From: Gemmatimonadota bacterium
GTDB lineage: Bacteria; Gemmatimonadota; Gemmatimonadetes; Longimicrobiales; Gaopeijiaceae
Direction of reading: 5' to 3'
DNA length: 64,000 nt
NCBI GenBank assembly: GCA_022826005.1
Contig: JAJDVT010000015.1
Span: 1-64,000, forward strand
The notes under the pieces were generated by a model, which worked only from the letters and a program-made list of their open reading frames with translations, searched no databases and had not been told where the DNA came from. The position numbers and the translations under genes are program-made. Of the stretch, positions 1-64,000 are shown piece by piece; position 1 is the stretch's first letter; each line of letters opens with the position of its first letter.

Positions 1-57
1 CATCCTCCGGCTCGCCGGTTGCCTCTCTCCCACGTCCAAGGAGATAATCAAACTCCA

Positions 58-1458
58 TCAACTGCCACCTGCTCCGGGCTCCGGCCTCACCTTCTCGCAC
101 CTCCCCCGGTTCAGGCTCATCTCCGTATTGGAAAAGACTCCATCGATCCGGGTGGCCTCGATCCTCAACACCCGCAATTCGGTCAGCGCACCGAACTCCT
201 CCGGGATCGAGCCGCTGAACGGCGCCTCATAGAGATGAAGGTCCTCCAGACTTGCGAGGTTGCCGAACTCGGAGGGTATGGGGCCACTCATGTTGTTCCC
301 CCCCATCCAGAGCTCTTTGAGCTTCACCAGGTTCCCGAACTCGGGAGGGATCCGGCCAGTGAAGCGGTTGCCATCGATGTCCATCCGCCGGAGCTCGGTT
401 AGAAGACCGATTTCAGGAGGCACCTCGCCCTCGAGCTGGTTGTAGTCCAGGCGCAGCAGCCGCAGGTGCGGAAAGTACTTGATCTCGGCAGGCACCTCCC
501 CCGTGAGGCCGTTGCGGTTCAGATCGATCTCCGTGACCCGACCTGCCGAATTGACCTCGATGCCGAACCAGCTGTCGAGCGGGGCATTCGACCCCCAGTT
601 GCCTGAGTACGTCCAGTCATCTCCGCCCATGGCTTCATAGAGCTTCATGAGATCCGACCGCTCTTCGTTGCAGGCGATGAAGTCGCCTTCGCGCGCCGGA
701 ATGGCGTCAAGCCAGGCCCGGAACCCCTCGTCCCGGACCGTGCAGAGCATCGTGCCGGCGTACTGGAGTTGTTGCAGGTCCAGCTCGGAGAGCGAGAACG
801 GGATCGGGCCCGAGAGCCCTTCGTTGCCGTCCACATGGAGTTCGGTCAGGAAGGCAATATCCCCGAGGTCCGCCGGAAGACGGCCGCTCAGCCCGTTGTC
901 GCTCAGACGCAGCGTGGTCACGCGGCCGTCGGCGTTGGCCTCGACGCCGTACCAGGTGCCGACCGGTTCGTCGGAATCCCAGTTTTCGCGGTTGGTCCAG
1001 TCCCCTCCGCCGGCCGAGTTCAGGAGATCGATGAGATTGTTCCGGTCTTGACTACGGACCGTCGCGGCGGCGGTGGCGCTGATCGCGGCTGCGGTGGCGC
1101 TGAGGGTGGCCTTTCCCTCCCGGACCCCGGTCACGATGCCCGCGGTATCGACGGTCGCGATCGCGGGGTCGCTGGTGGCCCAGGTGAGCTCGGCATCGAA
1201 CATGTGCTTGCCGCGCTGATCCAGCACGACGCCCTTGAGACGCACGGTTTCACCCGCCGTTACGGCGAATTCACCGGGCTCGATGCTGATCTGGGCCGGA
1301 CGCGAGGGCTCTACAGCAGGCGGGGTCGTCGTGGTGTCTTCGCCGCCGCACGAGAGGAGGGTGACAACAGCGCCGATCGCCACAAAGGGGTACGCGAGCC
1401 GTTTCGGTGCGCAACCCGTGAGAACTTCTCGCTCCTTCTTCACAATAACCGGTCCCAT
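58..1458 (-). CDS. Leucine-rich-repeat lipoprotein with bacterial Ig-like domain
   Basis: A 466-residue exported protein. The N-terminus has a basic segment, a hydrophobic stretch and a lipobox ending LLSCGG (Cys about residue 37), so it should be a lipoprotein. A Big2-type Ig domain follows (roughly residues 55-140; ISIEPGEFAVTAGETVRLKG and VATVDTAGIVTGVREGKATL). Two LRR blocks come next, each introduced by a DLLNSAGGGDWTNRENW or LYEAMGGDDWTYSGNW type cap and carrying NGLSGRLPADLG-like repeats of about 24 residues. I chose the ATG at 1458 because AAGGACAGG lies just upstream; a longer in-frame start 17 codons upstream is weaker. The LRRs end abruptly in a Cys/Arg-rich tail (NRGRCEKVRPEPGAGGS), so late truncation or a frameshift is possible. 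Role unknown; LRR-Ig lipoproteins usually bind surface ligands. Confidence 0.85.
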   Translation of the reverse strand: MGPVIVKKEREVLTGCAPKRLAYPFVAIGAVVTLLSCGGEDTTTTPPAVEPSRPAQISIEPGEFAVTAGETVRLKGVVLDQRGKHMFDAELTWATSDPAIATVDTAGIVTGVREGKATLSATAAAISATAAATVRSQDRNNLIDLLNSAGGGDWTNRENWDSDEPVGTWYGVEANADGRVTTLRLSDNGLSGRLPADLGDIAFLTELHVDGNEGLSGPIPFSLSELDLQQLQYAGTMLCTVRDEGFRAWLDAIPAREGDFIACNEERSDLMKLYEAMGGDDWTYSGNWGSNAPLDSWFGIEVNSAGRVTEIDLNRNGLTGEVPAEIKYFPHLRLLRLDYNQLEGEVPPEIGLLTELRRMDIDGNRFTGRIPPEFGNLVKLKELWMGGNNMSGPIPSEFGNLASLEDLHLYEAPFSGSIPEEFGALTELRVLRIEATRIDGVFSNTEMSLNRGRCEKVRPEPGAGGS

Positions 1459-1629
1459 AGTGTACCTGTCCTTGGCGGGAGTATGTAATAGAGGCCTGCA
1501 AGTATCCAACCCGGTTGCGACAAACTAGCCTGCTTCGGTTCCCGCTGGCCAGACTGCGGAGCGTGTCCTGCGACGTGCGGCGTGTGACCTGGCAAACATG
1601 AGTCGGCCCCAGGATCGCGGCGACTGCAA

Positions 1630-2445
1630 TCATGGGATCTCGCAGCCGGAAAGAACCTGCCGCAGTCGGACCAGCGCTTCGGCCGAGTTGGCTGCCAGCA
1701 CCGATCCCCCGTCGAGCCCCACATGACCGCCTTCAACCCGCTCCACCACGCCGCCCGCTTCGGTCACCAGCAGCACGCCCGCGCCGTAGTCCCAAGGCGC
1801 CAGCCGGGACTCCCAGAAGCCGTCGAGGATGCCGCATGCGACGTACGCGAGGTCGATCGCGGCGGCACCGGTGCGGCGGACCCCCGCGGTGTGCCGCAGG
1901 GCCCGGCCGAGTTCCTTCAGGTAGGCGGGAATGAGGGCGCGCGCCTTGAATGGGAAGCCGGTGCCGAGCAGAAAGCGGTCGACTCGGGCGGTGCGGCTGA
2001 CGCGGATCCTTTCCCCATTCCCGTGTGCGCCGCGCCCGCGCGCAACCGTCCACACCTTGCCGAGGGCCAGGGCATCGACCGCGGCCGCAAGGGGGCCTGT
2101 ACCGTCCCACACGGCTACCGAAGCCGCGTAGTAGGGGTGGCCGTGCAGGAAGTTGGTCGTGCCGTCGAGCGGGTCCACGACCCAGAGGTACTCATTGCCA
2201 GGCCGGCCGTCGCGGCCGCCGCCCTCCTCCTCGGCCAGGATGGCGTGACCGGGATGCCGGGCGGCGATCACTTCCATCGCGGCCTCCTGCGCTGCCATGT
2301 CCACATCGGACACGAAGTCGCTCGATGCGGTCTTGGTGTCCACCCACTTTCCGCCGCCGCGACGGGATGCGTCGCCGTGGACGCGTGCCGCCGCGCGGGC
2401 GGCTCCGGTGGCGGTGGCCAGGAGGTCTTCGAGTTGTTCGCGCAT
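1630..2445 (-). CDS. Inositol monophosphatase family protein
   Basis: A 271-residue Mg-dependent sugar/inositol phosphatase of the IMPase (SuhB/CysQ) superfamily. Diagnostic metal-site motifs are visible: the Glu-rich ILAEEEGGG segment, the WVVDPLDGTTNF signature and the C-terminal APWDYGAG motif with the third metal-binding Asp. Length is typical of SuhB. I prefer the ATG at 2445 because MREQLEDLLATATGAARAA matches the usual first helix; an in-frame TTG ten codons upstream has no better ribosome site. It is divergent from trpS across a gap holding a perfect palindrome. The exact substrate (inositol-1-phosphate, histidinol phosphate, PAP or FBP) cannot be told from sequence alone. Confidence 0.9.
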   Translation of the reverse strand: MREQLEDLLATATGAARAAARVHGDASRRGGGKWVDTKTASSDFVSDVDMAAQEAAMEVIAARHPGHAILAEEEGGGRDGRPGNEYLWVVDPLDGTTNFLHGHPYYAASVAVWDGTGPLAAAVDALALGKVWTVARGRGAHGNGERIRVSRTARVDRFLLGTGFPFKARALIPAYLKELGRALRHTAGVRRTGAAAIDLAYVACGILDGFWESRLAPWDYGAGVLLVTEAGGVVERVEGGHVGLDGGSVLAANSAEALVRLRQVLSGCEIP

Positions 2446-2497
2446 CGGTGGATCCGGGAGCTGAAGGGGCGCCAAGGGTCGAACGAACGGCCCTGCT

Positions 2498-2512
2498 CCG
2501 CTAAGTTAGCGG
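2498..2512. promoter_or_regulatory. 15-bp perfect palindrome in the suhB-like/trpS divergent gap
   Basis: CCGCTAAGTTAGCGG is a perfect 7+1+7 inverted repeat. It lies 52 bases upstream of the inositol-phosphatase start and 66 bases upstream of trpS. It places a TAAGTT box on the plus strand and TAACTT on the minus strand, so it could be a symmetric -10 driving both genes, or an operator. No clear TTG -35 is present for either direction. Confidence 0.4.
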
Positions 2513-2578
2513 TCGCGCCGACGCCGCGGTCACCGGCCAGAACCCACCCTTCGACCAACCGGACACTTCGCCACCGCC

Positions 2579-3622
2579 ATGCCGCCTCCCAGCCGCGTCT
2601 ACTCCGGGATCCAGCCGACCGCGGTCATGACCATCGGGAACTACTTCGGCGCGGTAAGGAACTGGGCCCGGCTCCAGGACGAGCGCGAATGCGTCTACTG
2701 CGTGGTCGACCTTCACGCCATGACCGCGCCCTACGAGGCCGGCGAGCTCAGGCAGTCGGCGCGCGAAATGTTCGTCAGCCTGCTGGCTGCGGGAATCGAT
2801 CCCGGCCGCACCACCGTCTACGTCCAGTCGACAGTCCCGGAGCAGACCGAACTCTGCTGGCTGCTCGCCACGCTGACCTCCCTGGGCGACCTGAGCCGAA
2901 TGACGCAGTTCAAGGAGAAGTCGGGGCTGCTGAAAGGCGGGCTGGACGAGGACGACGGGACCTTCATCTCTGCGGGGCTCCTCTTCTATCCCGTTCTGCA
3001 GGCGGCCGACATCCTCGCCTACCGCGCGGGGTGCGTGCCGGTGGGTCAGGACCAGTCCCAGCACCTCGAGCTCAGCCGTGGCATCGCGAGGCGCTTCAAC
3101 AACCGCTTCGGTTACCTCTTCCCCGAGCCCGAGACCCTCTTCACGCATGTGCCCAAGGTGATGTCCACCGCGGAACCGACCCGCAAGATGAGCAAGAGTC
3201 TCGGCCCCCGGCACTACATCGGCCTTTTCGAAGACGAGGACTCCATCCGCAGGAAGATCCGCTCTGCGGTCACCGATTCAGGGGATACGCCGCCCGGCGA
3301 GGTCAGCCCCGGGATCGAGAACCTCCTCACCCTGCTCGCCGCGTGCGGGCACGACGATGACGCGGCGCAGATGCGCGAAGACTACTTTGCCGGTACTCTT
3401 CGCTACGTGGACCTGAAGGGCCGGACCGCGGATGCGCTGGTCGCGCTGACGAGCGAGATGCGGGGCCGCCGGGCGGACATCCTCCGTCGGGAGACCGACC
3501 TTGAGGGCCGCATCATGGCGATGGGAGAACGGGCTCGTGCAATGGCCGGCGAGACCCTGGAGCGGGCGCGTGAACTGGTTGGCCTGCATTCGCCCGCGGC
3601 GGGCGCGCGCGTGGCGCGGTGA
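2579..3622 (+). CDS. trpS: Tryptophan--tRNA ligase
   Basis: A 347-residue class I aminoacyl-tRNA synthetase that charges tRNA-Trp. Visible features are the SGIQPT entry, the HIGH-equivalent TIGNYFGA, the PVGQDQSQHLEL active-site segment shared by bacterial TrpRS, and the RKMSKSLG (KMSKS) loop. Length is close to the usual 330-350. No Shine-Dalgarno sequence is obvious before the ATG. It stands alone, divergent from the phosphatase, with a 103-base gap before the DapA-like gene. Confidence 0.96.
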   Translation: MPPPSRVYSGIQPTAVMTIGNYFGAVRNWARLQDERECVYCVVDLHAMTAPYEAGELRQSAREMFVSLLAAGIDPGRTTVYVQSTVPEQTELCWLLATLTSLGDLSRMTQFKEKSGLLKGGLDEDDGTFISAGLLFYPVLQAADILAYRAGCVPVGQDQSQHLELSRGIARRFNNRFGYLFPEPETLFTHVPKVMSTAEPTRKMSKSLGPRHYIGLFEDEDSIRRKIRSAVTDSGDTPPGEVSPGIENLLTLLAACGHDDDAAQMREDYFAGTLRYVDLKGRTADALVALTSEMRGRRADILRRETDLEGRIMAMGERARAMAGETLERARELVGLHSPAAGARVAR

Positions 3623-3725
3623 GCGGGCTCCCCGTCGCCGGCGCAGCCGTCCGCGCCCGGACAAGCGGCCACTCGCGTCCGGCCCGGCTGCCACATTCAA
3701 CGATCAACCGCCACCGGATCCGACC

Positions 3726-4667
3726 ATGACGACACGCGACGCGACGCCCCCGATCGACATCGGCGGGGTGATGATTCCGACCACCACCCCCTTCGATCCG
3801 GTCACCGGCGATGTGGACCTGGTCGCGCTCCGCGACAATGTGCGGAGGTGGGCGGCCACCGGCGTGAGCGGCATGGTGATCGGCGGTTCGACCGGGGAGG
3901 CCGTATTCCTTGACGAGGGCGAGCGGGACGCCTGCTGGGACGTGGCGAGCGGAGTGCTGCCGGACGGGATGCTCCTCGTGGCCGGGACGGGCGCCGAGTC
4001 GCTGCGCGCCACCCTGCGCCTGACGCGCATGGCCGCGGCGCGGGGTGCCGAAGCGGTGCTGGTGCAGCCCCCCGCCTTCTACAAGGGCGCCATGACCCCG
4101 GCGGTGGTGAGGGACCACTACCTGGCCGTGGCGGAGCAGTCGCCGCTTCCGGTGATCGTCTACCAGGTGCCGACCCGATTCAGCACGCTCGAATTCCCCT
4201 CGGGGCTGGTGGCGGAATTGTCCGCGCACGAGAACATCGTCGGGATCAAGGATTCGCGGGGGCAGCTGGAGATGGTGGGCGAGCTGGTCACGCAGTGCTC
4301 CCACGGGTTCCAGGTGCTGGTGGGGAGCGGCAACCTGCTCTACGGGGCGCTGGAGAGCGGGGCCGTGGGGGGGATCCTGGGTGTCGCGAACCTGGCACCC
4401 CGCGAGAGCGTCGGCCTGCACGCGCGCTACATGGCTGGAGACAGGGCGGCCGCAGGGGCCCTGCAGGAGCGGATCGGTCCCCTTCACAACGCCGTCGTCG
4501 GCGGGTTGGGGGTGGCGGGCGTCAAGTACGGGCTCGAGCTGCTGGGGTACCACGGGGGGGTGCCGCGGCCGCCGCTGAGGCCGCTGCCCGAGGGACGGCG
4601 TGACGAAGTGGCGGAGGCCCTGGCGAGAGCGGGGATCCTGCCGCGCCGCGCGATGGCCCGCGCCTGA
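3726..4667 (+). CDS. Dihydrodipicolinate synthase (DapA) family aldolase/lyase
   Basis: A 313-residue TIM-barrel class I aldolase. The family motif appears as GGSTGEA (for GTTGE), the active-site Tyr as VYQVP (usually YNIP), followed by TRF with the Arg that contacts the substrate carboxylate in DapA, and the Schiff-base Lys in VGIKDSRG. It could be lysine-pathway 4-hydroxy-tetrahydrodipicolinate synthase or a paralogue such as a 4-hydroxy-2-oxoglutarate or KDG aldolase; the Gln replacing the usual Asn in YQVP leaves this open. purA starts 10 bases downstream, so the two are likely co-transcribed. Confidence 0.88.
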   Translation: MTTRDATPPIDIGGVMIPTTTPFDPVTGDVDLVALRDNVRRWAATGVSGMVIGGSTGEAVFLDEGERDACWDVASGVLPDGMLLVAGTGAESLRATLRLTRMAAARGAEAVLVQPPAFYKGAMTPAVVRDHYLAVAEQSPLPVIVYQVPTRFSTLEFPSGLVAELSAHENIVGIKDSRGQLEMVGELVTQCSHGFQVLVGSGNLLYGALESGAVGGILGVANLAPRESVGLHARYMAGDRAAAGALQERIGPLHNAVVGGLGVAGVKYGLELLGYHGGVPRPPLRPLPEGRRDEVAEALARAGILPRRAMARA

Positions 4668-4677
4668 CGAGCTGCGG

Positions 4678-5967
4678 TTGAACACGAGCGCGCTGAACGG
4701 GTCCTGCACCGTCGTCGTCGGGTGCCAGTGGGGCGACGAGGGGAAGGGAAAGGTCGTCGACGTGCTGGCGGCCGACGTGGATGTGATCGCCCGCTACCAG
4801 GGGGGTGCGAACGCGGGCCATACGGTGCACGCCGGGGACCAGCACTTCGTCCTGCACCAGGTCCCCTCGGGGATTCTTCACCCTGACAAGCGCTGCCTCC
4901 TGGGCAACGGCGTGGTGGTCGACCTCGCGCAGTTCTTTGCGGAGATCGATGGTCTGGTCGAGCGGGGGCTTGATCCGCGGGGGCGCATCGGGCTAAGCAC
5001 GCGTGCGCACGTGGTGTTTCCCTACCATCAGGCGCTCGACCTGGCGGCGGAGGAGGCCGCGGAACGCAAGATCGGGACGACCGGACGCGGGATCGGGCCG
5101 GCCTATGAGGCCAAAACGGGACGCCGTGGCGTGAGGGTCGCCGATTTGCTCGATCCCCGGCGGGGAGCGGAGCGGGTGGGGCGGGGGATCGCTTGGGCGC
5201 GCGACCGCCTGCGGGAGCTGGGCGCCGATCCGGGGTTGGCCGGGACGGTGAAGGAGGCTATGGCGGTGGCCGCGCGGGTACCAGAGGTGGCGACCGACGT
5301 GGGCGACGAGATCGCGTGTGCGCTGGCGGCCGGAAAGCGGGTGCTGCTGGAAGGCGCCCAGGGGACCGCCCTGGACGTGGACCACGGGACGTACCCGTAC
5401 GTGACCTCGTCCAACACGACCGCGGGGTCGGCGGCGGTGGGCGCCGGCATCGGTCCCACGGCCATCGACTCGGTCGTCGGGGTGGTGAAGGCGTACACGA
5501 CACGGGTCGGCAACGGGCCGCTCCCCACCGCCTTCTCACCCGGGATGGACGAGCGGGTCCGCGAACTCGGCGGCGAGTTCGGCGCGACGACGGGCAGGCC
5601 ACGCCGCTGCGGCTGGTTCGACGCGGTGGTGGTGGCGTACGCCGCCCGCGTCAACGGGCTCACCGGGATCGCGGTCACCAAGCTGGACGTCCTCGACACC
5701 CTTCCCGAGATCCGTGTGGCTACGGCATACCGCGGGGGAGGTGGCGGCGAGACCCCGTTCCCGCCCACCTCGTGGGAGCTCGAGCGCGTCGAGCCCGTGT
5801 ACGAAACCCTGCCGGGGTGGCGGAGGCCCACCACCGGGATACGCACGCTGAGCGGCCTTCCCCGCAACGCACGTGCCTACCTGGAACGGATCGAGGAGCT
5901 CGTCGCTACACCCATCGCAATGGTGTCGGTGGGGACCCGCCGCAGCCAGGTGATTCGGAAAGCTTGA
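4678..5967 (+). CDS. purA: Adenylosuccinate synthase
   Basis: A 429-residue GTP-dependent enzyme converting IMP and aspartate to adenylosuccinate, the first committed step to AMP. The N-terminal QWGDEGKGK P-loop, NAGHTV, GTTGRGIGPAYE and the C-terminal TTGIRTL loop are all intact. I placed the start at the TTG at 4678 because it gives a family-standard length and begins just before the first beta strand (SCTVVVGCQWGDEGKGK); reading frame remains open upstream into the preceding gene, so the start is not certain. Confidence 0.95.
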   Translation: MNTSALNGSCTVVVGCQWGDEGKGKVVDVLAADVDVIARYQGGANAGHTVHAGDQHFVLHQVPSGILHPDKRCLLGNGVVVDLAQFFAEIDGLVERGLDPRGRIGLSTRAHVVFPYHQALDLAAEEAAERKIGTTGRGIGPAYEAKTGRRGVRVADLLDPRRGAERVGRGIAWARDRLRELGADPGLAGTVKEAMAVAARVPEVATDVGDEIACALAAGKRVLLEGAQGTALDVDHGTYPYVTSSNTTAGSAAVGAGIGPTAIDSVVGVVKAYTTRVGNGPLPTAFSPGMDERVRELGGEFGATTGRPRRCGWFDAVVVAYAARVNGLTGIAVTKLDVLDTLPEIRVATAYRGGGGGETPFPPTSWELERVEPVYETLPGWRRPTTGIRTLSGLPRNARAYLERIEELVATPIAMVSVGTRRSQVIRKA

Positions 5968-5992
5968 GGACAGTGTCAGATTCGGCTAGCCT
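5964..5992 (+). promoter_or_regulatory. Putative promoter of the ffh-rpsP cluster
   Basis: TTGAGG, a 17-base spacer and TAGCCT lie directly after the purA stop and about 60 bases before ffh. The -10 fits the TAnnTT-like pattern seen elsewhere in the window only loosely (TAGCCTT). Confidence 0.45.
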
Positions 5993-6052
5993 TAAGTGCT
6001 GTGCAGCTTGCGCCGCTGGACGTAACGCAACAACCACTGAGCGCGGGCTCCG

Positions 6053-7381
<1,329 letters not shown>

Positions 7382-7395
7382 GTGCCAAGGAGAAC

Positions 7396-7968
7396 ATGTC
7401 CGTAAAGATTCGCCTCCGGCGGATGGGAAAGAAGAAGCAACCCCACTACCGCATCGTGGTCGCAGACAGCCGTTCACCCCGTGACGGCCGTTTCGTCGAG
7501 AACCTGGGCTACTACAATCCCGTGTCCCAGCCGGCCCGGCTCAGGGTGGACCTGGAGCGGGTGGACTACTGGCTGGGCGAAGGCGCGATCGCTTCGCGCA
7601 CGGTCGGGAATCTGCTAAGCAGGGCACGGGCGGGCGGCGACGGAAAGGTCGCGCTGGTCGGGGACGGCGACGGGTCTGCGGAAGCGGCCACCGCCGAAAC
7701 CCCTGCCGAAGCCGATTCCGATAGGGACGGCGAGTCGCCGGAAGCTGCTGCTGCCGATTCGCCGGAGGCTGCCGACGCCGCCGACTCGCCGGAAGCTGCC
7801 GACGCCGAGTCGACTGAAGCCGTCGCCGAGGACTCGACTGAAGCTGCTGCCGCCGAGTCGCCGGAAGCCGACGCCGCCGACTCGCCCGAGGCTGCCGCCG
7901 AGGACTCGACTGAAGCCGACGCCGCCGACTTGCCCGAAGCATCCGCGGACGAGGATCCGGCGGAGTAG
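7396..7968 (+). CDS. rpsP: 30S ribosomal protein S16 with long acidic repeat tail
   Basis: The first 80-85 residues are a standard S16 ([45 protein letters not shown]). The protein then continues for about 100 extra residues, almost entirely Ala, Glu, Asp, Ser, Pro and Thr, with nine copies of a [DE]-[SL]-[PT]-E-A motif. Total length is 190 versus about 80-90 for most S16 proteins. A good AAGGAG ribosome site precedes the ATG and rimM begins 6 bases after the stop, so the tail is genuinely in frame. Acidic Ala-rich tails occur on S16 in some phyla, but this one is visibly repetitive and probably disordered and surface exposed. Confidence 0.95.
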
Positions 7969-7974
7969 CCGACC

Positions 7975-8520
7975 ATGGCGGAGGGCCGGCCCAATCCTCC
8001 GTTTCTGGTCGTTGGCCACCTCAACAAGGCCCACGGAAGGAAGGGTGAGCTGTTCGTGTGGCCGCTTACCGACTATCCGGAGAGCCACTTCGTCCCTGGG
8101 GCGGTGCATTATCCGGGCGACGAGTCCGCCGAGATGCCATCTTCCGCGGTGCCGCCGCTCACGATCGAGTCGGTGCGGGCCTACCGGAAGGGCTTCCTGG
8201 CCAGGTTCCACGGGATCGACGATCGCACGGCAGCGGATGAACTAAGGGGACTCTACCTGCTGCGCCCCTTCGCCGCGATCGACAGCCTCGACGAAGGGGA
8301 GGTCTTCTATCACGAACTCCTGGGCGCGACGGTGGTCACCGTTGACGGGATTCTCGTCGGCGAAGTGCGCGAGGTCTTCCCGGTCAAGCCTGCCGACCTC
8401 CTGCAGGTGAACGGCCCCCGGGGAGAGGTGATGATCCCCTTCATCGCCGAGGTGATCGTCGAGTTCGAGCGAGAGCGGCGGCGCGTGGTAATCGACCCGC
8501 CGGAGGGTTTGCTGCCGTGA
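7975..8520 (+). CDS. rimM: Ribosome maturation factor RimM
   Basis: A 181-residue 16S processing factor that binds S19 and helps assemble the 30S head. The N-terminal RimM beta-barrel (VVGHLNKAHGRKGELFVWPLTD) and C-terminal PRC-like barrel (FYHELLGATVV, VGEVREVF, DLLQVNG, EVMIPFIAEVIVE) are both clear. Its stop overlaps the trmD start by four bases (GTGA). Confidence 0.95.
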   Translation: MAEGRPNPPFLVVGHLNKAHGRKGELFVWPLTDYPESHFVPGAVHYPGDESAEMPSSAVPPLTIESVRAYRKGFLARFHGIDDRTAADELRGLYLLRPFAAIDSLDEGEVFYHELLGATVVTVDGILVGEVREVFPVKPADLLQVNGPRGEVMIPFIAEVIVEFERERRRVVIDPPEGLLP

Positions 8521-9182
8521 TCCGGATCAACATCGTGACGATCTTTCCGGGGTTCTTCACCGCGCCGCTCGAAGGGAGCATCCCCGGCCGGGCGGCGAAG
8601 GCCGGACTGGCCGACTACCGTGTGATCGACCTTCGCGACTACACCCACGACCGGCACCGGACGGTGGATGACGAGCCGTACGGGGGCGGCGCCGGGATGG
8701 TGATGAAACCGGAGCCCTTCTTCGAGGCGATCGACGACCTGCAACCGGATGGACCGATCGTTCTGCTCTCCGCCCGTGGCCATCGGTTCCGGCACGGCGA
8801 CGCCGTGCGTCTCTCGCTGCAGCCGGAGGTCACGCTGCTCTGCGGACACTACAAGGACATCGACCAGAGGGTCGCGGACCACCTCGCGACGGAAGAGCTC
8901 TCGATCGGCGACTTCGTCGTCTCGGGGGGCGAGGTCGTTGCCCTGGCCGTCACCGATGCGGTGGTGCGCCTTCTGCCGGGCGCACTCGGCGACCACGAGT
9001 CGGCTTCATCCGACTCCTTCTACGATGGCGATGTCATCTCGGCCCCTTCCTATACCCGCCCGGCCGAGTACCGCGGCTTGCGGGTGCCGGCCGTCCTGCG
9101 CAGCGGCGACCACGCGCGGATCGAGACCTGGAGGCGGGCCGAGTCGGAACGGCTGACGCGCATCCGCCGGGCGGACGGGTAG
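8517..9182 (+). CDS. trmD: tRNA (guanine-N1-)-methyltransferase TrmD
   Basis: A 221-residue SPOUT methyltransferase forming m1G37 in tRNAs, which prevents frameshifting. The trefoil-knot motifs are clear: TIFPGFF, DEPYGGGAGMVMKPEP, LLCGHYKDIDQRV, and EELSIGDFVVSGGEV followed by DSFYDGD. It starts at a GTG that overlaps the rimM stop. Slightly shorter than E. coli TrmD, with the usual C-terminal domain reduced. Confidence 0.96.
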   Translation: MIRINIVTIFPGFFTAPLEGSIPGRAAKAGLADYRVIDLRDYTHDRHRTVDDEPYGGGAGMVMKPEPFFEAIDDLQPDGPIVLLSARGHRFRHGDAVRLSLQPEVTLLCGHYKDIDQRVADHLATEELSIGDFVVSGGEVVALAVTDAVVRLLPGALGDHESASSDSFYDGDVISAPSYTRPAEYRGLRVPAVLRSGDHARIETWRRAESERLTRIRRADG

Positions 9183-9230
9183 CAGCCCGGCCCGAGCCCG
9201 TTCAGGCTTCCCATTGGACAAGACTTGCCC

Positions 9231-9260
9231 TTCCAATCGGCTCCCGGTCTGTCTACCTTA
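9231..9260 (+). promoter_or_regulatory. Possible promoter before rplS
   Basis: In the 138-base trmD-rplS gap there is TTCCAA, an 18-base spacer, then TACCTT followed by AAAAGG. The TACCTT box repeats the one before blaI. The -35 match is poor, so this is tentative. Confidence 0.3.
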
Positions 9261-9320
9261 AAAGGCTGTCCATCGCACGATTTCAATCTGGTAACAGACT
9301 GCTTCGAGAGGAGCCCGGCC

Positions 9321-9680
9321 ATGGCGGATTTCCTCCACCAACTCGATTTGGAACACGTCCGGGACGATCTGCCCGATTTTGCGCCCGGCGACACTATCAA
9401 GGTCCTCTACCGCGTCCGCGAGGGTCAGAAGGAGCGGATCCAGGTCTTCCAGGGGGTGTGCCTCGGACGGCGGGGCTCCGGCATGGGAGAGACCTTCACC
9501 GTCCGCAAGCTCTCCGGCGGGATCGGGGTGGAGAGGATCTTTCCCGTCAACGCACCCACCGTCGGCGGGGTCGAGATCGTGCGGCGCGGCCGCGTCCGCA
9601 GGGCCAAGCTCTACTATCTGAGGGGCCTGCGCGGGAAGGCGGCCCGGATCAGGGAGAAGCGTACGCCGCGGCCCAACTAG
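9321..9680 (+). CDS. rplS: 50S ribosomal protein L19
   Basis: A 119-residue ribosomal protein at the 30S-50S interface. Diagnostic stretches are [52 protein letters not shown] and [16 protein letters not shown]. The ATG at 9321 has a GAGAGGAG ribosome site 7-8 bases upstream; earlier in-frame codons are not needed. Confidence 0.97.
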
Positions 9681-9703
9681 CGGGGCCTGGAATAGTCCCC
9701 GCT
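9679..9703 (+). terminator. Stem-loop at the end of rplS
   Basis: AGCGGGG and CCCCGCT pair across an 11-base loop, with the rplS stop codon overlapping the 5' arm. There is no T-run, so it may be an attenuator or RNA-stability element rather than a strong terminator, because rnhB follows in the same direction. Confidence 0.35.
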
Positions 9704-9716
9704 GCATGTAGCGGCC

Positions 9717-10394
9717 GTGTCCCACTCCGCCGGGACCCCCGACCTGCTCAACTATGAACGGCGCTTCTGGCACCGCGGCGTGGCCCACGTCGCGGGTGTG
9801 GACGAGGTTGGGCGGGGTCCCCTGGCCGGGCCGGTCGTGGCCGCCGCCGTGATTCTGGCGGAGGGGGAGGAGGTGAACGGCGCCACCGACTCCAAGGCGC
9901 TGACGCCTTCCGACCGCCGGGAAATCGCGGCCGAGATTCACGGGCGCGCGGTCTCGGTGGCGCTGGGGGCTGCTTCGGTACGCGAGATCGACCGCTTCAA
10001 CATTCTGTGTGCGACAGCTCGTGCGATGACCCGTGCCCTCGACCGCCTGGCCGTGCAACCGGACCACGTGGTCGTGGATGGTCTGCCGGTGCGTGACCTG
10101 GCTCGCGAGCACGACGCCGTGATCGGTGGTGACGGGCTCGTCCATTCGGTGGCGTGCGCTTCGATCGTGGCCAAGGTGTGCCGAGACCGCCTCATGACCC
10201 GTCTTGCGCGCCGCTACCCCGGCTATGGGTGGGAGCAGAACATGGGGTATGGCACCCGGCGCCACAGGGAAGCCGTCCAGGAGCTGGGCCTGACACCCCA
10301 TCATCGCACCACCTTCGGGTTGCTCCAGCTGGAGTTGCCTCTGGGGTACGCGGGCCGGGCAGCCGATGTCCCGCCTGATGCGGCGGCGCGTTAG
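9717..10394 (+). CDS. rnhB: Ribonuclease HII
   Basis: A 225-residue enzyme that nicks RNA-DNA hybrids and removes misincorporated ribonucleotides. The DEDD active-site residues are in VDEVGRGPLAGP (Asp, Glu), VVDGLP and the ASIVAKVCRDRLM helix region; TDSKAL and YGWEQNMGYGTRRH are family hallmarks. It begins with GTG, 36 bases after rplS, and ends 9 bases before a tRNA gene. Confidence 0.95.
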   Translation: MSHSAGTPDLLNYERRFWHRGVAHVAGVDEVGRGPLAGPVVAAAVILAEGEEVNGATDSKALTPSDRREIAAEIHGRAVSVALGAASVREIDRFNILCATARAMTRALDRLAVQPDHVVVDGLPVRDLAREHDAVIGGDGLVHSVACASIVAKVCRDRLMTRLARRYPGYGWEQNMGYGTRRHREAVQELGLTPHHRTTFGLLQLELPLGYAGRAADVPPDAAAR

Positions 10395-10403
10395 CTTTCC
10401 GGT

Positions 10404-10476
<73 letters not shown>

Positions 10477-10568
10477 CTTGTCCCTTCGCGGGAGCCGGTG
10501 TTCGTACAGCGGCGGCGGACGCCAGAGGCTTCCCGGAGCCAGGTTTCCAGCGGCGTCTGGAGTGTGCC

Positions 10569-11615
10569 ATGAGCCCGCGTTCCTCGCTGTCGCTCTTCTC
10601 TGCGCTCGGCATCGGCCTTGGCGCCTGTTCCGGCGACCCCGGCGGCGCACAGCCGGAGATGCCCGGCCCGGACCCGCCCGCGCGGCCGGTCCCCTGCACC
10701 TTCGCCAATGCGACCTGCGCGGAGCGCATTGCTCTGGGCGGCGGCCTGTTCCTTCCCGCCTACACCACACACCTGCTCACGGCGGGCGACGCCGCGGTCA
10801 CAAGGGCACTCATCGTCGTACACGGCAACAACCGCAACCCGGACAACTACTTCGACAGCGGAGTCATGGCGGTGGCCAACGGAGGAGCAGCGGGTACGGT
10901 GGTCGTGGTCGCACCCCACTTTCAGACGAGCGACGACGATCCGGCGGCGGATGAACCGTTCTGGTCCAGCGCCGGATGGAAGCGCGGAAACCTGTCCAGA
11001 CCCGAGGGCCCGACGCCTCGCGTGAGCTCCTACGCCGCCCTCGACAGGATCGTGGAACTCCTGCTCGACGCCAGGCGTTTCCCGGCGCTGCGGCAAGTCG
11101 TTGTGGCGGGCCACTCGGCGGGTGGACAGGTCTTGCATCGCTTTGCGGCAACCAGCGGCGAGGAAGCGGCAGCGCGCGCGGGCGTGCGGTTCCGGTACGT
11201 GGTCACCAATCCCTCCACCTACCTCTACCTGGGCCCGGAGCGCGAAGGGCGCGAGGGGAACTTCACCGTTCCGGCGGGCGGCTGCGAAGACTATGACGAC
11301 TGGCACTACGGACTTGGCGACCGCAACAGCTACGCCGACGCGGTCGACGCGGACACGATCCGAGCCCGGCTGGTCCGTCGGGACGTGCGCATACTCCTCG
11401 GGGACGCCGACACGCTCAGCGCCTCGCTGGACCAGAGCTGCGGCGCTAACCTGCAGGGGACGAACCGTTACCTTCGCGGCCGCACCCTGGTCCGCTTCCT
11501 GAACGACTTCGACCCTGCACACGCTCACACCGAGATGATTGTGCCGGGCGTGGGGCATTCCAGCCGCTCGATGTGGCTCTCCCCGGTGGGTCGCGAGGCG
11601 CTCTTCGGGAATTGA
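10569..11615 (+). CDS. Exported alpha/beta-hydrolase lipoprotein
   Basis: A 348-residue protein with a signal peptide ending in a lipobox (IGLGACSG, Cys about residue 20). The alpha/beta-hydrolase core follows: ALIVVHGNNRNP for the oxyanion region, the nucleophile elbow VAGHSAGG (Ser), an acid candidate in LLGDADT, and the catalytic His in PGVGHSS near the C-terminus. Two Cys residues near PCTFANATC and others at CEDYDD and DQSCG may form disulfides. Substrate unknown; esterase or depolymerase-like activity at the cell envelope is plausible. No operon partners are evident. Confidence 0.75.
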   Translation: MSPRSSLSLFSALGIGLGACSGDPGGAQPEMPGPDPPARPVPCTFANATCAERIALGGGLFLPAYTTHLLTAGDAAVTRALIVVHGNNRNPDNYFDSGVMAVANGGAAGTVVVVAPHFQTSDDDPAADEPFWSSAGWKRGNLSRPEGPTPRVSSYAALDRIVELLLDARRFPALRQVVVAGHSAGGQVLHRFAATSGEEAAARAGVRFRYVVTNPSTYLYLGPEREGREGNFTVPAGGCEDYDDWHYGLGDRNSYADAVDADTIRARLVRRDVRILLGDADTLSASLDQSCGANLQGTNRYLRGRTLVRFLNDFDPAHAHTEMIVPGVGHSSRSMWLSPVGREALFGN

Positions 11616-11940
11616 CCGCGCGGGACGGGGGTCACCGGATGCCACGCCTGGAGCGTGCGCGGATCCCCGATATGCCATAAGTGACAAGTCGAGATGACAG
11701 TTTGTCCAGAGGAGCTTACATGTCGCCGTGTCTGCGAAGGTCGCCAGAGGTCCGGGAGAGCAGTAGGGGGGGCAACTTCCAGCCAGGGAGTGTATGCCGT
11801 AGTTTGAAAAATGGCCCTTGTGCTACTGCTGAATCCCGTAATCGGGGCGGCCGTCCGGCAGTTCGGGCGTTCATCCGCCGTCCCCGCCCGCTTCCACTTG
11901 CCGCGGCTGCGTGCGCCCGCGGGGATGGGTTGATACGACG
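11616..11940. other. 325-base gap before the FN3/barrel gene
   Basis: This stretch separates the hydrolase stop from the large FN3 gene. It holds a strong ribosome-binding site with a small ORF (annotated separately) and a short CCCG-TAAT-CGGG hairpin near 11836-11847. I see no tRNA, no convincing sigma-70 promoter with correct spacing, and no riboswitch motif I recognise. Confidence 0.4.
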
Positions 11941-11944
11941 ATGA
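11720..11944 (+). CDS. Small ORF overlapping the start of the FN3/barrel gene
   Basis: A 74-residue reading frame with an excellent Shine-Dalgarno sequence (AGAGGAG, 5-base spacer) before its ATG. Its TGA overlaps the ATG of the large gene as ATGA. The product is Arg/Ser-rich and resembles nothing I know. The large gene itself has only a weak ribosome site, so this ORF may act as a translational-coupling leader. It could also be fortuitous. Confidence 0.3.
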   Translation: MSPCLRRSPEVRESSRGGNFQPGSVCRSLKNGPCATAESRNRGGRPAVRAFIRRPRPLPLAAAACARGDGLIRR

Positions 11945-14900
11945 CTTCTCGAGGATCCGTGTTGTTCAGGGACTGCAGGCTCGCGTTGGTGTCCACGGCC
12001 GTGGCGTGTGCAGGTCTGGCCGCTCCGTCCAGTGCGATGGGGCACAGCCTCGCGCCGCCGCCCACGGCAGGGCCCATCTCCCCGGTGCCCGACACGAAGC
12101 ACGCGGACGCCGCTCGCCCTACGGTCTCCATGAGTGCTGCGCCTTCGGGGACAGGCCACGAGAGCTTCCTGCTGAGCATCACCTTTTCGGAGAGCGTCAC
12201 CGGATTCCGCCTCAGTGACATCGACCTCAATCGCGGCAGCCTTTCGAACCTCAGCGGCAGCGGGGCGGCGTACACCGTCACAATCGAACCACCGGACGAT
12301 TTCGAGGGTACGATCACGGTCACGATTGCAGACTCCGCCGCACAGAATGAACAGGACGAAGACAGCCAACTGGCACGGTACAGCTTCTTCGCCGACAACG
12401 TGCGGCCCGAACTGCACGACGCCTTCGTCGACGGCGACGAACTCGTCCTGGTCTTCGATGACGACCTCGACATTGCGTCGGTGCCGGGGACCCAGGACTT
12501 CCGTGTGCGCGTCGACGGGAGCACGGAAACCGTCTCGGACGTCGAAGTAGGCCGGGACGAGGTGACTCTGACCCTTGCCTCCCCCGTCGCCCACCGCGAC
12601 GAAGTCACGGTGAGCTACACGCCTGGAACACGCCCGCTCAGCGACGCCGTGGGCAACCGCGTCGAGGCCATCGTGCGGGAGCCCGTCACGAACAGGACCA
12701 GCCAGGGCGCCGGGGCACCCAGCGCCCCCCGGTCGTTGTCGGCGACCGCCGGCGGGACATCGGTGATCGAGTTGAGCTGGACCGCACCGGCCGATTCCGG
12801 CAGTGCAGCGGTCGACGGCTACCGCATCGAGGTTTCGAGCAATGCCGGACGAAGCTGGAGTGCTCTGGTTTCCGATACGCGCACCAGCGCCACCTCATAC
12901 AGTCATACGCGCCTCGCCGCACACACCACGCGCCACTACCGGGTCATGGCGATCAACGATTTCGGCGTGAGCGAGCCTTCCAATACAGCAAGCGCGACCA
13001 CGGTGGGCAGGGTGCCCGGGCCGCCGACCGGCCTGAGTGCCACTGCCGTGGGATCATCCCGCATCGACCTCAACTGGAGGGCTGCGCCCGGCGGGTCCGG
13101 CGGGGCGGTTACGGGATACCAGATCGAAGTCTCGGCCAACGGAGTGTCGGGATGGAGCACGCTCGTGTCGAACACACGCTCCACATCCACGCGCTATCCC
13201 CATGCGGGACTGGCGCCCGGCACCAGGCGCTTCTACCGAGTCTCGGCGATCAACCGGACGGGGGTGGGGTCGCCGTCCAACGTGGCCGGGGCCACGACCG
13301 GGGCGACGATCCCGGGGCGGCCTCTGAACCTGAGAGCCGGAGCAGCGAGCGGCCAGACCACCCTCACATGGACGGGACCGACAGAGACGGGCGGTTCAGC
13401 TGTTTCCGGGTATGCCATCGAGTCCTCCTCCGATGGCGGAAGCAGCTGGACCATCCTGGTAGCGAACACCCGCAGCACGGTCACCAGCTACATCCACCGG
13501 GGTCTCCCGCCCGGCAGTACGCGCCACTACCGGGTGGCCGCGATCAACAGCAGGGGACGGGGGCCGTATTCGAACGTTGTCCAGGCAACCACGCCGGCAA
13601 ACCTGCCCGGAAGACCGAGCAATCTGCGTTTCATCAGGCTGGAATCCACGAGCATCACCCTCGCCTGGAATCCCCCCTTGACGACCGGTGGCGCCGCCAT
13701 CACCGACTATCGGATCGAAGTTTCGCGCAATGGCGGCGTGAGCTGGCAGCTGGCGGCCACCACCGCCGCCACGAGCACGCAGTACACGCACACCGGCCTG
13801 GAACCATCGACCCCCTATCACTACCGGGTCGCGGCGGTCAACAGCGCAGGCGTTGGACCGTTCTCGGCACCCGCCGGCGCCACCACCGCCGCGGGCCTCC
13901 CGGGTGCGCCCCGGAACCTCAGCGCCAACGCGGTGGGATCGTCCCGCATCGATCTCAGGTGGACCCGGCCGGCCGACGATGGCGGGGCACGGATCACCGG
14001 CTACCGGATCGAAGTCTCCCAGGACCGGCGGAGGACCTGGAGCGTGCTGGACGATGTGACGGGAGCGAATACGACCAGGTACTCGCACACCGGGCTGCCG
14101 CCCAACACCACACGCCACTACCGGGTGTCCGCAGTCAACCGCTCGGGCGCGGGGCGTCCCTCCGGTGTCGACTGGGCGACGACCGCCCCGGATCTCCCGG
14201 CGGCACCCACGGCGCTCGAGGCCACGGCGGACGGCACCTCGCGGATCGACCTCTCATGGACCGCCCCTGGCGAAACGGGCGGGGTACCGCTTATCGGCTA
14301 CAGGATCGAGGTCTCGGAGAACGCCGGGAGGTCCTGGCGCGTCCTGGTACCGACCACGCGGTCCACCGGAACCACCTACTCGCACAGTGGTCTGCCGGCC
14401 GGGGCCACGCGTCACTACCGGATCTCAGCAATAAACCAGGTGGGCATCGGACAACCCTCCGGTGCGGCGGCCGCGACCACGGAGTCCTCGGTTCCCGGCG
14501 CGCCCACCGCGCTGTCCGCGGCGGCGAACGGCACGTCGCAGATCGATCTCCGCTGGAGGGCGCCGGACCACGATGGCGGCAGGCGCGTCAGCGGGTACCG
14601 CATCGAGGTCTCCGAGAACGGAGGCACCACCTGGAGCGACCTCGTCGCCAACACCGGGAACAGCAACACCGGCTACTCGCATACGGGCCTCGATCCCGCG
14701 ACCACCAGGCACTACCGGGTCTCGGCCATCAACGCCCTGGGCGCGGGCGAGCCATCCAACACCGCGACCGCCACCACCGACGCCACCGTGCCGGATGCTC
14801 CCACGGGGCTGGTCGCCACGGCCGTCGACGCCACACAGATAGACCTGTCGTGGACGGCGCCCGGCTACGACGGCGGGGCTCCGGTCATCGGCTACCGGAT

Positions 14901-16488
14901 CGAGGTGTCGGAGGACGGCGCCGCGTGGGCCAACCTCGTAGCCAACACGGGGGTGGCCACCACCAGCTTCCTGCACATCGGGCTGGAACCCGGCAGCACC
15001 CGCTACTACCGCGTCTCGGCCATCAATTCGGCCGGCATCGGAATGCCGTCCGGAGTGGCGAGCGCATCGACGGACGACGGGCGGCAGCGGTCGAGGCGGG
15101 TCGGCGAGAGCATCCTCCCGCACGCTGCCGCCGCGATGATGTCGAGCACGGTCTCGGCGATCGCCGCGCGCGTGGACGCGGTGGCGTTGCGCGACGGCGA
15201 ACGATTGCGGGCAAGTCTGGGCAGCGCGTCGTCGCTGCTCCAGGGCCCGGCCACGGGTGGAGCAGGGGGCGTCCCGGGCCGGTTCGGCGGCATGGGCCCC
15301 GGCCTGTCGGGGGCCGCCCGGCTTCTCGACGGAGCCTCCTTCGTGTTGCCGGTCGGCAATCAGATTGCACGGCAGGGGGGCATCATGGGCACGTTGTCGA
15401 CCTGGGGCGGCGGCGACTACGTCGGCATCGCCGAGCCGGAAGCGACCGACATCGAGTGGAACGGCAACCAGACCAACCTGCACGTGGGCGCGGACGTGCG
15501 CGTGCGCCCGGATGTTCTGGCCGGCGTGGCAGCCACCACGTCGTCGGGGAACTTCGACTTCACCGACCGCACGGGCTCGAACCCGGTTGCCGGTACCTAC
15601 GGCAACCGCCTCACCACCGTGAACCCCTATGGCGCCTGGCTGCTGGACGGCGAGGGATCGGTGGTCTGGGCGACTGCCGGATACGGCTGGGGCAACATCG
15701 AGATGGAGGACGAGCGCGTGGAGCACCGCACGACCGGCAGCAGCATCCTGAGCGGCGCGGCGGGAGGGAGCCATACACTGCTGACCAGCGGTCTGGGCAA
15801 CGTCAGGGTGAGGGGCGAGGGATGGATGGCGCGCCTGACCGTGAACGAAGCCGAGGAGATCGACTCGCTCACCCTGGACATGCAGCGGGCGCGGCTGCTA
15901 CTGGAGTGGTCGCAGGGATACCGGACCGAGCGCGGGGACGAGATCGCGTTCCTGCTCGAAGGCGGGATGCGCTACGACGCCGGCAGCGGGGCGCAGGGCA
16001 CCGGGGTCGAGGTCGGGAGCGGCATGCGGCTGGTGAACGCGGGACTCGGGGTGCGCCTGGAGGCGCGCGGAAGGGCGTTGCTGACGGGCCAGGAGGGCTA
16101 CCAGGAGTGGGGTGTGGGCGCGACGCTGCAGATTGACCCGGAGACACGGGGCGAAGGACTGTCGTTGCGGGTGGCTCCCACCTGGGGGGAGGCGGCAAGC
16201 GGTGCCCGGGAACTCTGGGAACGGGGCGTTGCCGAGATGGGGCGGGACGGTGCGGACCCCCTGGGTGGACGGCTGGACGCCGAGATCTCCTACGGTCTGC
16301 GCGGGTTCACGGGCACCCCGTACGGGGGACTGCTCCTCGCCGGCGAAGGGCTGCGCGCCTACAGCAGCGGGGTGCGCTACGATCTGGGAAGGGGACTGGG
16401 ACTGCGGGTGGAGGTGACCCGCCGCGAGGGCTCCTTCGGTCCGCCCGAGCACGCGATCGGACTGCGGGGACGGCTGCGCATGCCGTAG
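11941..16488 (+). CDS. Large surface protein: Ig-like + SwmB-like + eight FN3 modules + C-terminal beta-barrel
   Basis: A 1515-residue exported protein. Residues 1-38 form a signal peptide ending near APSSAMG. An Ig-like domain (about 55-130, ITFSESVTGFRLSDIDL) and a SwmB-like domain (about 150-245, LVLVFDDDLDIASVPGTQDF and VTLTLASPVAHRDEVTVSYT) follow. Eight fibronectin type III modules then occupy roughly residues 258-1045, each 98-99 residues, with conserved GYRIEVS and TRHYRVSAIN segments. A linker leads to a C-terminal domain of about 400 residues with alternating aromatic/hydrophobic strands (WATAGYGWGNIEM, EIAFLLEGGMRYD) ending IGLRGRLRMP, which looks like an autotransporter-type outer-membrane barrel. 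Likely displays FN3 modules on the cell surface for adhesion or polysaccharide contact. A GTG ten codons upstream is an alternative start. Confidence 0.85.
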   Translation: MTSRGSVLFRDCRLALVSTAVACAGLAAPSSAMGHSLAPPPTAGPISPVPDTKHADAARPTVSMSAAPSGTGHESFLLSITFSESVTGFRLSDIDLNRGSLSNLSGSGAAYTVTIEPPDDFEGTITVTIADSAAQNEQDEDSQLARYSFFADNVRPELHDAFVDGDELVLVFDDDLDIASVPGTQDFRVRVDGSTETVSDVEVGRDEVTLTLASPVAHRDEVTVSYTPGTRPLSDAVGNRVEAIVREPVTNRTSQGAGAPSAPRSLSATAGGTSVIELSWTAPADSGSAAVDGYRIEVSSNAGRSWSALVSDTRTSATSYSHTRLAAHTTRHYRVMAINDFGVSEPSNTASATTVGRVPGPPTGLSATAVGSSRIDLNWRAAPGGSGGAVTGYQIEVSANGVSGWSTLVSNTRSTSTRYPHAGLAPGTRRFYRVSAINRTGVGSPSNVAGATTGATIPGRPLNLRAGAASGQTTLTWTGPTETGGSAVSGYAIESSSDGGSSWTILVANTRSTVTSYIHRGLPPGSTRHYRVAAINSRGRGPYSNVVQATTPANLPGRPSNLRFIRLESTSITLAWNPPLTTGGAAITDYRIEVSRNGGVSWQLAATTAATSTQYTHTGLEPSTPYHYRVAAVNSAGVGPFSAPAGATTAAGLPGAPRNLSANAVGSSRIDLRWTRPADDGGARITGYRIEVSQDRRRTWSVLDDVTGANTTRYSHTGLPPNTTRHYRVSAVNRSGAGRPSGVDWATTAPDLPAAPTALEATADGTSRIDLSWTAPGETGGVPLIGYRIEVSENAGRSWRVLVPTTRSTGTTYSHSGLPAGATRHYRISAINQVGIGQPSGAAAATTESSVPGAPTALSAAANGTSQIDLRWRAPDHDGGRRVSGYRIEVSENGGTTWSDLVANTGNSNTGYSHTGLDPATTRHYRVSAINALGAGEPSNTATATTDATVPDAPTGLVATAVDATQIDLSWTAPGYDGGAPVIGYRIEVSEDGAAWANLVANTGVATTSFLHIGLEPGSTRYYRVSAINSAGIGMPSGVASASTDDGRQRSRRVGESILPHAAAAMMSSTVSAIAARVDAVALRDGERLRASLGSASSLLQGPATGGAGGVPGRFGGMGPGLSGAARLLDGASFVLPVGNQIARQGGIMGTLSTWGGGDYVGIAEPEATDIEWNGNQTNLHVGADVRVRPDVLAGVAATTSSGNFDFTDRTGSNPVAGTYGNRLTTVNPYGAWLLDGEGSVVWATAGYGWGNIEMEDERVEHRTTGSSILSGAAGGSHTLLTSGLGNVRVRGEGWMARLTVNEAEEIDSLTLDMQRARLLLEWSQGYRTERGDEIAFLLEGGMRYDAGSGAQGTGVEVGSGMRLVNAGLGVRLEARGRALLTGQEGYQEWGVGATLQIDPETRGEGLSLRVAPTWGEAASGARELWERGVAEMGRDGADPLGGRLDAEISYGLRGFTGTPYGGLLLAGEGLRAYSSGVRYDLGRGLGLRVEVTRREGSFGPPEHAIGLRGRLRMP
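12712..15075 (+). repeat. Eight tandem FN3-module repeats, 294-297 bp each
   Basis: Module boundaries, each starting at a [VLI]-P-x-[AR]-P codon run, fall at 13012, 13309, 13603, 13897, 14194, 14491 and 14788, giving spacings of 297, 294, 294, 297, 297 and 297 bases; the first module begins about 12715. Sequence identity between modules is high in the GYRIEVS and HYRVSAIN segments, which indicates duplication inside the gene. Confidence 0.9.
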
Positions 16489-16639
16489 CCGGCGGCCATG
16501 ACGGCATTGCCCGGTCCGCACACTCCGGCCGGGCCGCGCCGGCCCTCCGGCCGCCCTCCCCCTGTCCAGTTGCGGCTCGGCGCCCCACTATATCGGGAAG
16601 CACGTGATGACCGTCCCAACCCAGATGGAGTCGAAGACG

Positions 16640-19312
16640 ATGAGACGTATCCGTTTCACCACCGCACTCGTCCCGCTCGCCGCCCTCTTCGCGGTCGCGC
16701 TGCCGGCCGGCGCACTGATCGGGCAGGACACGACCGCCGACCAGACCGAGCCGCCTCAATCGGCGGCGGAGGCCATCCTGGCCTCCCCGGAGTGGATGCA
16801 GCCGCCGCAGGAGATCATGGACGCGGTGCTGGCGCCCCGCTACCTGAACATGAATCTGGGCTCCGCCAGTCCGGACAGGCGCTGGTTCCTTCATCAGGTG
16901 AGCGACGGCCAGGTCACCATGGACCGGTTTTCGCGCCCCTTCGACGAGCTGGGCGGCCAGTTCCTGGAACCCCAGGCCAATCGTTCCCGCCGGCTGTCGA
17001 CCCGGGGGGCGGTGGGGTACAAGCTGATTTCGGCGGCAGACGGTTCGGTCACCGACATCGAGGTGCCCCGTGACGCCCGCTTCTCGAACGCCAGCTGGTC
17101 GCCCGACGGCTCGCAGTTGGCGTTCTATGCGCACTACGACACCGAGACGCACATCTACGTGGCCGACCCCGAAAACGGGCGCTCCCGCCGTGTAACCCGC
17201 GAGCCCGTGCTCGCGACGATGGTGACCTCCTTCGAGTGGACCGCAAACGGGGAAGAGATCGCGACCGTCCTGATCCCCCAGGGCCGCGCGTCCCGGCCGA
17301 TGGAGCCCCCGGTTCCGCCCGGACCGCACGTCAAGCTGACCGAGGACGGAGCGAACAGGCTTCGCACCTACGCGAGCCTGATGGCCACGCCGTACGACGA
17401 GGAACTCCTCGAGTGGCACGTGACCGGGCAGCTTGCCACGGTCGCGGTCAGCAACCGGAGGGTGACGAGGATCGGCGAGCCGGCGATGATTCGCAGCTTC
17501 GATTTCTCGCCGGACGGCCGGCATGCACGCGTCACGACGATGCGCCGGCCCTTCAGCTACATTGTTCCGGTCAGCAGCTTCGGCCGCGTGGAGGAGATCT
17601 GGGACCGCGAGGGCAACGTCCTCGCCCAGCTCGACGAGACCGAACTCAACACCGGGATCCGCGGGACCCCGGGCGCGCCGGGCGTGGCGGGGGAAGAGGA
17701 GGAACCCGAGCGCCGCTCGATGTTCTGGCGGGCGGACGGGGCCGGGCTGACCTACCTGCAGATGGAGCCGGAGCCCGAGGAGGAGGAGGGGGAGGACACG
17801 GAAGAGGAGCCGGAGGAGGAGGAAGGCGAGCAGGAGCGACGCGCCACCCGCAAGGACCGGGTCATGCTCTGGGTGCCTCCTTTCGGTGAAGACGACGTGA
17901 GCGTGGTCTACGAGACCAGCCAGCGCATGTCCTCGCACCGGTACTCGGTGGGCTACGAGTGGCTCTTCGTGACGCGGCGGCCGGGTGGAGGCGGGGGTGG
18001 CGGACCGGCCGCTTTCCGCGGAGGCGGCGGCGGCAGGATCACCGAATACGCGGTGCGCCTCGACGAGCCCGAAACCACGTACACGATCACCGAGCGGAAC
18101 ACGAGCGACTTCTACGAGAATCCCGGCTCGCTGGTGATGACCAGCGGCGTCGGCGCGGGTGGCGCGTTCGCCGCCGTCGGTGGCGGCGGATCGTTCGTCG
18201 AGATGGGCGGCGAGCCGGGCAACGAGGTGGTCTTCCTGACCGGCACGATCTACCACGAGGATCCGCTGGAATCGTCGCCCCAGTCGTTCATGGACCGTGT
18301 GTCGGTGCGGACCGGCGAAAAGGAGCGCGTCTACGAGAGTTCCAACGACGGCCAGTACGAACGCATCGCGACCGTGCTGGACGCCGACGCCGGGAAGTTC
18401 GTCGTCCGCCGCGAGACCCCGACCGAAATCGGCCAGTCCTACCTGGTCGACGGTGACACGCGCACGCAGCTGACCAGCAACGTCGACTACACGCCCGACA
18501 TCACCAACGCGCCCCGCCAGCGCTTCACCGTGGAGCGCCCGGACGGCTTCCGCTTCCTCGTGAACGTCACGCTCCCGCCCGACTTCGTCGAGGGTGAGCG
18601 GCGCCCGGCGATGTTCTGGTTCTACCCCCGCGAGTACCAGGACCAGGAGTCGTACGACGAGCGCGGCCGGACCTACAACAAGAACTCGTTCCCGAACTTC
18701 GGCACCCGCTCGATGGAATACCTCATCCGGCTGGGTTACGTCGTGGTCGAACCCGACGCACCGATCGTCGGCGATGCGGGCGCGATGAACAACAACTACG
18801 AGCACGACCTGCGCAACAACCTCGCGGCCGTGATCGACGAGCTGGACGCGCGCGGCATCATCGACCGCCAGCGCCTCGGTCTGGGCGGGCACTCGTACGG
18901 CGCCTTCAGCACCCTGAACGCCATGGTCCACACCCCGTTCTTCAAGGCCGGGATAGCGGGTGACGGCAACTACAACCGCACCTTCACCCCGCTCGGTTTC
19001 CAGAGCGAAAGGCGGATCTTCTGGGATGCGCCCAACGTGTACCTGGACATGTCACCCTTCATGCATGCCAACGACCTGACGGGCGCTGTCCTGCTGTACC
19101 ACGGAATGCACGACCAGAACGTCGGCACCGCTCCCGACCACTCGCCGCGGCTCTTCCACGCCCTGAACGGGCTGGAGAAGACGGCCGCGATGTACATGTA
19201 TCCCTTCGAGGACCACGGTCCGGCAACCGTCGAGACGACCCTGGACCTGTGGGCCCGCTGGACCGCGTGGCTCGAGGTGCATCTGGCGAAGAAGGAGCGG
19301 CCGGTGACGTGA
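16640..19312 (+). CDS. Exported S9-family (prolyl oligopeptidase-like) peptidase
   Basis: An 890-residue protein with a signal peptide (ALVPLAALFAVALPAGALIG). The N-terminal half is a beta-propeller-like region with PD40-type units (FSNASWSPDGSQLAFYAH, IRSFDFSPDGRHARV). The C-terminal third is the alpha/beta-hydrolase catalytic domain: nucleophile Ser in GLGGHSYGAFS, Asp in YHGMHDQNVG, His in FEDHGPA. Unusual low-complexity inserts lie between: an acidic stretch of mostly Glu about residue 375-400 and a Gly-rich segment about 450-475. I chose the ATG at 16640 (GGAG upstream); 16625 and 16607 are in-frame alternatives. Probably a periplasmic dipeptidyl- or oligopeptidase acting on nutrient peptides. 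Confidence 0.88.
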   Translation: MRRIRFTTALVPLAALFAVALPAGALIGQDTTADQTEPPQSAAEAILASPEWMQPPQEIMDAVLAPRYLNMNLGSASPDRRWFLHQVSDGQVTMDRFSRPFDELGGQFLEPQANRSRRLSTRGAVGYKLISAADGSVTDIEVPRDARFSNASWSPDGSQLAFYAHYDTETHIYVADPENGRSRRVTREPVLATMVTSFEWTANGEEIATVLIPQGRASRPMEPPVPPGPHVKLTEDGANRLRTYASLMATPYDEELLEWHVTGQLATVAVSNRRVTRIGEPAMIRSFDFSPDGRHARVTTMRRPFSYIVPVSSFGRVEEIWDREGNVLAQLDETELNTGIRGTPGAPGVAGEEEEPERRSMFWRADGAGLTYLQMEPEPEEEEGEDTEEEPEEEEGEQERRATRKDRVMLWVPPFGEDDVSVVYETSQRMSSHRYSVGYEWLFVTRRPGGGGGGGPAAFRGGGGGRITEYAVRLDEPETTYTITERNTSDFYENPGSLVMTSGVGAGGAFAAVGGGGSFVEMGGEPGNEVVFLTGTIYHEDPLESSPQSFMDRVSVRTGEKERVYESSNDGQYERIATVLDADAGKFVVRRETPTEIGQSYLVDGDTRTQLTSNVDYTPDITNAPRQRFTVERPDGFRFLVNVTLPPDFVEGERRPAMFWFYPREYQDQESYDERGRTYNKNSFPNFGTRSMEYLIRLGYVVVEPDAPIVGDAGAMNNNYEHDLRNNLAAVIDELDARGIIDRQRLGLGGHSYGAFSTLNAMVHTPFFKAGIAGDGNYNRTFTPLGFQSERRIFWDAPNVYLDMSPFMHANDLTGAVLLYHGMHDQNVGTAPDHSPRLFHALNGLEKTAAMYMYPFEDHGPATVETTLDLWARWTAWLEVHLAKKERPVT

Positions 19313-19328
19313 TACCGGGGCGCCGGGG

Positions 19329-21608
19329 ATGAGGGCCTCGCCCCAAACCCAGCAGCACCTGGGGCTCCTTGCCGCTACCGGCGTTGGCGTTGGCGCCATC
19401 GTCGGCAGCGGCATCCTCGCGCTCGCCGGCGTCGCCTTTGCGACGACCGGCCCGAGCGCGATCCTGGCGTTCGCCCTGAACGGGGTGATCGCGATGATCA
19501 CGGTGTGCTCGTTCGCGGAACTCGCCGCGCGCTTCCCGCAGTCGGGGGGCACCTACACCTATGCGCGCAAGGTCCTCACGGTGGAGGCCGCCTTCGGGGT
19601 GGGGTGGGTGGTGTGGTTCGCGTCGGTGGTGGGTGCGGTGCTCTACGCCATGGGCTTCGCGGTCTTCCTGGTCCCGTTCCTGGAGCAGATCGCCCTGATG
19701 ACGGGCGGCGAGGTCCCCTGGTGGGTCGGGACACGCCTTGCGGTGGTGGCGTATGCGCTGTGCGCGGTGGGCTTCTACTCGTGGCGACTGACCCGGACCG
19801 CGGCGGGCGGCGGGCAGTGGGAGACGATCGGCAAGGTCGTTGTGTTCATTGTCCTGCTCGTCGCGGGTTTCTTCGCGCTGGCCGGCGAGGCCCCGGGGCC
19901 CGGTGCGCTCGCGGCACGCTTCCGGCCGTTCTTCTCGGATGGATTCGTGGGGCTGGCGCAGGCTATGGGCTACACCTTCATCGCGCTGCAGGGGTTCGAC
20001 CTGATCGCGGCGGTGGGCGGAGAGGTACGCGACGCGAAACACAACATCCCGCGGGCGATGTTCCTGTCGCTGGGCACCGCGCTGGTGATCTACCTGCCGC
20101 TCCTCTTTCTGATCGTGGCGGTGGGGGCTCCGGGCCAGCCGGTGACGGAGGTGGCGGCGGAGTACCCGGAGATCCTGGTGGCGGTAGCGGCGCGCAACTT
20201 CATGGGCCCGATGGGATACTGGCTGGTGCTGGCGGCGGGGCTCCTGGCGATGCTCTCCGCGCTGCAGGCCAACCTGCTGGCCGCGTCCCGCTTCGCGCGC
20301 ACCATGGGGACGGACCGGACGCTGCCGCCCCGCTACGCCCGGCTCGCACCGGGCACCGGCACACCGACCGCGGCCGTGCGCCTGAGCGCCGTGGTGGTCG
20401 CGTTTCTCATCATTGCGGTCCCGGATGTGGCGGCGGCCGGCGCGGTGGCGAGTCTCATCTTCCTGACGAGCTTCGCCCTTACGCACGGGATCGGGTACCT
20501 GGCGCGGAAACGGGCGGGCAGGCCCGAGGGATTCCGCACACCCTGGTTCCCGGCCGTGCCGGTGGTGGGCGGATCGGCCTGTCTGGCGATCGGCCTCTAC
20601 CAGGCGGTGGCGGTGCCGCCCGCCGGGGTGCTGGCGGCGCTCTGGCTGGGCGTGGGGGCGATTCTGTACGCGATCCATCTCGCGCCGCGCGCGCGTGTGG
20701 TGGACGCCTCCTCGGAGGGGATGGACCCGCAGATGGTGAAGCTGCGCGGCCGCCGGCCCGTGGTACTCGCGCCGATCGCCAACCCGGCCAGCGCGGAGAC
20801 GCTGGTGACGATGGCGAAGGCGCTCGCGCCCCCCGAGGTCGCGCGGGTGCAGCTGCTCTCGGTCGTGTCGCCGCCGGAGCGCTACGACCCCGACGAGCTG
20901 CCGAGTGAAGTCCGCGACGCCCAGGCGGTCCTGGGGGGCGCGCTGAGCACGGCGATGGATGTGGATCTTCGCCCGGAGGCGCTGATCACGCTGCACGGCG
21001 ACCCCTGGGGAGAGATCGCCAGGGTGGCGGAAGCGACGCGGTGCGAGAGCCTGCTCCTCGGCGTCGGGCACCTCGACGACTCGCTGATGACGGGGTCGCT
21101 CGCCCGCCTGATCGGCGCCGTGGACGCCGACGTGGTGATTCTGCGCGCACCGAGCGAATGGACGCCGGAGATGGCCCGGCGGATTCTGATTCCGTCGCGA
21201 GGCGGCCGCGATCAGAGCCCGGTGCGCGCTCGGTTGCTCGGCAGTCTCGCGCGGACCGCGCCCCGCGACGTGACCTTCCTGGGTGTGCTCTCGGAGGAGG
21301 CGGGTGCCGGCGTGCACCGGCGGGCGCGCCGGGATCTGGAGCGGCTGGCCTGGGACGAGCTGGGGGACGCCGCTCACGCCGAACTGGTTGTCGCGGACGA
21401 CATCGCGGGGGAGGTCGCGCGCCGCGCCGCCGATACCGACCTCCTGATTCTGGGATTCCACCGCAGCGGACGCCGCCGCGCCGTCTTCAGCAGTCTCATG
21501 CTGCGGATTGCCCGGGCCACGGAGTGCCCGCTGCTGATGATCAGCCACCGCCGTGGCGCGGCGCTGCTTCCGGAGGCCTCGCGGCTATCCCGGAGGCCGC
21601 AGGGTTGA
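19329..21608 (+). CDS. APC-family amino acid permease fused to two universal-stress-protein domains
   Basis: A 759-residue inner-membrane protein. Residues 1-465 contain about twelve hydrophobic segments and the APC signature start (GLLAATGVGVGAIVGSGILA), a helix-3 ELAARFPQSGGTYTYA motif, and ALQGFDLIAAVGGEVRDAKHNIPRA. After PRARVV the chain becomes cytosolic with two Usp-like Rossmann domains (about 485-615 and 625-750), recognisable from PVVLAPIANPASAETLV, LLLGVGHLDDSLMTGSLARLI and RRILIPSRGG, LLILGFHRSGRRRAVFSSLMLRI. APC-Usp fusions are known; the Usp part may bind ATP and regulate transport. It starts 16 bases after the peptidase, suggesting coupled uptake of peptide-derived amino acids. 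Confidence 0.9.
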   Translation: MRASPQTQQHLGLLAATGVGVGAIVGSGILALAGVAFATTGPSAILAFALNGVIAMITVCSFAELAARFPQSGGTYTYARKVLTVEAAFGVGWVVWFASVVGAVLYAMGFAVFLVPFLEQIALMTGGEVPWWVGTRLAVVAYALCAVGFYSWRLTRTAAGGGQWETIGKVVVFIVLLVAGFFALAGEAPGPGALAARFRPFFSDGFVGLAQAMGYTFIALQGFDLIAAVGGEVRDAKHNIPRAMFLSLGTALVIYLPLLFLIVAVGAPGQPVTEVAAEYPEILVAVAARNFMGPMGYWLVLAAGLLAMLSALQANLLAASRFARTMGTDRTLPPRYARLAPGTGTPTAAVRLSAVVVAFLIIAVPDVAAAGAVASLIFLTSFALTHGIGYLARKRAGRPEGFRTPWFPAVPVVGGSACLAIGLYQAVAVPPAGVLAALWLGVGAILYAIHLAPRARVVDASSEGMDPQMVKLRGRRPVVLAPIANPASAETLVTMAKALAPPEVARVQLLSVVSPPERYDPDELPSEVRDAQAVLGGALSTAMDVDLRPEALITLHGDPWGEIARVAEATRCESLLLGVGHLDDSLMTGSLARLIGAVDADVVILRAPSEWTPEMARRILIPSRGGRDQSPVRARLLGSLARTAPRDVTFLGVLSEEAGAGVHRRARRDLERLAWDELGDAAHAELVVADDIAGEVARRAADTDLLILGFHRSGRRRAVFSSLMLRIARATECPLLMISHRRGAALLPEASRLSRRPQG

Positions 21609-21676
21609 TCCCGGAGGCGTCCCGCCCGTTCAAGGTGCAGCCGCGGCCGGTCCGCGAGCAGCGCGGGCTCTTGGCG

Positions 21677-21722
21677 AATACGCAAAGTAATCTTTATTAA
21701 CGTAAGTCCTATTATGTTATTA
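21677..21722. other. AT-rich block in a GC-rich intergenic region
   Basis: About 46 bases dominated by A and T (with TTTATTAACG and TATTATGTTATTAC runs) sit between the permease gene and the left repeat array, in strong contrast with the surrounding GC-rich DNA. No coding frame uses it. It could be a promoter, a protein-binding site or a recombination scar. Confidence 0.5.
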
Positions 21723-21740
21723 CCCGGCTCAAGCGCGATC

Positions 21741-21980
21741 GCTTGCAGCCGTCGAGCCCGCCCGCAGCCGTCGAGCCCGCGCGCAACCGTCCGAGCTCGT
21801 GCACAACGGTCAGCCCCGCGCACAGCCGCCGGCCCCACGAGCCATCCGTCGGCTCTGCGAGCATCGTCACAGCCCCAACAGCACCGTCGCGACCCTGCGA
21901 GCACCGTCGCGACCCTGCGAGCACCGTCACGGCCCCACGAGCACCGTCGCGACCCCGCAAACACCGTCACGACCCCGCAA
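21741..21980. repeat. Degenerate 20-bp tandem repeat array (left array)
   Basis: Twelve head-to-tail units of exactly 20 bases. The cleanest is GCACCGTCGCGACCCTGCGA at 21881 and 21901; flanking copies diverge progressively (GCACCGTCACGGCCCCACGA at 21921, GCTTGCAGCCGTCGAGCCCG at 21741). There are no spacers, so this is not CRISPR. The last unit contains the stop codon of the minus-strand CehA-type gene, so the gene ends inside the array. Confidence 0.9.
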
Positions 21981-24471
21981 GCAGCCTCTCGTACACCCGC
22001 GCGGCCTCGTCCACCCTGGACAGGAACCGTGCCCGGTCGGCCTCGCTCACCCAGCGGTCGCGAGCCACCACCCTCTCGCGGAAGGACTGCACGGCCGCGA
22101 GCAGGAAGCGGACGTCGTCCTCCGAGCGGTAGTCGCGCCCGCCCGCCACTACCCACACCGGACTGGTCTGGGCGAAGGCATAGCTGTCCGGGACGAGCGG
22201 AGAGTACGGTCCCAGCGCCCGGGCAGCGATCCACCCGCTCCCCTCCAGCGTCACCCGGCTCTCGACCCGGAAACGGTCGGGGCGGCCACGCACATCGTGC
22301 ACCTCCGCGACCTCGCCGTTGACAACGATCTCCACGCGGTCGAGCGGACTGTTCGACGCGACCTCCACCGCCACGTCCCACTCTCCGGCGTGTCCGCCCG
22401 GCACCCGGATCTCGCTGCCGGGAAGCTCGCCGTCCACCGTCAGAAAGAGCAGCGGCCCGTTTGTCGCGAATGTGCGCCGCTCCCGGATGGCCTCCAGCCA
22501 CGCGTCCACCGAGAGCGGCCCTTCCAGGTGGGCAAAGGTGCGGCTCGCGCCCGGCCCGGGATCCCGCCACACATCGGAGAAGTTGTCCGTCCCCCCTGTG
22601 GCGGCGAGGCGGAAGCCCGCATTCAGCAGCCGGTAGTAGATCTCGGCGTTGCGGAGCTCGTCGTACCAGAAACAGATGACATCGTAGAAGTCGGCCAGAC
22701 CGAGCGCCGCGTCGACCGGAATCTCCGAGCTGCCCACGGACTCCGGAGTGTCCACGCTACCGCTGAAGGGGTGCATGAACCCGACCGTGCCGCCGACCGC
22801 CCGGGCCGCCTCGAGATAGTCGCCGTTGAAGAGGTCCGCCGCGAAGGGTGTGTTGGCAGCGCCCCCGATCAGCGGCATGATGAACTCGCCGATCCCGGCC
22901 AGCCCCACATGCCCGAACGATCCCCGGAACTCCTGCGCGTACTGCAGGATGTGGGTGTCGGTGGACAGTGGGTGCGGCCGTCCCGTAAGGTCGTCCCAGC
23001 GTCCCATCAGGCGGGTCCCGTCCATGTGGATCAGGGCGATGGAGACGTGCAGGTCCTCGCTCACGAGGGCGTCGACGAAGTCCTGGTGCGAGAGCCCGTA
23101 GCGGCCCTGGTGCAGGTCGTGGACGTGCGTGTCGCCCCCGTACCAGCCCCTGGCAGGCGCGTCGACCAGGCGGCCGAGCTCCAGCGACGCGTCGGCGCGG
23201 CCGCCGGGAGGGACGTCTACGATGGTCGTGACGGGGCGGTACTCCACACCCCGCCGCACGGAGATCGTGACCGGGCCCGCGGGAACCTCCACCTCGAAGT
23301 CTCCCGTGGTGCGGAAGTGGTGCGTCTCGGTCGGCGACACCACGCGGTGAAAGGAGCCCCGCGGGCTGTACCCCCTACCGTCACCGGCGACGACGGAGAC
23401 GCGCGCGGCCATCGGCTCGCCACCCTCCCCCACAACACGGCCGCGCAGCACCCCCATCGCCCCGGCATACCGGCGCTCACCCACGTCCAGCGTGCGCCAC
23501 GAACTCCGGGCGCCCCCGGAAACGGCCATCACGTGCAGCTCGGTGGCGCCGCTCTCGTTCGAGACGAAGGCGATGCCGCCTCCGTCGGGGCTGACGCGCG
23601 GCGTGAGTTCGTGGCTCAGCCCCCCGGTCAGCCGCAGCGGGTTTCCCCCGTCCGCGGCGATCAGCACCAGGTCGTTCGACCCGGCTTCGTCGGACACGTA
23701 CACGAACCCCTCGCCGCGCGGCAGCCAGTCCGGGCGGGCGCGGTAGGCGGTCTCCTCCGCACGCACCAGCCGCGGTTCTCCCCCCGCCAGGTCGCGCGTC
23801 CAGATCCCCCCGCTCCCTGTGACGCCCGGCGCCGGCGCCATGTAGACGAGCACCCCGCCCGGCGAAACGCGCGGCTGGTACTGGCTGCCGCCGTCCTCCA
23901 CGACCGCCTCGCGCTCCCCGGTCGCCACCTCGATGCGGTGAATGTCCAGCCCCCGTCCCGCCGTCGTGAAGTAGACGAAGCGGCCGTCCGGCCCCCACGC
24001 GGGCTGAATGTCGATGCCGCCGCCCTCCGCCAGCGGCGTCACCGCCCCGGTCTCGACGTCCAGCAGGGCGATGTCCAGTCCGTCCCCCGTTTCCACGGTC
24101 ATCGCGATCCTGGACCCATCCGGGCTCCAGCTCGGCTCGAAGTGGTACCACGGCCCCCGGGTGAGCTGCTCGGCGCCGCCGCCGCCGGCCGGCACCCGCC
24201 AGATGTCGCCGGCCATGGCAAAGGCGATCCACCGGCCGTCGGGGGACCAGTCCGGGCTCATCGGTCCCGTGCTCACGGGGGGAAGCATGTGCAGCTCCCC
24301 GCGGATGTTCCCGTTGAGGCTGGAGTACCGGAGCACGGGGGTGCTCTCGGGCTGTTGGGGGCCGGTGGCCGGTGGCGGCGGAGTCGTCGCGGCCAGGTCG
24401 GTCCGCGCCGGGCCCGGTGTCCCGAGCGCCAGCGCGGTGGCGAGAATCGTGGCGGATGGGATCGATCGCAT
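21967..24471 (-). CDS. Exported WD40-like (PD40) propeller fused to CehA/McbA-type metallohydrolase
   Basis: An 834-residue protein with a signal peptide (MRSIPSATILATALALG). Residues about 45-360 hold repeated TolB/PD40 blades (SPDWSPDGRWIAFAMAGDIW, FEPSWSPDGSRIAM, QPAWGPDGRFVYFT, TPRVSPDGGGIAFVS). After a small beta domain that looks carboxypeptidase-regulatory-like (GVLRGRVVGEGGEPMAARVSV), a PHP/CehA-type metallohydrolase domain carries GDTHVHDLHQGR, IHMDGTRLMG, VGFMHPFSG and ATGGTDNF, the expected metal ligands. Likely a periplasmic phosphoesterase or amidohydrolase; substrate unknown. The ATG at 24471 has GGAGG 5 bases upstream, although the frame stays open through the array farther upstream. 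The stop lies in the left repeat array. Confidence 0.85.
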   Translation of the reverse strand: MRSIPSATILATALALGTPGPARTDLAATTPPPPATGPQQPESTPVLRYSSLNGNIRGELHMLPPVSTGPMSPDWSPDGRWIAFAMAGDIWRVPAGGGGAEQLTRGPWYHFEPSWSPDGSRIAMTVETGDGLDIALLDVETGAVTPLAEGGGIDIQPAWGPDGRFVYFTTAGRGLDIHRIEVATGEREAVVEDGGSQYQPRVSPGGVLVYMAPAPGVTGSGGIWTRDLAGGEPRLVRAEETAYRARPDWLPRGEGFVYVSDEAGSNDLVLIAADGGNPLRLTGGLSHELTPRVSPDGGGIAFVSNESGATELHVMAVSGGARSSWRTLDVGERRYAGAMGVLRGRVVGEGGEPMAARVSVVAGDGRGYSPRGSFHRVVSPTETHHFRTTGDFEVEVPAGPVTISVRRGVEYRPVTTIVDVPPGGRADASLELGRLVDAPARGWYGGDTHVHDLHQGRYGLSHQDFVDALVSEDLHVSIALIHMDGTRLMGRWDDLTGRPHPLSTDTHILQYAQEFRGSFGHVGLAGIGEFIMPLIGGAANTPFAADLFNGDYLEAARAVGGTVGFMHPFSGSVDTPESVGSSEIPVDAALGLADFYDVICFWYDELRNAEIYYRLLNAGFRLAATGGTDNFSDVWRDPGPGASRTFAHLEGPLSVDAWLEAIRERRTFATNGPLLFLTVDGELPGSEIRVPGGHAGEWDVAVEVASNSPLDRVEIVVNGEVAEVHDVRGRPDRFRVESRVTLEGSGWIAARALGPYSPLVPDSYAFAQTSPVWVVAGGRDYRSEDDVRFLLAAVQSFRERVVARDRWVSEADRARFLSRVDEAARVYERLLAGS

Positions 24472-24569
24472 GCGGGCCTCCGGTGGCTGGCGGTCAGGCT
24501 TCCGATTTGTCCGCTGCCGGCTTCGCGCGCAAGGGATGAAGCCTCCACGAACCGGATTTCGCGGGGATG

Positions 24570-24818
24570 CCAGCCGTCCCGGGTGGGCCAGTCGTCCCGC
24601 ATGGGGCCAGCCGTCCCGCATGGGGCCAGCCGTCCCGCATGGGGCCAGCCGTCCCGTATGGGGGCAGCCGTCCCGCATGGGGCCAGCCGTCCCGCGTGGG
24701 GCCAGCCGTCCCGTATGGGGGCAGCCGTCCCGCATGGGGCCAGCCGTCCCGCGCAGGTGCAGGCCGTCCCGCGAGGCGGCAGGCCGCCGCGCATGGAACC
24801 AAACCGCCGCGCTCAGTG
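24570..24818. repeat. 19-bp tandem repeat array (right array)
   Basis: Eleven to thirteen tandem units, mostly 19 bases: CCAGCCGTCCCGCATGGGG and variants ending CGTATGGGG or CGCGTGGGG, with some starting GCAGCC. A 57-base higher-order repeat of three units is visible (24626-24682 against 24683-24739). Outer units are degenerate. The array fills the divergent gap between the CehA-type gene and blaI and ends about 16 bases before the blaI -35 box. It shares the core GCAGCCGTC with the left array. No spacers. Confidence 0.92.
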
Positions 24819-24833
24819 TACCTAAGAAAGTAG

Positions 24834-24862
24834 TTGACATTTTGCCACACGCCCCCTACCTT
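24834..24862 (+). promoter_or_regulatory. Promoter of the blaI-M56 operon
   Basis: A consensus -35 TTGACA, a 17-base spacer and TACCTT. It is the best promoter match in the window after the rrn-like RNA promoters. BlaI repressors normally bind near their own promoter; I see no clear TACA-N-TGTA dyad here. Confidence 0.65.
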
Positions 24863-24996
24863 CACCTAACGTTTTGGGATTTGCGGCGGAACCGTCGGCA
24901 ATCGACACCCGCGGCCAGCCGCTCGCGGCCGGCGCCGCCAGGGTTCCGCCGCACCCGGCACGGCAACTGGAAAGCGGGAACAAGACCCGCAGGGAG

Positions 24997-25374
24997 ATGA
25001 CCTTGAGCCGCAGACTGACCGAGCGCGAACTCGACATCATGTCGATCCTGTGGGACCTGGGGTCGGCAACGGTCTCGGAGGTGAACGAACGCCTCGACGA
25101 CGACCTCGCCTACAACACCGTCCTGACGGTGCTCCGGATCCTTGAGGCGAAGGGTCTGGTGAGCCATCGCAAGGAGGGGCGGGCCCACCGCTACCATCCG
25201 CTGCTTGGACGCGAGGAAGCGGGGCGGTCCGTCGTCGCGCGCATGCGGGACAAGCTTTTCAAGGGTTCGGCCGAGCTGCTCGTGACGCAGCTCGTATCGG
25301 AAGAACAGCTTTCGCCGGAAGCCGTGAAGCGCCTCCGCAAGCTGCTGGATCAACGTCTGGAAGAGGAGAAGTAG
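24997..25374 (+). CDS. BlaI/MecI/CopY-family transcriptional repressor
   Basis: A 125-residue winged-helix repressor. The DNA-binding domain is LTERELDIMSILWDLGSATVSEVNERL with AYNTVLTVLRILEAKGLVSH and the wing RKEGRAHRYHPL; the C-terminal helices (ARMRDKLFKGSAELLVTQLV) form the dimer interface cleaved by M56 partners in the classical system. AGGGAG abuts the ATG directly, so the true start may be the TTG at 25003, which has proper spacing; the difference is two residues. The M56 gene begins 2 bases after its stop. No beta-lactamase gene is nearby. Confidence 0.92.
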   Translation: MTLSRRLTERELDIMSILWDLGSATVSEVNERLDDDLAYNTVLTVLRILEAKGLVSHRKEGRAHRYHPLLGREEAGRSVVARMRDKLFKGSAELLVTQLVSEEQLSPEAVKRLRKLLDQRLEEEK

Positions 25375-25376
25375 CG

Positions 25377-26807
25377 ATGATTGCCGCCTGGATGCTCTGG
25401 TCGGTCGGAGCCGGTCTGCTGTTTCTGTTGGCAGGCCTGGCCTTGGAAAGAATCCTGGATGGTGAACGGCGCTGGGTCTGGGTCGGGGCCGGGGTCGGGA
25501 CGGTCGTGCTCACCGCCATGCGGGTGTTTTCGCATGGCGGTGCCGGATCGGTTGGCGGTGGCGTGGAGGTGGGCACAGTGCTGGGACTGGCGCCCGGTTC
25601 GGCTGCGGCGGAAGGCGCCGTCGCGGCAGGCGCGCCCGGTTTCCTCGGGTTCGCCGTGCCGTACGATTCGGTCCTGCACACGCTGGACGGGATCCTTCTT
25701 CCCGTCTGGGTGTTGCTGTCCTGTGGCCTGGTCCTGTGGGCCCTGATCGGCACCGCCGACCTCGTGCGCCGGCGCCGCTTCTGGGAACGGGGGACGCTGC
25801 TCGGCCGCTCCGTGCTGTGGGCGCCCAACGCGGGCCCCGCGGTGATCGGACTCCTGCGGCCCCGCGTGGTCCTGCCGGCCTGGGTGAGGGGCGTGGAGCG
25901 GTCCAGGCAGAAGCTGATCCTGGCGCACGAGGAGGAACATCTCGAGGCCCGCGACGCCGTCCTGAGATTCTTCATGGCGGTCCTGCTTATCGCGTTCCCC
26001 TGGAATCCGGCGCTCTGGTTCCACTACCGGCGCCTGTGCCTGGCCATCGAACTCGACTGCGACCAGCGCGTCATGCAGCGGCTCCCGCACCGCCGCTGGC
26101 TCTACGGGGACCTGCTCTTCCGCGTGGGTGCCCACGTCCGCTCCCGTCCGGGTCTCGCGCTGGCCGCGTTCGCGGAGCGCCCGTCGTTCCTTGAATCGCG
26201 GATCCGCAAGCTGCTGGACAGGGCGCCCGAGGTTGGGCTGGCCCAGGTCGCGTTCCTGGCCTTCGCCGCAATCATGGTGATCGGCGTGGCCGTGTGGGCG
26301 CCGGGGATCACGCGGGAGACGCCGGTTCCGGAGCTGGAGGCGGTCCCGGCGGCCAGCGACGTGGTATCGGAGCAGGAATCGGCGGAGGACCCTGTGGGTG
26401 AGCGGTACATCATCGTTTCGGGTGTAGCCGGCCGCGAACCCGCGGTAAGGATCGGGCCACTCCCGGCGGAGGTGGAGGCCGAGCCGGAGTTGCACGAGAG
26501 GCCGAAGTTCGTGGTTCACACCGTGCGGCCCCGGTTGCTGAACGACGAGGAGGTCAAACGGGCTCTGGAGCGTGAGTATCCGGCCCTGCTCAAGGACGCC
26601 GGCATCGGCGGCACCACCGAGGTACATCTGTTCGTCGGCGAGACCGGGCGGGTCGAAAACGCGCTGGTAAAGGAGACTTCGGGGCATGTGGCTCTCGATG
26701 AGGCCGCGTTGAAGACCGTCAGGGTCGGCAGGTTCTCTCCAGCGATGAACCGGGACAAGGTGGTGGCGGTCTGGCTGTCGATGGACATCACCTTCGGGGC
26801 GAACTGA
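25377..26807 (+). CDS. BlaR1-type M56 metallopeptidase with C-terminal TonB-like domain
   Basis: A 476-residue membrane protein. Three hydrophobic segments precede the zinc peptidase motif AHEEEHLEARD (HExxH), followed by AFPWNPALWFHYRRL and AIELDCDQRVM, the M56 signatures. Another transmembrane helix (LAFAAIMVIGVAVWAP) leads to a periplasmic part whose last 95 residues are a TonB-C/energy-transducer fold (GTTEVHLFVGETGRVENALV, ALDEAALKTVRVGRFSPA). It is the likely sensor/protease partner of the upstream BlaI. M56-TonB-C fusions are frequent in environmental diderms, where the signal is unknown. Confidence 0.92.
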   Translation: MIAAWMLWSVGAGLLFLLAGLALERILDGERRWVWVGAGVGTVVLTAMRVFSHGGAGSVGGGVEVGTVLGLAPGSAAAEGAVAAGAPGFLGFAVPYDSVLHTLDGILLPVWVLLSCGLVLWALIGTADLVRRRRFWERGTLLGRSVLWAPNAGPAVIGLLRPRVVLPAWVRGVERSRQKLILAHEEEHLEARDAVLRFFMAVLLIAFPWNPALWFHYRRLCLAIELDCDQRVMQRLPHRRWLYGDLLFRVGAHVRSRPGLALAAFAERPSFLESRIRKLLDRAPEVGLAQVAFLAFAAIMVIGVAVWAPGITRETPVPELEAVPAASDVVSEQESAEDPVGERYIIVSGVAGREPAVRIGPLPAEVEAEPELHERPKFVVHTVRPRLLNDEEVKRALEREYPALLKDAGIGGTTEVHLFVGETGRVENALVKETSGHVALDEAALKTVRVGRFSPAMNRDKVVAVWLSMDITFGAN

Positions 26808-26839
26808 GCCAACCGGCGGGCATCCCCCGGCCCGGCCGC

Positions 26840-26845
26840 TACATT
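26840..26845 (+). promoter_or_regulatory. -10-like TACATT immediately upstream of manA
   Basis: TACATT ends five bases before the manA ATG. If used, transcription would begin at or next to the start codon and give a leaderless mRNA. No -35 match is visible at 17-18 bases. Confidence 0.3.
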
Positions 26846-26850
26846 AGGGG

Positions 26851-27876
26851 ATGCCCGGCACCGCCCCTCTCGCATCACCCCTGACCTTCTCGCCCAGCCT
26901 GAAGGACTACCTGTGGGGCGGAAGGAGCCTCGCGCGCCTTACGGGGCGCACGCTGCCCGGCGGGGTCATCGCGGAAACATGGGAGATTTCGGGCCACCCC
27001 GCCGGGCCCTCGGTCGTTGATTCGGGTCCGCTGAAGGGGCGCAGCCTGCCCGGGCTCGTCGCCGAGTACGGTGCGGCGCTGGTAGGGCGGCGCGGGGTGC
27101 GCGCGGGCGCGGCCGCCGGGATGCCGGGCTCCTTCCCGCTGCTGGTGAAGCTCCTGGATGCGAACCATGCGCTCTCCGTGCAGGTCCACCCGGGGGACGA
27201 CCATGCGGCCGCGCGCGGCCTCGGCGAGCCGGGCAAGACCGAGATGTGGTACATCCTGGAGGCCGAAGCGGGGGCGCGGATCATTCACGGGCTGGAGCCG
27301 GGCACCGACCGCGCCACCCTGCACCATGCCGTCACGGCCGGAAGGCTGCAGGATCGGCTGCGGCGCCTGGCGGTGCGGCCCGGCGACGCGGTGATGGTCC
27401 CCGCCGGCACCGTCCACGGCATCCTCTCCGGGATCGTCCTGGTCGAGATCCAGCAGAGCGCCGATACGACCTACCGGATCCACGACTGGGGCCGCACCGG
27501 GCCGGACGGGCGGCCGCGCGAACTGCACATCGAGCGGGCGATGGAGGTGATCGACTTCGGCGACCCCGGCCCCGGGATCGTGGAGCCGCGCCTGGTGGAG
27601 GCCGGGCCGGGCGTGCGGCGCGAGGTGATCGCCGAGTGCGACAAGTTCGTGGTCGAGCGGCTCACGCTGCGGGCGGGGGCCGAGTTCCGGATGGTGTTGG
27701 GCGGCGAGACCTTCGAGGCGTGGGGGGTGGTGGCGGGGGAAGTGGCCTTCGCCGGGCGGGGATCTCCGCCGCGGGGGGTGGGGGGGGTGGGGTTCACGCT
27801 GCTCCCCGCGACGCTGGGTCCGTGCCGCGTCGGGGCGGTGGCCGATTCGGTGCTGCTGCGCAGCTATCTTCCCTGA
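26851..27876 (+). CDS. manA: Mannose-6-phosphate isomerase, class I
   Basis: A 341-residue cupin-type Zn enzyme interconverting mannose-6-P and fructose-6-P for GDP-mannose supply or mannose use. Signatures: LKDYLWGGRSLARL at the N-terminus, SVQVHPGDDHA (Zn-binding His), GKTEMWYILEAE (Glu), and VMVPAGTVHG (His). Slightly shorter than the E. coli enzyme but equal to the Bacillus-type class. No Shine-Dalgarno sequence; see the possible leaderless promoter just upstream. Confidence 0.94.
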   Translation: MPGTAPLASPLTFSPSLKDYLWGGRSLARLTGRTLPGGVIAETWEISGHPAGPSVVDSGPLKGRSLPGLVAEYGAALVGRRGVRAGAAAGMPGSFPLLVKLLDANHALSVQVHPGDDHAAARGLGEPGKTEMWYILEAEAGARIIHGLEPGTDRATLHHAVTAGRLQDRLRRLAVRPGDAVMVPAGTVHGILSGIVLVEIQQSADTTYRIHDWGRTGPDGRPRELHIERAMEVIDFGDPGPGIVEPRLVEAGPGVRREVIAECDKFVVERLTLRAGAEFRMVLGGETFEAWGVVAGEVAFAGRGSPPRGVGGVGFTLLPATLGPCRVGAVADSVLLRSYLP

Positions 27877-27881
27877 CCGGA

Positions 27882-27921
27882 ACCAGCCCGCGACGGGGAG
27901 CCATACCGGCCGCGGGCTGGT
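27882..27921. terminator. 11-bp inverted repeat between manA and tRNA-Lys(CUU)
   Basis: ACCAGCCCGCG and CGCGGGCTGGT pair perfectly across an 18-base loop. It lies between convergent genes and could end both transcripts. There is no T-run. Confidence 0.45.
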
Positions 27922-27943
27922 CGACCCGGTTCCCTTGCCAGAG

Positions 27944-28016
27944 TGCCCCGCCAGGGACTCGAACCCCGAACCTGCCGATTAAGAGTCGGATGCTCTACCA
28001 GTTGAGCTAGCAGGGC
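27944..28016 (-). tRNA. tRNA-Lys(CUU)
   Basis: A 73-base cloverleaf on the minus strand: acceptor GCCCTGC/GCGGGGC (one G-U pair) with discriminator A, D-arm GCTC...GAGC, anticodon stem CCGA/TCGG with loop containing CTCTTAA (anticodon CTT), and T-loop TTCGAGT. CCA is not encoded. It complements the UUU isoacceptor at 10404. Confidence 0.95.
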
Positions 28017-28026
28017 AGCGACACTG

Positions 28027-28032
28027 AATATA
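28027..28032 (-). promoter_or_regulatory. -10 box TATATT of tRNA-Lys(CUU)
   Basis: On the minus strand TATATT lies ten bases before the mature tRNA 5' end, as expected for a tRNA promoter. The -35 region (TTATCC at 18 bases) is a poor match. Confidence 0.5.
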
Positions 28033-28126
28033 CCTCCTTCGGCACTCCGCGGATAAGTCCGAGTCCGCCGGGCGGGACGACCTGAATCGACTCTCGTCCC
28101 GTCACAGGCACGGCACGGCCTCACGT

Positions 28127-28444
28127 GTGATCGTTCGCGCGCGACCTCGGGAGGATGTCGCCCCGTTCGCGAGAAAAGTGGATCGCGTGGTACTGCGCGC
28201 GCACTTCCAACTTGGCCAGCGAGCACCGGGGTTTCGGATGTGGTGGCGATGCCGGCAGGGATCGGACGAGGGGCTGAACAACACGCGGCTCATGCGGGTG
28301 GCGGGGCGCTTCGCACGCCGGCAGCGTCCGAGGCGACACAAGGGGCAGCCGCGGGCCCCGGTCGTGGAACTCTCGCTCGAGACACCTGAGTACGATCTGA
28401 CGACCCTGCGCATCCGCTTCGGGCGCCTGACGCTGAAGATTTGA
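28127..28444 (+). pseudogene. Unassigned reading frame, possibly a gene remnant
   Basis: A 105-codon frame beginning with GTG and ending TLRIRFGRLTLKI. The last 30 residues (VVELSLETPEYDLTTLRIRF) read like a real folded protein segment, while the first half is basic and of low quality. There is no ribosome site. I suspect the 3' portion of a decayed gene but cannot name a family with confidence. The opposite strand also has an open frame that looks less protein-like. Confidence 0.25.
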
Positions 28445-28463
28445 GTTCCATCCTCAACTTTTT
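28441..28463 (+). terminator. Weak hairpin with T-run
   Basis: A 5-bp stem TTGAG/CTCAA with a 7-base loop, followed by C and five Ts. It starts directly at the end of the unassigned frame. This is the only T-run terminator-like element noticed in the window, but the stem is short. Confidence 0.3.
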
Positions 28464-28543
28464 CACGATCTTTGGCCCGCAAGCGGTCTAACGCACTCTC
28501 GTTCGGCACGGGCCCCTCTCTCTCTCCCGGCCAGGGGCAGAGG

Positions 28544-29251
28544 TCAACCGGCTGGCTGGTCTCCCGGTCCGCCCGGCGCCCGGGGAGGCTGGTCATACCG
28601 TCCCCCGTCCCGGTCCGCTCGTCCCCGGCCCCGGTCCGGCGCCTCCCGTCCGCGGTTCATGTCCCCGCGCCAGCGGTCCACCGCTCCCCGCCACCGGCCC
28701 GGCGCTCCGCGCCCACGCGCATCCCGCAGGCGGTCGAAACGCGCGCTCCCGCGGCCGTCGCGCACGGTCCGGTCACGCCAATCGAAACGCCGGTTCAGTT
28801 GCCGGATCTCCTGCCGCTGCTCCTCTGTCAGGATCTCGGCGTAGCGGTCCCGCATCCCGGCCAGGCCTTCGCTGGCCTGCGCGGCCATCTCCCGCGCCTC
28901 GGCGCGCATCGCCTCCGGCTCGCGGATCCCGGCCCGGATCTCCGAGAGCAGTTCCATCTGCTGTACGGCCCGGCTCGTGCGCATCTCCAGCAACTCGACC
29001 CGAATGGACTCCAGCTGCTCGCGCTGCCGGGCGGTGAGTTCCAGTTCGTCGCCCAGCCGGATGACCCGCTCCACGGTGAGGTTGCCGCCCGCGGTCCGCA
29101 TGCCTGCCGCCCGCATGCCCGCGCCCCAGCCGCCGCGATTGCCGCCACCCCATCGCTGCGCCGCCGCCTCGGGCGCAACCGCCATCGCGGTCATCATCAA
29201 CCCCAGCGCGGCTGCGACCATCCCGGACCTCGAGAAATATGCCCTCATCAT
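28544..29251 (-). CDS. Spy/CpxP-like (LTXXQ motif) periplasmic protein
   Basis: A 235-residue exported protein. After a signal peptide (MVAAALGLMMTAMAVAPEAAAQ), a helical core contains two LTXXQ motifs, LTARQREQLESIR and LTEEQRQEIRQL, separated by an amphipathic helix (EPEAMRAEAREMAAQASEGL). This pattern is that of Spy-type ATP-independent chaperones and zinc-resistance-like proteins. The last 75 residues are extremely Arg/Gly/Asp-rich and likely disordered. The start ATGATG at 29251 has AGGGAGA upstream on the minus strand. Function inferred from family only. Confidence 0.75.
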   Translation of the reverse strand: MMRAYFSRSGMVAAALGLMMTAMAVAPEAAAQRWGGGNRGGWGAGMRAAGMRTAGGNLTVERVIRLGDELELTARQREQLESIRVELLEMRTSRAVQQMELLSEIRAGIREPEAMRAEAREMAAQASEGLAGMRDRYAEILTEEQRQEIRQLNRRFDWRDRTVRDGRGSARFDRLRDARGRGAPGRWRGAVDRWRGDMNRGREAPDRGRGRADRDGGRYDQPPRAPGGPGDQPAG

Positions 29252-29356
29252 TGTTGTCTCCCTGTGTTGAATTGCGTCCATGGTTCTGCACTTTGCTAAC
29301 GAGCCGGAGGGCCGCCGAGCTGTCCGTGCGACCGGTCGCCGCCTCGTTCACGGTCG

Positions 29357-29387
29357 TTGACAGGCGGCATGGGGGTTCCGTTAGGGT
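29357..29387 (+). promoter_or_regulatory. Putative promoter of the MBL-rhodanese operon
   Basis: A perfect TTGACA with a 19-base spacer to TAGGGT, about 50 bases before the ATG. The -35 is strong, the -10 weak. Confidence 0.45.
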
Positions 29388-29438
29388 AGATGGGTGGGAC
29401 GAGTTCCCCCGTCCCCAGAACCGTCCAGGGAGCCCACC

Positions 29439-30857
29439 ATGTTCTTCAGGCAGATCGTCGACGACAAACTGGCCCAGCACGCCTATCTCGTCGGCTGCCA
29501 GCGCACGCGCCAGGCGCTCATCATCGATCCCGAGCGCGACGTGGACCGCTACATCGCCATTGCGCGCCGTGAGGGCCTGCGCATCACCGCGGCCGCGGAG
29601 ACGCACATCCACGCCGACTTCCTGTCGGGGTGCCGCGAACTGGTGGAGCGCTACGGTTGCCGGGCCTACCTCTCCGCCGAGGGCGGAACCGACTGGCAGT
29701 ACGAATGGGCTGCCGGGCACGACTCGGTGACCCTCCTGCGCGACGGCGACCACTTCACCGCGGGCGGAATCGGGTTCCGGGCGCTGCACACCCCGGGACA
29801 CACGCCCGAGCACATCAGCTTCCTGATCACGGACCGGGGCTCGGGAGCCGACAGCCCCATGGGCATGGTTTCGGGCGACTTCGTCTTCGTCGGAGACCTC
29901 GGCCGGCCGGACCTCCTCGAATCGGCGGCCGGGCATGCGGGCGAGATGGAGCCCTCCGCCCGCCGCCTCTACGGTTCGGCGCTGGGGGTCTTCGAACTGC
30001 CGGACTACCTGCGCATCTGGCCGGGCCACGGCGCCGGGAGCGCCTGCGGAAAAGCGCTCGGGGCGATCCCGGATACGACCGCCGGCTACGAGAAGCGCTT
30101 CAGCCCCGCGCTGGCCGCGGTCAGGAAGGGCGAGGACGCCTTCGTCTCCTACATCCTCGACGGGCAGCCCGAGCCGCCCCAGTACTTCGGCCGGATGAAG
30201 GAGGAGAACCGGCGCGGGCCCGCCCTGCTCGGTTCGCTTCCCCGGCCCCGGCGGCTGTCAGGGAGCGAGCTGCCGGCCGCCGCCACGGGCCGCGACAGAG
30301 TGGTGGTCGATACGCGAAGCGACCGCCTCGGCTACTACGCCGGCCACATCCGGGGCTCCCTCTACGCACCGCTCGACAAGTCCTTCCCGACGGTCGCGGG
30401 ATGCTATCTGGATCCGGCTTCGGCGATCGTGCTGATCTGTCGGGAGGACGAACTGCAGGAGGCGGTGCGCGACCTGGTTCGCATCGGGATCGACCGCGTC
30501 ACCGCCTGGGCTCCGCCGGAGGAGCTGAAGGCCTGCCAGGCTGCGGGCGGAGAGCTGGCGAGCATCGAGGTCATCGATTTCGACGAGGTGGCCCGGAGGC
30601 GCGGCGACCCGGCCGTGCAGGTCCTCGACGTGCGCCGCGCCACCGAATTCGCCGCGGGACGGGTGGAGGGCGCGTGCAACATCGCGCACACCCGCCTGGC
30701 CGGCCGGCTTGGGGAGCTGCCCAGGGACAAGCGGCTTCTGGTACACTGCCTCAGCGGCGCCCGGGCCTCGGCCGCCGCGTCGTACCTGGCAGGGCAGGGC
30801 TTCGAGGTGTCCGCCGTCAACGACCTCTTCGGCTACACGGGGGGCAACCATGCGTAG
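29439..30857 (+). CDS. Metallo-beta-lactamase-fold persulfide dioxygenase-like protein with two rhodanese domains
   Basis: A 472-residue cytosolic enzyme. The MBL domain (1-250) has AETHIHADFLSG, HTPGHTPEHISFLI and SGDFVFVGDLGRPDLL plus WPGHGAGSACG, the pattern of ETHE1/CstB-type persulfide dioxygenases. Two rhodanese domains follow (about 275-370 and 375-470); the first has a Cys in IVLICREDE and the second the loop VHCLSGARAS. Family members oxidise or transfer sulfane sulfur for sulfide detoxification. AGGGAG lies 6 bases before the ATG. The next gene overlaps its stop by eight bases. Confidence 0.88.
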   Translation: MFFRQIVDDKLAQHAYLVGCQRTRQALIIDPERDVDRYIAIARREGLRITAAAETHIHADFLSGCRELVERYGCRAYLSAEGGTDWQYEWAAGHDSVTLLRDGDHFTAGGIGFRALHTPGHTPEHISFLITDRGSGADSPMGMVSGDFVFVGDLGRPDLLESAAGHAGEMEPSARRLYGSALGVFELPDYLRIWPGHGAGSACGKALGAIPDTTAGYEKRFSPALAAVRKGEDAFVSYILDGQPEPPQYFGRMKEENRRGPALLGSLPRPRRLSGSELPAAATGRDRVVVDTRSDRLGYYAGHIRGSLYAPLDKSFPTVAGCYLDPASAIVLICREDELQEAVRDLVRIGIDRVTAWAPPEELKACQAAGGELASIEVIDFDEVARRRGDPAVQVLDVRRATEFAAGRVEGACNIAHTRLAGRLGELPRDKRLLVHCLSGARASAAASYLAGQGFEVSAVNDLFGYTGGNHA

Positions 30858-31398
30858 GAACCGGAGCGCCAGCGGCCGCGAACTCCTGCGGATCGGTCTC
30901 CTGGCCAGCGCCGTATCGACCGTTGCCGCGGCCCCGGCGGCTGCCCAGGCGCCCGGATCCGAGGCTGCGCGGCGGGCCGCCCTGGAGCGGATGATCGAAG
31001 ACATCCGGGAGGACTATCCCGATGTTCCCACGATCACGGCCGCCGTTCTGCGGGAGTCGCTCGGTTCGGGCGGGATCGTGCTCGTGGACGTGCGGACCGA
31101 CAGGGAGAGGAGAGTGTCCACCCTGCCCGGAGCGATCAGCGCGGACGAGTTCGAATCCAGGCTGGGGGAGCTGGCCGGACGGACCGTGGTCGCGTACTGC
31201 ACCGTCGGAGTGCGCAGTTCGAACTACGTGCGCGAGATGAGCAGGCGCGGGGTCGAGGTGCTGAACCTGGAGGGCAGCGTGCTGGCCTGGACTCACATCG
31301 GCGGAGAGCTCGTGCTTGACGGTGTGGCCACCGACCGCGTGCATGTGTACGGCCGCCGCTGGAACCTGGCTGCGGACGGCTACCGGGCCATCTGGTAG
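30850..31398 (+). CDS. Exported single-domain rhodanese
   Basis: A 182-residue protein with a signal peptide (LLRIGLLASAVSTVAAAPAAAQ) and one rhodanese-like domain. The core has IVLVDVRTDRERRVSTLPGA and the active-site Cys loop VVAYCTVGVRSS, then EVLNLEGSVLAW. It starts inside the end of the MBL-rhodanese gene, implying translational coupling and a shared sulfur pathway across the inner membrane. Whether it transfers sulfur or only senses it cannot be told. Confidence 0.82.
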   Translation: MRRNRSASGRELLRIGLLASAVSTVAAAPAAAQAPGSEAARRAALERMIEDIREDYPDVPTITAAVLRESLGSGGIVLVDVRTDRERRVSTLPGAISADEFESRLGELAGRTVVAYCTVGVRSSNYVREMSRRGVEVLNLEGSVLAWTHIGGELVLDGVATDRVHVYGRRWNLAADGYRAIW

Positions 31399-31450
31399 CA
31401 TTGCCCCGGAAGCCGCTATCCCTGATGCGAAGCCCCGGGAAGGAGAGCGA

Positions 31451-32401
31451 GTGGAGGCGAGAAAGTTGACGACAGCCGGCGGTCCTCGGATAGTCCCCGT
31501 CCGGCCCCGGCGTGCGTCTGCGACGCTCGCCCGTTGGCGCCCGGTTGGCCGCGTCCTCCGGGCGATGGCTCTGGCGGTACCGGCCTTGCTGGTCCCGGGG
31601 GTGACCGAACTCGGTGCCCAGGAGTCCAACGGCCGCTGGAATGCGTCGAGCGAATTCAGCTTCGTCCGCACCGGCGGGAACGCCGAGTCCTCGACGTTCG
31701 GGTTGGGCACCACCGTGACACGCTCCTGGGAACGGACCGAGGTGAAGGTGGAGGCGGGCGGCATCCGGACGCATTCGACCCGGGTCCGCCGGACCGCTGT
31801 GGGCACCGAATCCGACTACCGTGTCGAGGAAGCCAGCGAGAGCAACCTGTCAGCCGAGAAGTACAATGCGCTGGTTCGGCTGGACCGCCGATTCTCGTCA
31901 CGGACCTCGGTATACGTACAGTCCGGCTGGAAGCGGGACACCTTCGCCGGCTTCAGGCACCGCCTGGTCAATGTGTTCGGGGTCTCCACGCAGTGGGTCC
32001 GAAACTCCGCGCAGAGGTTCCGCACGGCTTACGGGCTCACCCACACGGTGCAGAGCGACGTGGTCCCCGACCCGGACAAGGCGGGCCGCTTCGTGGGCCT
32101 CCGGGTTTCGTCCGAATACCGGCGGCAGATGACGGAAAACACCGAGTGGCGGAGCAACCTCGTCCTGGACGGGAACGGCGACGATTCGTCGGATGTGCGG
32201 GCCGACTGGACCAACTCGATGAGTGTTTCCATGAACGAGCACCTGGGCCTCAAGACGTCCCTCCGCACGACCTTCGACAACGAGCCGGCGCTGCGAAGAG
32301 TTCCGCTGAGATCCTCTGAGGGGGAACGGACAGGCACTGTGCTGATTCCGCGGGACGAGCTGGACCGCGTCTTCACGGTGGCGTTGGTCGTGACCTTCTG
32401 A
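31451..32401 (+). CDS. DUF481-family outer-membrane protein
   Basis: A 316-residue protein. After an internal signal peptide (RAMALAVPALLVPGVTELGAQ) the chain is an all-beta sequence with the family opening NASSEFSFVRTGGNAESSTFGLG and a terminal aromatic residue (ALVVTF), both typical of DUF481/YdiY barrels. GTG at 31451 is chosen because AAGGAG lies 7 bases before it; a TTG at 31466 also has an upstream GGAGG. The N-terminal extension before the signal peptide is long (about 35 residues), so an ATG at 31565 remains possible. Follows the rhodanese gene by 52 bases. Confidence 0.75.
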   Translation: MEARKLTTAGGPRIVPVRPRRASATLARWRPVGRVLRAMALAVPALLVPGVTELGAQESNGRWNASSEFSFVRTGGNAESSTFGLGTTVTRSWERTEVKVEAGGIRTHSTRVRRTAVGTESDYRVEEASESNLSAEKYNALVRLDRRFSSRTSVYVQSGWKRDTFAGFRHRLVNVFGVSTQWVRNSAQRFRTAYGLTHTVQSDVVPDPDKAGRFVGLRVSSEYRRQMTENTEWRSNLVLDGNGDDSSDVRADWTNSMSVSMNEHLGLKTSLRTTFDNEPALRRVPLRSSEGERTGTVLIPRDELDRVFTVALVVTF

Positions 32402-32408
32402 GCCGGCG

Positions 32409-33047
32409 TCAGTTCCGGCGGCGTGAAGACGGAGGACCCGCGCTGCCCCGCTCGGCCCGCAGACCGAAGTCGGAGCCCTCCACGTAGGGTTCGCCGAACC
32501 TAAGCAGCGTGGTCAGGGGGGGCTGGCCCGGGTGGATGACGACGATGTAGAGCCTGTCGTACTCCATCTCGTCGATCGGTTCGAAGGGATTGCCCCCCAG
32601 GGCGGCAACCAGCAGTGGCGTGGTGTTGCTGTGACCCGACACGAAGTGGATCCCCGGCGTACCCCGCAGGGTGGCGGCGAAGGCCTGCAGCCGGCGCGGA
32701 TCGTAGACGGTCGGCTCCACGCCCAGCGCTTCGGCGAACGGCCGCGCAGTATCGCGGGTCCGCTTCCAATCGGTCGTGTAGACGTGGGTCAGACCGGCGT
32801 CGTTGAGCATTTGCCGCAGCACCCGTACTCGAATCTGCCCGGCCAGCGTCAGGGGCGGATCGTCGGTTCCGTCCTCGGCCTTCTCGGCGTGGCGAACCAG
32901 ATAGACTACGACAGGACCGGAATCGCCATCCGCGGGAACCTGGATCGCCGAAACCGGGGGCACCGAACCCAGCACCGACACTGCGGCGAGCAAGGCCGTC
33001 GACCAGCAACGGGCCAGTGTCTTTTTTGCGGCTCGGCACCAGACCAT
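32409..33047 (-). CDS. Exported histidine phosphatase family protein
   Basis: A 212-residue protein with a signal peptide (ALLAAVSVLGSVPPVSAIQ). The histidine phosphatase (phosphoglycerate mutase-like) core carries VYLVRHAEKAEDG (catalytic RHA), TDWKRTRDTARPFAEAL and FVSGHSNTTPLLVAAL (second His). SixA-like size. The periplasmic location suggests phosphomonoesterase or phytase-like activity rather than glycolysis. Convergent with the DUF481 gene, stops 7 bases apart. Confidence 0.85.
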   Translation of the reverse strand: MVWCRAAKKTLARCWSTALLAAVSVLGSVPPVSAIQVPADGDSGPVVVYLVRHAEKAEDGTDDPPLTLAGQIRVRVLRQMLNDAGLTHVYTTDWKRTRDTARPFAEALGVEPTVYDPRRLQAFAATLRGTPGIHFVSGHSNTTPLLVAALGGNPFEPIDEMEYDRLYIVVIHPGQPPLTTLLRFGEPYVEGSDFGLRAERGSAGPPSSRRRN

Positions 33048-33117
33048 CTACGACCGGCTTTCCCGATGTTGATGGGGGCGGGGGTGTTCGCACGCACGCC
33101 TCTGGAGCGTACATTGA

Positions 33118-33146
33118 ATAATGTGGTGCGAATTCGAGAATGTCAA
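33118..33146 (-). promoter_or_regulatory. Promoter of the histidine phosphatase gene
   Basis: On the minus strand TTGACA, a 17-base spacer and CATTAT, placing the transcription start about 65 bases before the ATG. The -10 box overlaps a dyad ACATT-GAAT-AATGT whose plus-strand arm reads TACATT, so divergent initiation toward rnpB is possible. Confidence 0.6.
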
Positions 33147-33160
33147 CCCTTCTATATGGA

Positions 33161-33204
33161 AACCCGGGAACGGGTTATCCGTCTCGTGGAAACATACGTT
33201 TCCA
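33161..33204. promoter_or_regulatory. Two consecutive inverted repeats upstream of rnpB
   Basis: AACCCG-GGAA-CGGGTT (33161-33176) and TGGAAAC-ATAC-GTTTCCA (33187-33204) are both perfect dyads ten bases apart. They lie about 70-110 bases before the RNase P RNA 5' end and could be operators or transcript hairpins. Confidence 0.45.
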
Positions 33205-33270
33205 TCAAACCGCTGGTGAGGAGCCCGGCAGGACTGGCCATGGACCGCCGTGGTGACCATCTTCCACTGT

Positions 33271-33663
<393 letters not shown>

Positions 33664-33672
33664 CACCGGGAC

Positions 33673-33702
33673 TTGACCCGGGGATTGTGCCTGGGGATCA
33701 TT
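33673..33702 (+). promoter_or_regulatory. Promoter of tRNA-Arg(CCG)
   Basis: TTGACC, then GATCAT at 17 or ATCATT at 18 bases, ending about a dozen bases before the mature tRNA. Confidence 0.5.
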
Positions 33703-33713
33703 CACAGCACCTT

Positions 33714-33787
<74 letters not shown>

Positions 33788-33831
33788 CTGGCAGCCCGCC
33801 TCTGTGCTACGCGGGGATTATCCACGGGCCG

Positions 33832-34581
33832 CTACGTTTCGGCAGCCGGGTGCTTGGGAGTGCGCCGCAGCCGGATCGGATCGCCGGCGCGAGCGCGCAG
33901 GTTCAGGGCCTCCACGAAGATCGAGAAGCCCATCGCGAAGTATATGTAGCCCTTGGGGATGTGCTGTCCGAGTCCGTCGGCCACCAGCGTCATGCCCAGC
34001 AGAAGCAGGAAGCTGAGCGCCAGCATCTTCACGGTGGGGTGCTCGTTGACGAACCGGGAAACGGCTTCCGCGGCCACCATCATCACGATGACGGCGAGCA
34101 CGATCGCGATCACCATCACGGCCAGGTGATCCGCCAGTCCCACCGCGGTGATCACGGAGTCCAGAGAGAAGACCATGTCCATCACCGCGATCTGTGCGAG
34201 GACGGCGCCGTAGCTTATCGCCCGGGCCTTCTTCCCGCCCTCCTCGTCGCCCTCCAGACGGTGGTGGATCTCGCGCGTCGCCTTGGTGAGCAGGAAGAGC
34301 CCCCCGACCAGCAGGATCAGGTCGCGCCCGGAGAAACCGTGCCCGAAGAGGCTGAAGAGCGGTTCGGTGAGCCGCATGATGAAGGTGATGGTCCCCAGCA
34401 GGGCCAGCCGCGTGGCCATCGCGAGGATGAGGCCGTTCCGGCGCGCGCGGGCCTGCTGGTGCTCGGGCAGCTTGTCGGCCAGGATCGATATGAAGACGAT
34501 GTTGTCGATCCCGAGGACGATCTCGAGGACCGCGAGGGTGGCCAGGGCAACCCATGCTTCGGGACTTGAAATCCATTCCAT
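33832..34581 (-). CDS. TerC family integral membrane protein
   Basis: A 249-residue inner-membrane protein with about seven hydrophobic segments. TerC signatures with intramembrane acidic residues are clear: LEIVLGIDNIVFISILADKLP near the N-terminus and MDMVFSLDSVITAVGLADH in the middle, with a third acidic helix EHPTVKMLALSFLLLLGMTLVADG. Family members export metal ions such as Mn(II) or protect secreted metalloenzymes. The ATG at 34581 begins the first helix directly; upstream in-frame codons add a non-hydrophobic leader. I looked for a yybP-ykoY (Mn) riboswitch in the leader and did not see one. Confidence 0.9.
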   Translation of the reverse strand: MEWISSPEAWVALATLAVLEIVLGIDNIVFISILADKLPEHQQARARRNGLILAMATRLALLGTITFIMRLTEPLFSLFGHGFSGRDLILLVGGLFLLTKATREIHHRLEGDEEGGKKARAISYGAVLAQIAVMDMVFSLDSVITAVGLADHLAVMVIAIVLAVIVMMVAAEAVSRFVNEHPTVKMLALSFLLLLGMTLVADGLGQHIPKGYIYFAMGFSIFVEALNLRARAGDPIRLRRTPKHPAAET

Positions 34582-34738
34582 GGGACTGTTCCCGTCGTTC
34601 GGTGGTGGTAGTTTCCGAATGGTCTGAATGGGAAGTTTAAACCATCTTCCCGTCGGAAGCATCGGAAACGGGGGCCGCGCGTGTTCGGCGGGTGCCCTGG
34701 GGATCACGAGAACGGATACTGCGCCGGGGGCGCCATAG

Positions 34739-35791
34739 ATGAGTCAATCGCTGGAGTCGCTCGTTAAGGGGTGGGACGGATTGGGCGTCGTCAGTTCCTA
34801 CCACGCGGGGACGGGCAGCTGGATCTTCGTTGCGCTCCACGACGACACGCTCGGCCGGCCTACCGGCGGCTGCCGGCTGAAGCAATACGAGTCGCCCGCC
34901 GCCGCCCTTCTGGACGCCATGCGCCTCGCGGAGGGGATGACATGGAAGTGGGCCGCGATGGATTTCCACTACGGGGGCGGCAAGTCGGTCCTCGCTGTGC
35001 CCGGTCCCGTCGAGGGGGAGGCCCGGCGAAGCCTTTTTGCGCGCTTCGGAGAGGTCCTGAACGGGCTCAACGGCGCCTACGGGGTCGGGGAGGATCTGGG
35101 AACCACTCCCGAGGACATGGCCTTCCTGGCGACCGTGACGCCCCATGTGGCGGGCTCGGGGCGCGGGGGGCCTCCGCCCGATCCCGGCCCGTTCACGGCG
35201 GCCGGGGTCCACGAAGGGATCCTCGCGGCGGTGGAGCATGTGGACGGAACCCGGGACCTGTCCGGCAGGGCCGTGCTGGTCCAGGGCGCCGGTGATGTGG
35301 GCCGGCCGCTGGCGCACCTCCTGGCCGGCGCCGGCGCGCGGGTGCTGGTCAGCGATCTGGACATCCGCCGGGCGAAGTCGGTGGCGGATGCGTGCGGCGG
35401 CGAGACCGTCGACCCGGCCGCGGCGTACGACACCCCGTGCGATGTGTACGCGCCATGCGCCATCGGAGCCACCGTCAACGAGCGCACCATTCCCCGGCTG
35501 CGCTGCCGGATCATCGCCGGCTCGGCCAACAACCAGCTGGAGGTGGAAGAGGACGCAGAAAGGGTTCGCGCCCGCGGCATCCTCTACGCCCCCGACTATG
35601 TTATTAACGGAGGAGGGGCGATGGCCTTCGGACTGATGGAGAACGGTATCCGCGATTCCGGAGATCTCGTCCGTCGGGTTCGTTCCATAGGCGGCACGCT
35701 GGCGGAGATCTTCCGGGACGCGGACGCCCGGGGAACATCCTCGGTCGACTCGGCGCGAGCGCTGGCGCTGAAAGCACTGGGCAGAGCATGA
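34739..35791 (+). CDS. Leucine/amino-acid dehydrogenase (Glu/Leu/Phe/Val family)
   Basis: A 350-residue NAD-dependent amino acid dehydrogenase. The substrate domain has [33 protein letters not shown] (catalytic Lys in GGGKS) and [13 protein letters not shown] (catalytic Asp). The Rossmann domain has [30 protein letters not shown] (GxGxxG with Asp for NAD). Length and motifs match leucine/phenylalanine/valine dehydrogenases rather than GDH. It deaminates a branched or aromatic amino acid to the oxo acid; which one is unclear. No Shine-Dalgarno. The next gene begins in an ATGA overlap. Confidence 0.9.
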
Positions 35792-36372
35792 CTCACACCA
35801 TGAAGGGCAGACTTGTCATGAGCACCAACAGGAGACTGCTGGCCCTGGCGCCGTTCCTGCTGCTGTCCACGCCGCCGGCGCTCCAGGGACAGCGCCCGGA
35901 CGCGGGCGGCCCGGACCAGGCTGCCTTCCTTCGGGCCGTGGCCGAGCACTTCGGGACACCCCAGCAGGAAGTGGCGGTGCTTGCCCAGTGGAAGCTGGAC
36001 ATGGCCGAGATCCCGGTGGTGCTCTTCGTGGCCGGTCGCGCGGGAGTGTCGCCCGACCTGGTGATCTCCCAGCGGCGGCGGGGCGATGGGTGGATGGCGA
36101 TCGCGCGCGGGTACTCGGTGCATGCGGGCGACTTCCACATTCCCATCGACGGCGACCAGGGTGTCCTGGCAGCCGCCTACGAGCGCTTCGCCGCGCGCGC
36201 CGCCTCCGAGTGGCACGAGGTGACCCTGTCCGACGCCGAGGTGGTCGCTCTCGTGAACTTGCGCTTCCTTTCCAGGCAACTCGGATTGCCGGCGGACCGG
36301 GTAGTCGGGGAGCTCGGCGGCAGCGAGGGCATGGTCGCGGTATTCGTCCGGCTCAGGGGCGGCGGGCCTTGA
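35788..36372 (+). CDS. Exported protein of unknown function
   Basis: A 194-residue protein with a signal peptide ([21 protein letters not shown]). The mature part is mixed alpha/beta ([60 protein letters not shown]), with a helical region of regularly spaced hydrophobic residues and no Cys. I do not recognise the family. It overlaps the dehydrogenase stop by four bases and its own TGA overlaps the TTG start proposed for the deiodinase-like gene, so the three form a tight unit. In-frame ATGs at 35800 and 35818 are alternative starts. Confidence 0.7.
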
Positions 36373-37064
36373 CGGGAGCGTCCGGGGGGCGGGCCGCGAA
36401 GGTCCCCCGTTTCCTGCCGCTGGATTCGTGGGTGGAGTACCCTCCGTCCGAGATGGCCCGCCGTGCCGCCGACTTCCGCCGGGAGGTCGCACGGAGGCGG
36501 ACGGTGCGGGAATTCAGCTCCCGGCCGGTTCCCCGGGACGTCGTGGAGGAGTGCATTCGCGCGGCCGGCACTGCCCCAAACGGGGCGAACCATCAGCCCT
36601 GGCACTTCGTCGTCGTCTCCGACCCGGAGGTGAAGGCGCGTATCCGGGTCGCCGCAGAGGAGGAGGAGCGCGCATTCTACGGGGGCGGGGCGCCGCAGGA
36701 GTGGCTGGATGCCCTGGCCGCGCTCGGCACCGACGAACACAAACCCTTCCTGGAGACGGCCCCCTGTCTGATCGCGATCTTCGCCCAGCGCTACCATCTG
36801 GCTCCAGGTGGGCGGAAGGTCAAGAACTACTACGTGCAGGAGAGCGTCGGCATCGCCACCGGCATACTCATCACCGGCCTGCACCGGGCGGGCCTGGCGA
36901 CGCTGACGCACACGCCCTCCCCGATGGGGTTCCTGAACGAAATCCTCGGCCGGCCCGCCAATGAACGGCCCTTTCTCATCCTGGTTGCCGGCTACCCGGC
37001 GGAGGATGCGCGGGTGCCGGAGATCACCAAGAAGCCCCTGGAAGAGATTGCGACGTTTCTGTGA
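36369..37064 (+). CDS. Nitroreductase-superfamily flavoprotein resembling iodotyrosine deiodinase
   Basis: A 231-residue FMN protein. The nitroreductase FMN-phosphate motif is [14 protein letters not shown], followed by [22 protein letters not shown], the acidic active-site lid region [39 protein letters not shown] and [19 protein letters not shown]. The lid, the [11 protein letters not shown] stretch and the overall order correspond to the iodotyrosine deiodinase (IYD) branch rather than to ordinary NfsB/BluB enzymes. N-terminal [15 protein letters not shown] also fits that branch, so I used the TTG at 36369 that overlaps the upstream stop; ATG at 36453 would truncate it. Bacterial IYD homologues can dehalogenate halotyrosines in vitro; the native role here is inference. 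Confidence 0.8.
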
Positions 37065-37091
37065 CGCGGGAAGGGGGGAGCCGTCCCGCGT
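37064..37091 (+). terminator. Stem-loop after the deiodinase-like gene
   Basis: ACGCGGGA and TCCCGCGT pair perfectly over a 12-base loop, starting at the last base of the stop codon. No T-run. The 3' arm happens to repeat the AGCCGTCCCGCGT core of the right repeat array. Confidence 0.45.
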
Positions 37092-37257
37092 AACCGGTTG
37101 CGGAGTGCCACCTTTCCCGGCAAGCCACGGGGGCGATAGACTACCTGCGGTACGGGCGGCGGGCCCTCCCCGGTTGGGAATCCGCCAGCGCAGGGTCGGC
37201 CGCCGGCCGCGGGGGGTCAACCCTGGGCCCCGCCCTCAGTAGCCACGAGGAGAAATC

Positions 37258-39171
37258 ATGGGCATGGATGTCGCGCCTGAGCGCTCGCCGGAGGCAATCC
37301 GCAGGTTCACGAGGGCGCTGCTTCGCGACCTGCAGGCCATGGAACGGATCCTGGCCGAGGGCATGATCGAGTCGGGCATCCGCCGCTTCGGTGCCGAACA
37401 GGAGATGTTCCTGGTCGACGAGGCCTGGCGGGCCGCGCCCGTGGCCGTCGAGGTGCTCGAGGACATCGACGAAGACCCCTTCACCACCGAGCTGGCCCGC
37501 TACAACCTGGAGGCGAACCTGTCGCCACGCGTCCTGGAGGGTTCCTGCTTCTCGGACATGCAGCAGGAGCTCGACGGGTATGTCGACAGGGTGAGGCGGG
37601 CCGCGCGCCGGCAGAGCGCCGATGTCATCCTCACCGGGATCCTCCCCACGCTCACCAAGTCCGATCTGTCGCTGGAGAACATCACGCCCCGGGCGCGGTA
37701 CTATGCCCTCAACGAAGCCATGCACCACGCGGGCGGCGGCGCCTTCCGGCTGCGCATCCGCGGCACCGACGAGCTGATGATCGAACACGATTCGGTCATG
37801 CTGGAATCGTGCAACACCAGCTTCCAGGTGCACCTCCAGGTCTCGGCGGAGGAGTTCGCGCACCACTACAACGTGGCACAGGCGGTCACCGGCCCCGTCC
37901 TGGCGGCGTGCGTCAATTCGCCACTCCTCTTCGGCAGGCGGCTCTGGCACGAGACCCGGATCGCGCTTTTCCAGCAGTCGCTGGACACGCGCGGCGCGGA
38001 CCTGCACATGCGCGAGATGAGTCCGCGCGTACACTTCGGCGGGAGCTGGCTCGAAAGCTCGGTGGTGGAGCTCTTCCACGAGGATGTCGCCAACTTCCGG
38101 GTCCTGCTGGCCACCCAGGTCGACGAGGACCCGCTTCAGGTTCTGGACGAGGGCGGGGTGCCGAAGCTGCAGGCGCTCCAGCTGCACAACGGTACCGTGT
38201 ACCGCTGGAACCGTCCCTGCTACGGAATCTCCAGGGGGAAGCCGCACCTGCGCATCGAGTGCCGCGTCCTTCCGGCCGGCCCGACCACCCTCGACGAGAT
38301 GGCGAATGCGGTTTTCTGGATCGGCGCCGTGCTGGGGGCGGCGAAGGAGTTCCCGGATCTCGTCGATCGGATGGACTTCGACGACGCCAAGAGCAACTTC
38401 CTCGCGGCGTCGCGGCTGGGGCTGGGGGCCGGCCAGGCCTGGCTGGACGGCGAGAGCGGTCCCGCCGACCGATTGATCCTGGAGACACTGCTGCCGCTGG
38501 CGCACCGGGGGCTGGCGGACTACCCGGTCGAGCCGCGCGAGGTCGACCGCTACCTGGGGGTTATCGAGGAGCGGGTGCGGGCGGGGGTGACGGGCTCGGG
38601 TTGGGCGCTGCGCTCGCTGAGGAAGCTGAAGAAGGCCGGAACGCGGGGCGAGAAGCTGGCCGCGATCGTTTCGGCCACCGTGCGGCAGCAGAACGATGGG
38701 ATTCCCGTCGCTCGGTGGGAGCCGGCGCAGCTCCACGAGGCGGGCGGGTGGAAACACCACTACGTCCGCGTCGAGCAGTACATGACGACCGCGCTCACCA
38801 CCGTCAACCAGGACGAACTCGTGGAGCTGGTGGCCTACCTCATGGATCTGCGCCAGATTCGCCATGTGCTGATCGAAGACAACGACCACCGCCTGGTGGG
38901 GATCGTGTCCTATCGTTCGGTGCTCCGGCTGATGGCGCAGGGGCGCACCCAGGCCGAGGCCGAGAGCATGCCGGTCAGCGAGGTCATGGAGCGCCACCCT
39001 GTGACGGTGACCCCCGAGACCACGACGCTGGAGGCCATCCGCCAGATGCGCAGCCACAAGGTCTCGGCGCTTCCGGTGGTCAAGAACGGGCAGCTCGTGG
39101 GGCTCGTGAGCGAGATCGATTTCATGCCGATGGCGTATCACTTGCTGGAGGAGCGGCTGGCCGAGGAGTAG
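37258..39171 (+). CDS. GCS2-type carboxylate-amine ligase fused to a CBS-domain pair
   Basis: A 637-residue protein. Residues 1-480 resemble the glutamate-cysteine ligase GCS2 family: RFGAEQEMFLVDEAWRAAPVA, YNLEANLSPRVLEG, SVMLESCNTSFQVHLQV, ACVNSPLLFGRRLWHETRIALFQQS, GKPHLRIECRVLPAGPT. Residues about 500-637 are two CBS motifs (VEQYMTTALTTVNQDELVELV with RHVLIEDNDHRLVGIVS, and VSEVMERHPVTVTPETTTLEAI with LPVVKNGQLVGLVSEID), which usually bind adenine nucleotides. It may make a gamma-glutamyl or other amide bond under energy-charge control. An M14-type deacylase follows 35 bases later. Confidence 0.85.
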   Translation: MGMDVAPERSPEAIRRFTRALLRDLQAMERILAEGMIESGIRRFGAEQEMFLVDEAWRAAPVAVEVLEDIDEDPFTTELARYNLEANLSPRVLEGSCFSDMQQELDGYVDRVRRAARRQSADVILTGILPTLTKSDLSLENITPRARYYALNEAMHHAGGGAFRLRIRGTDELMIEHDSVMLESCNTSFQVHLQVSAEEFAHHYNVAQAVTGPVLAACVNSPLLFGRRLWHETRIALFQQSLDTRGADLHMREMSPRVHFGGSWLESSVVELFHEDVANFRVLLATQVDEDPLQVLDEGGVPKLQALQLHNGTVYRWNRPCYGISRGKPHLRIECRVLPAGPTTLDEMANAVFWIGAVLGAAKEFPDLVDRMDFDDAKSNFLAASRLGLGAGQAWLDGESGPADRLILETLLPLAHRGLADYPVEPREVDRYLGVIEERVRAGVTGSGWALRSLRKLKKAGTRGEKLAAIVSATVRQQNDGIPVARWEPAQLHEAGGWKHHYVRVEQYMTTALTTVNQDELVELVAYLMDLRQIRHVLIEDNDHRLVGIVSYRSVLRLMAQGRTQAEAESMPVSEVMERHPVTVTPETTTLEAIRQMRSHKVSALPVVKNGQLVGLVSEIDFMPMAYHLLEERLAEE

Positions 39172-39206
39172 GGCCGGACGGGCAACACACAGGAGAATCG
39201 AACGGA

Positions 39207-40301
39207 ATGGCAGTGCGGATTGAGATGGGGCAGGGGGCTTCCCGCGCGGTGGAGGAATCGGGACGTTCGTCATTCGTGGCGGGTGGGACGGGTGCCGCGC
39301 TGGCGATGAGCCGGGGAGCGCCCGCGGGGGCGGAGGACGGTCTGGTCGGCTGGGTCGAGGGCCGGTCGGAGGGTCCGCTGCTGCTGTGCGTTGGGGGCGT
39401 GCACGGGAACGAGCCCGCCGGCGTGCAGGCCCTGGAGGCGATGGTTGGGAAGGTTGGGGAACGGCGGGATCTGCTCGCGGGGGATTTTGTCGCCATTGTG
39501 GGCAACATGCCTGCGCTCGCGGCCGGTCGCCGGTTCATGGCCTATGACCTGAACCGCGCCTGGACGCCGGTTCACATGGATGCGCTGCAGTCGGGGAGCC
39601 GGACGGAACCGGACGACGCCGTCGTACACTCGATCACGAGCAGGCGGGCCCTAACGCCGGTGGCGGAGGACCTCGAGGTCGTGCGGGTAATGGAGTTGCT
39701 CGAAAGAGTCGCGGCCGGGCGGAGGGGACCCGTGTACGTGCTCGACCTGCACACGACCTCCGGGAGGGGCGGCACCTTCACCTCGGCCGAAGACAACCCG
39801 CGGCACCGCGCTTTCGCGATGGAAGTCCCGTTCCCGCTGGTCCTGGGTCTGGATGAGCACATCGAAGGTACGCTTCTGGGCTATCTGAACACCCTGGGCT
39901 ACACGACGATGCTCTGCGAGTGCGGTCAGCATCGCGAGCCGCGTGCCGCGCTGAGGGGGATTGCGGCGGTCTGGATCGCCATTCGCGCCGCGGGCCTGCT
40001 CGGTGACGAGGATGTTCCCGAGGCCAGGCGGGCCCACGAGATGCTGCGCAACACCTGCGCCCACCTTCCGCCCATCCTCGAGACCGTCTACCGGCACCCG
40101 TTCGACGAACGCGACCGCTACGTCACACGACCCGGCTTCAGCAACTTCGACCGCGTGCGCGCGGGCGAGGTGATCGGAGACGACCGGTACGGCGAGGTGA
40201 AGGCGCCGGAGGGCGGAATGCTCCTCATGCCGCTCTATCAGCGCCTGGGCGAGGACGGTTTCTTTGTCGTGCGGGAGGCCGACGGGGGGCGGGCCGGGTA
40301 G
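39207..40301 (+). CDS. Succinylglutamate desuccinylase/aspartoacylase family (M14) protein
   Basis: A 364-residue Zn hydrolase. Metal ligands are visible in LLCVGGVHGNEPAGVQALEAM (HxxE) and YVLDLHTTSGRGGTF (His), with the substrate-binding Arg/Asn in YDLNRAW. A C-terminal beta domain (VRAGEVIGDDRYGEVKAPEGGMLLMPLYQ) matches the AstE/ASPA fold. It removes acyl groups from amino acids or peptides in this family. Position directly after the GCS2-CBS ligase suggests it acts on a related amide; this is inference. Confidence 0.88.
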   Translation: MAVRIEMGQGASRAVEESGRSSFVAGGTGAALAMSRGAPAGAEDGLVGWVEGRSEGPLLLCVGGVHGNEPAGVQALEAMVGKVGERRDLLAGDFVAIVGNMPALAAGRRFMAYDLNRAWTPVHMDALQSGSRTEPDDAVVHSITSRRALTPVAEDLEVVRVMELLERVAAGRRGPVYVLDLHTTSGRGGTFTSAEDNPRHRAFAMEVPFPLVLGLDEHIEGTLLGYLNTLGYTTMLCECGQHREPRAALRGIAAVWIAIRAAGLLGDEDVPEARRAHEMLRNTCAHLPPILETVYRHPFDERDRYVTRPGFSNFDRVRAGEVIGDDRYGEVKAPEGGMLLMPLYQRLGEDGFFVVREADGGRAG

Positions 40302-40320
40302 GGTTCGCCGGAGAGGTGTG

Positions 40321-41019
40321 ATGTGCGGCCGTTTCACCGTTGCGGAGGAGGCCGGAGCGATCGGCGAGGCCTTTGGCGCCGCGGTCGAGCCGCTCCGTGA
40401 CGTCAGGCTCCCGCGCTACAATGTGGCGCCGACGGACGAGGTGCCGGTCGTGATCGCCGCGTCCGGGGGGCGGCGTGCCGGGCCGATGCGCTGGGGCCTC
40501 GTGCCGCACTGGGCCGAGAGCCCGAAGGTGGGTGCCCGAATGATCAATGCGAGGTCCGAATCCGTATTGAAGAGGAGGGCCTATCGCGAATCGTTCCTGG
40601 CGAGGCGGTGTATCGTGCCCGCGGACGGCTTCTACGAGTGGGAGGCGCGGGATTCCGGGAAGCAGCCGTACTGGATTCACCGCCCTGGCGCCGGGCTCTT
40701 CGCCATGGCGGCGATCTGGGCGCTTTGGCGGTCTCCCGCCGGCCCACGGCTGGCGAGCTTCTCGATCCTCACCCGCGGAGCACCTCCCGGGTTAGGCTGG
40801 CTCCACGACCGGGTGCCGGTCATCCTCCCGGAGGGCGTGTGGGACGACTGGCTGGCGCGGGGCACGACGCCCCGGTTGCTGACTTCCATCCTCGCGCACA
40901 CGCCGCACCCGGAGCTGTGTCTCCATCCCGTGTCGCGGGCGGTCAACCGGGCCGGCTACGACGAGCCGGACTGCGTCGCGGAGTTGGAGTTGGCGCACGA
41001 GAGCCGACCGGAAGGTTGA
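40321..41019 (+). CDS. HMCES/YedK-family abasic-site processing protein
   Basis: A 232-residue SRAP-domain protein that cross-links to abasic sites in single-stranded DNA. Cys2 directly after the initiator Met (MCGRFT) is the catalytic nucleophile; PRYNVAPT, MRWGLVPHWA, MINARSES (Asn), RCIVPADGFYEW (Glu) and LHDRVPVIL (His) complete the active site. The start is fixed by Cys2. It follows the M14 gene by 19 bases, probably by operon chance rather than function. Confidence 0.95.
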   Translation: MCGRFTVAEEAGAIGEAFGAAVEPLRDVRLPRYNVAPTDEVPVVIAASGGRRAGPMRWGLVPHWAESPKVGARMINARSESVLKRRAYRESFLARRCIVPADGFYEWEARDSGKQPYWIHRPGAGLFAMAAIWALWRSPAGPRLASFSILTRGAPPGLGWLHDRVPVILPEGVWDDWLARGTTPRLLTSILAHTPHPELCLHPVSRAVNRAGYDEPDCVAELELAHESRPEG

Positions 41020-41022
41020 GCA

Positions 41023-41050
41023 GGCGCGCGCCGACCCTGGCCGGCGCGCC
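41023..41050. terminator. Stem-loop between convergent genes
   Basis: GGCGCGC and GCGCGCC pair over a 14-base loop between the HMCES stop and the aminotransferase stop. It could terminate both strands; no T-run. Confidence 0.4.
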
Positions 41051-41053
41051 CGT

Positions 41054-42190
41054 TCAGGCGGTTGCGGGGACGTGCGGCAACCGTGCCGCGAACCCCTCCC
41101 GCAGCCGGTCCAGCCCGGCAAGCAACTCGTCCGCGGGGGGACCGAAGCCCAGACGGATCGTCGACTCGATCCCGAAGTGAGCGCCGGGCACGATCAGCAG
41201 GCTCTGCTCCACGCGCAGCCTTTCGGCCAGCTCCAGGGAGGGCGCATTCGCGTGGTAGCGGACCATCGCGATCGCGCCGGCGTCGGGTGGCGTGAAGCTG
41301 AAGAGTCCGTTGCCGGACTCGATCCACTCCGTGAGGAGGCCGAGGTTTTGGCGGATGATCCGCCGAGTGCGTTCCAGGATCCGGGGCCGGACCCGGGAGG
41401 ACAGCGCGATCCGTGCGAGCGCGTCGGACACGGACGGGGGCGCGATGGTGGTGTAGTCCGTGCGAGCCCACAGCCGTTCGACCACGTCCTCGGGTCCAAC
41501 CACCCAGCCGAGGCGCACGCCCGGCAGGCCGTAGGCCTTGGAGAGCGAGTTGGTGACGAGGACCTTGTCGTAGCGGCCCCAGAAGCTGGGTACGGGATCG
41601 GCCCCCACTTCGGCGCCCCGGTAAACCTCGTCGGAGAGGATCCACGCCCCGTGGCGATCGGCGAGGGAGACGATGTCGTCCATCTCGGCGTGCGTCAGTG
41701 CCACGCCGGTGGGGTTGTTGGGGTGCGTGACGAGGATGAACCCGGCGCCGTCGGCGAGCGCCGATGCCAACTGGTCCAGATCCGGGCGCCATCCGTTTTC
41801 CTCGCGCAGGTAGAAGGGCAGTGCCCCGCCCTGGAAGTTCCGAATCAGGCCGGGGACCTGCATGTAGTTGGGTAGCATGACGGCCGCGGATCCCCCTCCG
41901 AGCGCCAGCTCCCAGAAGGCCACGAAGTTCGCCTCGGCCCCACCGATGGTGACGACGACCGAGCGATCGGTGGCGCCCGGGTGCAGCGAGGCGATCAGCG
42001 CCCGCAACTCGTCGGTGCCGTTGGACTGGCTGTATCCGAGCCGGACGGACGACAGATCCGCCAAGGGTCCACCAAGGGCCAGGAGTTCACCCACGGTGAG
42101 TGGGTGTACGCCGCTCTCCGAGAGGTTGTAGTCGACCCTGTGTTCGTAGGTGGACTGCCAGCGTTCCATCCGGAATGGAGTAAATTGCAC
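41054..42190 (-). CDS. Class I/II pyridoxal-phosphate aminotransferase
   Basis: A 378-residue fold-type I enzyme. The PLP Lys is in VTNSLSKAYGLPGVRLGW; upstream are LGYSQSNGTDELR, VTIGGAEANFVAFW (cofactor phosphate loop region), VTHPNNPTGVALT (Asn) and WILSDEVYRGAE (Asp-Tyr). The C-terminal Arg for the substrate carboxylate is in IESTIRLGFG. GTG at 42190 has AGGGAGA 8 bases upstream; further upstream codons lack support. Substrate not determinable. It is divergent from the M16 pair. Confidence 0.9.
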   Translation of the reverse strand: MQFTPFRMERWQSTYEHRVDYNLSESGVHPLTVGELLALGGPLADLSSVRLGYSQSNGTDELRALIASLHPGATDRSVVVTIGGAEANFVAFWELALGGGSAAVMLPNYMQVPGLIRNFQGGALPFYLREENGWRPDLDQLASALADGAGFILVTHPNNPTGVALTHAEMDDIVSLADRHGAWILSDEVYRGAEVGADPVPSFWGRYDKVLVTNSLSKAYGLPGVRLGWVVGPEDVVERLWARTDYTTIAPPSVSDALARIALSSRVRPRILERTRRIIRQNLGLLTEWIESGNGLFSFTPPDAGAIAMVRYHANAPSLELAERLRVEQSLLIVPGAHFGIESTIRLGFGPPADELLAGLDRLREGFAARLPHVPATA

Positions 42191-42332
42191 CGATGTCTCT
42201 CCCTTGGGTTCGATGCTGTGAAGCGGATTGGGTCCGCGGGGCATCGCGTCGCCCGGGTTGCGCCCGGTTCACCCGCGCCCCCTGGCCGCCACCGCTTGTG
42301 TGGGACGGTGGCGCGGCGTGAACGTTGTCAGC

Positions 42333-43610
42333 ATGGAATATGGCGCAGCATTGATCGAGATCGAAGAGCACCGGCTCTCCAATGGCCTCCGGGTCGTCCT
42401 CGCACCGGACCGGACGACCGCGGTTACCGGGGTGAACCTCTGGTACGGGGTGGGATCGCGGAATGAGCCGGAAGGCCGCACGGGCTTCGCCCACCTCTTC
42501 GAGCACATGATGTTCCAGGGCTCGGTGCACATCCCCAAGAATGGACACTTCCAGCACATCGAAAGGGTGGGCGGATCGGCCAACGCGACCACCTGGTTCG
42601 ACCGGACCAACTACTTCGAGACGGTGCCGTCGCACTACCTGGATCTGGCACTCTGGCTGGAGTCCGACCGGATGGGGTGGATGTTGCCCGCGATGACGGA
42701 GGAGAAGCTGGAAAACCAGCGCCAGGTGGTCATGAACGAGCGCCGCGAGCGCTACGACAACCAGCCCTACGGGGACTGGGACGAGCGCATCCAGTCCCTC
42801 CTCTTCCCGGCGGGCCATCCCTACCACCACACGGTGATCGGGTCGCTGGAAGACATCGCGGCCGCCACACTGGACGACGTGCGCGATTTCCTTGCGACCT
42901 GGTACGTGCCCGGCAACGCCGTGCTCTCGATCTGCGGGGACTTCGACCCGGCCCACGCCCTGCGGCGCGTCGAGCACTACTTCGCGGCCATCCCCCCCGG
43001 CCCCGCTCCTCCCCCCCTCCCCCCCGGCGTCGACCTCCCCTTCACCACCGGCGGCACCCGGCACGACGACGTGGTGGCGGCCGTGCCCCTGCCCCGGATC
43101 TACGCTGCCGCCCGGGTACCCCCCTTCACGACCGACGCCTTCTACCCTGGCGAGATCGTGTCCTACTGTCTGGGAACGGGCCGCTCCTCGCGCCTGTACG
43201 ACCGCCTGGTGCGGGGCGGCCTCGCTCGCACGGCGTCCTGCCATGTGCTCCCCCTGACCACGGGCGCGGCGATCTTTCTGGTGATCGCCACCGGCCTGCC
43301 CGGCACCGGGATGGACGAGTTGGAGGACGCTGTGACGGAGGTGCTGGAAGGGCCGGCCCTGACCCCCGAGGAACTCGACCGCGCGGTGATCGGAGCAGAG
43401 ACCCGGATGGTTCGGGCCCTGCAGCGGGTGGACACGCGTGCCGATCTGCTGTCGATGTATGCCACGCACTTCGGGACCGCCGCCCGGCTCAACGACGACC
43501 TGCGGCGTCTCCGCCGGGTCGGTCTGGACGAGGCGCGTGAGTGGGCGCGCTCCTACCTCCGTGGCGACAACCGGGTGCTGGTGCGCTACCATCCGGAGGC
43601 GCGCTCGTGA
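42333..43610 (+). CDS. M16 family zinc peptidase (active-site-bearing subunit)
   Basis: A 425-residue inverzincin. The HxxEH motif occurs in RTGFAHLFEHMMFQG, with the downstream Glu in ENQRQVVMNERRERYDNQP. The C-terminal half is the inactive companion M16 domain (YCLGTGRSSRLYDRLVRGGLA). There is no recognisable signal peptide, so a cytosolic or non-classical location is implied. ATG at 42333 is chosen; an in-frame GTG at 42318 is possible. The next gene overlaps by four bases and encodes a motif-less partner, as in mitochondrial processing peptidase and PqqF-like pairs. Confidence 0.92.
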   Translation: MEYGAALIEIEEHRLSNGLRVVLAPDRTTAVTGVNLWYGVGSRNEPEGRTGFAHLFEHMMFQGSVHIPKNGHFQHIERVGGSANATTWFDRTNYFETVPSHYLDLALWLESDRMGWMLPAMTEEKLENQRQVVMNERRERYDNQPYGDWDERIQSLLFPAGHPYHHTVIGSLEDIAAATLDDVRDFLATWYVPGNAVLSICGDFDPAHALRRVEHYFAAIPPGPAPPPLPPGVDLPFTTGGTRHDDVVAAVPLPRIYAAARVPPFTTDAFYPGEIVSYCLGTGRSSRLYDRLVRGGLARTASCHVLPLTTGAAIFLVIATGLPGTGMDELEDAVTEVLEGPALTPEELDRAVIGAETRMVRALQRVDTRADLLSMYATHFGTAARLNDDLRRLRRVGLDEAREWARSYLRGDNRVLVRYHPEARS

Positions 43611-45061
43611 GCGGCACAGGTGCCGGCCCCTCGAGGGGTGCGGGTGACGGCTTCGCCGGCCGCACAAGTGGCCTCCCCGCGACCGGCCCGGGAGACGCAC
43701 CCGTGAACGCGCGCACCGGAGCTCCTCCGCCCGGCCCGATCCGCCCCTACGCGTTCCCCGGCGTGGAGGAGGGACGGCTGGGCAACGGGATGGAAGTCCG
43801 GTTCCTCCACAGGCTTCCCTTCCCGATCGTGACGGCCATGGTCGTCGTGCGTGCGGGCGAAACCGCGGCGCCGGAGGGCAGCGACGGGCTGGCGGTCCTT
43901 GCCGGCGACGCCCTGGAGGGCGGGACCGCGCACCGGACCAGCCGTCAGCTTGCGAAGGAGCTGGAGGCGATCGGTGCCAGCTTCGGCGTAGCGGCCGGGT
44001 GGGATTCCACCACCGCAGCGCTGTCCTGCATGGCCGACCACCTGCCCGGCGCACTGCCCCTGCTGGCCGAGATGGTGCAGTCGCCCGCCTTCACCGACAC
44101 CGACTTCGAGCGCTACCGGTCGCAGCGCCTGGCGGCGGCGGTGCACCGGAGCATGGACCCGGCCTCGCTGGCGGTGGACGCGCACGCGCGTTTCGTGTTC
44201 GGCGAAGGGGACACCTACGCCAGGCCGCTGGGTGGGACCGAATCCTCCCTGGGGGGCCTTGGTCCCGGCGACGCGCACGCCTTCGTGGCCAACCGCTACG
44301 GTCCTTCGCAGGCGGCCCTGGTGGTCGCGGGTGACCTGGAACCGGCCGATGCGCTGGCCCTTGCGGAGCAGTCCTTCGGCGGATGGAGCCCCGGGGCCGG
44401 ACCCGCGCCGGAGGCGAGGGTTTCGGCGCGCCGGGCGGAACGCTCGGTGCACGTGGTTCACCGGCCCGGGTCGGTCCAGTCGGAGATTCGCGTGGGCCAC
44501 GTCGGGGTGGCGCGATCCGTGGAGGACTACTTCCCGCTGACCGTCCTGAACCTCATCCTGGGTGGCTCTTTTTCCTCCCGTCTCAACCTCAATCTGCGCG
44601 AACGGAACGGCTTCACCTACGGGGTGCGATCCAGCTTCGCTGCGCGCAAGGGACCGGGTCCCTTCGCAGTGTCGACCTCGGTGGAGAACGCGGTTACCGG
44701 CGCCGCCACGGAGGAGATCTTTCGCGAGATCGAGGCGATTGTGGAGCAGGGCCCGACGGGGGAGGAGGTGGAGGCCGCCACCAGCTACCTGGCCGGAGTG
44801 TTTCCGCTGCGGCTGGAGACCACCGGACAGATCGCCTCCCGGGTTGCGGAGATGGTGGTGTATGACCTGCCCGGGGACTACTACCACATGTACCGCGACC
44901 GGGTGCGTGGCGTGACCCGGGCGCAAGCGGCGGAGTCGGCCCGCCGTCACGTCCGGCCCGGCGAGCTGTGCACGGTGGTGGTGGGTAATGCCGACGAGGT
45001 GGCGGGGCCGCTCGAGGCGCTGGGAATCGGCCCGGTCGTCGTGCACCGGGACGACGGCTGA
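43607..45061 (+). CDS. M16 family protein lacking the zinc-binding motif
   Basis: A 484-residue partner of the preceding peptidase. The M16 fold is clear (LGNGMEVRFLHRLPFPIVTAM, LILGGSFSSRLNLNLRERNGFTYGV), but where HxxEH should be, the sequence reads GLAVLAGDALEGG, so it cannot bind zinc and is presumably the substrate-binding half of a heterodimer. The GTG start overlaps the upstream stop (GTGA). Residues 1-50 are Gly/Pro-rich and low complexity. Confidence 0.92.
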   Translation: MSGTGAGPSRGAGDGFAGRTSGLPATGPGDAPVNARTGAPPPGPIRPYAFPGVEEGRLGNGMEVRFLHRLPFPIVTAMVVVRAGETAAPEGSDGLAVLAGDALEGGTAHRTSRQLAKELEAIGASFGVAAGWDSTTAALSCMADHLPGALPLLAEMVQSPAFTDTDFERYRSQRLAAAVHRSMDPASLAVDAHARFVFGEGDTYARPLGGTESSLGGLGPGDAHAFVANRYGPSQAALVVAGDLEPADALALAEQSFGGWSPGAGPAPEARVSARRAERSVHVVHRPGSVQSEIRVGHVGVARSVEDYFPLTVLNLILGGSFSSRLNLNLRERNGFTYGVRSSFAARKGPGPFAVSTSVENAVTGAATEEIFREIEAIVEQGPTGEEVEAATSYLAGVFPLRLETTGQIASRVAEMVVYDLPGDYYHMYRDRVRGVTRAQAAESARRHVRPGELCTVVVGNADEVAGPLEALGIGPVVVHRDDG

Positions 45062-45071
45062 GCGGCGGCGC

Positions 45072-45635
45072 ATGAGCGAGGATCGCCGCGCCCTGTTGAG
45101 CAGCTCTCTCGTGCACGACGGAAGGATCGTGCACCTCAGCGTGGATACGGTACGCTTTCCGGATGGCTCGGTCGGGGAGCTGGAGTTGGTCCGGCACCGG
45201 GGTGCCGCGGCGGTGCTCCCGGTCCTGAGCGCGGCCGACGATCCCGATCCGGAGGTGCTGCTCCTGCGCCAGTACCGCTACGCCGCCGGCGGCGTGATCT
45301 ACGAGGTGCCGGCGGGGATCATCGAGCCGGGCGAGAGCTGGGAGGAGTGCGCGCGGCGCGAACTGGAAGAGGAGGCCGGGGTGCGGGCGGGCAGGCTGGT
45401 GCGGATGACGACCATCCACACGACGCCCGGGTTCACGAACGAAGAGATCCACTTGTACGCGGCCTTCGACCTGGCGCCCGGAGTCGCCGGCACCGACAGC
45501 GACGAGTTCCTCGAGGTGATGCGGAAGCCGCTGAGCGAGGTCCTCAATCTGGTGCGGCGGGGCGAAATCAGTGATGCGAAGACACTCGTCACCGTTCTGT
45601 ACGGCGCGCGCTTCCTTCTCGCGCGGGGTAGCTGA
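45072..45635 (+). CDS. NUDIX hydrolase, ADP-ribose pyrophosphatase-like
   Basis: A 187-residue NUDIX enzyme. The box GIIEPGESWEECARRELEEEAGV is intact; upstream LLLRQYRYAAGGVIYEVPAG and downstream TPGFTNEEIHLYAAFDL match ADP-ribose pyrophosphatases. It starts 10 bases after the M16 gene with weak ribosome-site context (GGCGGCGC). Confidence 0.92.
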   Translation: MSEDRRALLSSSLVHDGRIVHLSVDTVRFPDGSVGELELVRHRGAAAVLPVLSAADDPDPEVLLLRQYRYAAGGVIYEVPAGIIEPGESWEECARRELEEEAGVRAGRLVRMTTIHTTPGFTNEEIHLYAAFDLAPGVAGTDSDEFLEVMRKPLSEVLNLVRRGEISDAKTLVTVLYGARFLLARGS

Positions 45636-45826
45636 TTCGTCCCACCCTGTCGCCTGGATGGGAAGGATTGTCTACGGATTGGGACATCGATGGCCCCCGC
45701 AACCCCGCTTTTTGACCCGCAGACCCTGGCACGGAACGTGCACTACGCAGTGCGCACGTGAGTACAGTGACCGATCCCGGCAGCCTGAAGCCGGATCGGA
45801 AATGCAAGGACAGGAGGGGGGCAACG

Positions 45827-46462
45827 ATGCACGCAAGACAGCTGGTCGCGGAACGGAAGACGGCTGGCGAGACACGGCGCGAGCTCGCGGGACTGACCGA
45901 CAGCCAGGTGGTGCAGTTGTTCCTCGACGGTAAGCAGCGGGCGTTCAGCGAGCTGGTGCGGAGGTACGAGCAGCGTCTCACGAGTTTCATTTTTGGAACA
46001 CTGGGTGATCGCGAGCGTGCCGAGGACCTCGTCCAGGAGACCTTCGTGCGGGTATACCGCCACCTGAAGCGGTTCGACCAGTCGAGGAAGTTCTCCACCT
46101 GGATCTATACCATCGCGGGCAACCTCGCCAAGAACGAACTCCGGAACCGCTCGCGGAACCCGGTCGTCCTCTTCCAGGCGCTGGTGAAGAACTGGGAGTC
46201 CGACTTCCGGCCGCTCGAGTGGGAAGACCCCAAGACCCGTCCCGACGACCTGTACAGGAGACGAGCCCTGCGAGAGAAGGTCCACGAAGCCGTCAGGCAG
46301 CTTACCGAACACCACCGGGTGGTGTTCGTGCTCCGCGAGCTGCACGGGAAGAGCTACGACGAGATCGCACAGATCACCGGCTGCAGCCTGGGCACAGTAA
46401 AGAGCCGGCTCAACCGGGCGCGCAACCACTTCGCGCGCATCATCGCGCCGATGGTGGAGTAG
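45827..46462 (+). CDS. ECF-type RNA polymerase sigma factor
   Basis: A 211-residue group 4 sigma factor. Region 2 is RAFSELVRRYEQRLTSFIF with RAEDLVQETFVRVYRHLKRF and FSTWIYTIAGNLAKNELR; region 4 is LTEHHRVVFVLRELHGKSYDEIA followed by GCSLGTVKSRLNRARNHF. I chose the ATG at 45827 because AGGAGG lies 9 bases upstream; a GTG at 45758 has no ribosome site. A gene with a zinc-finger anti-sigma motif follows 256 bases downstream. Confidence 0.93.
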   Translation: MHARQLVAERKTAGETRRELAGLTDSQVVQLFLDGKQRAFSELVRRYEQRLTSFIFGTLGDRERAEDLVQETFVRVYRHLKRFDQSRKFSTWIYTIAGNLAKNELRNRSRNPVVLFQALVKNWESDFRPLEWEDPKTRPDDLYRRRALREKVHEAVRQLTEHHRVVFVLRELHGKSYDEIAQITGCSLGTVKSRLNRARNHFARIIAPMVE

Positions 46463-46718
46463 CGCGCTCCCACCGCGGTTTGCGGCGTGCGTGGCCCGAC
46501 GCGCCGGCGATGTCGGCGGGTTGGTCCGGGCAGCCGGGTCAGCCCCCCTGCCGCCGGCGAGGGAAGCCCCCTGCCTGCTGATTCTCCCACGATTGGAACC
46601 CTCTGCGTTCTCTGGCGGTATAGTAAATGGCAGCCGGGGTCGTGCGGTGGTATCTTGGCAACGTGGACGAGCGTGGTCGCTCCCACCGGTTGCCGTCCCG
46701 GACTGCGGTGGGACACCA
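46463..46718 (+). promoter_or_regulatory. Sigma/anti-sigma intergenic region with possible ECF-type promoter
   Basis: The 256-base gap contains GGAACC at 46595 followed after 17 bases by TATAGT at 46618. GGAAC is the classic ECF -35 motif, so the downstream gene could be under its own sigma; the -10 is closer to the housekeeping type. Nothing else recognised. Confidence 0.3.
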
Positions 46719-47327
46719 ATGGGACACACCTCGCGTTCGGAGTTCAGAATCTTGCTCAAGGCTTTTTCAGTCGGGAGGCACTCGGGTCGCCGGGAGGCCG
46801 GCGGCTCACGGGCCTGTCGCCGCTGGTTCATCGCACTCTATTCGGACTACCGGGACGACCGGCTCGACGCGGACACGCGCGCCGATGTGATCGCCCATAT
46901 GGCGGAATGTGCCTCGTGCCGCCGGTACGACAGGGTGATCCGCACGGGAGTCGCGGTTCTGCGGGACTCCGTCGGCACGGATTCCGGTGCGCTCGTCGCC
47001 CACGGGGAGGAGCATGACGGTGCCTGCCGGAACACCGCACGGCGGTCCGAACCGGTGGCCTCGGGGATAGCCGTGGCGTCCACGCTACTGGTCATCGCGC
47101 TGAACGGGGTTTCTTCCTGGGCTCCGGCGCTCACACCCGTACCCCCCGAGGTGGAGGTCCCCCCGGCCGTCGCGGCCGCGCCTTCGCCAAAGGGCGCGCC
47201 GGTCTCTTTCCCGGTACCGCCGCTGCCGCGTGTCCCCCTGCCTGGCCCGGAGCCGGGCGATCCGGACGGCGATGTCTACCCGCCGCAAACCCGGACCTCC
47301 GGGGTGGTGTCGGTCGATCCTGACTGA
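46719..47327 (+). CDS. Putative zinc-finger anti-sigma factor
   Basis: A 202-residue protein. The N-terminal part has DTRADVIAHMAECASCRRYD, an H-x3-C-x2-C zf-HC2 motif typical of ZAS anti-sigma factors. A single hydrophobic segment (VASGIAVASTLLVIALNGVSSW) follows, then a Pro/Val-rich periplasmic tail. Placement after an ECF sigma gene supports the assignment, although the 256-base gap is unusual for such pairs. Start ATG 46719 with GGTGGGA upstream. Confidence 0.7.
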   Translation: MGHTSRSEFRILLKAFSVGRHSGRREAGGSRACRRWFIALYSDYRDDRLDADTRADVIAHMAECASCRRYDRVIRTGVAVLRDSVGTDSGALVAHGEEHDGACRNTARRSEPVASGIAVASTLLVIALNGVSSWAPALTPVPPEVEVPPAVAAAPSPKGAPVSFPVPPLPRVPLPGPEPGDPDGDVYPPQTRTSGVVSVDPD

Positions 47328-47433
47328 GAGGCCGTGAACTTGCTTCCGCGCGTGAGCCGGCCTGCTCGCGCGAGCCGCATGGCCGGCGCGTCCCGCTTGC
47401 GGTTGGTGAGCCCCTCCCGGTGCGCAGGATTCC

Positions 47434-48444
47434 ATGACCGCGTTGCTTCCTGAGGCGATCCGGGACGCAAGAGAAGGAGGCGTCTTCTTTCTCCACGGCG
47501 GCGACGAGTATCGCAAGTCCGTGTCCGCGAAGTTCCTGGTGGATCGCTTCGCCGATGCGGCGACCCGTGATTTCAACCTCGATCGCCTGCACGGCTCGGA
47601 GGTGACCGTGGAGCAGCTGGCGTCGGTCATTGCGACGCCCCCGATGATGGCGGAGTGGCGGGTGGTGCACGTCCGGGAGGTGGAGGCGCTGGCCGGGAGC
47701 CCCAGGGCGCGCAAGGTCGTTCTGGAGACCGCGAAGAATCCGCCACCGGGACTCGTGCTGATCCTCCAGGGCACGGTACCTGCGCGGTCGAAGGCCCGCT
47801 TCTACCCGGATCTGCGCCGGGTGGCTCGTTCGGTCGAATTCAAGCCGGTTCCGGCCGACGGAATGCCGGCGTGGCTGGTCTCGTGGGCACGCGAAGATGC
47901 CGGGGTCGTGGTGGAGTTGGAGGCGGCGCAGCAGCTCGCGGGGGCCGTGGGAACGGACCTGGGCGTACTGACTCAGGAGGTGCGCAAGCTCGCCGAGATG
48001 GTGGGCGATGGCCCTGTCGACACGGACGCGGTGCGCAGGGGCGGGATCCGGCTTCCCCGGCAGGACCGGTGGGCGTGGTTCGACCTGGTGGGGGGACGCC
48101 GGATCCGGGAGGCGGTGGAAGGGCTGCCCATCCTGCTGCAGCAGGGCGAGACCGCGGTCGGGCTGGTGATCTCGCTTTCGGTTCATCTGCTCAGGCTGGG
48201 CGTTGCCGTGGAGGGCGGGAGCCGGGCGCTGCAGGAGGTGCTCCCGCCCTGGCAGCGCTTCGCCGCGCGCAGGCTCATGGCGCAGGCGCGACTCTGGAAC
48301 CGCGCCGAGCTGGTGAGCGCGGTGCGGGGTCTTCGCCGCCTGGACCAGCTCCTCAAGGCCAGCGCGATCGACAACGAGGTGCTGGTGGAAGAGTGGCTCC
48401 ACGGCCTGGTCGTGCGGCCGCGGGATTCGGCCGGGGCCGCGTAG
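47434..48444 (+). CDS. holA: DNA polymerase III subunit delta
   Basis: A 336-residue clamp-loader subunit that opens the beta clamp. Typical landmarks are GVFFLHGGDEYRKSVSAKFLVD at the N-terminus, WRVVHVREVEAL, and the helical collar region LLQQGETAVGLVISLSVHLLRL with RLDQLLKASAI at the C-terminus. Sequence conservation in HolA is low, but domain order and length match. The P-type ATPase gene begins 6 bases after its stop. Confidence 0.9.
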   Translation: MTALLPEAIRDAREGGVFFLHGGDEYRKSVSAKFLVDRFADAATRDFNLDRLHGSEVTVEQLASVIATPPMMAEWRVVHVREVEALAGSPRARKVVLETAKNPPPGLVLILQGTVPARSKARFYPDLRRVARSVEFKPVPADGMPAWLVSWAREDAGVVVELEAAQQLAGAVGTDLGVLTQEVRKLAEMVGDGPVDTDAVRRGGIRLPRQDRWAWFDLVGGRRIREAVEGLPILLQQGETAVGLVISLSVHLLRLGVAVEGGSRALQEVLPPWQRFAARRLMAQARLWNRAELVSAVRGLRRLDQLLKASAIDNEVLVEEWLHGLVVRPRDSAGAA

Positions 48445-48450
48445 CAGTCG

Positions 48451-50781
48451 GTGGACGGCTCCGCGCCAGGTGTCGGAAGCGGCATGGGACCGGCTGCGGC
48501 GTCGGCTGGCCGGGACCGCCAATCGGCGGAGAACGCGGCCGAGGTACAGCTCCGCATTCGCGGGATGCACTGTGCGTCGTGCGTGACTTCGGTGGAGCGG
48601 GCGCTGGCCGGCGTGGAGGGGGTGGCCGGGGCGAGCGTGAATCTGGTGGACGAACTCGCGCGGGTCCGGTTGCCTGGTGGGGAGGGCGACCGGGACGCGC
48701 TGGTGCGTGCTGTGGCGGATGCCGGGTACGGCGCCGAGGTCCTCGCCGGGACCGGGGCCGCACAGGAGGCTGCCCGCGCCCGCGACGCCGAGCGCGACGC
48801 CGAATACCGGGACCTGATGCGGCGCTTTCTCGTGGGGCTCGTGTGCGGGGTCCCGGTGGTGGCGATCGGCCACTGGGAGATGATCCCGGGGTTGCCGGTG
48901 CTGGCCGGGGAGACGCTCCGCGCGGCCTGGATCCTCTCCGGCCTCCTCACCCTGCCGATCGTCCTGTACGTCGGGAGGCGGTTCTACACGGGAGCCTGGC
49001 ACCTAGCACGGCGGGGATCGGCGAACATGGACACCCTCGTCGCGCTCGGGACCGGCGCGGCGTGGATCTACTCGACGGCGGCAGTCGCGCTGCCGGACCT
49101 CTTCCCGGCGCAGAGCGGCCGCCCCTTCTACGAGGCCGTCGCGGCGGTGATCACGCTGGTCGTCCTCGGCCAGGCCATCGAGTCCCGCGCCCGGGGGCGG
49201 ACCGATCGCGCGCTGAGGGCCCTCTTCGATCTCGCACCCGAGACCGCCGACCGGGTCGCGTCGGAAGGCACCGAGACGGTACCGGTCTCGAAGGTTCGCA
49301 CCGGCGACCTCCTCCTCGTCCGTCCCGGCGCGCGCATCCCCGTCGACGCGGAGGTCGTGAGCGGCGAGTCGGAGGTGGACGAGTCGATGCTCACGGGCGA
49401 AAGCATGCCGGTTGCCCGCGGCCCCGGGGAGGCGGTAGTTGGCGGATCGCTCAACACCACCGGAGCGCTCACCGTGCGGGCGACGCGGGTGGGTGCCGAC
49501 ACCGTGCTCGCCCGCATCGCCGGGATGGTGCGGCGGGCGCAGGGCAGCAAGCTGCCCATCCAGCGTACGGTCGACGTGGTGTCGGGGCGCTTCGTGCCCG
49601 TGGTGGTGCTGGTCGCCGCTATCACCTTCGCCGCCTGGCATGCGCTGGGGCCGGAGCCGCGTCTCGCCCTTGCCACCGTGAGCGCGGTCTCGGTGCTGGT
49701 GATCGCGTGCCCCTGCGCGCTGGGCCTCGCCACACCGATTTCGGTCATGATCGCGATAGGCAAGGCGGCCTCGCATGGGGTGCTGGTCCGCGACGGTGAC
49801 GCGCTCCAGCGGGCCCGCAAGGTGGACACGGTCGTACTGGACAAGACCGGCACCCTTACGCTGGGCAGGCCGGCGGTGACCTTCGCGGAGGCCGCGGCGG
49901 GTTTCGGGGTGCGGGAGTTCGTGGGGATCGCCGCGTCGGTAGAGGCGCTGTCGGAACATCCGGTGGCGCGTGCGATCGCGGAGCATGCGCGGGCCGAGGG
50001 GGTGCCGCTCCGGGAGGCGCGGCACTTCGCCGCGCACCCGGGGCGGGGCGCCTCGGCGGTGGTGGACGGGAAGAGGGTTCTCGTGGGGTCGCCGCCGTTT
50101 CTGGAGGGGGCCGGGGTCGGCACCGCGGCGGTGGACGCGCATCTCGGGCGCGTTGCCGCCGAGGGGGCGACGCCGGTGGTGGTGGCGGTGGGGGGGGTGG
50201 TGGCGGGGGTGGCCGGGGTGGCGGATACGGTGCGCCCGGGGGCGCGGGAGGCGGTGGCCGGGCTGGCGCACCGGGGGGTGGAGGTCATGATGCTCACGGG
50301 GGACGGGCAGGCCGCGGCAGAGCGGGTCGCGGGGTTGACCGGGGTTGGGCGGGTACGTGCGCGGGTGAGCCCGGAGAAAAAGGCGCGTGCGGTCCAGGCC
50401 CTGCAGGACGAGGGGAGGGTGGTGGCGATGGTAGGCGACGGGATCAACGACGCCCCCGCCCTGGCGACGGCCGACGTGGGGATCGCGATGGGGAGCGGGA
50501 CCGACGTGGCGCTCCTCACCGGAGACGTGGCGCTCATGGGGGACTCCCTTCGCGGCGTGGACACCCTGCTCCGGATCTCCGGGGCGACGCACCGCAACAT
50601 CGTCCAGAACCTCTTCGGCGCCTTCATCTACAACGTGATCGGCATTCCGGTGGCGGCCGGCGCCCTCTACCCGGCGCTGGGCCTGCGCCTTTCCCCTATG
50701 ATTGCGGGGGCCGCGATGGCGCTCAGCTCCGTCACCGTGGTGGCGAACGCGAACCGGCTGCGGCGCTACCGGCCCGGCTGA
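48451..50781 (+). CDS. Heavy-metal (copper-type) translocating P-type ATPase
   Basis: A 776-residue P1B ATPase. One HMA domain with IRGMHCASCVTSVERAL (CxxC) lies near residue 36; about eight membrane helices include the ion-pore ACPCALGLATP. The actuator TGES is in DESMLTGESMPV, the phosphorylation site in VLDKTGTLTLGRP, the SEHPVARAI motif in the N domain, and MVGDGINDAPAL in the hinge. CPC plus the MAGAAMALSSVTVVANANRLR-like C-terminal helix (here GAAMALSSVTVVANA) fit Cu(I) exporters (CopA). Start GTG 48451; ATG 48484 is an alternative. Confidence 0.93.
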   Translation: MDGSAPGVGSGMGPAAASAGRDRQSAENAAEVQLRIRGMHCASCVTSVERALAGVEGVAGASVNLVDELARVRLPGGEGDRDALVRAVADAGYGAEVLAGTGAAQEAARARDAERDAEYRDLMRRFLVGLVCGVPVVAIGHWEMIPGLPVLAGETLRAAWILSGLLTLPIVLYVGRRFYTGAWHLARRGSANMDTLVALGTGAAWIYSTAAVALPDLFPAQSGRPFYEAVAAVITLVVLGQAIESRARGRTDRALRALFDLAPETADRVASEGTETVPVSKVRTGDLLLVRPGARIPVDAEVVSGESEVDESMLTGESMPVARGPGEAVVGGSLNTTGALTVRATRVGADTVLARIAGMVRRAQGSKLPIQRTVDVVSGRFVPVVVLVAAITFAAWHALGPEPRLALATVSAVSVLVIACPCALGLATPISVMIAIGKAASHGVLVRDGDALQRARKVDTVVLDKTGTLTLGRPAVTFAEAAAGFGVREFVGIAASVEALSEHPVARAIAEHARAEGVPLREARHFAAHPGRGASAVVDGKRVLVGSPPFLEGAGVGTAAVDAHLGRVAAEGATPVVVAVGGVVAGVAGVADTVRPGAREAVAGLAHRGVEVMMLTGDGQAAAERVAGLTGVGRVRARVSPEKKARAVQALQDEGRVVAMVGDGINDAPALATADVGIAMGSGTDVALLTGDVALMGDSLRGVDTLLRISGATHRNIVQNLFGAFIYNVIGIPVAAGALYPALGLRLSPMIAGAAMALSSVTVVANANRLRRYRPG

Positions 50782-51038
50782 CGGCGCGGCGTTGCGCCGG
50801 TCGCCGCGGGTACGGAGCACCGCGGCTCAGCGCGGATCAATCGGCTCCCGAATGCAGCGGGGACATTTTCCACGGGCGGCTCGCGACCGGCCATCCGCCA
50901 GCGGGAAGGCGGTGGGCCGTTGATCCGGTGACGCGCCCGCGGTATCGTTCCGTCTACCTTCTTCCGGCAGGAGCGGCCCGGCTCGGCAAGGGGCAGGGCG
51001 GGGCGGTTCTCCCGTCCGCGCGCGAGCACCCCATCGCC
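50782..51038. other. 257-base gap upstream of mutS
   Basis: Contains a TACCTT box at 50955-50960 preceded by CCGTC, resembling the ones before rplS and blaI, but with no TTG at the right distance. No RNA gene or ORF recognised. The mutS frame is open from 50928, so part of this could be coding if a GTG there were used. Confidence 0.35.
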
Positions 51039-53666
51039 TTGGCAAAGCAACCGACCAGCGCTTTCGACACACCGCTCATGAGGCAATGGCGGGAGATCAA
51101 ATCCCGCAACCGCGACTCGCTCGTGTTTTTCCGGGTGGGGGACTTCTACGAGCTGTTTTGCGAGGACGCCGAGGAGGGAGCCCGCCTGCTCGGCCTTACG
51201 CTGACTTCGCGCAACAACGGCGCCGCGGAAGAAGTGCCTCTTGCCGGTGTTCCCGCTAAGGCGCTGGACGAGTACGTTGCGCGTCTGGTGAAGCTCGGCA
51301 GGCGCGTCGCGATCTGCGAGCAGATGGAAGATCCGGCGGAAGCCCGGGGCATCGTGCGGCGCGAAGTCGTGGAGACGGTGACGCCCGGGACCGTCGTTGC
51401 CGACGCGCTCCTGGAGGCCAGGCGGAACAACTTCATCGTCTCGCTGGTGCCGGCCGGCGAGGGGGTGGGGGTGGCGGCCATGGACGTCTCCACCGGCCAG
51501 CTCTCGGTCCTGGAAACCGCGCGCGCCGGGGTGGACGACGAGCTCGAACGGCTGGGTCCCCGGGAGATCCTGGTCCCGGAGTCGGGCGATCTGCCGCTGG
51601 AGGCCGGTCCGGCGCCGGTCCGTACGGCGCGTCCCGCCTGGCTCTTCGACCTCGAGACGGCGCGGCAGGAGCTGGTGAGGCGCTACGGCGTGCTTTCGCT
51701 CGACGGCTTCGGCTTCGAGTCGGGGGACGAGCTGCTGATCCGTGCGGCCGGCGCGCTCGTCGCATACGTCGAGGAGATCAGGCCCGGGGCGGCGGAACAC
51801 CTTCGCGCTCCCGCGATCCAGCGTCCCGGAGCGACGATGGCGCTGGACGCGATGACCCGCCGCAACCTCGAACTCGTGGAGCCCCTGCGGCCCCACGACG
51901 GTGACGCGTCGCTGCTTTCGGTGCTGGACCGGGCGCGCTCGCCGATGGGCGCGCGCCTCCTGCGCAACTGGCTGCTCGCCCCGCTCGTCGACCTCAAGGA
52001 GATCTGGAGGCGCCAGGGCGGTGTGGCCGAGCTCTTCGATTCGACCACGATGCGCGGGCGCATCCGGGACGCGCTGGGCTCCATCCGGGATCTGGACCGC
52101 CTCGGCACCAAGCTGGGCTCCGGCCGCGCGGGCCCCCGGGAGCTGCTGGCGCTCGCCGAGTCGATCCGCCAGCTGCCCGCGGTTGTCCAGGCGGGAGAGG
52201 CGCTGGAGAGCGACATTCTGGCGGAGCTGACTGGCGGACTGGATCTGCTGGACGACATCGAGGTGCGCATCGCGGAGGCCATCGCCGCCGATGCACCCCA
52301 GGCAATGGCCGACGGCGGTGTCATCCGCAGGGGCTTCAGCGAGAAGCTGGACGAGCTCAGGGACCTCCGCGACGGTGCTTTGGAGTTCATCTCGTCGCTA
52401 CAGGCCAGCGAGCGCGAACGGACGGGGATCGCATCGCTGAAGGTCGGCTACAACAAGGTCTTCGGCTACTACCTGGAGGTGACCAGGCCAAACCTGTCGC
52501 GCGTGCCGGACCGCTTCCTCCGGAAGCAGACGCTGTCGAACGCGGAACGCTTCTTCACCCCGGAACTCAAGGAGTGGGAAGAAAAGGTTCTGGGGGCCGA
52601 GGACGAGATCGCCCGCCTGGAACAGAGCCTATTCCTGAGAGTGCGCGCGGAACTGGCCTTCTCCGTCCCGCGGATTCAGGAGACCAGCCGCCGCATCGCT
52701 GTCGTGGACGTGCTTGCCACATTTGCGGAAGTGGCCGCCGGGCGCGGCTACACGCGTCCGCGGGTGGACGACGGGTTCGCGCTGGAGATTGTTGCGGGGC
52801 GGCACCCGGTGGTCGAAACCATGATGCCGGCGAGCGACTTCATCCCGAACGACCTGTGCCTCGGCGAGGAAGGGCGGATCGTGATCCTCACCGGTCCGAA
52901 CATGGCCGGAAAGAGCACGGTACTGCGCCAGGCGGGGCTGATCCAGATCCTGGCCCAGACGGGCTCGTTCGTCCCGGCCGAGCGGGCGCGCCTCGGCATC
53001 TGCGACCGGGTCTTCACCCGGGTGGGCGCCTCGGACAACCTCGCGCGCGGCCAGTCCACCTTCATGGTCGAGATGAACGAGACCGCCGCGATCCTGAACT
53101 CGGCCACCGGCCGGAGCCTCGTCCTGCTCGACGAGATCGGGCGCGGCACCTCCACCTACGACGGCGTGTCCATCGCATGGGCGGTCACCGAGCACCTGCA
53201 CGACCACCTCGGGGCCAAGGCTGTCTTCGCCACCCATTACCACGAGCTCACCCGGCTCGGAGACCTGCTGCCCGGTGTGCGCAATCTCAACGTGGCGGTG
53301 CGGGAGACCGATGGCGGGATCGTCTTCCTGCGGCGTCTGGAGGAGGGAGGGGCGGACCGGTCGTACGGCATCCAGGTGGCGCGGCTTGCGGGGCTTCCGT
53401 CCTCCCTGATCGAGCGAGCGATGGAACTTCTGACCGACCTGGAGGGAAGACATTCAGGGGGGGACTCCGAAGCTGGCCTGCGAACGGGGGGCCCGTCGGA
53501 TCGGCGTCACGCGGATCAGCGGCAGCTGTCGCTGTTCGAGGCGCCCCACCCGGTTGTGCGGCGGCTCCGCAAGCTGGATCCGGACAGGGTGACGCCGCTG
53601 GAGGCCCTGCGCATCCTGTATGACCTGCGAACCGAAGCAGGAGGGAACAAGGGGGACGGTGAATGA
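51039..53666 (+). CDS. mutS: DNA mismatch repair protein MutS
   Basis: An 875-residue mismatch sensor. The mismatch-reading FxE is in VFFRVGDFYELFCED; the connector and lever domains follow, and the ATPase has Walker A GPNMAGKSTVLRQ, RVGASDNLARGQSTFMVEM, Walker B LVLLDEIGRGTSTYDG and FATHYHELTRL. I placed the start at the TTG at 51039 (AKQPTSAFDTPLMRQW fits the MutS N-terminus), because the upstream in-frame stretch is Gly/Arg-rich and unlike the family. It overlaps the next gene by four bases (ATGA). No mutL is in the window. Confidence 0.95.
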   Translation: MAKQPTSAFDTPLMRQWREIKSRNRDSLVFFRVGDFYELFCEDAEEGARLLGLTLTSRNNGAAEEVPLAGVPAKALDEYVARLVKLGRRVAICEQMEDPAEARGIVRREVVETVTPGTVVADALLEARRNNFIVSLVPAGEGVGVAAMDVSTGQLSVLETARAGVDDELERLGPREILVPESGDLPLEAGPAPVRTARPAWLFDLETARQELVRRYGVLSLDGFGFESGDELLIRAAGALVAYVEEIRPGAAEHLRAPAIQRPGATMALDAMTRRNLELVEPLRPHDGDASLLSVLDRARSPMGARLLRNWLLAPLVDLKEIWRRQGGVAELFDSTTMRGRIRDALGSIRDLDRLGTKLGSGRAGPRELLALAESIRQLPAVVQAGEALESDILAELTGGLDLLDDIEVRIAEAIAADAPQAMADGGVIRRGFSEKLDELRDLRDGALEFISSLQASERERTGIASLKVGYNKVFGYYLEVTRPNLSRVPDRFLRKQTLSNAERFFTPELKEWEEKVLGAEDEIARLEQSLFLRVRAELAFSVPRIQETSRRIAVVDVLATFAEVAAGRGYTRPRVDDGFALEIVAGRHPVVETMMPASDFIPNDLCLGEEGRIVILTGPNMAGKSTVLRQAGLIQILAQTGSFVPAERARLGICDRVFTRVGASDNLARGQSTFMVEMNETAAILNSATGRSLVLLDEIGRGTSTYDGVSIAWAVTEHLHDHLGAKAVFATHYHELTRLGDLLPGVRNLNVAVRETDGGIVFLRRLEEGGADRSYGIQVARLAGLPSSLIERAMELLTDLEGRHSGGDSEAGLRTGGPSDRRHADQRQLSLFEAPHPVVRRLRKLDPDRVTPLEALRILYDLRTEAGGNKGDGE

Positions 53667-54013
53667 AAGGTCGGCGGGGGAGTGCGGGAGTCGCGTTGGC
53701 GGCCGTCCTGCTCGTGGCCGGATGCGAGGAGGCCGAGATCGCGGACCCGGTGCCCCGCGAAACGGAGACGGCGGTCGAGTATCCGATCGAACTTTGGGAC
53801 GCGAGGGTGGAGGGGGTGGCGTTCGTTCGCGTCCTGGTGAACACGGAAGGGGGTGTGGACAGCGTGATGATCGCCGAGGGAAGCGGGAACGCGTCGCTGG
53901 ATTCGGCGGCCGTACGGGGGGCGCGCGTGATGGCCTTCGAGCCCGCGCGAAGAAACGGGAAACCGGTGCGGGTGTGGGCGCGGATCCCAGTGCACTTCTC
54001 CAGGGACCGATGA
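53663..54013 (+). CDS. Small lipoprotein with TonB-C-like domain
   Basis: A 116-residue protein with a lipobox (LAAVLLVAGCEE, Cys about residue 21). The remaining 90 residues match an energy-transducer TonB C-terminal fold (RVEGVAFVRVLVNTEGGVDSVM, SLDSAAVRGARVMAFEPARRNG, VRVWARIPVHF). Its ATG overlaps the mutS stop and its stop overlaps the cystathionine-synthase-like start. There is no proline-rich span or N-terminal TonB anchor, so it is not a classical TonB. Confidence 0.82.
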   Translation: MKGRRGSAGVALAAVLLVAGCEEAEIADPVPRETETAVEYPIELWDARVEGVAFVRVLVNTEGGVDSVMIAEGSGNASLDSAAVRGARVMAFEPARRNGKPVRVWARIPVHFSRDR

Positions 54014-55401
54014 GCGCGCCCCGCAACGAGCGGCCGTTCGGCGACGTGCTCGAGCTGGTGGGGTGGACGCCGCTGGTCCGCTTGAACCGGGTCACCGAGG
54101 GGATCCGCACGCCGGTCTACGGCAAGGCGGAGTTCATGAACCCGGGCGGCTCCGTCAAGGACCGGATCGGTGTGGCGATCGTCGACGCGGCCGAGTCGCG
54201 AGGGTTGTTGCGCCCCGGGGGAACGATCGTGGAGGCCACCAGCGGCAACACCGGACTCGCACTCGCGATGGTGGCGGCCATCCGCGGATACCGGTGCATC
54301 TTCACGATGCCCGACAAGATGAGCCTGGAGAAGGTGAAGCTCCTGCGCGCATTCGGGGCGGAGGTCGTGATCACACCCGCGGCGGTGACGGCCGACCACC
54401 CGGACCACTACGTGAACCGCGCCCTCACGATCGTAGAGGAGACACCGGGCGCCTTCTTCGCAAACCAGTTCCACAACCGGGACAACACCGAGGCCCACTA
54501 CCTGACGACGGGTCCGGAGGTGTGGAAGCAGACGGAGGGAGGGGTGACGCACTTCGTCGCCGGCGCCGGGACCGGCGGCACCATCTCCGGGACGGCGCGG
54601 TACCTCAAGGAGCGGAACGGGGAGGTCCGGGTGATCGGCGTGGACCCCGAGGGGTCCGTACTCTCCGGGTTCTACAGCACCGGCGAAGTGGGAAAGAGCG
54701 AGCCCTACATGGTCGAGGGACTCGGGAACGACCAGATCCCGGGCACGCTCGACATCGAGTACCTGGACGAGTACCGCAGGGTGTCTGATCGCGACGCCTT
54801 TACCATGGCGCGGCGCCTCGCCGGCGAGGAGGGGCTCTTCGTGGGCGGTTCGACGGGGCTGATCGTGCACGCCGCGCTGGAGGTGGCGCGCGAGGTCTCC
54901 GACCCCGACGCGTGCGTGGTGGCCATCCTGTGCGACTGGGGCGAGCGCTACCTGACCAAGCAGTACGACGACGAGTGGATGCGCAACAACGGCTTCCTGA
55001 CGCGCAAGCGATCGACCGTCGCGGAGATGGCGGCGTCCAAGCTGGAGCAGCTCCCGCAGCTGCTCACCGTGACGCCCGCCACCCCGGTCCGCGTGGCGAT
55101 CTCGACCATTTCCACCCACAACGTCTCCCAGCTCCCGGTAGTGGTCGGCGGGGAGTGCGTAGGCAGCGTCACCGAGCGGCGGCTTATGAGTGCGGTGCTC
55201 GCCGACCGGGCGGCGCTTGCGGCTGACGTGGGATCGGTGATGGGCAAGCCGTACCCCGTGGTGGACGAGCATGCGGACGGCGAGGCCGCGACGCGGCTGT
55301 TGACGGGGGGTGCGCAGGCGGTGCTGATCCGCTCGAACGGCGCGCTGCACGGCATCCTTACGCGTCACGACCTCGTGCGGTCGCTGGCGGCGGCGCCGTG
55401 A
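54010..55401 (+). CDS. Cystathionine beta-synthase-like PLP enzyme with CBS-domain pair
   Basis: A 463-residue fold-type II enzyme. PLP Lys in NPGGSVKDRIG, phosphate loop ATSGNTGLALAM and GAGTGGTISGTARYLKE are diagnostic; residues about 335-460 are two CBS repeats (TPATPVRVAISTISTHNVSQL; ADVGSVMGKPYPVVDEHADGEA). This architecture is that of cystathionine beta-synthase rather than CysK. The reaction is serine plus homocysteine (or sulfide release); CBS repeats may respond to AdoMet or adenylates. The start overlaps the upstream gene by four bases. Confidence 0.9.
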   Translation: MSAPRNERPFGDVLELVGWTPLVRLNRVTEGIRTPVYGKAEFMNPGGSVKDRIGVAIVDAAESRGLLRPGGTIVEATSGNTGLALAMVAAIRGYRCIFTMPDKMSLEKVKLLRAFGAEVVITPAAVTADHPDHYVNRALTIVEETPGAFFANQFHNRDNTEAHYLTTGPEVWKQTEGGVTHFVAGAGTGGTISGTARYLKERNGEVRVIGVDPEGSVLSGFYSTGEVGKSEPYMVEGLGNDQIPGTLDIEYLDEYRRVSDRDAFTMARRLAGEEGLFVGGSTGLIVHAALEVAREVSDPDACVVAILCDWGERYLTKQYDDEWMRNNGFLTRKRSTVAEMAASKLEQLPQLLTVTPATPVRVAISTISTHNVSQLPVVVGGECVGSVTERRLMSAVLADRAALAADVGSVMGKPYPVVDEHADGEAATRLLTGGAQAVLIRSNGALHGILTRHDLVRSLAAAP

Positions 55402-56453
55402 GCGTGGCCGCACCGATGCGCGTCGCAGTGCTGTTGGGGGGCAGCTCGGACGAACGCGGCGTCTCCCTGGCGAGCGGCTGCGAGGTGGCCGCGGCGCTCC
55501 GTTCGCGCGGACACGATGTCATCGCGGTCGATGCGGCGGGCCAGCCGCTGTCGGCCGCGCAGGAAAGCTCGATCCTGGAGTCGGGGATCGGGAAGGCGGA
55601 GATCCCCCTGCACGCGCCTTCCCGGGCCGGTGCGCTGCCGGAGGGCGGGGTGGTAACGCGGGTGCCCGAGCTCGGGGACGCAGAGGTGGTATTCCTGGCA
55701 CTGCATGGGGGCGCGGGCGAGGACGGAACCGTGCAGACCCTCCTGGAGGTGGCCGGGATCGCCTACGCGGGAAGCGGGCCGCTGGGGTGCGCGCTCGCCA
55801 TGGACAAGGATCTCTCCAAGCGGCTGCTGAAGGACGCCGGGGTGGACACTCCGGACTGGATCGTGGGACGCGTGCCGGGCGGGGAGGTGGTCGCCCGTCT
55901 CGGCCTGCCCGTGATCGTGAAGCCCGCGAGCGGGGGCTCGTCGGTCAGGCTGACACTGGCCCGGAGCGCCGGGGAGGTGGACGTGGCGGCGGAGCTGGCA
56001 GGTGCCGGCGGCGACCGAGTCCTCCATGAAAGGTACGTGGAGGGGCGCGAATTCACCGTCGGCATCCTGGGCGGCGAGGTGCTCCCCGTGGTGGAGATCG
56101 AACCGGAGCACGAACTCTTCGACTTCGACTGCAAGTACGAACCGGGAATGGCCCGCGAGACCGCGCCCGCAAGGATCCCGGACGATACCGCGCGGAGGCT
56201 CCGGTCGGCTGCCCTTGAGGTTCACCGGGCGCTGCGGCTGGAGCATTTCTCCCGGGTCGACTTCATGATGGACGACTGTGGGCGGGCGTGGTGCCTGGAA
56301 GCCAACGCGCTCCCGGGCCTCACCGGGAACAGCCTCCTGCCGAAGGCGGCGGCAGCGGCCGGGATTGAATTCCCGGAGCTCTGCGAACGTATTTGTATTA
56401 TGGGAAGGGACGCCGGGCCGAGACGGCGTGCCGGGACAGGAGCGGAGCCGTGA
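55398..56453 (+). CDS. ddl: D-alanine--D-alanine ligase
   Basis: A 351-residue ATP-grasp ligase making the D-Ala-D-Ala end of peptidoglycan precursors. Motifs: VAVLLGGSSDERGVSLASG, VVFLALHGGAGEDGTVQTLLE, CALAMDKDLSKRLLKDAGV, PVIVKPASGGSSV, RVDFMMDD and CLEANALPGLTGNSLLPKAA. GTG start overlaps the upstream stop (GTGA) and the end overlaps the rhomboid gene. It is placed with metabolic and repair genes, away from the mur cluster. Confidence 0.94.
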   Translation: MSVAAPMRVAVLLGGSSDERGVSLASGCEVAAALRSRGHDVIAVDAAGQPLSAAQESSILESGIGKAEIPLHAPSRAGALPEGGVVTRVPELGDAEVVFLALHGGAGEDGTVQTLLEVAGIAYAGSGPLGCALAMDKDLSKRLLKDAGVDTPDWIVGRVPGGEVVARLGLPVIVKPASGGSSVRLTLARSAGEVDVAAELAGAGGDRVLHERYVEGREFTVGILGGEVLPVVEIEPEHELFDFDCKYEPGMARETAPARIPDDTARRLRSAALEVHRALRLEHFSRVDFMMDDCGRAWCLEANALPGLTGNSLLPKAAAAAGIEFPELCERICIMGRDAGPRRRAGTGAEP

Positions 56454-57436
56454 GATACAGCCGACAGCCACCCGGATTCGGCACCGCCACCGTGCGGTTC
56501 CACATGACTCCGTGGGTGAAAGCGCTCCTGATCGCCAACGCGGCCGTTTTCCTGGTCACCTTCGTCCTGGCGAACTTCACCCGCGCGGGGGCGGAGCCGG
56601 TCTTCGATCTGCTGGCCTTCTCGCCGGCGCGGATCTGGTCACGTCCCTGGGGCATGGTGACCTACATGTTCGTGCACGCCGGCTTCTGGCACCTGCTGAT
56701 GAACGCCCTGTTCATCTTCTTCTTCGGGCCGCCGCTGGAGTCGCGCTGGGGCTCGAGCATGTTTGTCAGGTTCTACCTGATCTGCGGACTCGGCGGCGTC
56801 CTGCTCAGCTTCGCCTTCTCGGACTCGTCGATCGTGGGCGCGTCGGCGGCGTGTTACGGGATCATGCTCGCCTTCGCCATGATCTGGCCGAACACGCCGG
56901 TGTACATCTGGGGCCTGGTTCCGGTAAAGGTGAAGTGGCTCGTGATAGTCCTGGTCGCGATCAGCTTCCTGAGTGCGGCCGGCCCCAACAGCGGCGGAAT
57001 TGCACACCTGGCCCATTTGGGCGGCGCGGTCGCGGGATTCCTGATGATGAAGAGCGGCTGGCTGCCGGCGTTCGCGCCGGGGTCTCCGGTTCGGAGTGAC
57101 TGGGGGCCCGGCTCCGGGGGTGGGAGGAAGCGCGGTCGCCCTGCGGGCGCGGAGCGGCGATGGGCGCGGTGGTGGGGGGAGATTGCAGGCCGGCGCGGCG
57201 CACGCGGCCGGTCGCGCGAGGGACATCCGCGGGTGGTGCGCGACGGCGGTGGAGGGACCACCCGGACCGAGGATCCGAGGCAGCGTCCCGCGAGCCGCCG
57301 GGTGGAGCGCCGGCAAGCCGAACTGGACCGGGTGGACGCCGTGCTGGACAAGATCTCCCGGCAGGGGATCAACTCGCTGACGGCGGAAGAGCGCGACATC
57401 CTCGACCGGGTTTCGCGGCAGACACGGGCCAACTGA
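56450..57436 (+). CDS. Rhomboid-family intramembrane serine protease
   Basis: A 328-residue membrane protein. Six hydrophobic segments include the entry helix KALLIANAAVFLVTFVL, the HAGFWHLLMNALFIFFFGPPLE loop (rhomboid HxxxN), the catalytic Ser in IVGASAACYGIM and the catalytic His in IAHLAHLGGAVAGF. After residue 205 a soluble, Gly/Arg-rich linker leads to a short C-terminal domain (RVDAVLDKISRQGINSLTAEER) that resembles the DUF6576-type tail often found on bacterial rhomboids. GTG start with AGGAG 9 bases upstream, overlapping the ddl stop. Confidence 0.92.
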   Translation: MRYSRQPPGFGTATVRFHMTPWVKALLIANAAVFLVTFVLANFTRAGAEPVFDLLAFSPARIWSRPWGMVTYMFVHAGFWHLLMNALFIFFFGPPLESRWGSSMFVRFYLICGLGGVLLSFAFSDSSIVGASAACYGIMLAFAMIWPNTPVYIWGLVPVKVKWLVIVLVAISFLSAAGPNSGGIAHLAHLGGAVAGFLMMKSGWLPAFAPGSPVRSDWGPGSGGGRKRGRPAGAERRWARWWGEIAGRRGARGRSREGHPRVVRDGGGGTTRTEDPRQRPASRRVERRQAELDRVDAVLDKISRQGINSLTAEERDILDRVSRQTRAN

Positions 57437-57449
57437 CCAGCGGCCGACC

Positions 57450-57479
57450 TTGACCCCGCCGCGGGGCGGTTTCCATAAT
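57450..57479 (+). promoter_or_regulatory. Promoter of the EF-G-like gene
   Basis: TTGACC, an 18-base spacer and CATAAT, about 43 bases before the ATG. The gene also has a near-perfect ribosome site, AAGGAGG. Confidence 0.6.
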
Positions 57480-57522
57480 GCGATCCCTTACGCCAACAAA
57501 CCGGAAACAACAAGGAGGTGGC

Positions 57523-59616
57523 ATGGCCGCGGCCAGGTCGTTCAGAACCAGGGACATTCGCAACGTGGTGGTGCTCGGGCATGGCGGCTCGGGCAAGACC
57601 ACCCTGATCGACGCGGTCTGCTTCGCGTCCGGCACGTCTCGGCGGAAAGGCAGCGTCGGCGACGGCACGGCGCTGACCATGACCACCCCCGAGGAAAAGG
57701 CCCACGGCATGTCCCTGGAACTGACCGTGGCGCACGCCATCCACGACGGCACCAAGATCAATCTCCTCGACACTCCCGGGTACATGGACTTTCTGGGTGA
57801 AGCCGCCGCCGCCGTCAGGGTCGCGGACGCGGCACTGGTGACGGTCGCCGCGGCCGCGGGCGTGGAGGTCGGCACGGAGATGGTATGGGAGCTGTGCGAG
57901 AAGCGCGGGCTTCCCCGGATGATCTTCGTGTCGATGATGGACAAGGCGCATGCGAACTTCGCCCAGGCGCTGGAAGACGTGAGGGAAAAGCTGGCCCCCG
58001 GCGCGGTCCCGGTCCAGATCCCCATCGGGGCGCGAGAGGACTTCCGCGGTGTCGTGGATCTCCTCACCGGCAAGGCGGTCGTCTTCAAGTCCGGCACGGT
58101 CACCGGCGAATCCGAGGAGTCCGCCGTCCCGGACGAAGTGGCGGACGACGTGGAGAACTGGTCGACAGAGCTCATGGAGACGCTGGCCACCACCGACGAG
58201 GACCTGCTGGACCGGTACCTTGAGGGTGAGGAGATCCCGCTCGGCGAACTGGTCGCGGCGCTGGCGGGGGCGATGGCCGACGGCGAGGTCGTCCCCGTCT
58301 TCTGTGGCGCGGCCGAGCAGTCCTTCGGGACGGTGGAGCTGGTGGCCAAGCTCGTGGAGCTGGCTCCCCATCCCGGGCGGGCCGGCCAGGTGGACGCCGT
58401 GGACGTCGGCGGAGGAACCGTCAGCCTGCGCGCCGAGGACGGGGAGTCGCCCACCGCGCTCGTCTTCAAGACCTGCGCGGAGCCGCATGTCGGCGAACTG
58501 TCCCTCTTTCGCGTGTATTCCGGGATGCTGGTAAACGGCAGTGAGCTGCGGAACATGAACCAGGGCGCCAGCGAGCGGATCAATCACCTGGCGATTCCGC
58601 AGTCGAAGGAGCGCGTGGGGGTGGAGGCGCTGCACGCGGGGGACATCGGCGTGGTGGCCAAACTGAAGTCGACCCGCACCAACGATACGCTGTCGGCGCC
58701 CGCCAACCCCGTCACCCTCGCGGGGGTCGACTTCCCCCGGGCCGACATCTCGGTGGCGGTCCGCGGGGTTGCGCGCGCCGACGAGGACAAGCTGGGCGAG
58801 GCGCTGGGCCGGCTCCACGACGAGGATCCCACCTTCGTTGCCGAGTTCGTCCCCGAGCTGCGCCAGACGATCGCGCGCGGCCTGGGCGAGCTGCATTTCC
58901 TTGTCCAGTTCGAGCGCATGAAACGGAAGTACGGGGTCTCGGTGGAGACCGAGGCGCCCAGGATCGCCTACCGCGAGACCATCACCGCACCGGCCGAGGG
59001 CCAGGGCCGCTTCAAGAAGCAAACCGGCGGCAGAGGCCAGTTCGGGGACTGCTGGATCCGGCTGCGGCCGAAGGCGCGGGGCGAAGGCTACGAGTTCATC
59101 AGTTCGATCAAGGGAGGGGTGATCCCCACCAAGTATGTTCCATCGGTGGACCGGGGGATCCGGGAAGCGGCCGCCAGGGGTATCGTCGCCGGCTATCCGA
59201 TGGTGGATTTCGAGGCCGAGTGCTACGACGGTTCCTACCATTCGGTGGACTCTTCGGACATCGCCTTCAAGGTCGCGGGGTCCTACGCCTTCAGGAACGT
59301 GGCGGAGAAGGCCCGGCCTTCGCTCCTGGAGCCGATCGTGGAGGTCAGGGTTACGGTTCCGGACGAGTACGTCGGTGATGTCATGGGTGACCTGAACGGC
59401 CGGTCCGCCCGGGTGCTGGGAATGGACCCTCTGGGAGGCAACACGGTGATCCGGGCCCAGGTGGCGGAAGCGGAGCTGCATCGTTACGCCTCGTCGCTGC
59501 GTTCGATCACGCAGGGCCGGGGCCACCACAGGCGCAAGCTGCTCGGCTACGATCTGGTGCCGCCGGTGCGGGCCGCGAAGATCATCGCGCAGGCGGAGGC
59601 CGAAAAGGACAACTGA
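57523..59616 (+). CDS. Elongation factor G-like translational GTPase
   Basis: A 697-residue EF-G paralogue. The P-loop is VLGHGGSGKTTLID (canonical EF-G has AHIDAGKT), G3 is DTPGYMDF, and the G4 NKxD position reads SMMDKAH, so the base-specificity motif is altered. Domains II-V are complete: KRKYGVSVETEAPRIAYRE (III/IV), KKQTGGRGQFGDCWIRL and GGVIPTKYVPSVDRGIREAA (IV), IVEVRVTVPDEYVGDVMGDL (V). It matches the EF-G2-like group whose cellular role is unclear. A strong promoter and ribosome site suggest good expression. Confidence 0.92.
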   Translation: MAAARSFRTRDIRNVVVLGHGGSGKTTLIDAVCFASGTSRRKGSVGDGTALTMTTPEEKAHGMSLELTVAHAIHDGTKINLLDTPGYMDFLGEAAAAVRVADAALVTVAAAAGVEVGTEMVWELCEKRGLPRMIFVSMMDKAHANFAQALEDVREKLAPGAVPVQIPIGAREDFRGVVDLLTGKAVVFKSGTVTGESEESAVPDEVADDVENWSTELMETLATTDEDLLDRYLEGEEIPLGELVAALAGAMADGEVVPVFCGAAEQSFGTVELVAKLVELAPHPGRAGQVDAVDVGGGTVSLRAEDGESPTALVFKTCAEPHVGELSLFRVYSGMLVNGSELRNMNQGASERINHLAIPQSKERVGVEALHAGDIGVVAKLKSTRTNDTLSAPANPVTLAGVDFPRADISVAVRGVARADEDKLGEALGRLHDEDPTFVAEFVPELRQTIARGLGELHFLVQFERMKRKYGVSVETEAPRIAYRETITAPAEGQGRFKKQTGGRGQFGDCWIRLRPKARGEGYEFISSIKGGVIPTKYVPSVDRGIREAAARGIVAGYPMVDFEAECYDGSYHSVDSSDIAFKVAGSYAFRNVAEKARPSLLEPIVEVRVTVPDEYVGDVMGDLNGRSARVLGMDPLGGNTVIRAQVAEAELHRYASSLRSITQGRGHHRRKLLGYDLVPPVRAAKIIAQAEAEKDN

Positions 59617-59679
59617 GCGGGCGGCCAGGGAGGCGAACGATCCGGAGCGGGACCGCTGCTTCCCGTGCGGCCGCGCCGG

Positions 59680-59698
59680 CCGGGGTGCGCCGCCCCGG
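59680..59698. terminator. GC-rich stem-loop between convergent genes
   Basis: CCGGGG and CCCCGG pair over a 7-base loop in the 116-base gap between the EF-G-like gene and the plug-domain gene. No T-run. Confidence 0.4.
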
Positions 59699-59732
59699 AG
59701 TGGGCCGGCCGAGGCGCAGGCGCGCCAGCCCG

Positions 59733-61142
59733 CTACCGCGTGTAGATCAGCAGCACTCCGTTGGCCCCGCGCTGGCCGTAGGTGAGTCCGGCCTGAAGGG
59801 GGGTCAGGAACTGGAACTCCTTGATGTCGCGGTGATCCAGTTCGTACAGGAAGAAGGAGGGGTCGGGCACGGGACCGTCGTTCAGGCGGACCTCGACCAT
59901 GTTGCACACGTTGGGATTCGCCCCGGCGCGGCCGCGCTGCATCTCGATGCACACGCCCATCTGGGGGCTCCCGAATGCGTTGGCGAGCATCTTCTCGGTG
60001 ATGCTGAGACCGGGTACGCGCGCCGCCCGGAGAAGCCCCGGGAAGTCGAAGACCCGGGACGCGACCGAGTCCACCTGCGCGGCGGTCAACCCGCTGAACC
60101 TGGCACCTGGGGTGGTGAGCCCTCTGGTCCTGTTGCCGCGGCCCGTCACGACGATGGGCTCCAGGACGATGGCTTCGGTCGACAGGACGATCTCCAGTCC
60201 CAGGGCCTCGTTGCTGAATACGGTCAGCGAATCGACCCGGGGGGCGTAGCCCAGCCGCGTGGTTTCGATCGTCTGCCGGCCGGGCGGAACTCCCGCGAAA
60301 CCGAACCTCCCCACGGAATCGGTAAGCTGGGAAAAATCCGATCCGAGCAGCTCCACCATCACATCCGGCAGGGGGGCACCGGTGGCGTGATCCAGCACGA
60401 CGCCCGTGATCGTGACCGGCTCCGAGATCGTGATCGCGATGTCGAGCACGGTTGGTCCCGTGCGCACGAGGTCCACCGGCGGAGCCTGGTTTCTGCCGAA
60501 GCTGACGGCGACGGTCAGCTCCTCCGCCGAGTCCAGCTTGCAGACCCTGAATTCGCCGGTGTCCTCGGTTCGCACCTCCGCGACCACCCGCCTGCGCTGC
60601 AACACGCCGGTGCGGTCGCCCACCACCATCACCCTGGCCCTCGGGAGCGGCACGCCGGTGAGCGCATCGGTCACTATCCCGCCGATGGAGGTGTCGCCGG
60701 TCCCGGTCTCGGCGGAGCACCAGGCGGCCAGGATGGTCTCACGCGACGGAACCGCGAGATAGACCTCGGAGACGGCGCCGGCGGTCACGCGCACCTGTCC
60801 GGGAGGAATGCTGATCCCCAGGGCCCCGAGCCGCGGATGGAAGAAGATGACCTGGTATTCCCCGGCCGGAACGCCTTCGAGCCGGAACTGTCCTTCGTCG
60901 TCCGATTCCCCCATGACGGTGGTCCCCACGACGGCCACTCGCGCGCCGGCCAGCGGCGTGCTCGTGGTGCTGTCGTAGACCAGTCCGATGACGACGCCGG
61001 GCCGCTCGTCCTGCGCCCGGACCGGGAGGGCAAGGAGCGGAGGGACAACGGTGAGCAGGAATGCAGGCAGGACGTAGCGCACGGCCCGCGGCAAAGCGGC
61101 GCGGGACCGGGTCGGCCACGGTGTGCATGACGGGAGTCTCAT
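59733..61142 (-). CDS. Carboxypeptidase-regulatory-like and TonB plug-like exported protein, no barrel
   Basis: A 469-residue exported protein with a signal peptide (VLPAFLLTVVPPLLALPVRAQ). Three carboxypeptidase-regulatory-like beta domains follow (VIGLVYDSTTSTPLAGARVAV, GGIVTDALTGVPLPRARVMVV, ITGVVLDHATGAPLPDVMVEL), then a segment ending in a TonB-receptor plug-like stretch (LEPIVVTGRGNRTRG, FLTPLQAGLTYGQRGANGVLLI). The chain then stops at IYTR, so the outer-membrane barrel is absent. This plug-only form recurs in some phyla and may work as a partner of receptors. The ATG at 61142 has no good ribosome site but precedes the signal peptide. Confidence 0.82.
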   Translation of the reverse strand: MRLPSCTPWPTRSRAALPRAVRYVLPAFLLTVVPPLLALPVRAQDERPGVVIGLVYDSTTSTPLAGARVAVVGTTVMGESDDEGQFRLEGVPAGEYQVIFFHPRLGALGISIPPGQVRVTAGAVSEVYLAVPSRETILAAWCSAETGTGDTSIGGIVTDALTGVPLPRARVMVVGDRTGVLQRRRVVAEVRTEDTGEFRVCKLDSAEELTVAVSFGRNQAPPVDLVRTGPTVLDIAITISEPVTITGVVLDHATGAPLPDVMVELLGSDFSQLTDSVGRFGFAGVPPGRQTIETTRLGYAPRVDSLTVFSNEALGLEIVLSTEAIVLEPIVVTGRGNRTRGLTTPGARFSGLTAAQVDSVASRVFDFPGLLRAARVPGLSITEKMLANAFGSPQMGVCIEMQRGRAGANPNVCNMVEVRLNDGPVPDPSFFLYELDHRDIKEFQFLTPLQAGLTYGQRGANGVLLIYTR

Positions 61143-61212
61143 ATGGCTGCGGCATGCGGATGAAGGGGACGGCAGGAGGGTCGGCCGCGTACGAGCGTTC
61201 CGGCCCTTCCTA

Positions 61213-61218
61213 ATTATA
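61213..61218 (-). promoter_or_regulatory. -10 box TATAAT for the plug-domain gene
   Basis: A perfect TATAAT on the minus strand, about 70 bases before the plug-domain ATG. The -35 region at 17-18 bases reads TCACCC/GTCACC, a poor match. Confidence 0.45.
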
Positions 61219-61277
61219 GTATTCCACAGGCAGGGGGGTGACGCGGGACCGCTGACCGGGGGCTGGCCGCGGGTCGC

Positions 61278-61283
61278 TATATT
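61278..61283 (+). promoter_or_regulatory. -10-like TATATT upstream of the yebC-ruv operon
   Basis: TATATT lies about 85 bases before the yebC start in the divergent gap. A TGACC-type -35 is 19-20 bases upstream. Confidence 0.35.
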
Positions 61284-61368
61284 GAGGATTGGATGCCGGC
61301 AGGCGGGTGCGGGGCCCGCCCTGGCCGAGCCCTCGTCAATCCTCTTCTTCCACCGGATGGAGGCCCCC

Positions 61369-62115
61369 GTGGCGGGACACAGCAAGTGGTCGCAGATCAA
61401 GCGCAAGAAGGCGGTGAACGACCAGAAGCGCGGCCAGATGTTCACGAAGGTCATCCGCGAACTCACCGTGGCGGCCCGGGAAGGCGGAGGGGACCCGAAC
61501 TTCAACCCGCGGCTCCGCCTGGCGGTCGATGCGGCCAAGGCGGCCAACATGCCGCAGGAGAACATCGACCGGGCGATCAAGCGCGGGACCGGCGAACTCG
61601 CGGGAGTCACCTACGAAGAGGTCGCCTACGAGGGATACGGACCGGGAGGCGTTGCCCTCTATATCGAGACGCTGACGGACAACCAGAAACGCACCGTCGC
61701 CGAGGTACGGCACCTTCTCGACAAGAACGGGGGGAACCTGGGCACCACGGGGTCGGTGGCGTGGCAGTTCGACCGGATGGGGATCATCTACCTGCCTGCC
61801 GACGGCGTGGACGAGGACCGGGTCTTCGAGGCCGCGGTCGAGGCGGGCGCCGACGATGTGCGCACCGAGGCGGGCGAATTCGTGGTCTCCACCGAGGCGG
61901 CCCTGCTGCACGAGGTGCGGGGTGCACTGCTCGACGCGGGACTGGCCGTCGCGTCGGCGCAGCTCACGATGGTGGCCCGCAGCGAGGTGGCGGTCGGCGG
62001 GCGGGACGGCGTACGCCTTCTCAAGCTGCTCGACCTGCTGGACGGCCACGACGACGTGCAGCAGGTGCACTCCAACGCCGATCTGGACGACTCTGTGCTC
62101 GAGCAGGCATCGTGA
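61369..62115 (+). CDS. YebC/PmpR family protein (TACO1-like)
   Basis: A 248-residue protein of the family that relieves ribosome stalling at proline-rich stretches and sometimes acts as a DNA-binding regulator. The signature AGHSKWSQIKRKKAVNDQKR opens the chain, with NMPQENIDRAIKRGTG and YEGYGPGGVALYIETLTDN. I set the start at the GTG at 61369, which gives the canonical MAGHSKW terminus and has GGAGG 5 bases upstream; the ATG at 61357 would itself overlap that ribosome site. ruvC overlaps by four bases. Confidence 0.95.
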   Translation: MAGHSKWSQIKRKKAVNDQKRGQMFTKVIRELTVAAREGGGDPNFNPRLRLAVDAAKAANMPQENIDRAIKRGTGELAGVTYEEVAYEGYGPGGVALYIETLTDNQKRTVAEVRHLLDKNGGNLGTTGSVAWQFDRMGIIYLPADGVDEDRVFEAAVEAGADDVRTEAGEFVVSTEAALLHEVRGALLDAGLAVASAQLTMVARSEVAVGGRDGVRLLKLLDLLDGHDDVQQVHSNADLDDSVLEQAS

Positions 62116-62723
62116 AAGAGGACAGTGGCGGCGTCCGTGGCGCGCTGGACGAGGATGTGGGAAGCGCGAGCGGCGTGAACGAGGGACCGGAGGGCGGCCG
62201 GCGGGTGTTGCTGGGCGTCGATCCCGGCACGGCGGTTACGGGCTTCGGCGTGATAACGATGGACGAGCGGCGCCGCGCGGAGCTCCTGCAGTGCGGGGTG
62301 ATCCGCACTTCTCCCGGGGCGGCGCTGGCGACCCGCCTGATGGAGATTCACGAGGGGGTGGCCGCGCTGATCGACGAGTTCTCTCCGGCGACGGTCTGCG
62401 TGGAGAGCGCCTTCTACGGCAAGAACGTGCGCAGCGCGCTCACCCTGGGACAGGCCCGCGGGGCGATCATCGTGGCGGCGGCGCTCCGCGCGGCGGAGGT
62501 CGTGGAGTATGCGCCCCGCGACGTGAAGAAGGCCGTGGTGGGGACGGGGGCCGCGACCAAGGAGCAGGTCGCCTACATGGTGCGCCGGCACCTCCGCCTT
62601 CGCACCGACCCGAAACCGAACGACGCGGCGGACGGCATCGCGGTCGCGCTCTGTCACGCCTTCACTGGGCCGCTGCCGGGCCGCTCCCCCGTCGCGCGCT
62701 CGGGGGCGCTGGCGGCGCCGTGA
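62112..62723 (+). CDS. ruvC: Crossover junction endodeoxyribonuclease RuvC
   Basis: A 203-residue Holliday-junction resolvase. Acidic active-site residues are visible in LLGVDPGTAVTGFGV (Asp), VCVESAFYGKN (Glu) and DPKPNDAADGIAVALCH (Asp pair). The first 30 residues (GVRGALDEDVGSASGVNEGP) are an unusual acidic extension before the core; if it is not translated, a later start would be needed, but the GTG overlapping the yebC stop is the natural one. ruvA overlaps the end by four bases. Confidence 0.95.
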   Translation: MKEDSGGVRGALDEDVGSASGVNEGPEGGRRVLLGVDPGTAVTGFGVITMDERRRAELLQCGVIRTSPGAALATRLMEIHEGVAALIDEFSPATVCVESAFYGKNVRSALTLGQARGAIIVAAALRAAEVVEYAPRDVKKAVVGTGAATKEQVAYMVRRHLRLRTDPKPNDAADGIAVALCHAFTGPLPGRSPVARSGALAAP

Positions 62724-63313
62724 TCAGCCGCGTGAGGGGCACGGTCGTCAGCCGGGAAACGGACCGTGTCGAGCTGCTTGCGACCAGCGGCGTCGTCTAC
62801 GAGATCCACGTTCCCCTTACGGTCTTCCAGCGGCTCCCCGACGAGGGCGCCGAGCTGGAGCTGCGTACCGCCTACGTCGTCCGCGACGAGATTCCGAGCC
62901 TCTACGGCTTCCTCGAGCGGGGCGAACAGGACCTCTTCCACCGGCTCATGAAGGTCCAGAAGGTCGGCCCGCGGCTGGCGATGGCGCTGATGAGCAGCTA
63001 CCACGCCGGGCGGCTGGCCAGGGGGATCGCGGAAAAGGACGCCAAGCTGCTCTCGCGGGTGAGCGGGGTGGGGAAGAAGACGGCGGAGCGAATCGTGCTG
63101 GAGCTCTCCGACAAGGTCTCGGACCTGGCGGTGGCGAGCGCGGATTCCGGGCCCGAGGCGAAGCGGTCTGCCCGGGCCGTGGAGGCGCTCGTCGCCCTGG
63201 GCTACAGCTTCACCGAGGCCGATGCGGCGGTGCGGGAGGCGGCCTCCACCGACGGCTCCGCGAGCACCGAGTCACTGGTCCGCCAGGTCCTCGCACAGCG
63301 TGGACAGGGATGA
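62720..63313 (+). CDS. ruvA: Holliday junction branch migration protein RuvA
   Basis: A 197-residue junction-binding subunit. The OB-fold N-terminus ([18 protein letters not shown]), the [21 protein letters not shown] helix-hairpin-helix, the second Hh[18 protein letters not shown] and a C-terminal RuvB-contact domain ([19 protein letters not shown]) are all present. GTG start overlaps ruvC. Confidence 0.95.
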
Positions 63314-63320
63314 GGCCGCG

Positions 63321-64000
63321 ATGACCCGCCGCACCGAGATCACGACCCCGGAGGTCCTCCCGCAGGAAAAGCTGTCCGAAATCTCGCTGAGGCCGCGCCA
63401 CCTGTCCGGCTTCGTCGGGCAGAAGAAGCTGAAGGAAGCCCTCGAAATCTCGATTCAGGCCTCCCTCGAACGGGGAGAGCCGCTGGATCACATCCTCTTC
63501 CACGGTCCTCCGGGGCTTGGCAAGACCACGCTCGGCCTGCTGCTGGCGCGCGAGATGTCGGTGAACATCATCACCACCTCGGGTCCGGTCCTCGAAAAGG
63601 CGGCGGACCTGGTCGGCGCGCTCACCAACCTGCGGCCGGGCGACATCCTCTTCATCGACGAGATCCACCGCCTGCGTCCGGTGATCGAGGAGTTCCTCTA
63701 CCCGGCTATGGAGGACTACAAGGTCGAGGTCCGCCTCTCGGAGGGGCCGCGCGCGCACACCATGACGATGGGGGTCGAACCCTTCACCCTCGTCGGCGCG
63801 ACCACGCGCTTCGGCCTCCTCACGGCTCCCATGCGGGCGCGCTTCGGGATCACCGAGCGGCTCGACTTCTACCCGGCCACCGACCTCGCGCAGATCATCG
63901 AGCGCAGCGCGCGCATCATGGGGGTCGCGGCCACCGAACGGGGCGCGCGGGAGCTGGCCGAGCGGGCGCGCGGCACCCCGCGCGTGGCCAACCGGTTGCT
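63321..64000 (+). CDS. ruvB: Holliday junction DNA helicase RuvB (partial, cut by window edge)
   Basis: The first 226 residues of the AAA+ motor. [19 protein letters not shown] precedes Walker [11 protein letters not shown], Walker [10 protein letters not shown], and sensor-1 [20 protein letters not shown] with the arginine finger region. The ATG at 63321 is 7 bases after ruvA; an ATG at 63310 overlapping the ruvA stop reads only MRPR before a stop, so is not used. The C-terminal winged helix lies beyond the window. Confidence 0.95.

Follow-up and report, generated by a model that had tools for sequence, protein, structure and literature searches.

Two tandem-repeat arrays beside a conserved CehA-type gene in a Gemmatimonadota genome

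Units of about 20 bp, often in tandem, reportedly make up the small dispersed repeats of cyanobacteria described by Elhai et al. in 2008; the two arrays considered here are built of units of similar length, each confined to a single locus, whereas the cyanobacterial repeats are said to be spread through the genome. The minisatellites and VNTRs of bacteria, which belong to the microdiversity within species, are likewise short arrays of head-to-tail repeats (PMC2884548). Within this class the present arrays have units of 19–21 bp, and one of them carries evidence of growth from the 3′ end of a gene. In Mycobacterium tuberculosis, the rnc-fpg1 repeats give a spacer of 358 bp, against 1–54 bp in mycobacteria outside the complex, and longer repeats go with higher expression (PMC2734929); the copy number of a promoter repeat is phase-variable in the same species (PMC12817950). 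Our locus resembles VNTR3239/ETR-F (PMC2734929) and the promoter tandem repeats (PMC12817950) of M. tuberculosis in that the spacer of one lineage has lengthened within an unchanged gene order while that of its relatives is short. It differs in that VNTR3239/ETR-F units are longer (37–79 bp), and in that the M. tuberculosis repeats have been shown to vary between strains and to be linked to expression, whereas the arrays described here are known from sequence alone.

The arrays lie in a 64,000-nucleotide stretch (the window; positions 1 to 64,000 of contig JAJDVT010000015.1) of a 4.85-Mb, 143-contig assembly, one at each end of a gene for an exported metallohydrolase (Table 1). The assignment of this gene to an exported WD40/CehA type in the initial annotation is borne out by profile search: residues 442–774 score 189.8 bits with NF038032 (CehA_McbA), for which the cut-off is 80, and the protein also has a signal-peptide-like segment and PD40/TolB-like propeller repeats. 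As the same annotation had it, the stop codon falls inside the last left-array unit, TGA being the complement of 21967–21969. The ATG is preceded by a Shine-Dalgarno-like GGAG and lies outside the right array. The frame was also said to remain open through the right array, and it does so, to 24840, as do several other frames on both strands. We do not take this as coding evidence, since the stretch is GC-rich with many open frames, a 19-bp unit is not divisible by three, and homology to the nearest relative, G005, places the start at 24471.

Table 1. Features of the locus, in window coordinates
Feature	Coordinates	Strand	Description
Amino-acid permease + UspA	19329..21608	+	convergent neighbour; also in G005 and most relatives
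Left array	21745..~21983	-	~12 degenerate units of 19-21 bp, consensus GCTCGCAGGGTCGCGACGGT (minus strand); spacer of two convergent genes
3′ gene end	21967..22020	-	last 20-nt coding stretch CGAGAGGCTGCTTGCGGGGT continues array register; conserved in G005 as CGAGAGGCTGCTCGCGGGGT; likely seed of left array
PD40 beta-propeller + CehA/McbA metallohydrolase gene	21967..24471	-	exported, 834 aa; ATG at 24471, start conserved in G005
Right array	24569..~24770	-	~11 units of 19 bp (GGGACGGCTGGCCCCATGC); spacer of two divergent genes
Conserved spacer around GCGGCGGTTTGGTTCCATGC	24794..24818	-	upstream edge of right array, aligned to G005, partly conserved; possible right-array seed
TTGACA-N17-TACCTT	24834..24862	+	promoter-like block before BlaI-type gene; conserved in G005, less exactly in G022
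BlaI/penicillinase-repressor family regulator and M56/TonB-C protein	24997..26807	+	divergent neighbours

Tandem arrays are indeed present at both gene ends, with TRF scores of 188 (left) and 305 (right) against maxima of 72 and 71, respectively, when each stretch was Markov-shuffled 200 times; both are head-to-tail arrays well above chance, as in minisatellites and VNTRs. The left score is the best for that array and belongs to a higher-order period of 60 bp, period 20 scoring 126. Initially described as being in exact register, the left units are in fact degenerate, matching at 77–90% and following one another in steps of 19–21 bp, and the gene-proximal one overlaps the stop codon of the CehA-type gene. 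The right array comprises 11 minus-strand starts of GGGACG[GA]C at spacings of 20, 19 (eight times) and 18 bp, and its units are 90% alike (TRF).

Comparison with 22 other genomes of the genus revealed a long homologue match in 16, at 73–90% identity and split into two pieces in two of the 16; in G015 the gene is present in two pieces, and every genome searched returns some match because propeller repeats are common. G005 (L030, the contig also listed as JAPOOQ010000065.1, L119), the nearest relative and the nearest genome for a VNTR comparison, is 88% identical at the DNA level over the gene and its permease side and 82–89% identical over short pieces on the upstream side. Permease, CehA-type gene and BlaI gene stand in identical order there, and the alignment is continuous but for the missing arrays, with a left spacer of ~55–100 bp and ~30 bp in place of the right array. 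G022 has the same order without arrays, most other members of the genus have the ortholog and its permease side without arrays, and TRF detected no array of either unit at any ortholog in the genus. By parsimony from these array-less orthologs, both arrays are gains on the lineage of their own genome. G001 carries an array of 3.4 copies of a 24-bp unit, unlike those of the window, in the corresponding convergent spacer, immediately past the orthologous gene (L115:13899–13979); arrays have therefore arisen in this spacer on more than one occasion. Matches to a GACGG-spaced pattern are scattered through other genomes of the genus, with no such array found by TRF at the orthologous loci; a GACGG array at L158:18982–19064 and a similar one in G017 align only within the repeat, and their flanks differ.

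We consider it very probable that these are two VNTR-like intergenic minisatellites of slippage type, independent of each other and specific to this lineage, beside a conserved gene, most likely near-neutral and forming no mobile unit; as repeats, the arrays are real and of an ordinary kind. The left array seems to have arisen by tandem duplication, many times over, of the 3′ end of the gene itself, since its register continues into the conserved last codons (reading CGAGAGGCTGCTTGCGGGGT, CGTGACGGTGTTTGCGGGGT, CGCGACGGTGCTCGTGGGGC and on, the first block being coding) and the array-less gene end of G005 matches the left unit at 16 of 20 positions, a value equalled by 5 of 500 shuffled units. 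In the left spacer, head-to-tail duplication of the final ~20 nt of the gene would thus have occurred repeatedly, presumably through replication slippage or unequal recombination; the copies would then have drifted, and the first of them to be derived now holds the stop codon. On the right, a 19-bp segment of the spacer itself probably multiplied likewise: a seed at the upstream edge of the array (GCGGCGGTTTGGTTCCATGC) is plausible by position, but the resemblance between the G005 spacer and the right unit is not significant, 221 of 500 shuffles reaching it. Because its copies are more alike, the right array is probably the more recent, which would place it after the left in the order of events. 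Neither array would need a dedicated enzyme, and at most the right one may tune transcription or the leader of the divergent genes. Of the origins and roles proposed in the initial annotation, a slippage-prone element is the best-supported origin; the proposal that the arrays are cassette ends fails on the syntenic relatives that have none.

That proposal, in which the arrays would delimit a mobile or exchangeable cassette with the gene as its cargo, is suggested by their placement on either side of a single gene, and we give it practically no weight. G005 has the same neighbours on both sides and neither array; gene and arrays are not present or absent together, since G005 and other relatives have the gene at this position without them; the ortholog is widespread in the genus; and no recombinase adjoins the CehA-type gene in the window. 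The initial annotation had itself named the same gene in array-less relatives as the finding that would decide against a cassette, and this is what was observed. Nor are related sequences found at the two ends. The arrays had been described as related, and a literal 9-mer, GCAGCCGTC, does occur in each; in cyclic alignments to the right unit, however, the scores of left sub-arrays A and B were reached by 173 and 370 of 400 base-shuffled units, respectively, so the resemblance of the units does not exceed that of shuffles and common ancestry of the two arrays is rejected. Neither unit recurs outside its own locus: in its own genome the left unit matches itself alone, the best other match of the right unit is 24 bp long (E 0.026), and a plasmid search returned no copy of the right array. 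A genome-wide family of either unit, comparable to dispersed repeats at many loci, is likewise rejected. An assembly artefact, with array length mis-assembled from short reads, is a little less remote and still very improbable: the assembly has 143 contigs and tandem repeats are reported to cause assembly errors (PMC6868369), yet many units are anchored by differing substitutions and the flanks align cleanly to G005, although the assembled number of copies may yet be inexact.

A regulatory role is the other alternative of interest. By analogy with M. tuberculosis, the right array could act as a promoter tandem repeat, changes in its copy number switching or tuning expression of the CehA-type gene, of the divergent BlaI regulator or of both, with the left array neutral; we regard this as unlikely. 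The right array lies between divergent genes and ends ~60 bp upstream of the conserved TTGACA-N17-TACCTT block (read from the sequence and relatives' alignments; a consensus scan did not return it), the high similarity of its units makes it probably recent and slippage-prone, and precedents exist (PMC2734929, PMC12817950). Relatives with the same promoter nevertheless manage without the array, and no RNA structure is found at it. An effect of the right array on regulation, from its position upstream of the BlaI-type promoter, is possible by that analogy. Somewhat less probable again is a broader reading: in this uncultured Gemmatimonadota lineage the right array would be a fast-evolving copy-number switch that tunes a BlaI/M56-type sensor-regulator pair together with the exported metallohydrolase, while the left would show that gene 3′ ends repeatedly seed arrays. 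Structured RNA was rejected as an explanation: the RNA fold of the arrays shows no excess over shuffles (z −0.07 and −0.76) and Rfam gives no match at them. A terminator scan found none at the locus.

To place the pair among the repeats of its genome, arrays with periods of 12–40 bp were counted in 1.26 Mb sampled from it, using a simple home-made gene finder. Thirty were intergenic (~550 spacers measuring 30 bp or more were counted), corresponding to 167 per intergenic Mb versus 55 per genic Mb and, by rough extrapolation, to ~115 in the whole genome; intergenic densities in G001 and G021 are similar. Arrays of at least five copies numbered only three, two of which flank the CehA-type gene. 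Multiplication gives an expectation of ~0.06 double-bracketed genes per genome for arrays of at least five copies, and ~6 if short arrays are counted, a rough and post hoc estimate that assumes ~2,100 spacers per genome and includes the arrays under study. Two long arrays around one gene are therefore mildly unusual. GACGG/CCGTC occurs in 8 of the 30 intergenic arrays (3 of the 8 being the arrays in question) against 3.5 expected, a count reached in 12 of 500 trials. The abundance of intergenic arrays favours the reading as two independent minisatellites; the scarcity of long ones and this GACGG/CCGTC frequency count against it.

Several further repeats were observed. At the permease 3′ end (window 21563–21618), a 20-bp mini-array of 2.7 copies (ATCCCGGAGGC...) contains the permease stop codon, a further instance at this locus of repeats at a gene 3′ end, and more weak arrays (period 21–24 bp) occupy a GC-rich stretch close to a predicted gene end at window 28599–28760. 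Elsewhere in the genome, a MITE-like dispersed element of ~250 bp (L184–L189, around 1501–1746, and L182:5365–5610) has sharp ends and imperfect terminal inverted repeats, AGCAGCCCGTGGACAAAATCC ... TTATCCACGGACTGCT. Approximately 40 scored copies (44 matches) at 73–95% identity occur in this genome, and G020 has one or more; in several cases among those examined, the element comes directly after a stop codon and is oriented as the adjoining genes. The element has no Rfam match, and no copy was seen in the window. G021 carries a 23-bp, four-copy array, TGATCGGCATGCTCTGGAATCAC, at several places, some mirrored (L169 3709–12508, L172:16260–16350), which may be part of a repeated mobile element.

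For this locus, the analysis removes a candidate mobile cassette. In its place, G005 and the genome of the window form a clean before/after pair of an array that appears to have grown from the last codons of a gene, a pair that would be of modest use for the study of how bacterial minisatellites start.
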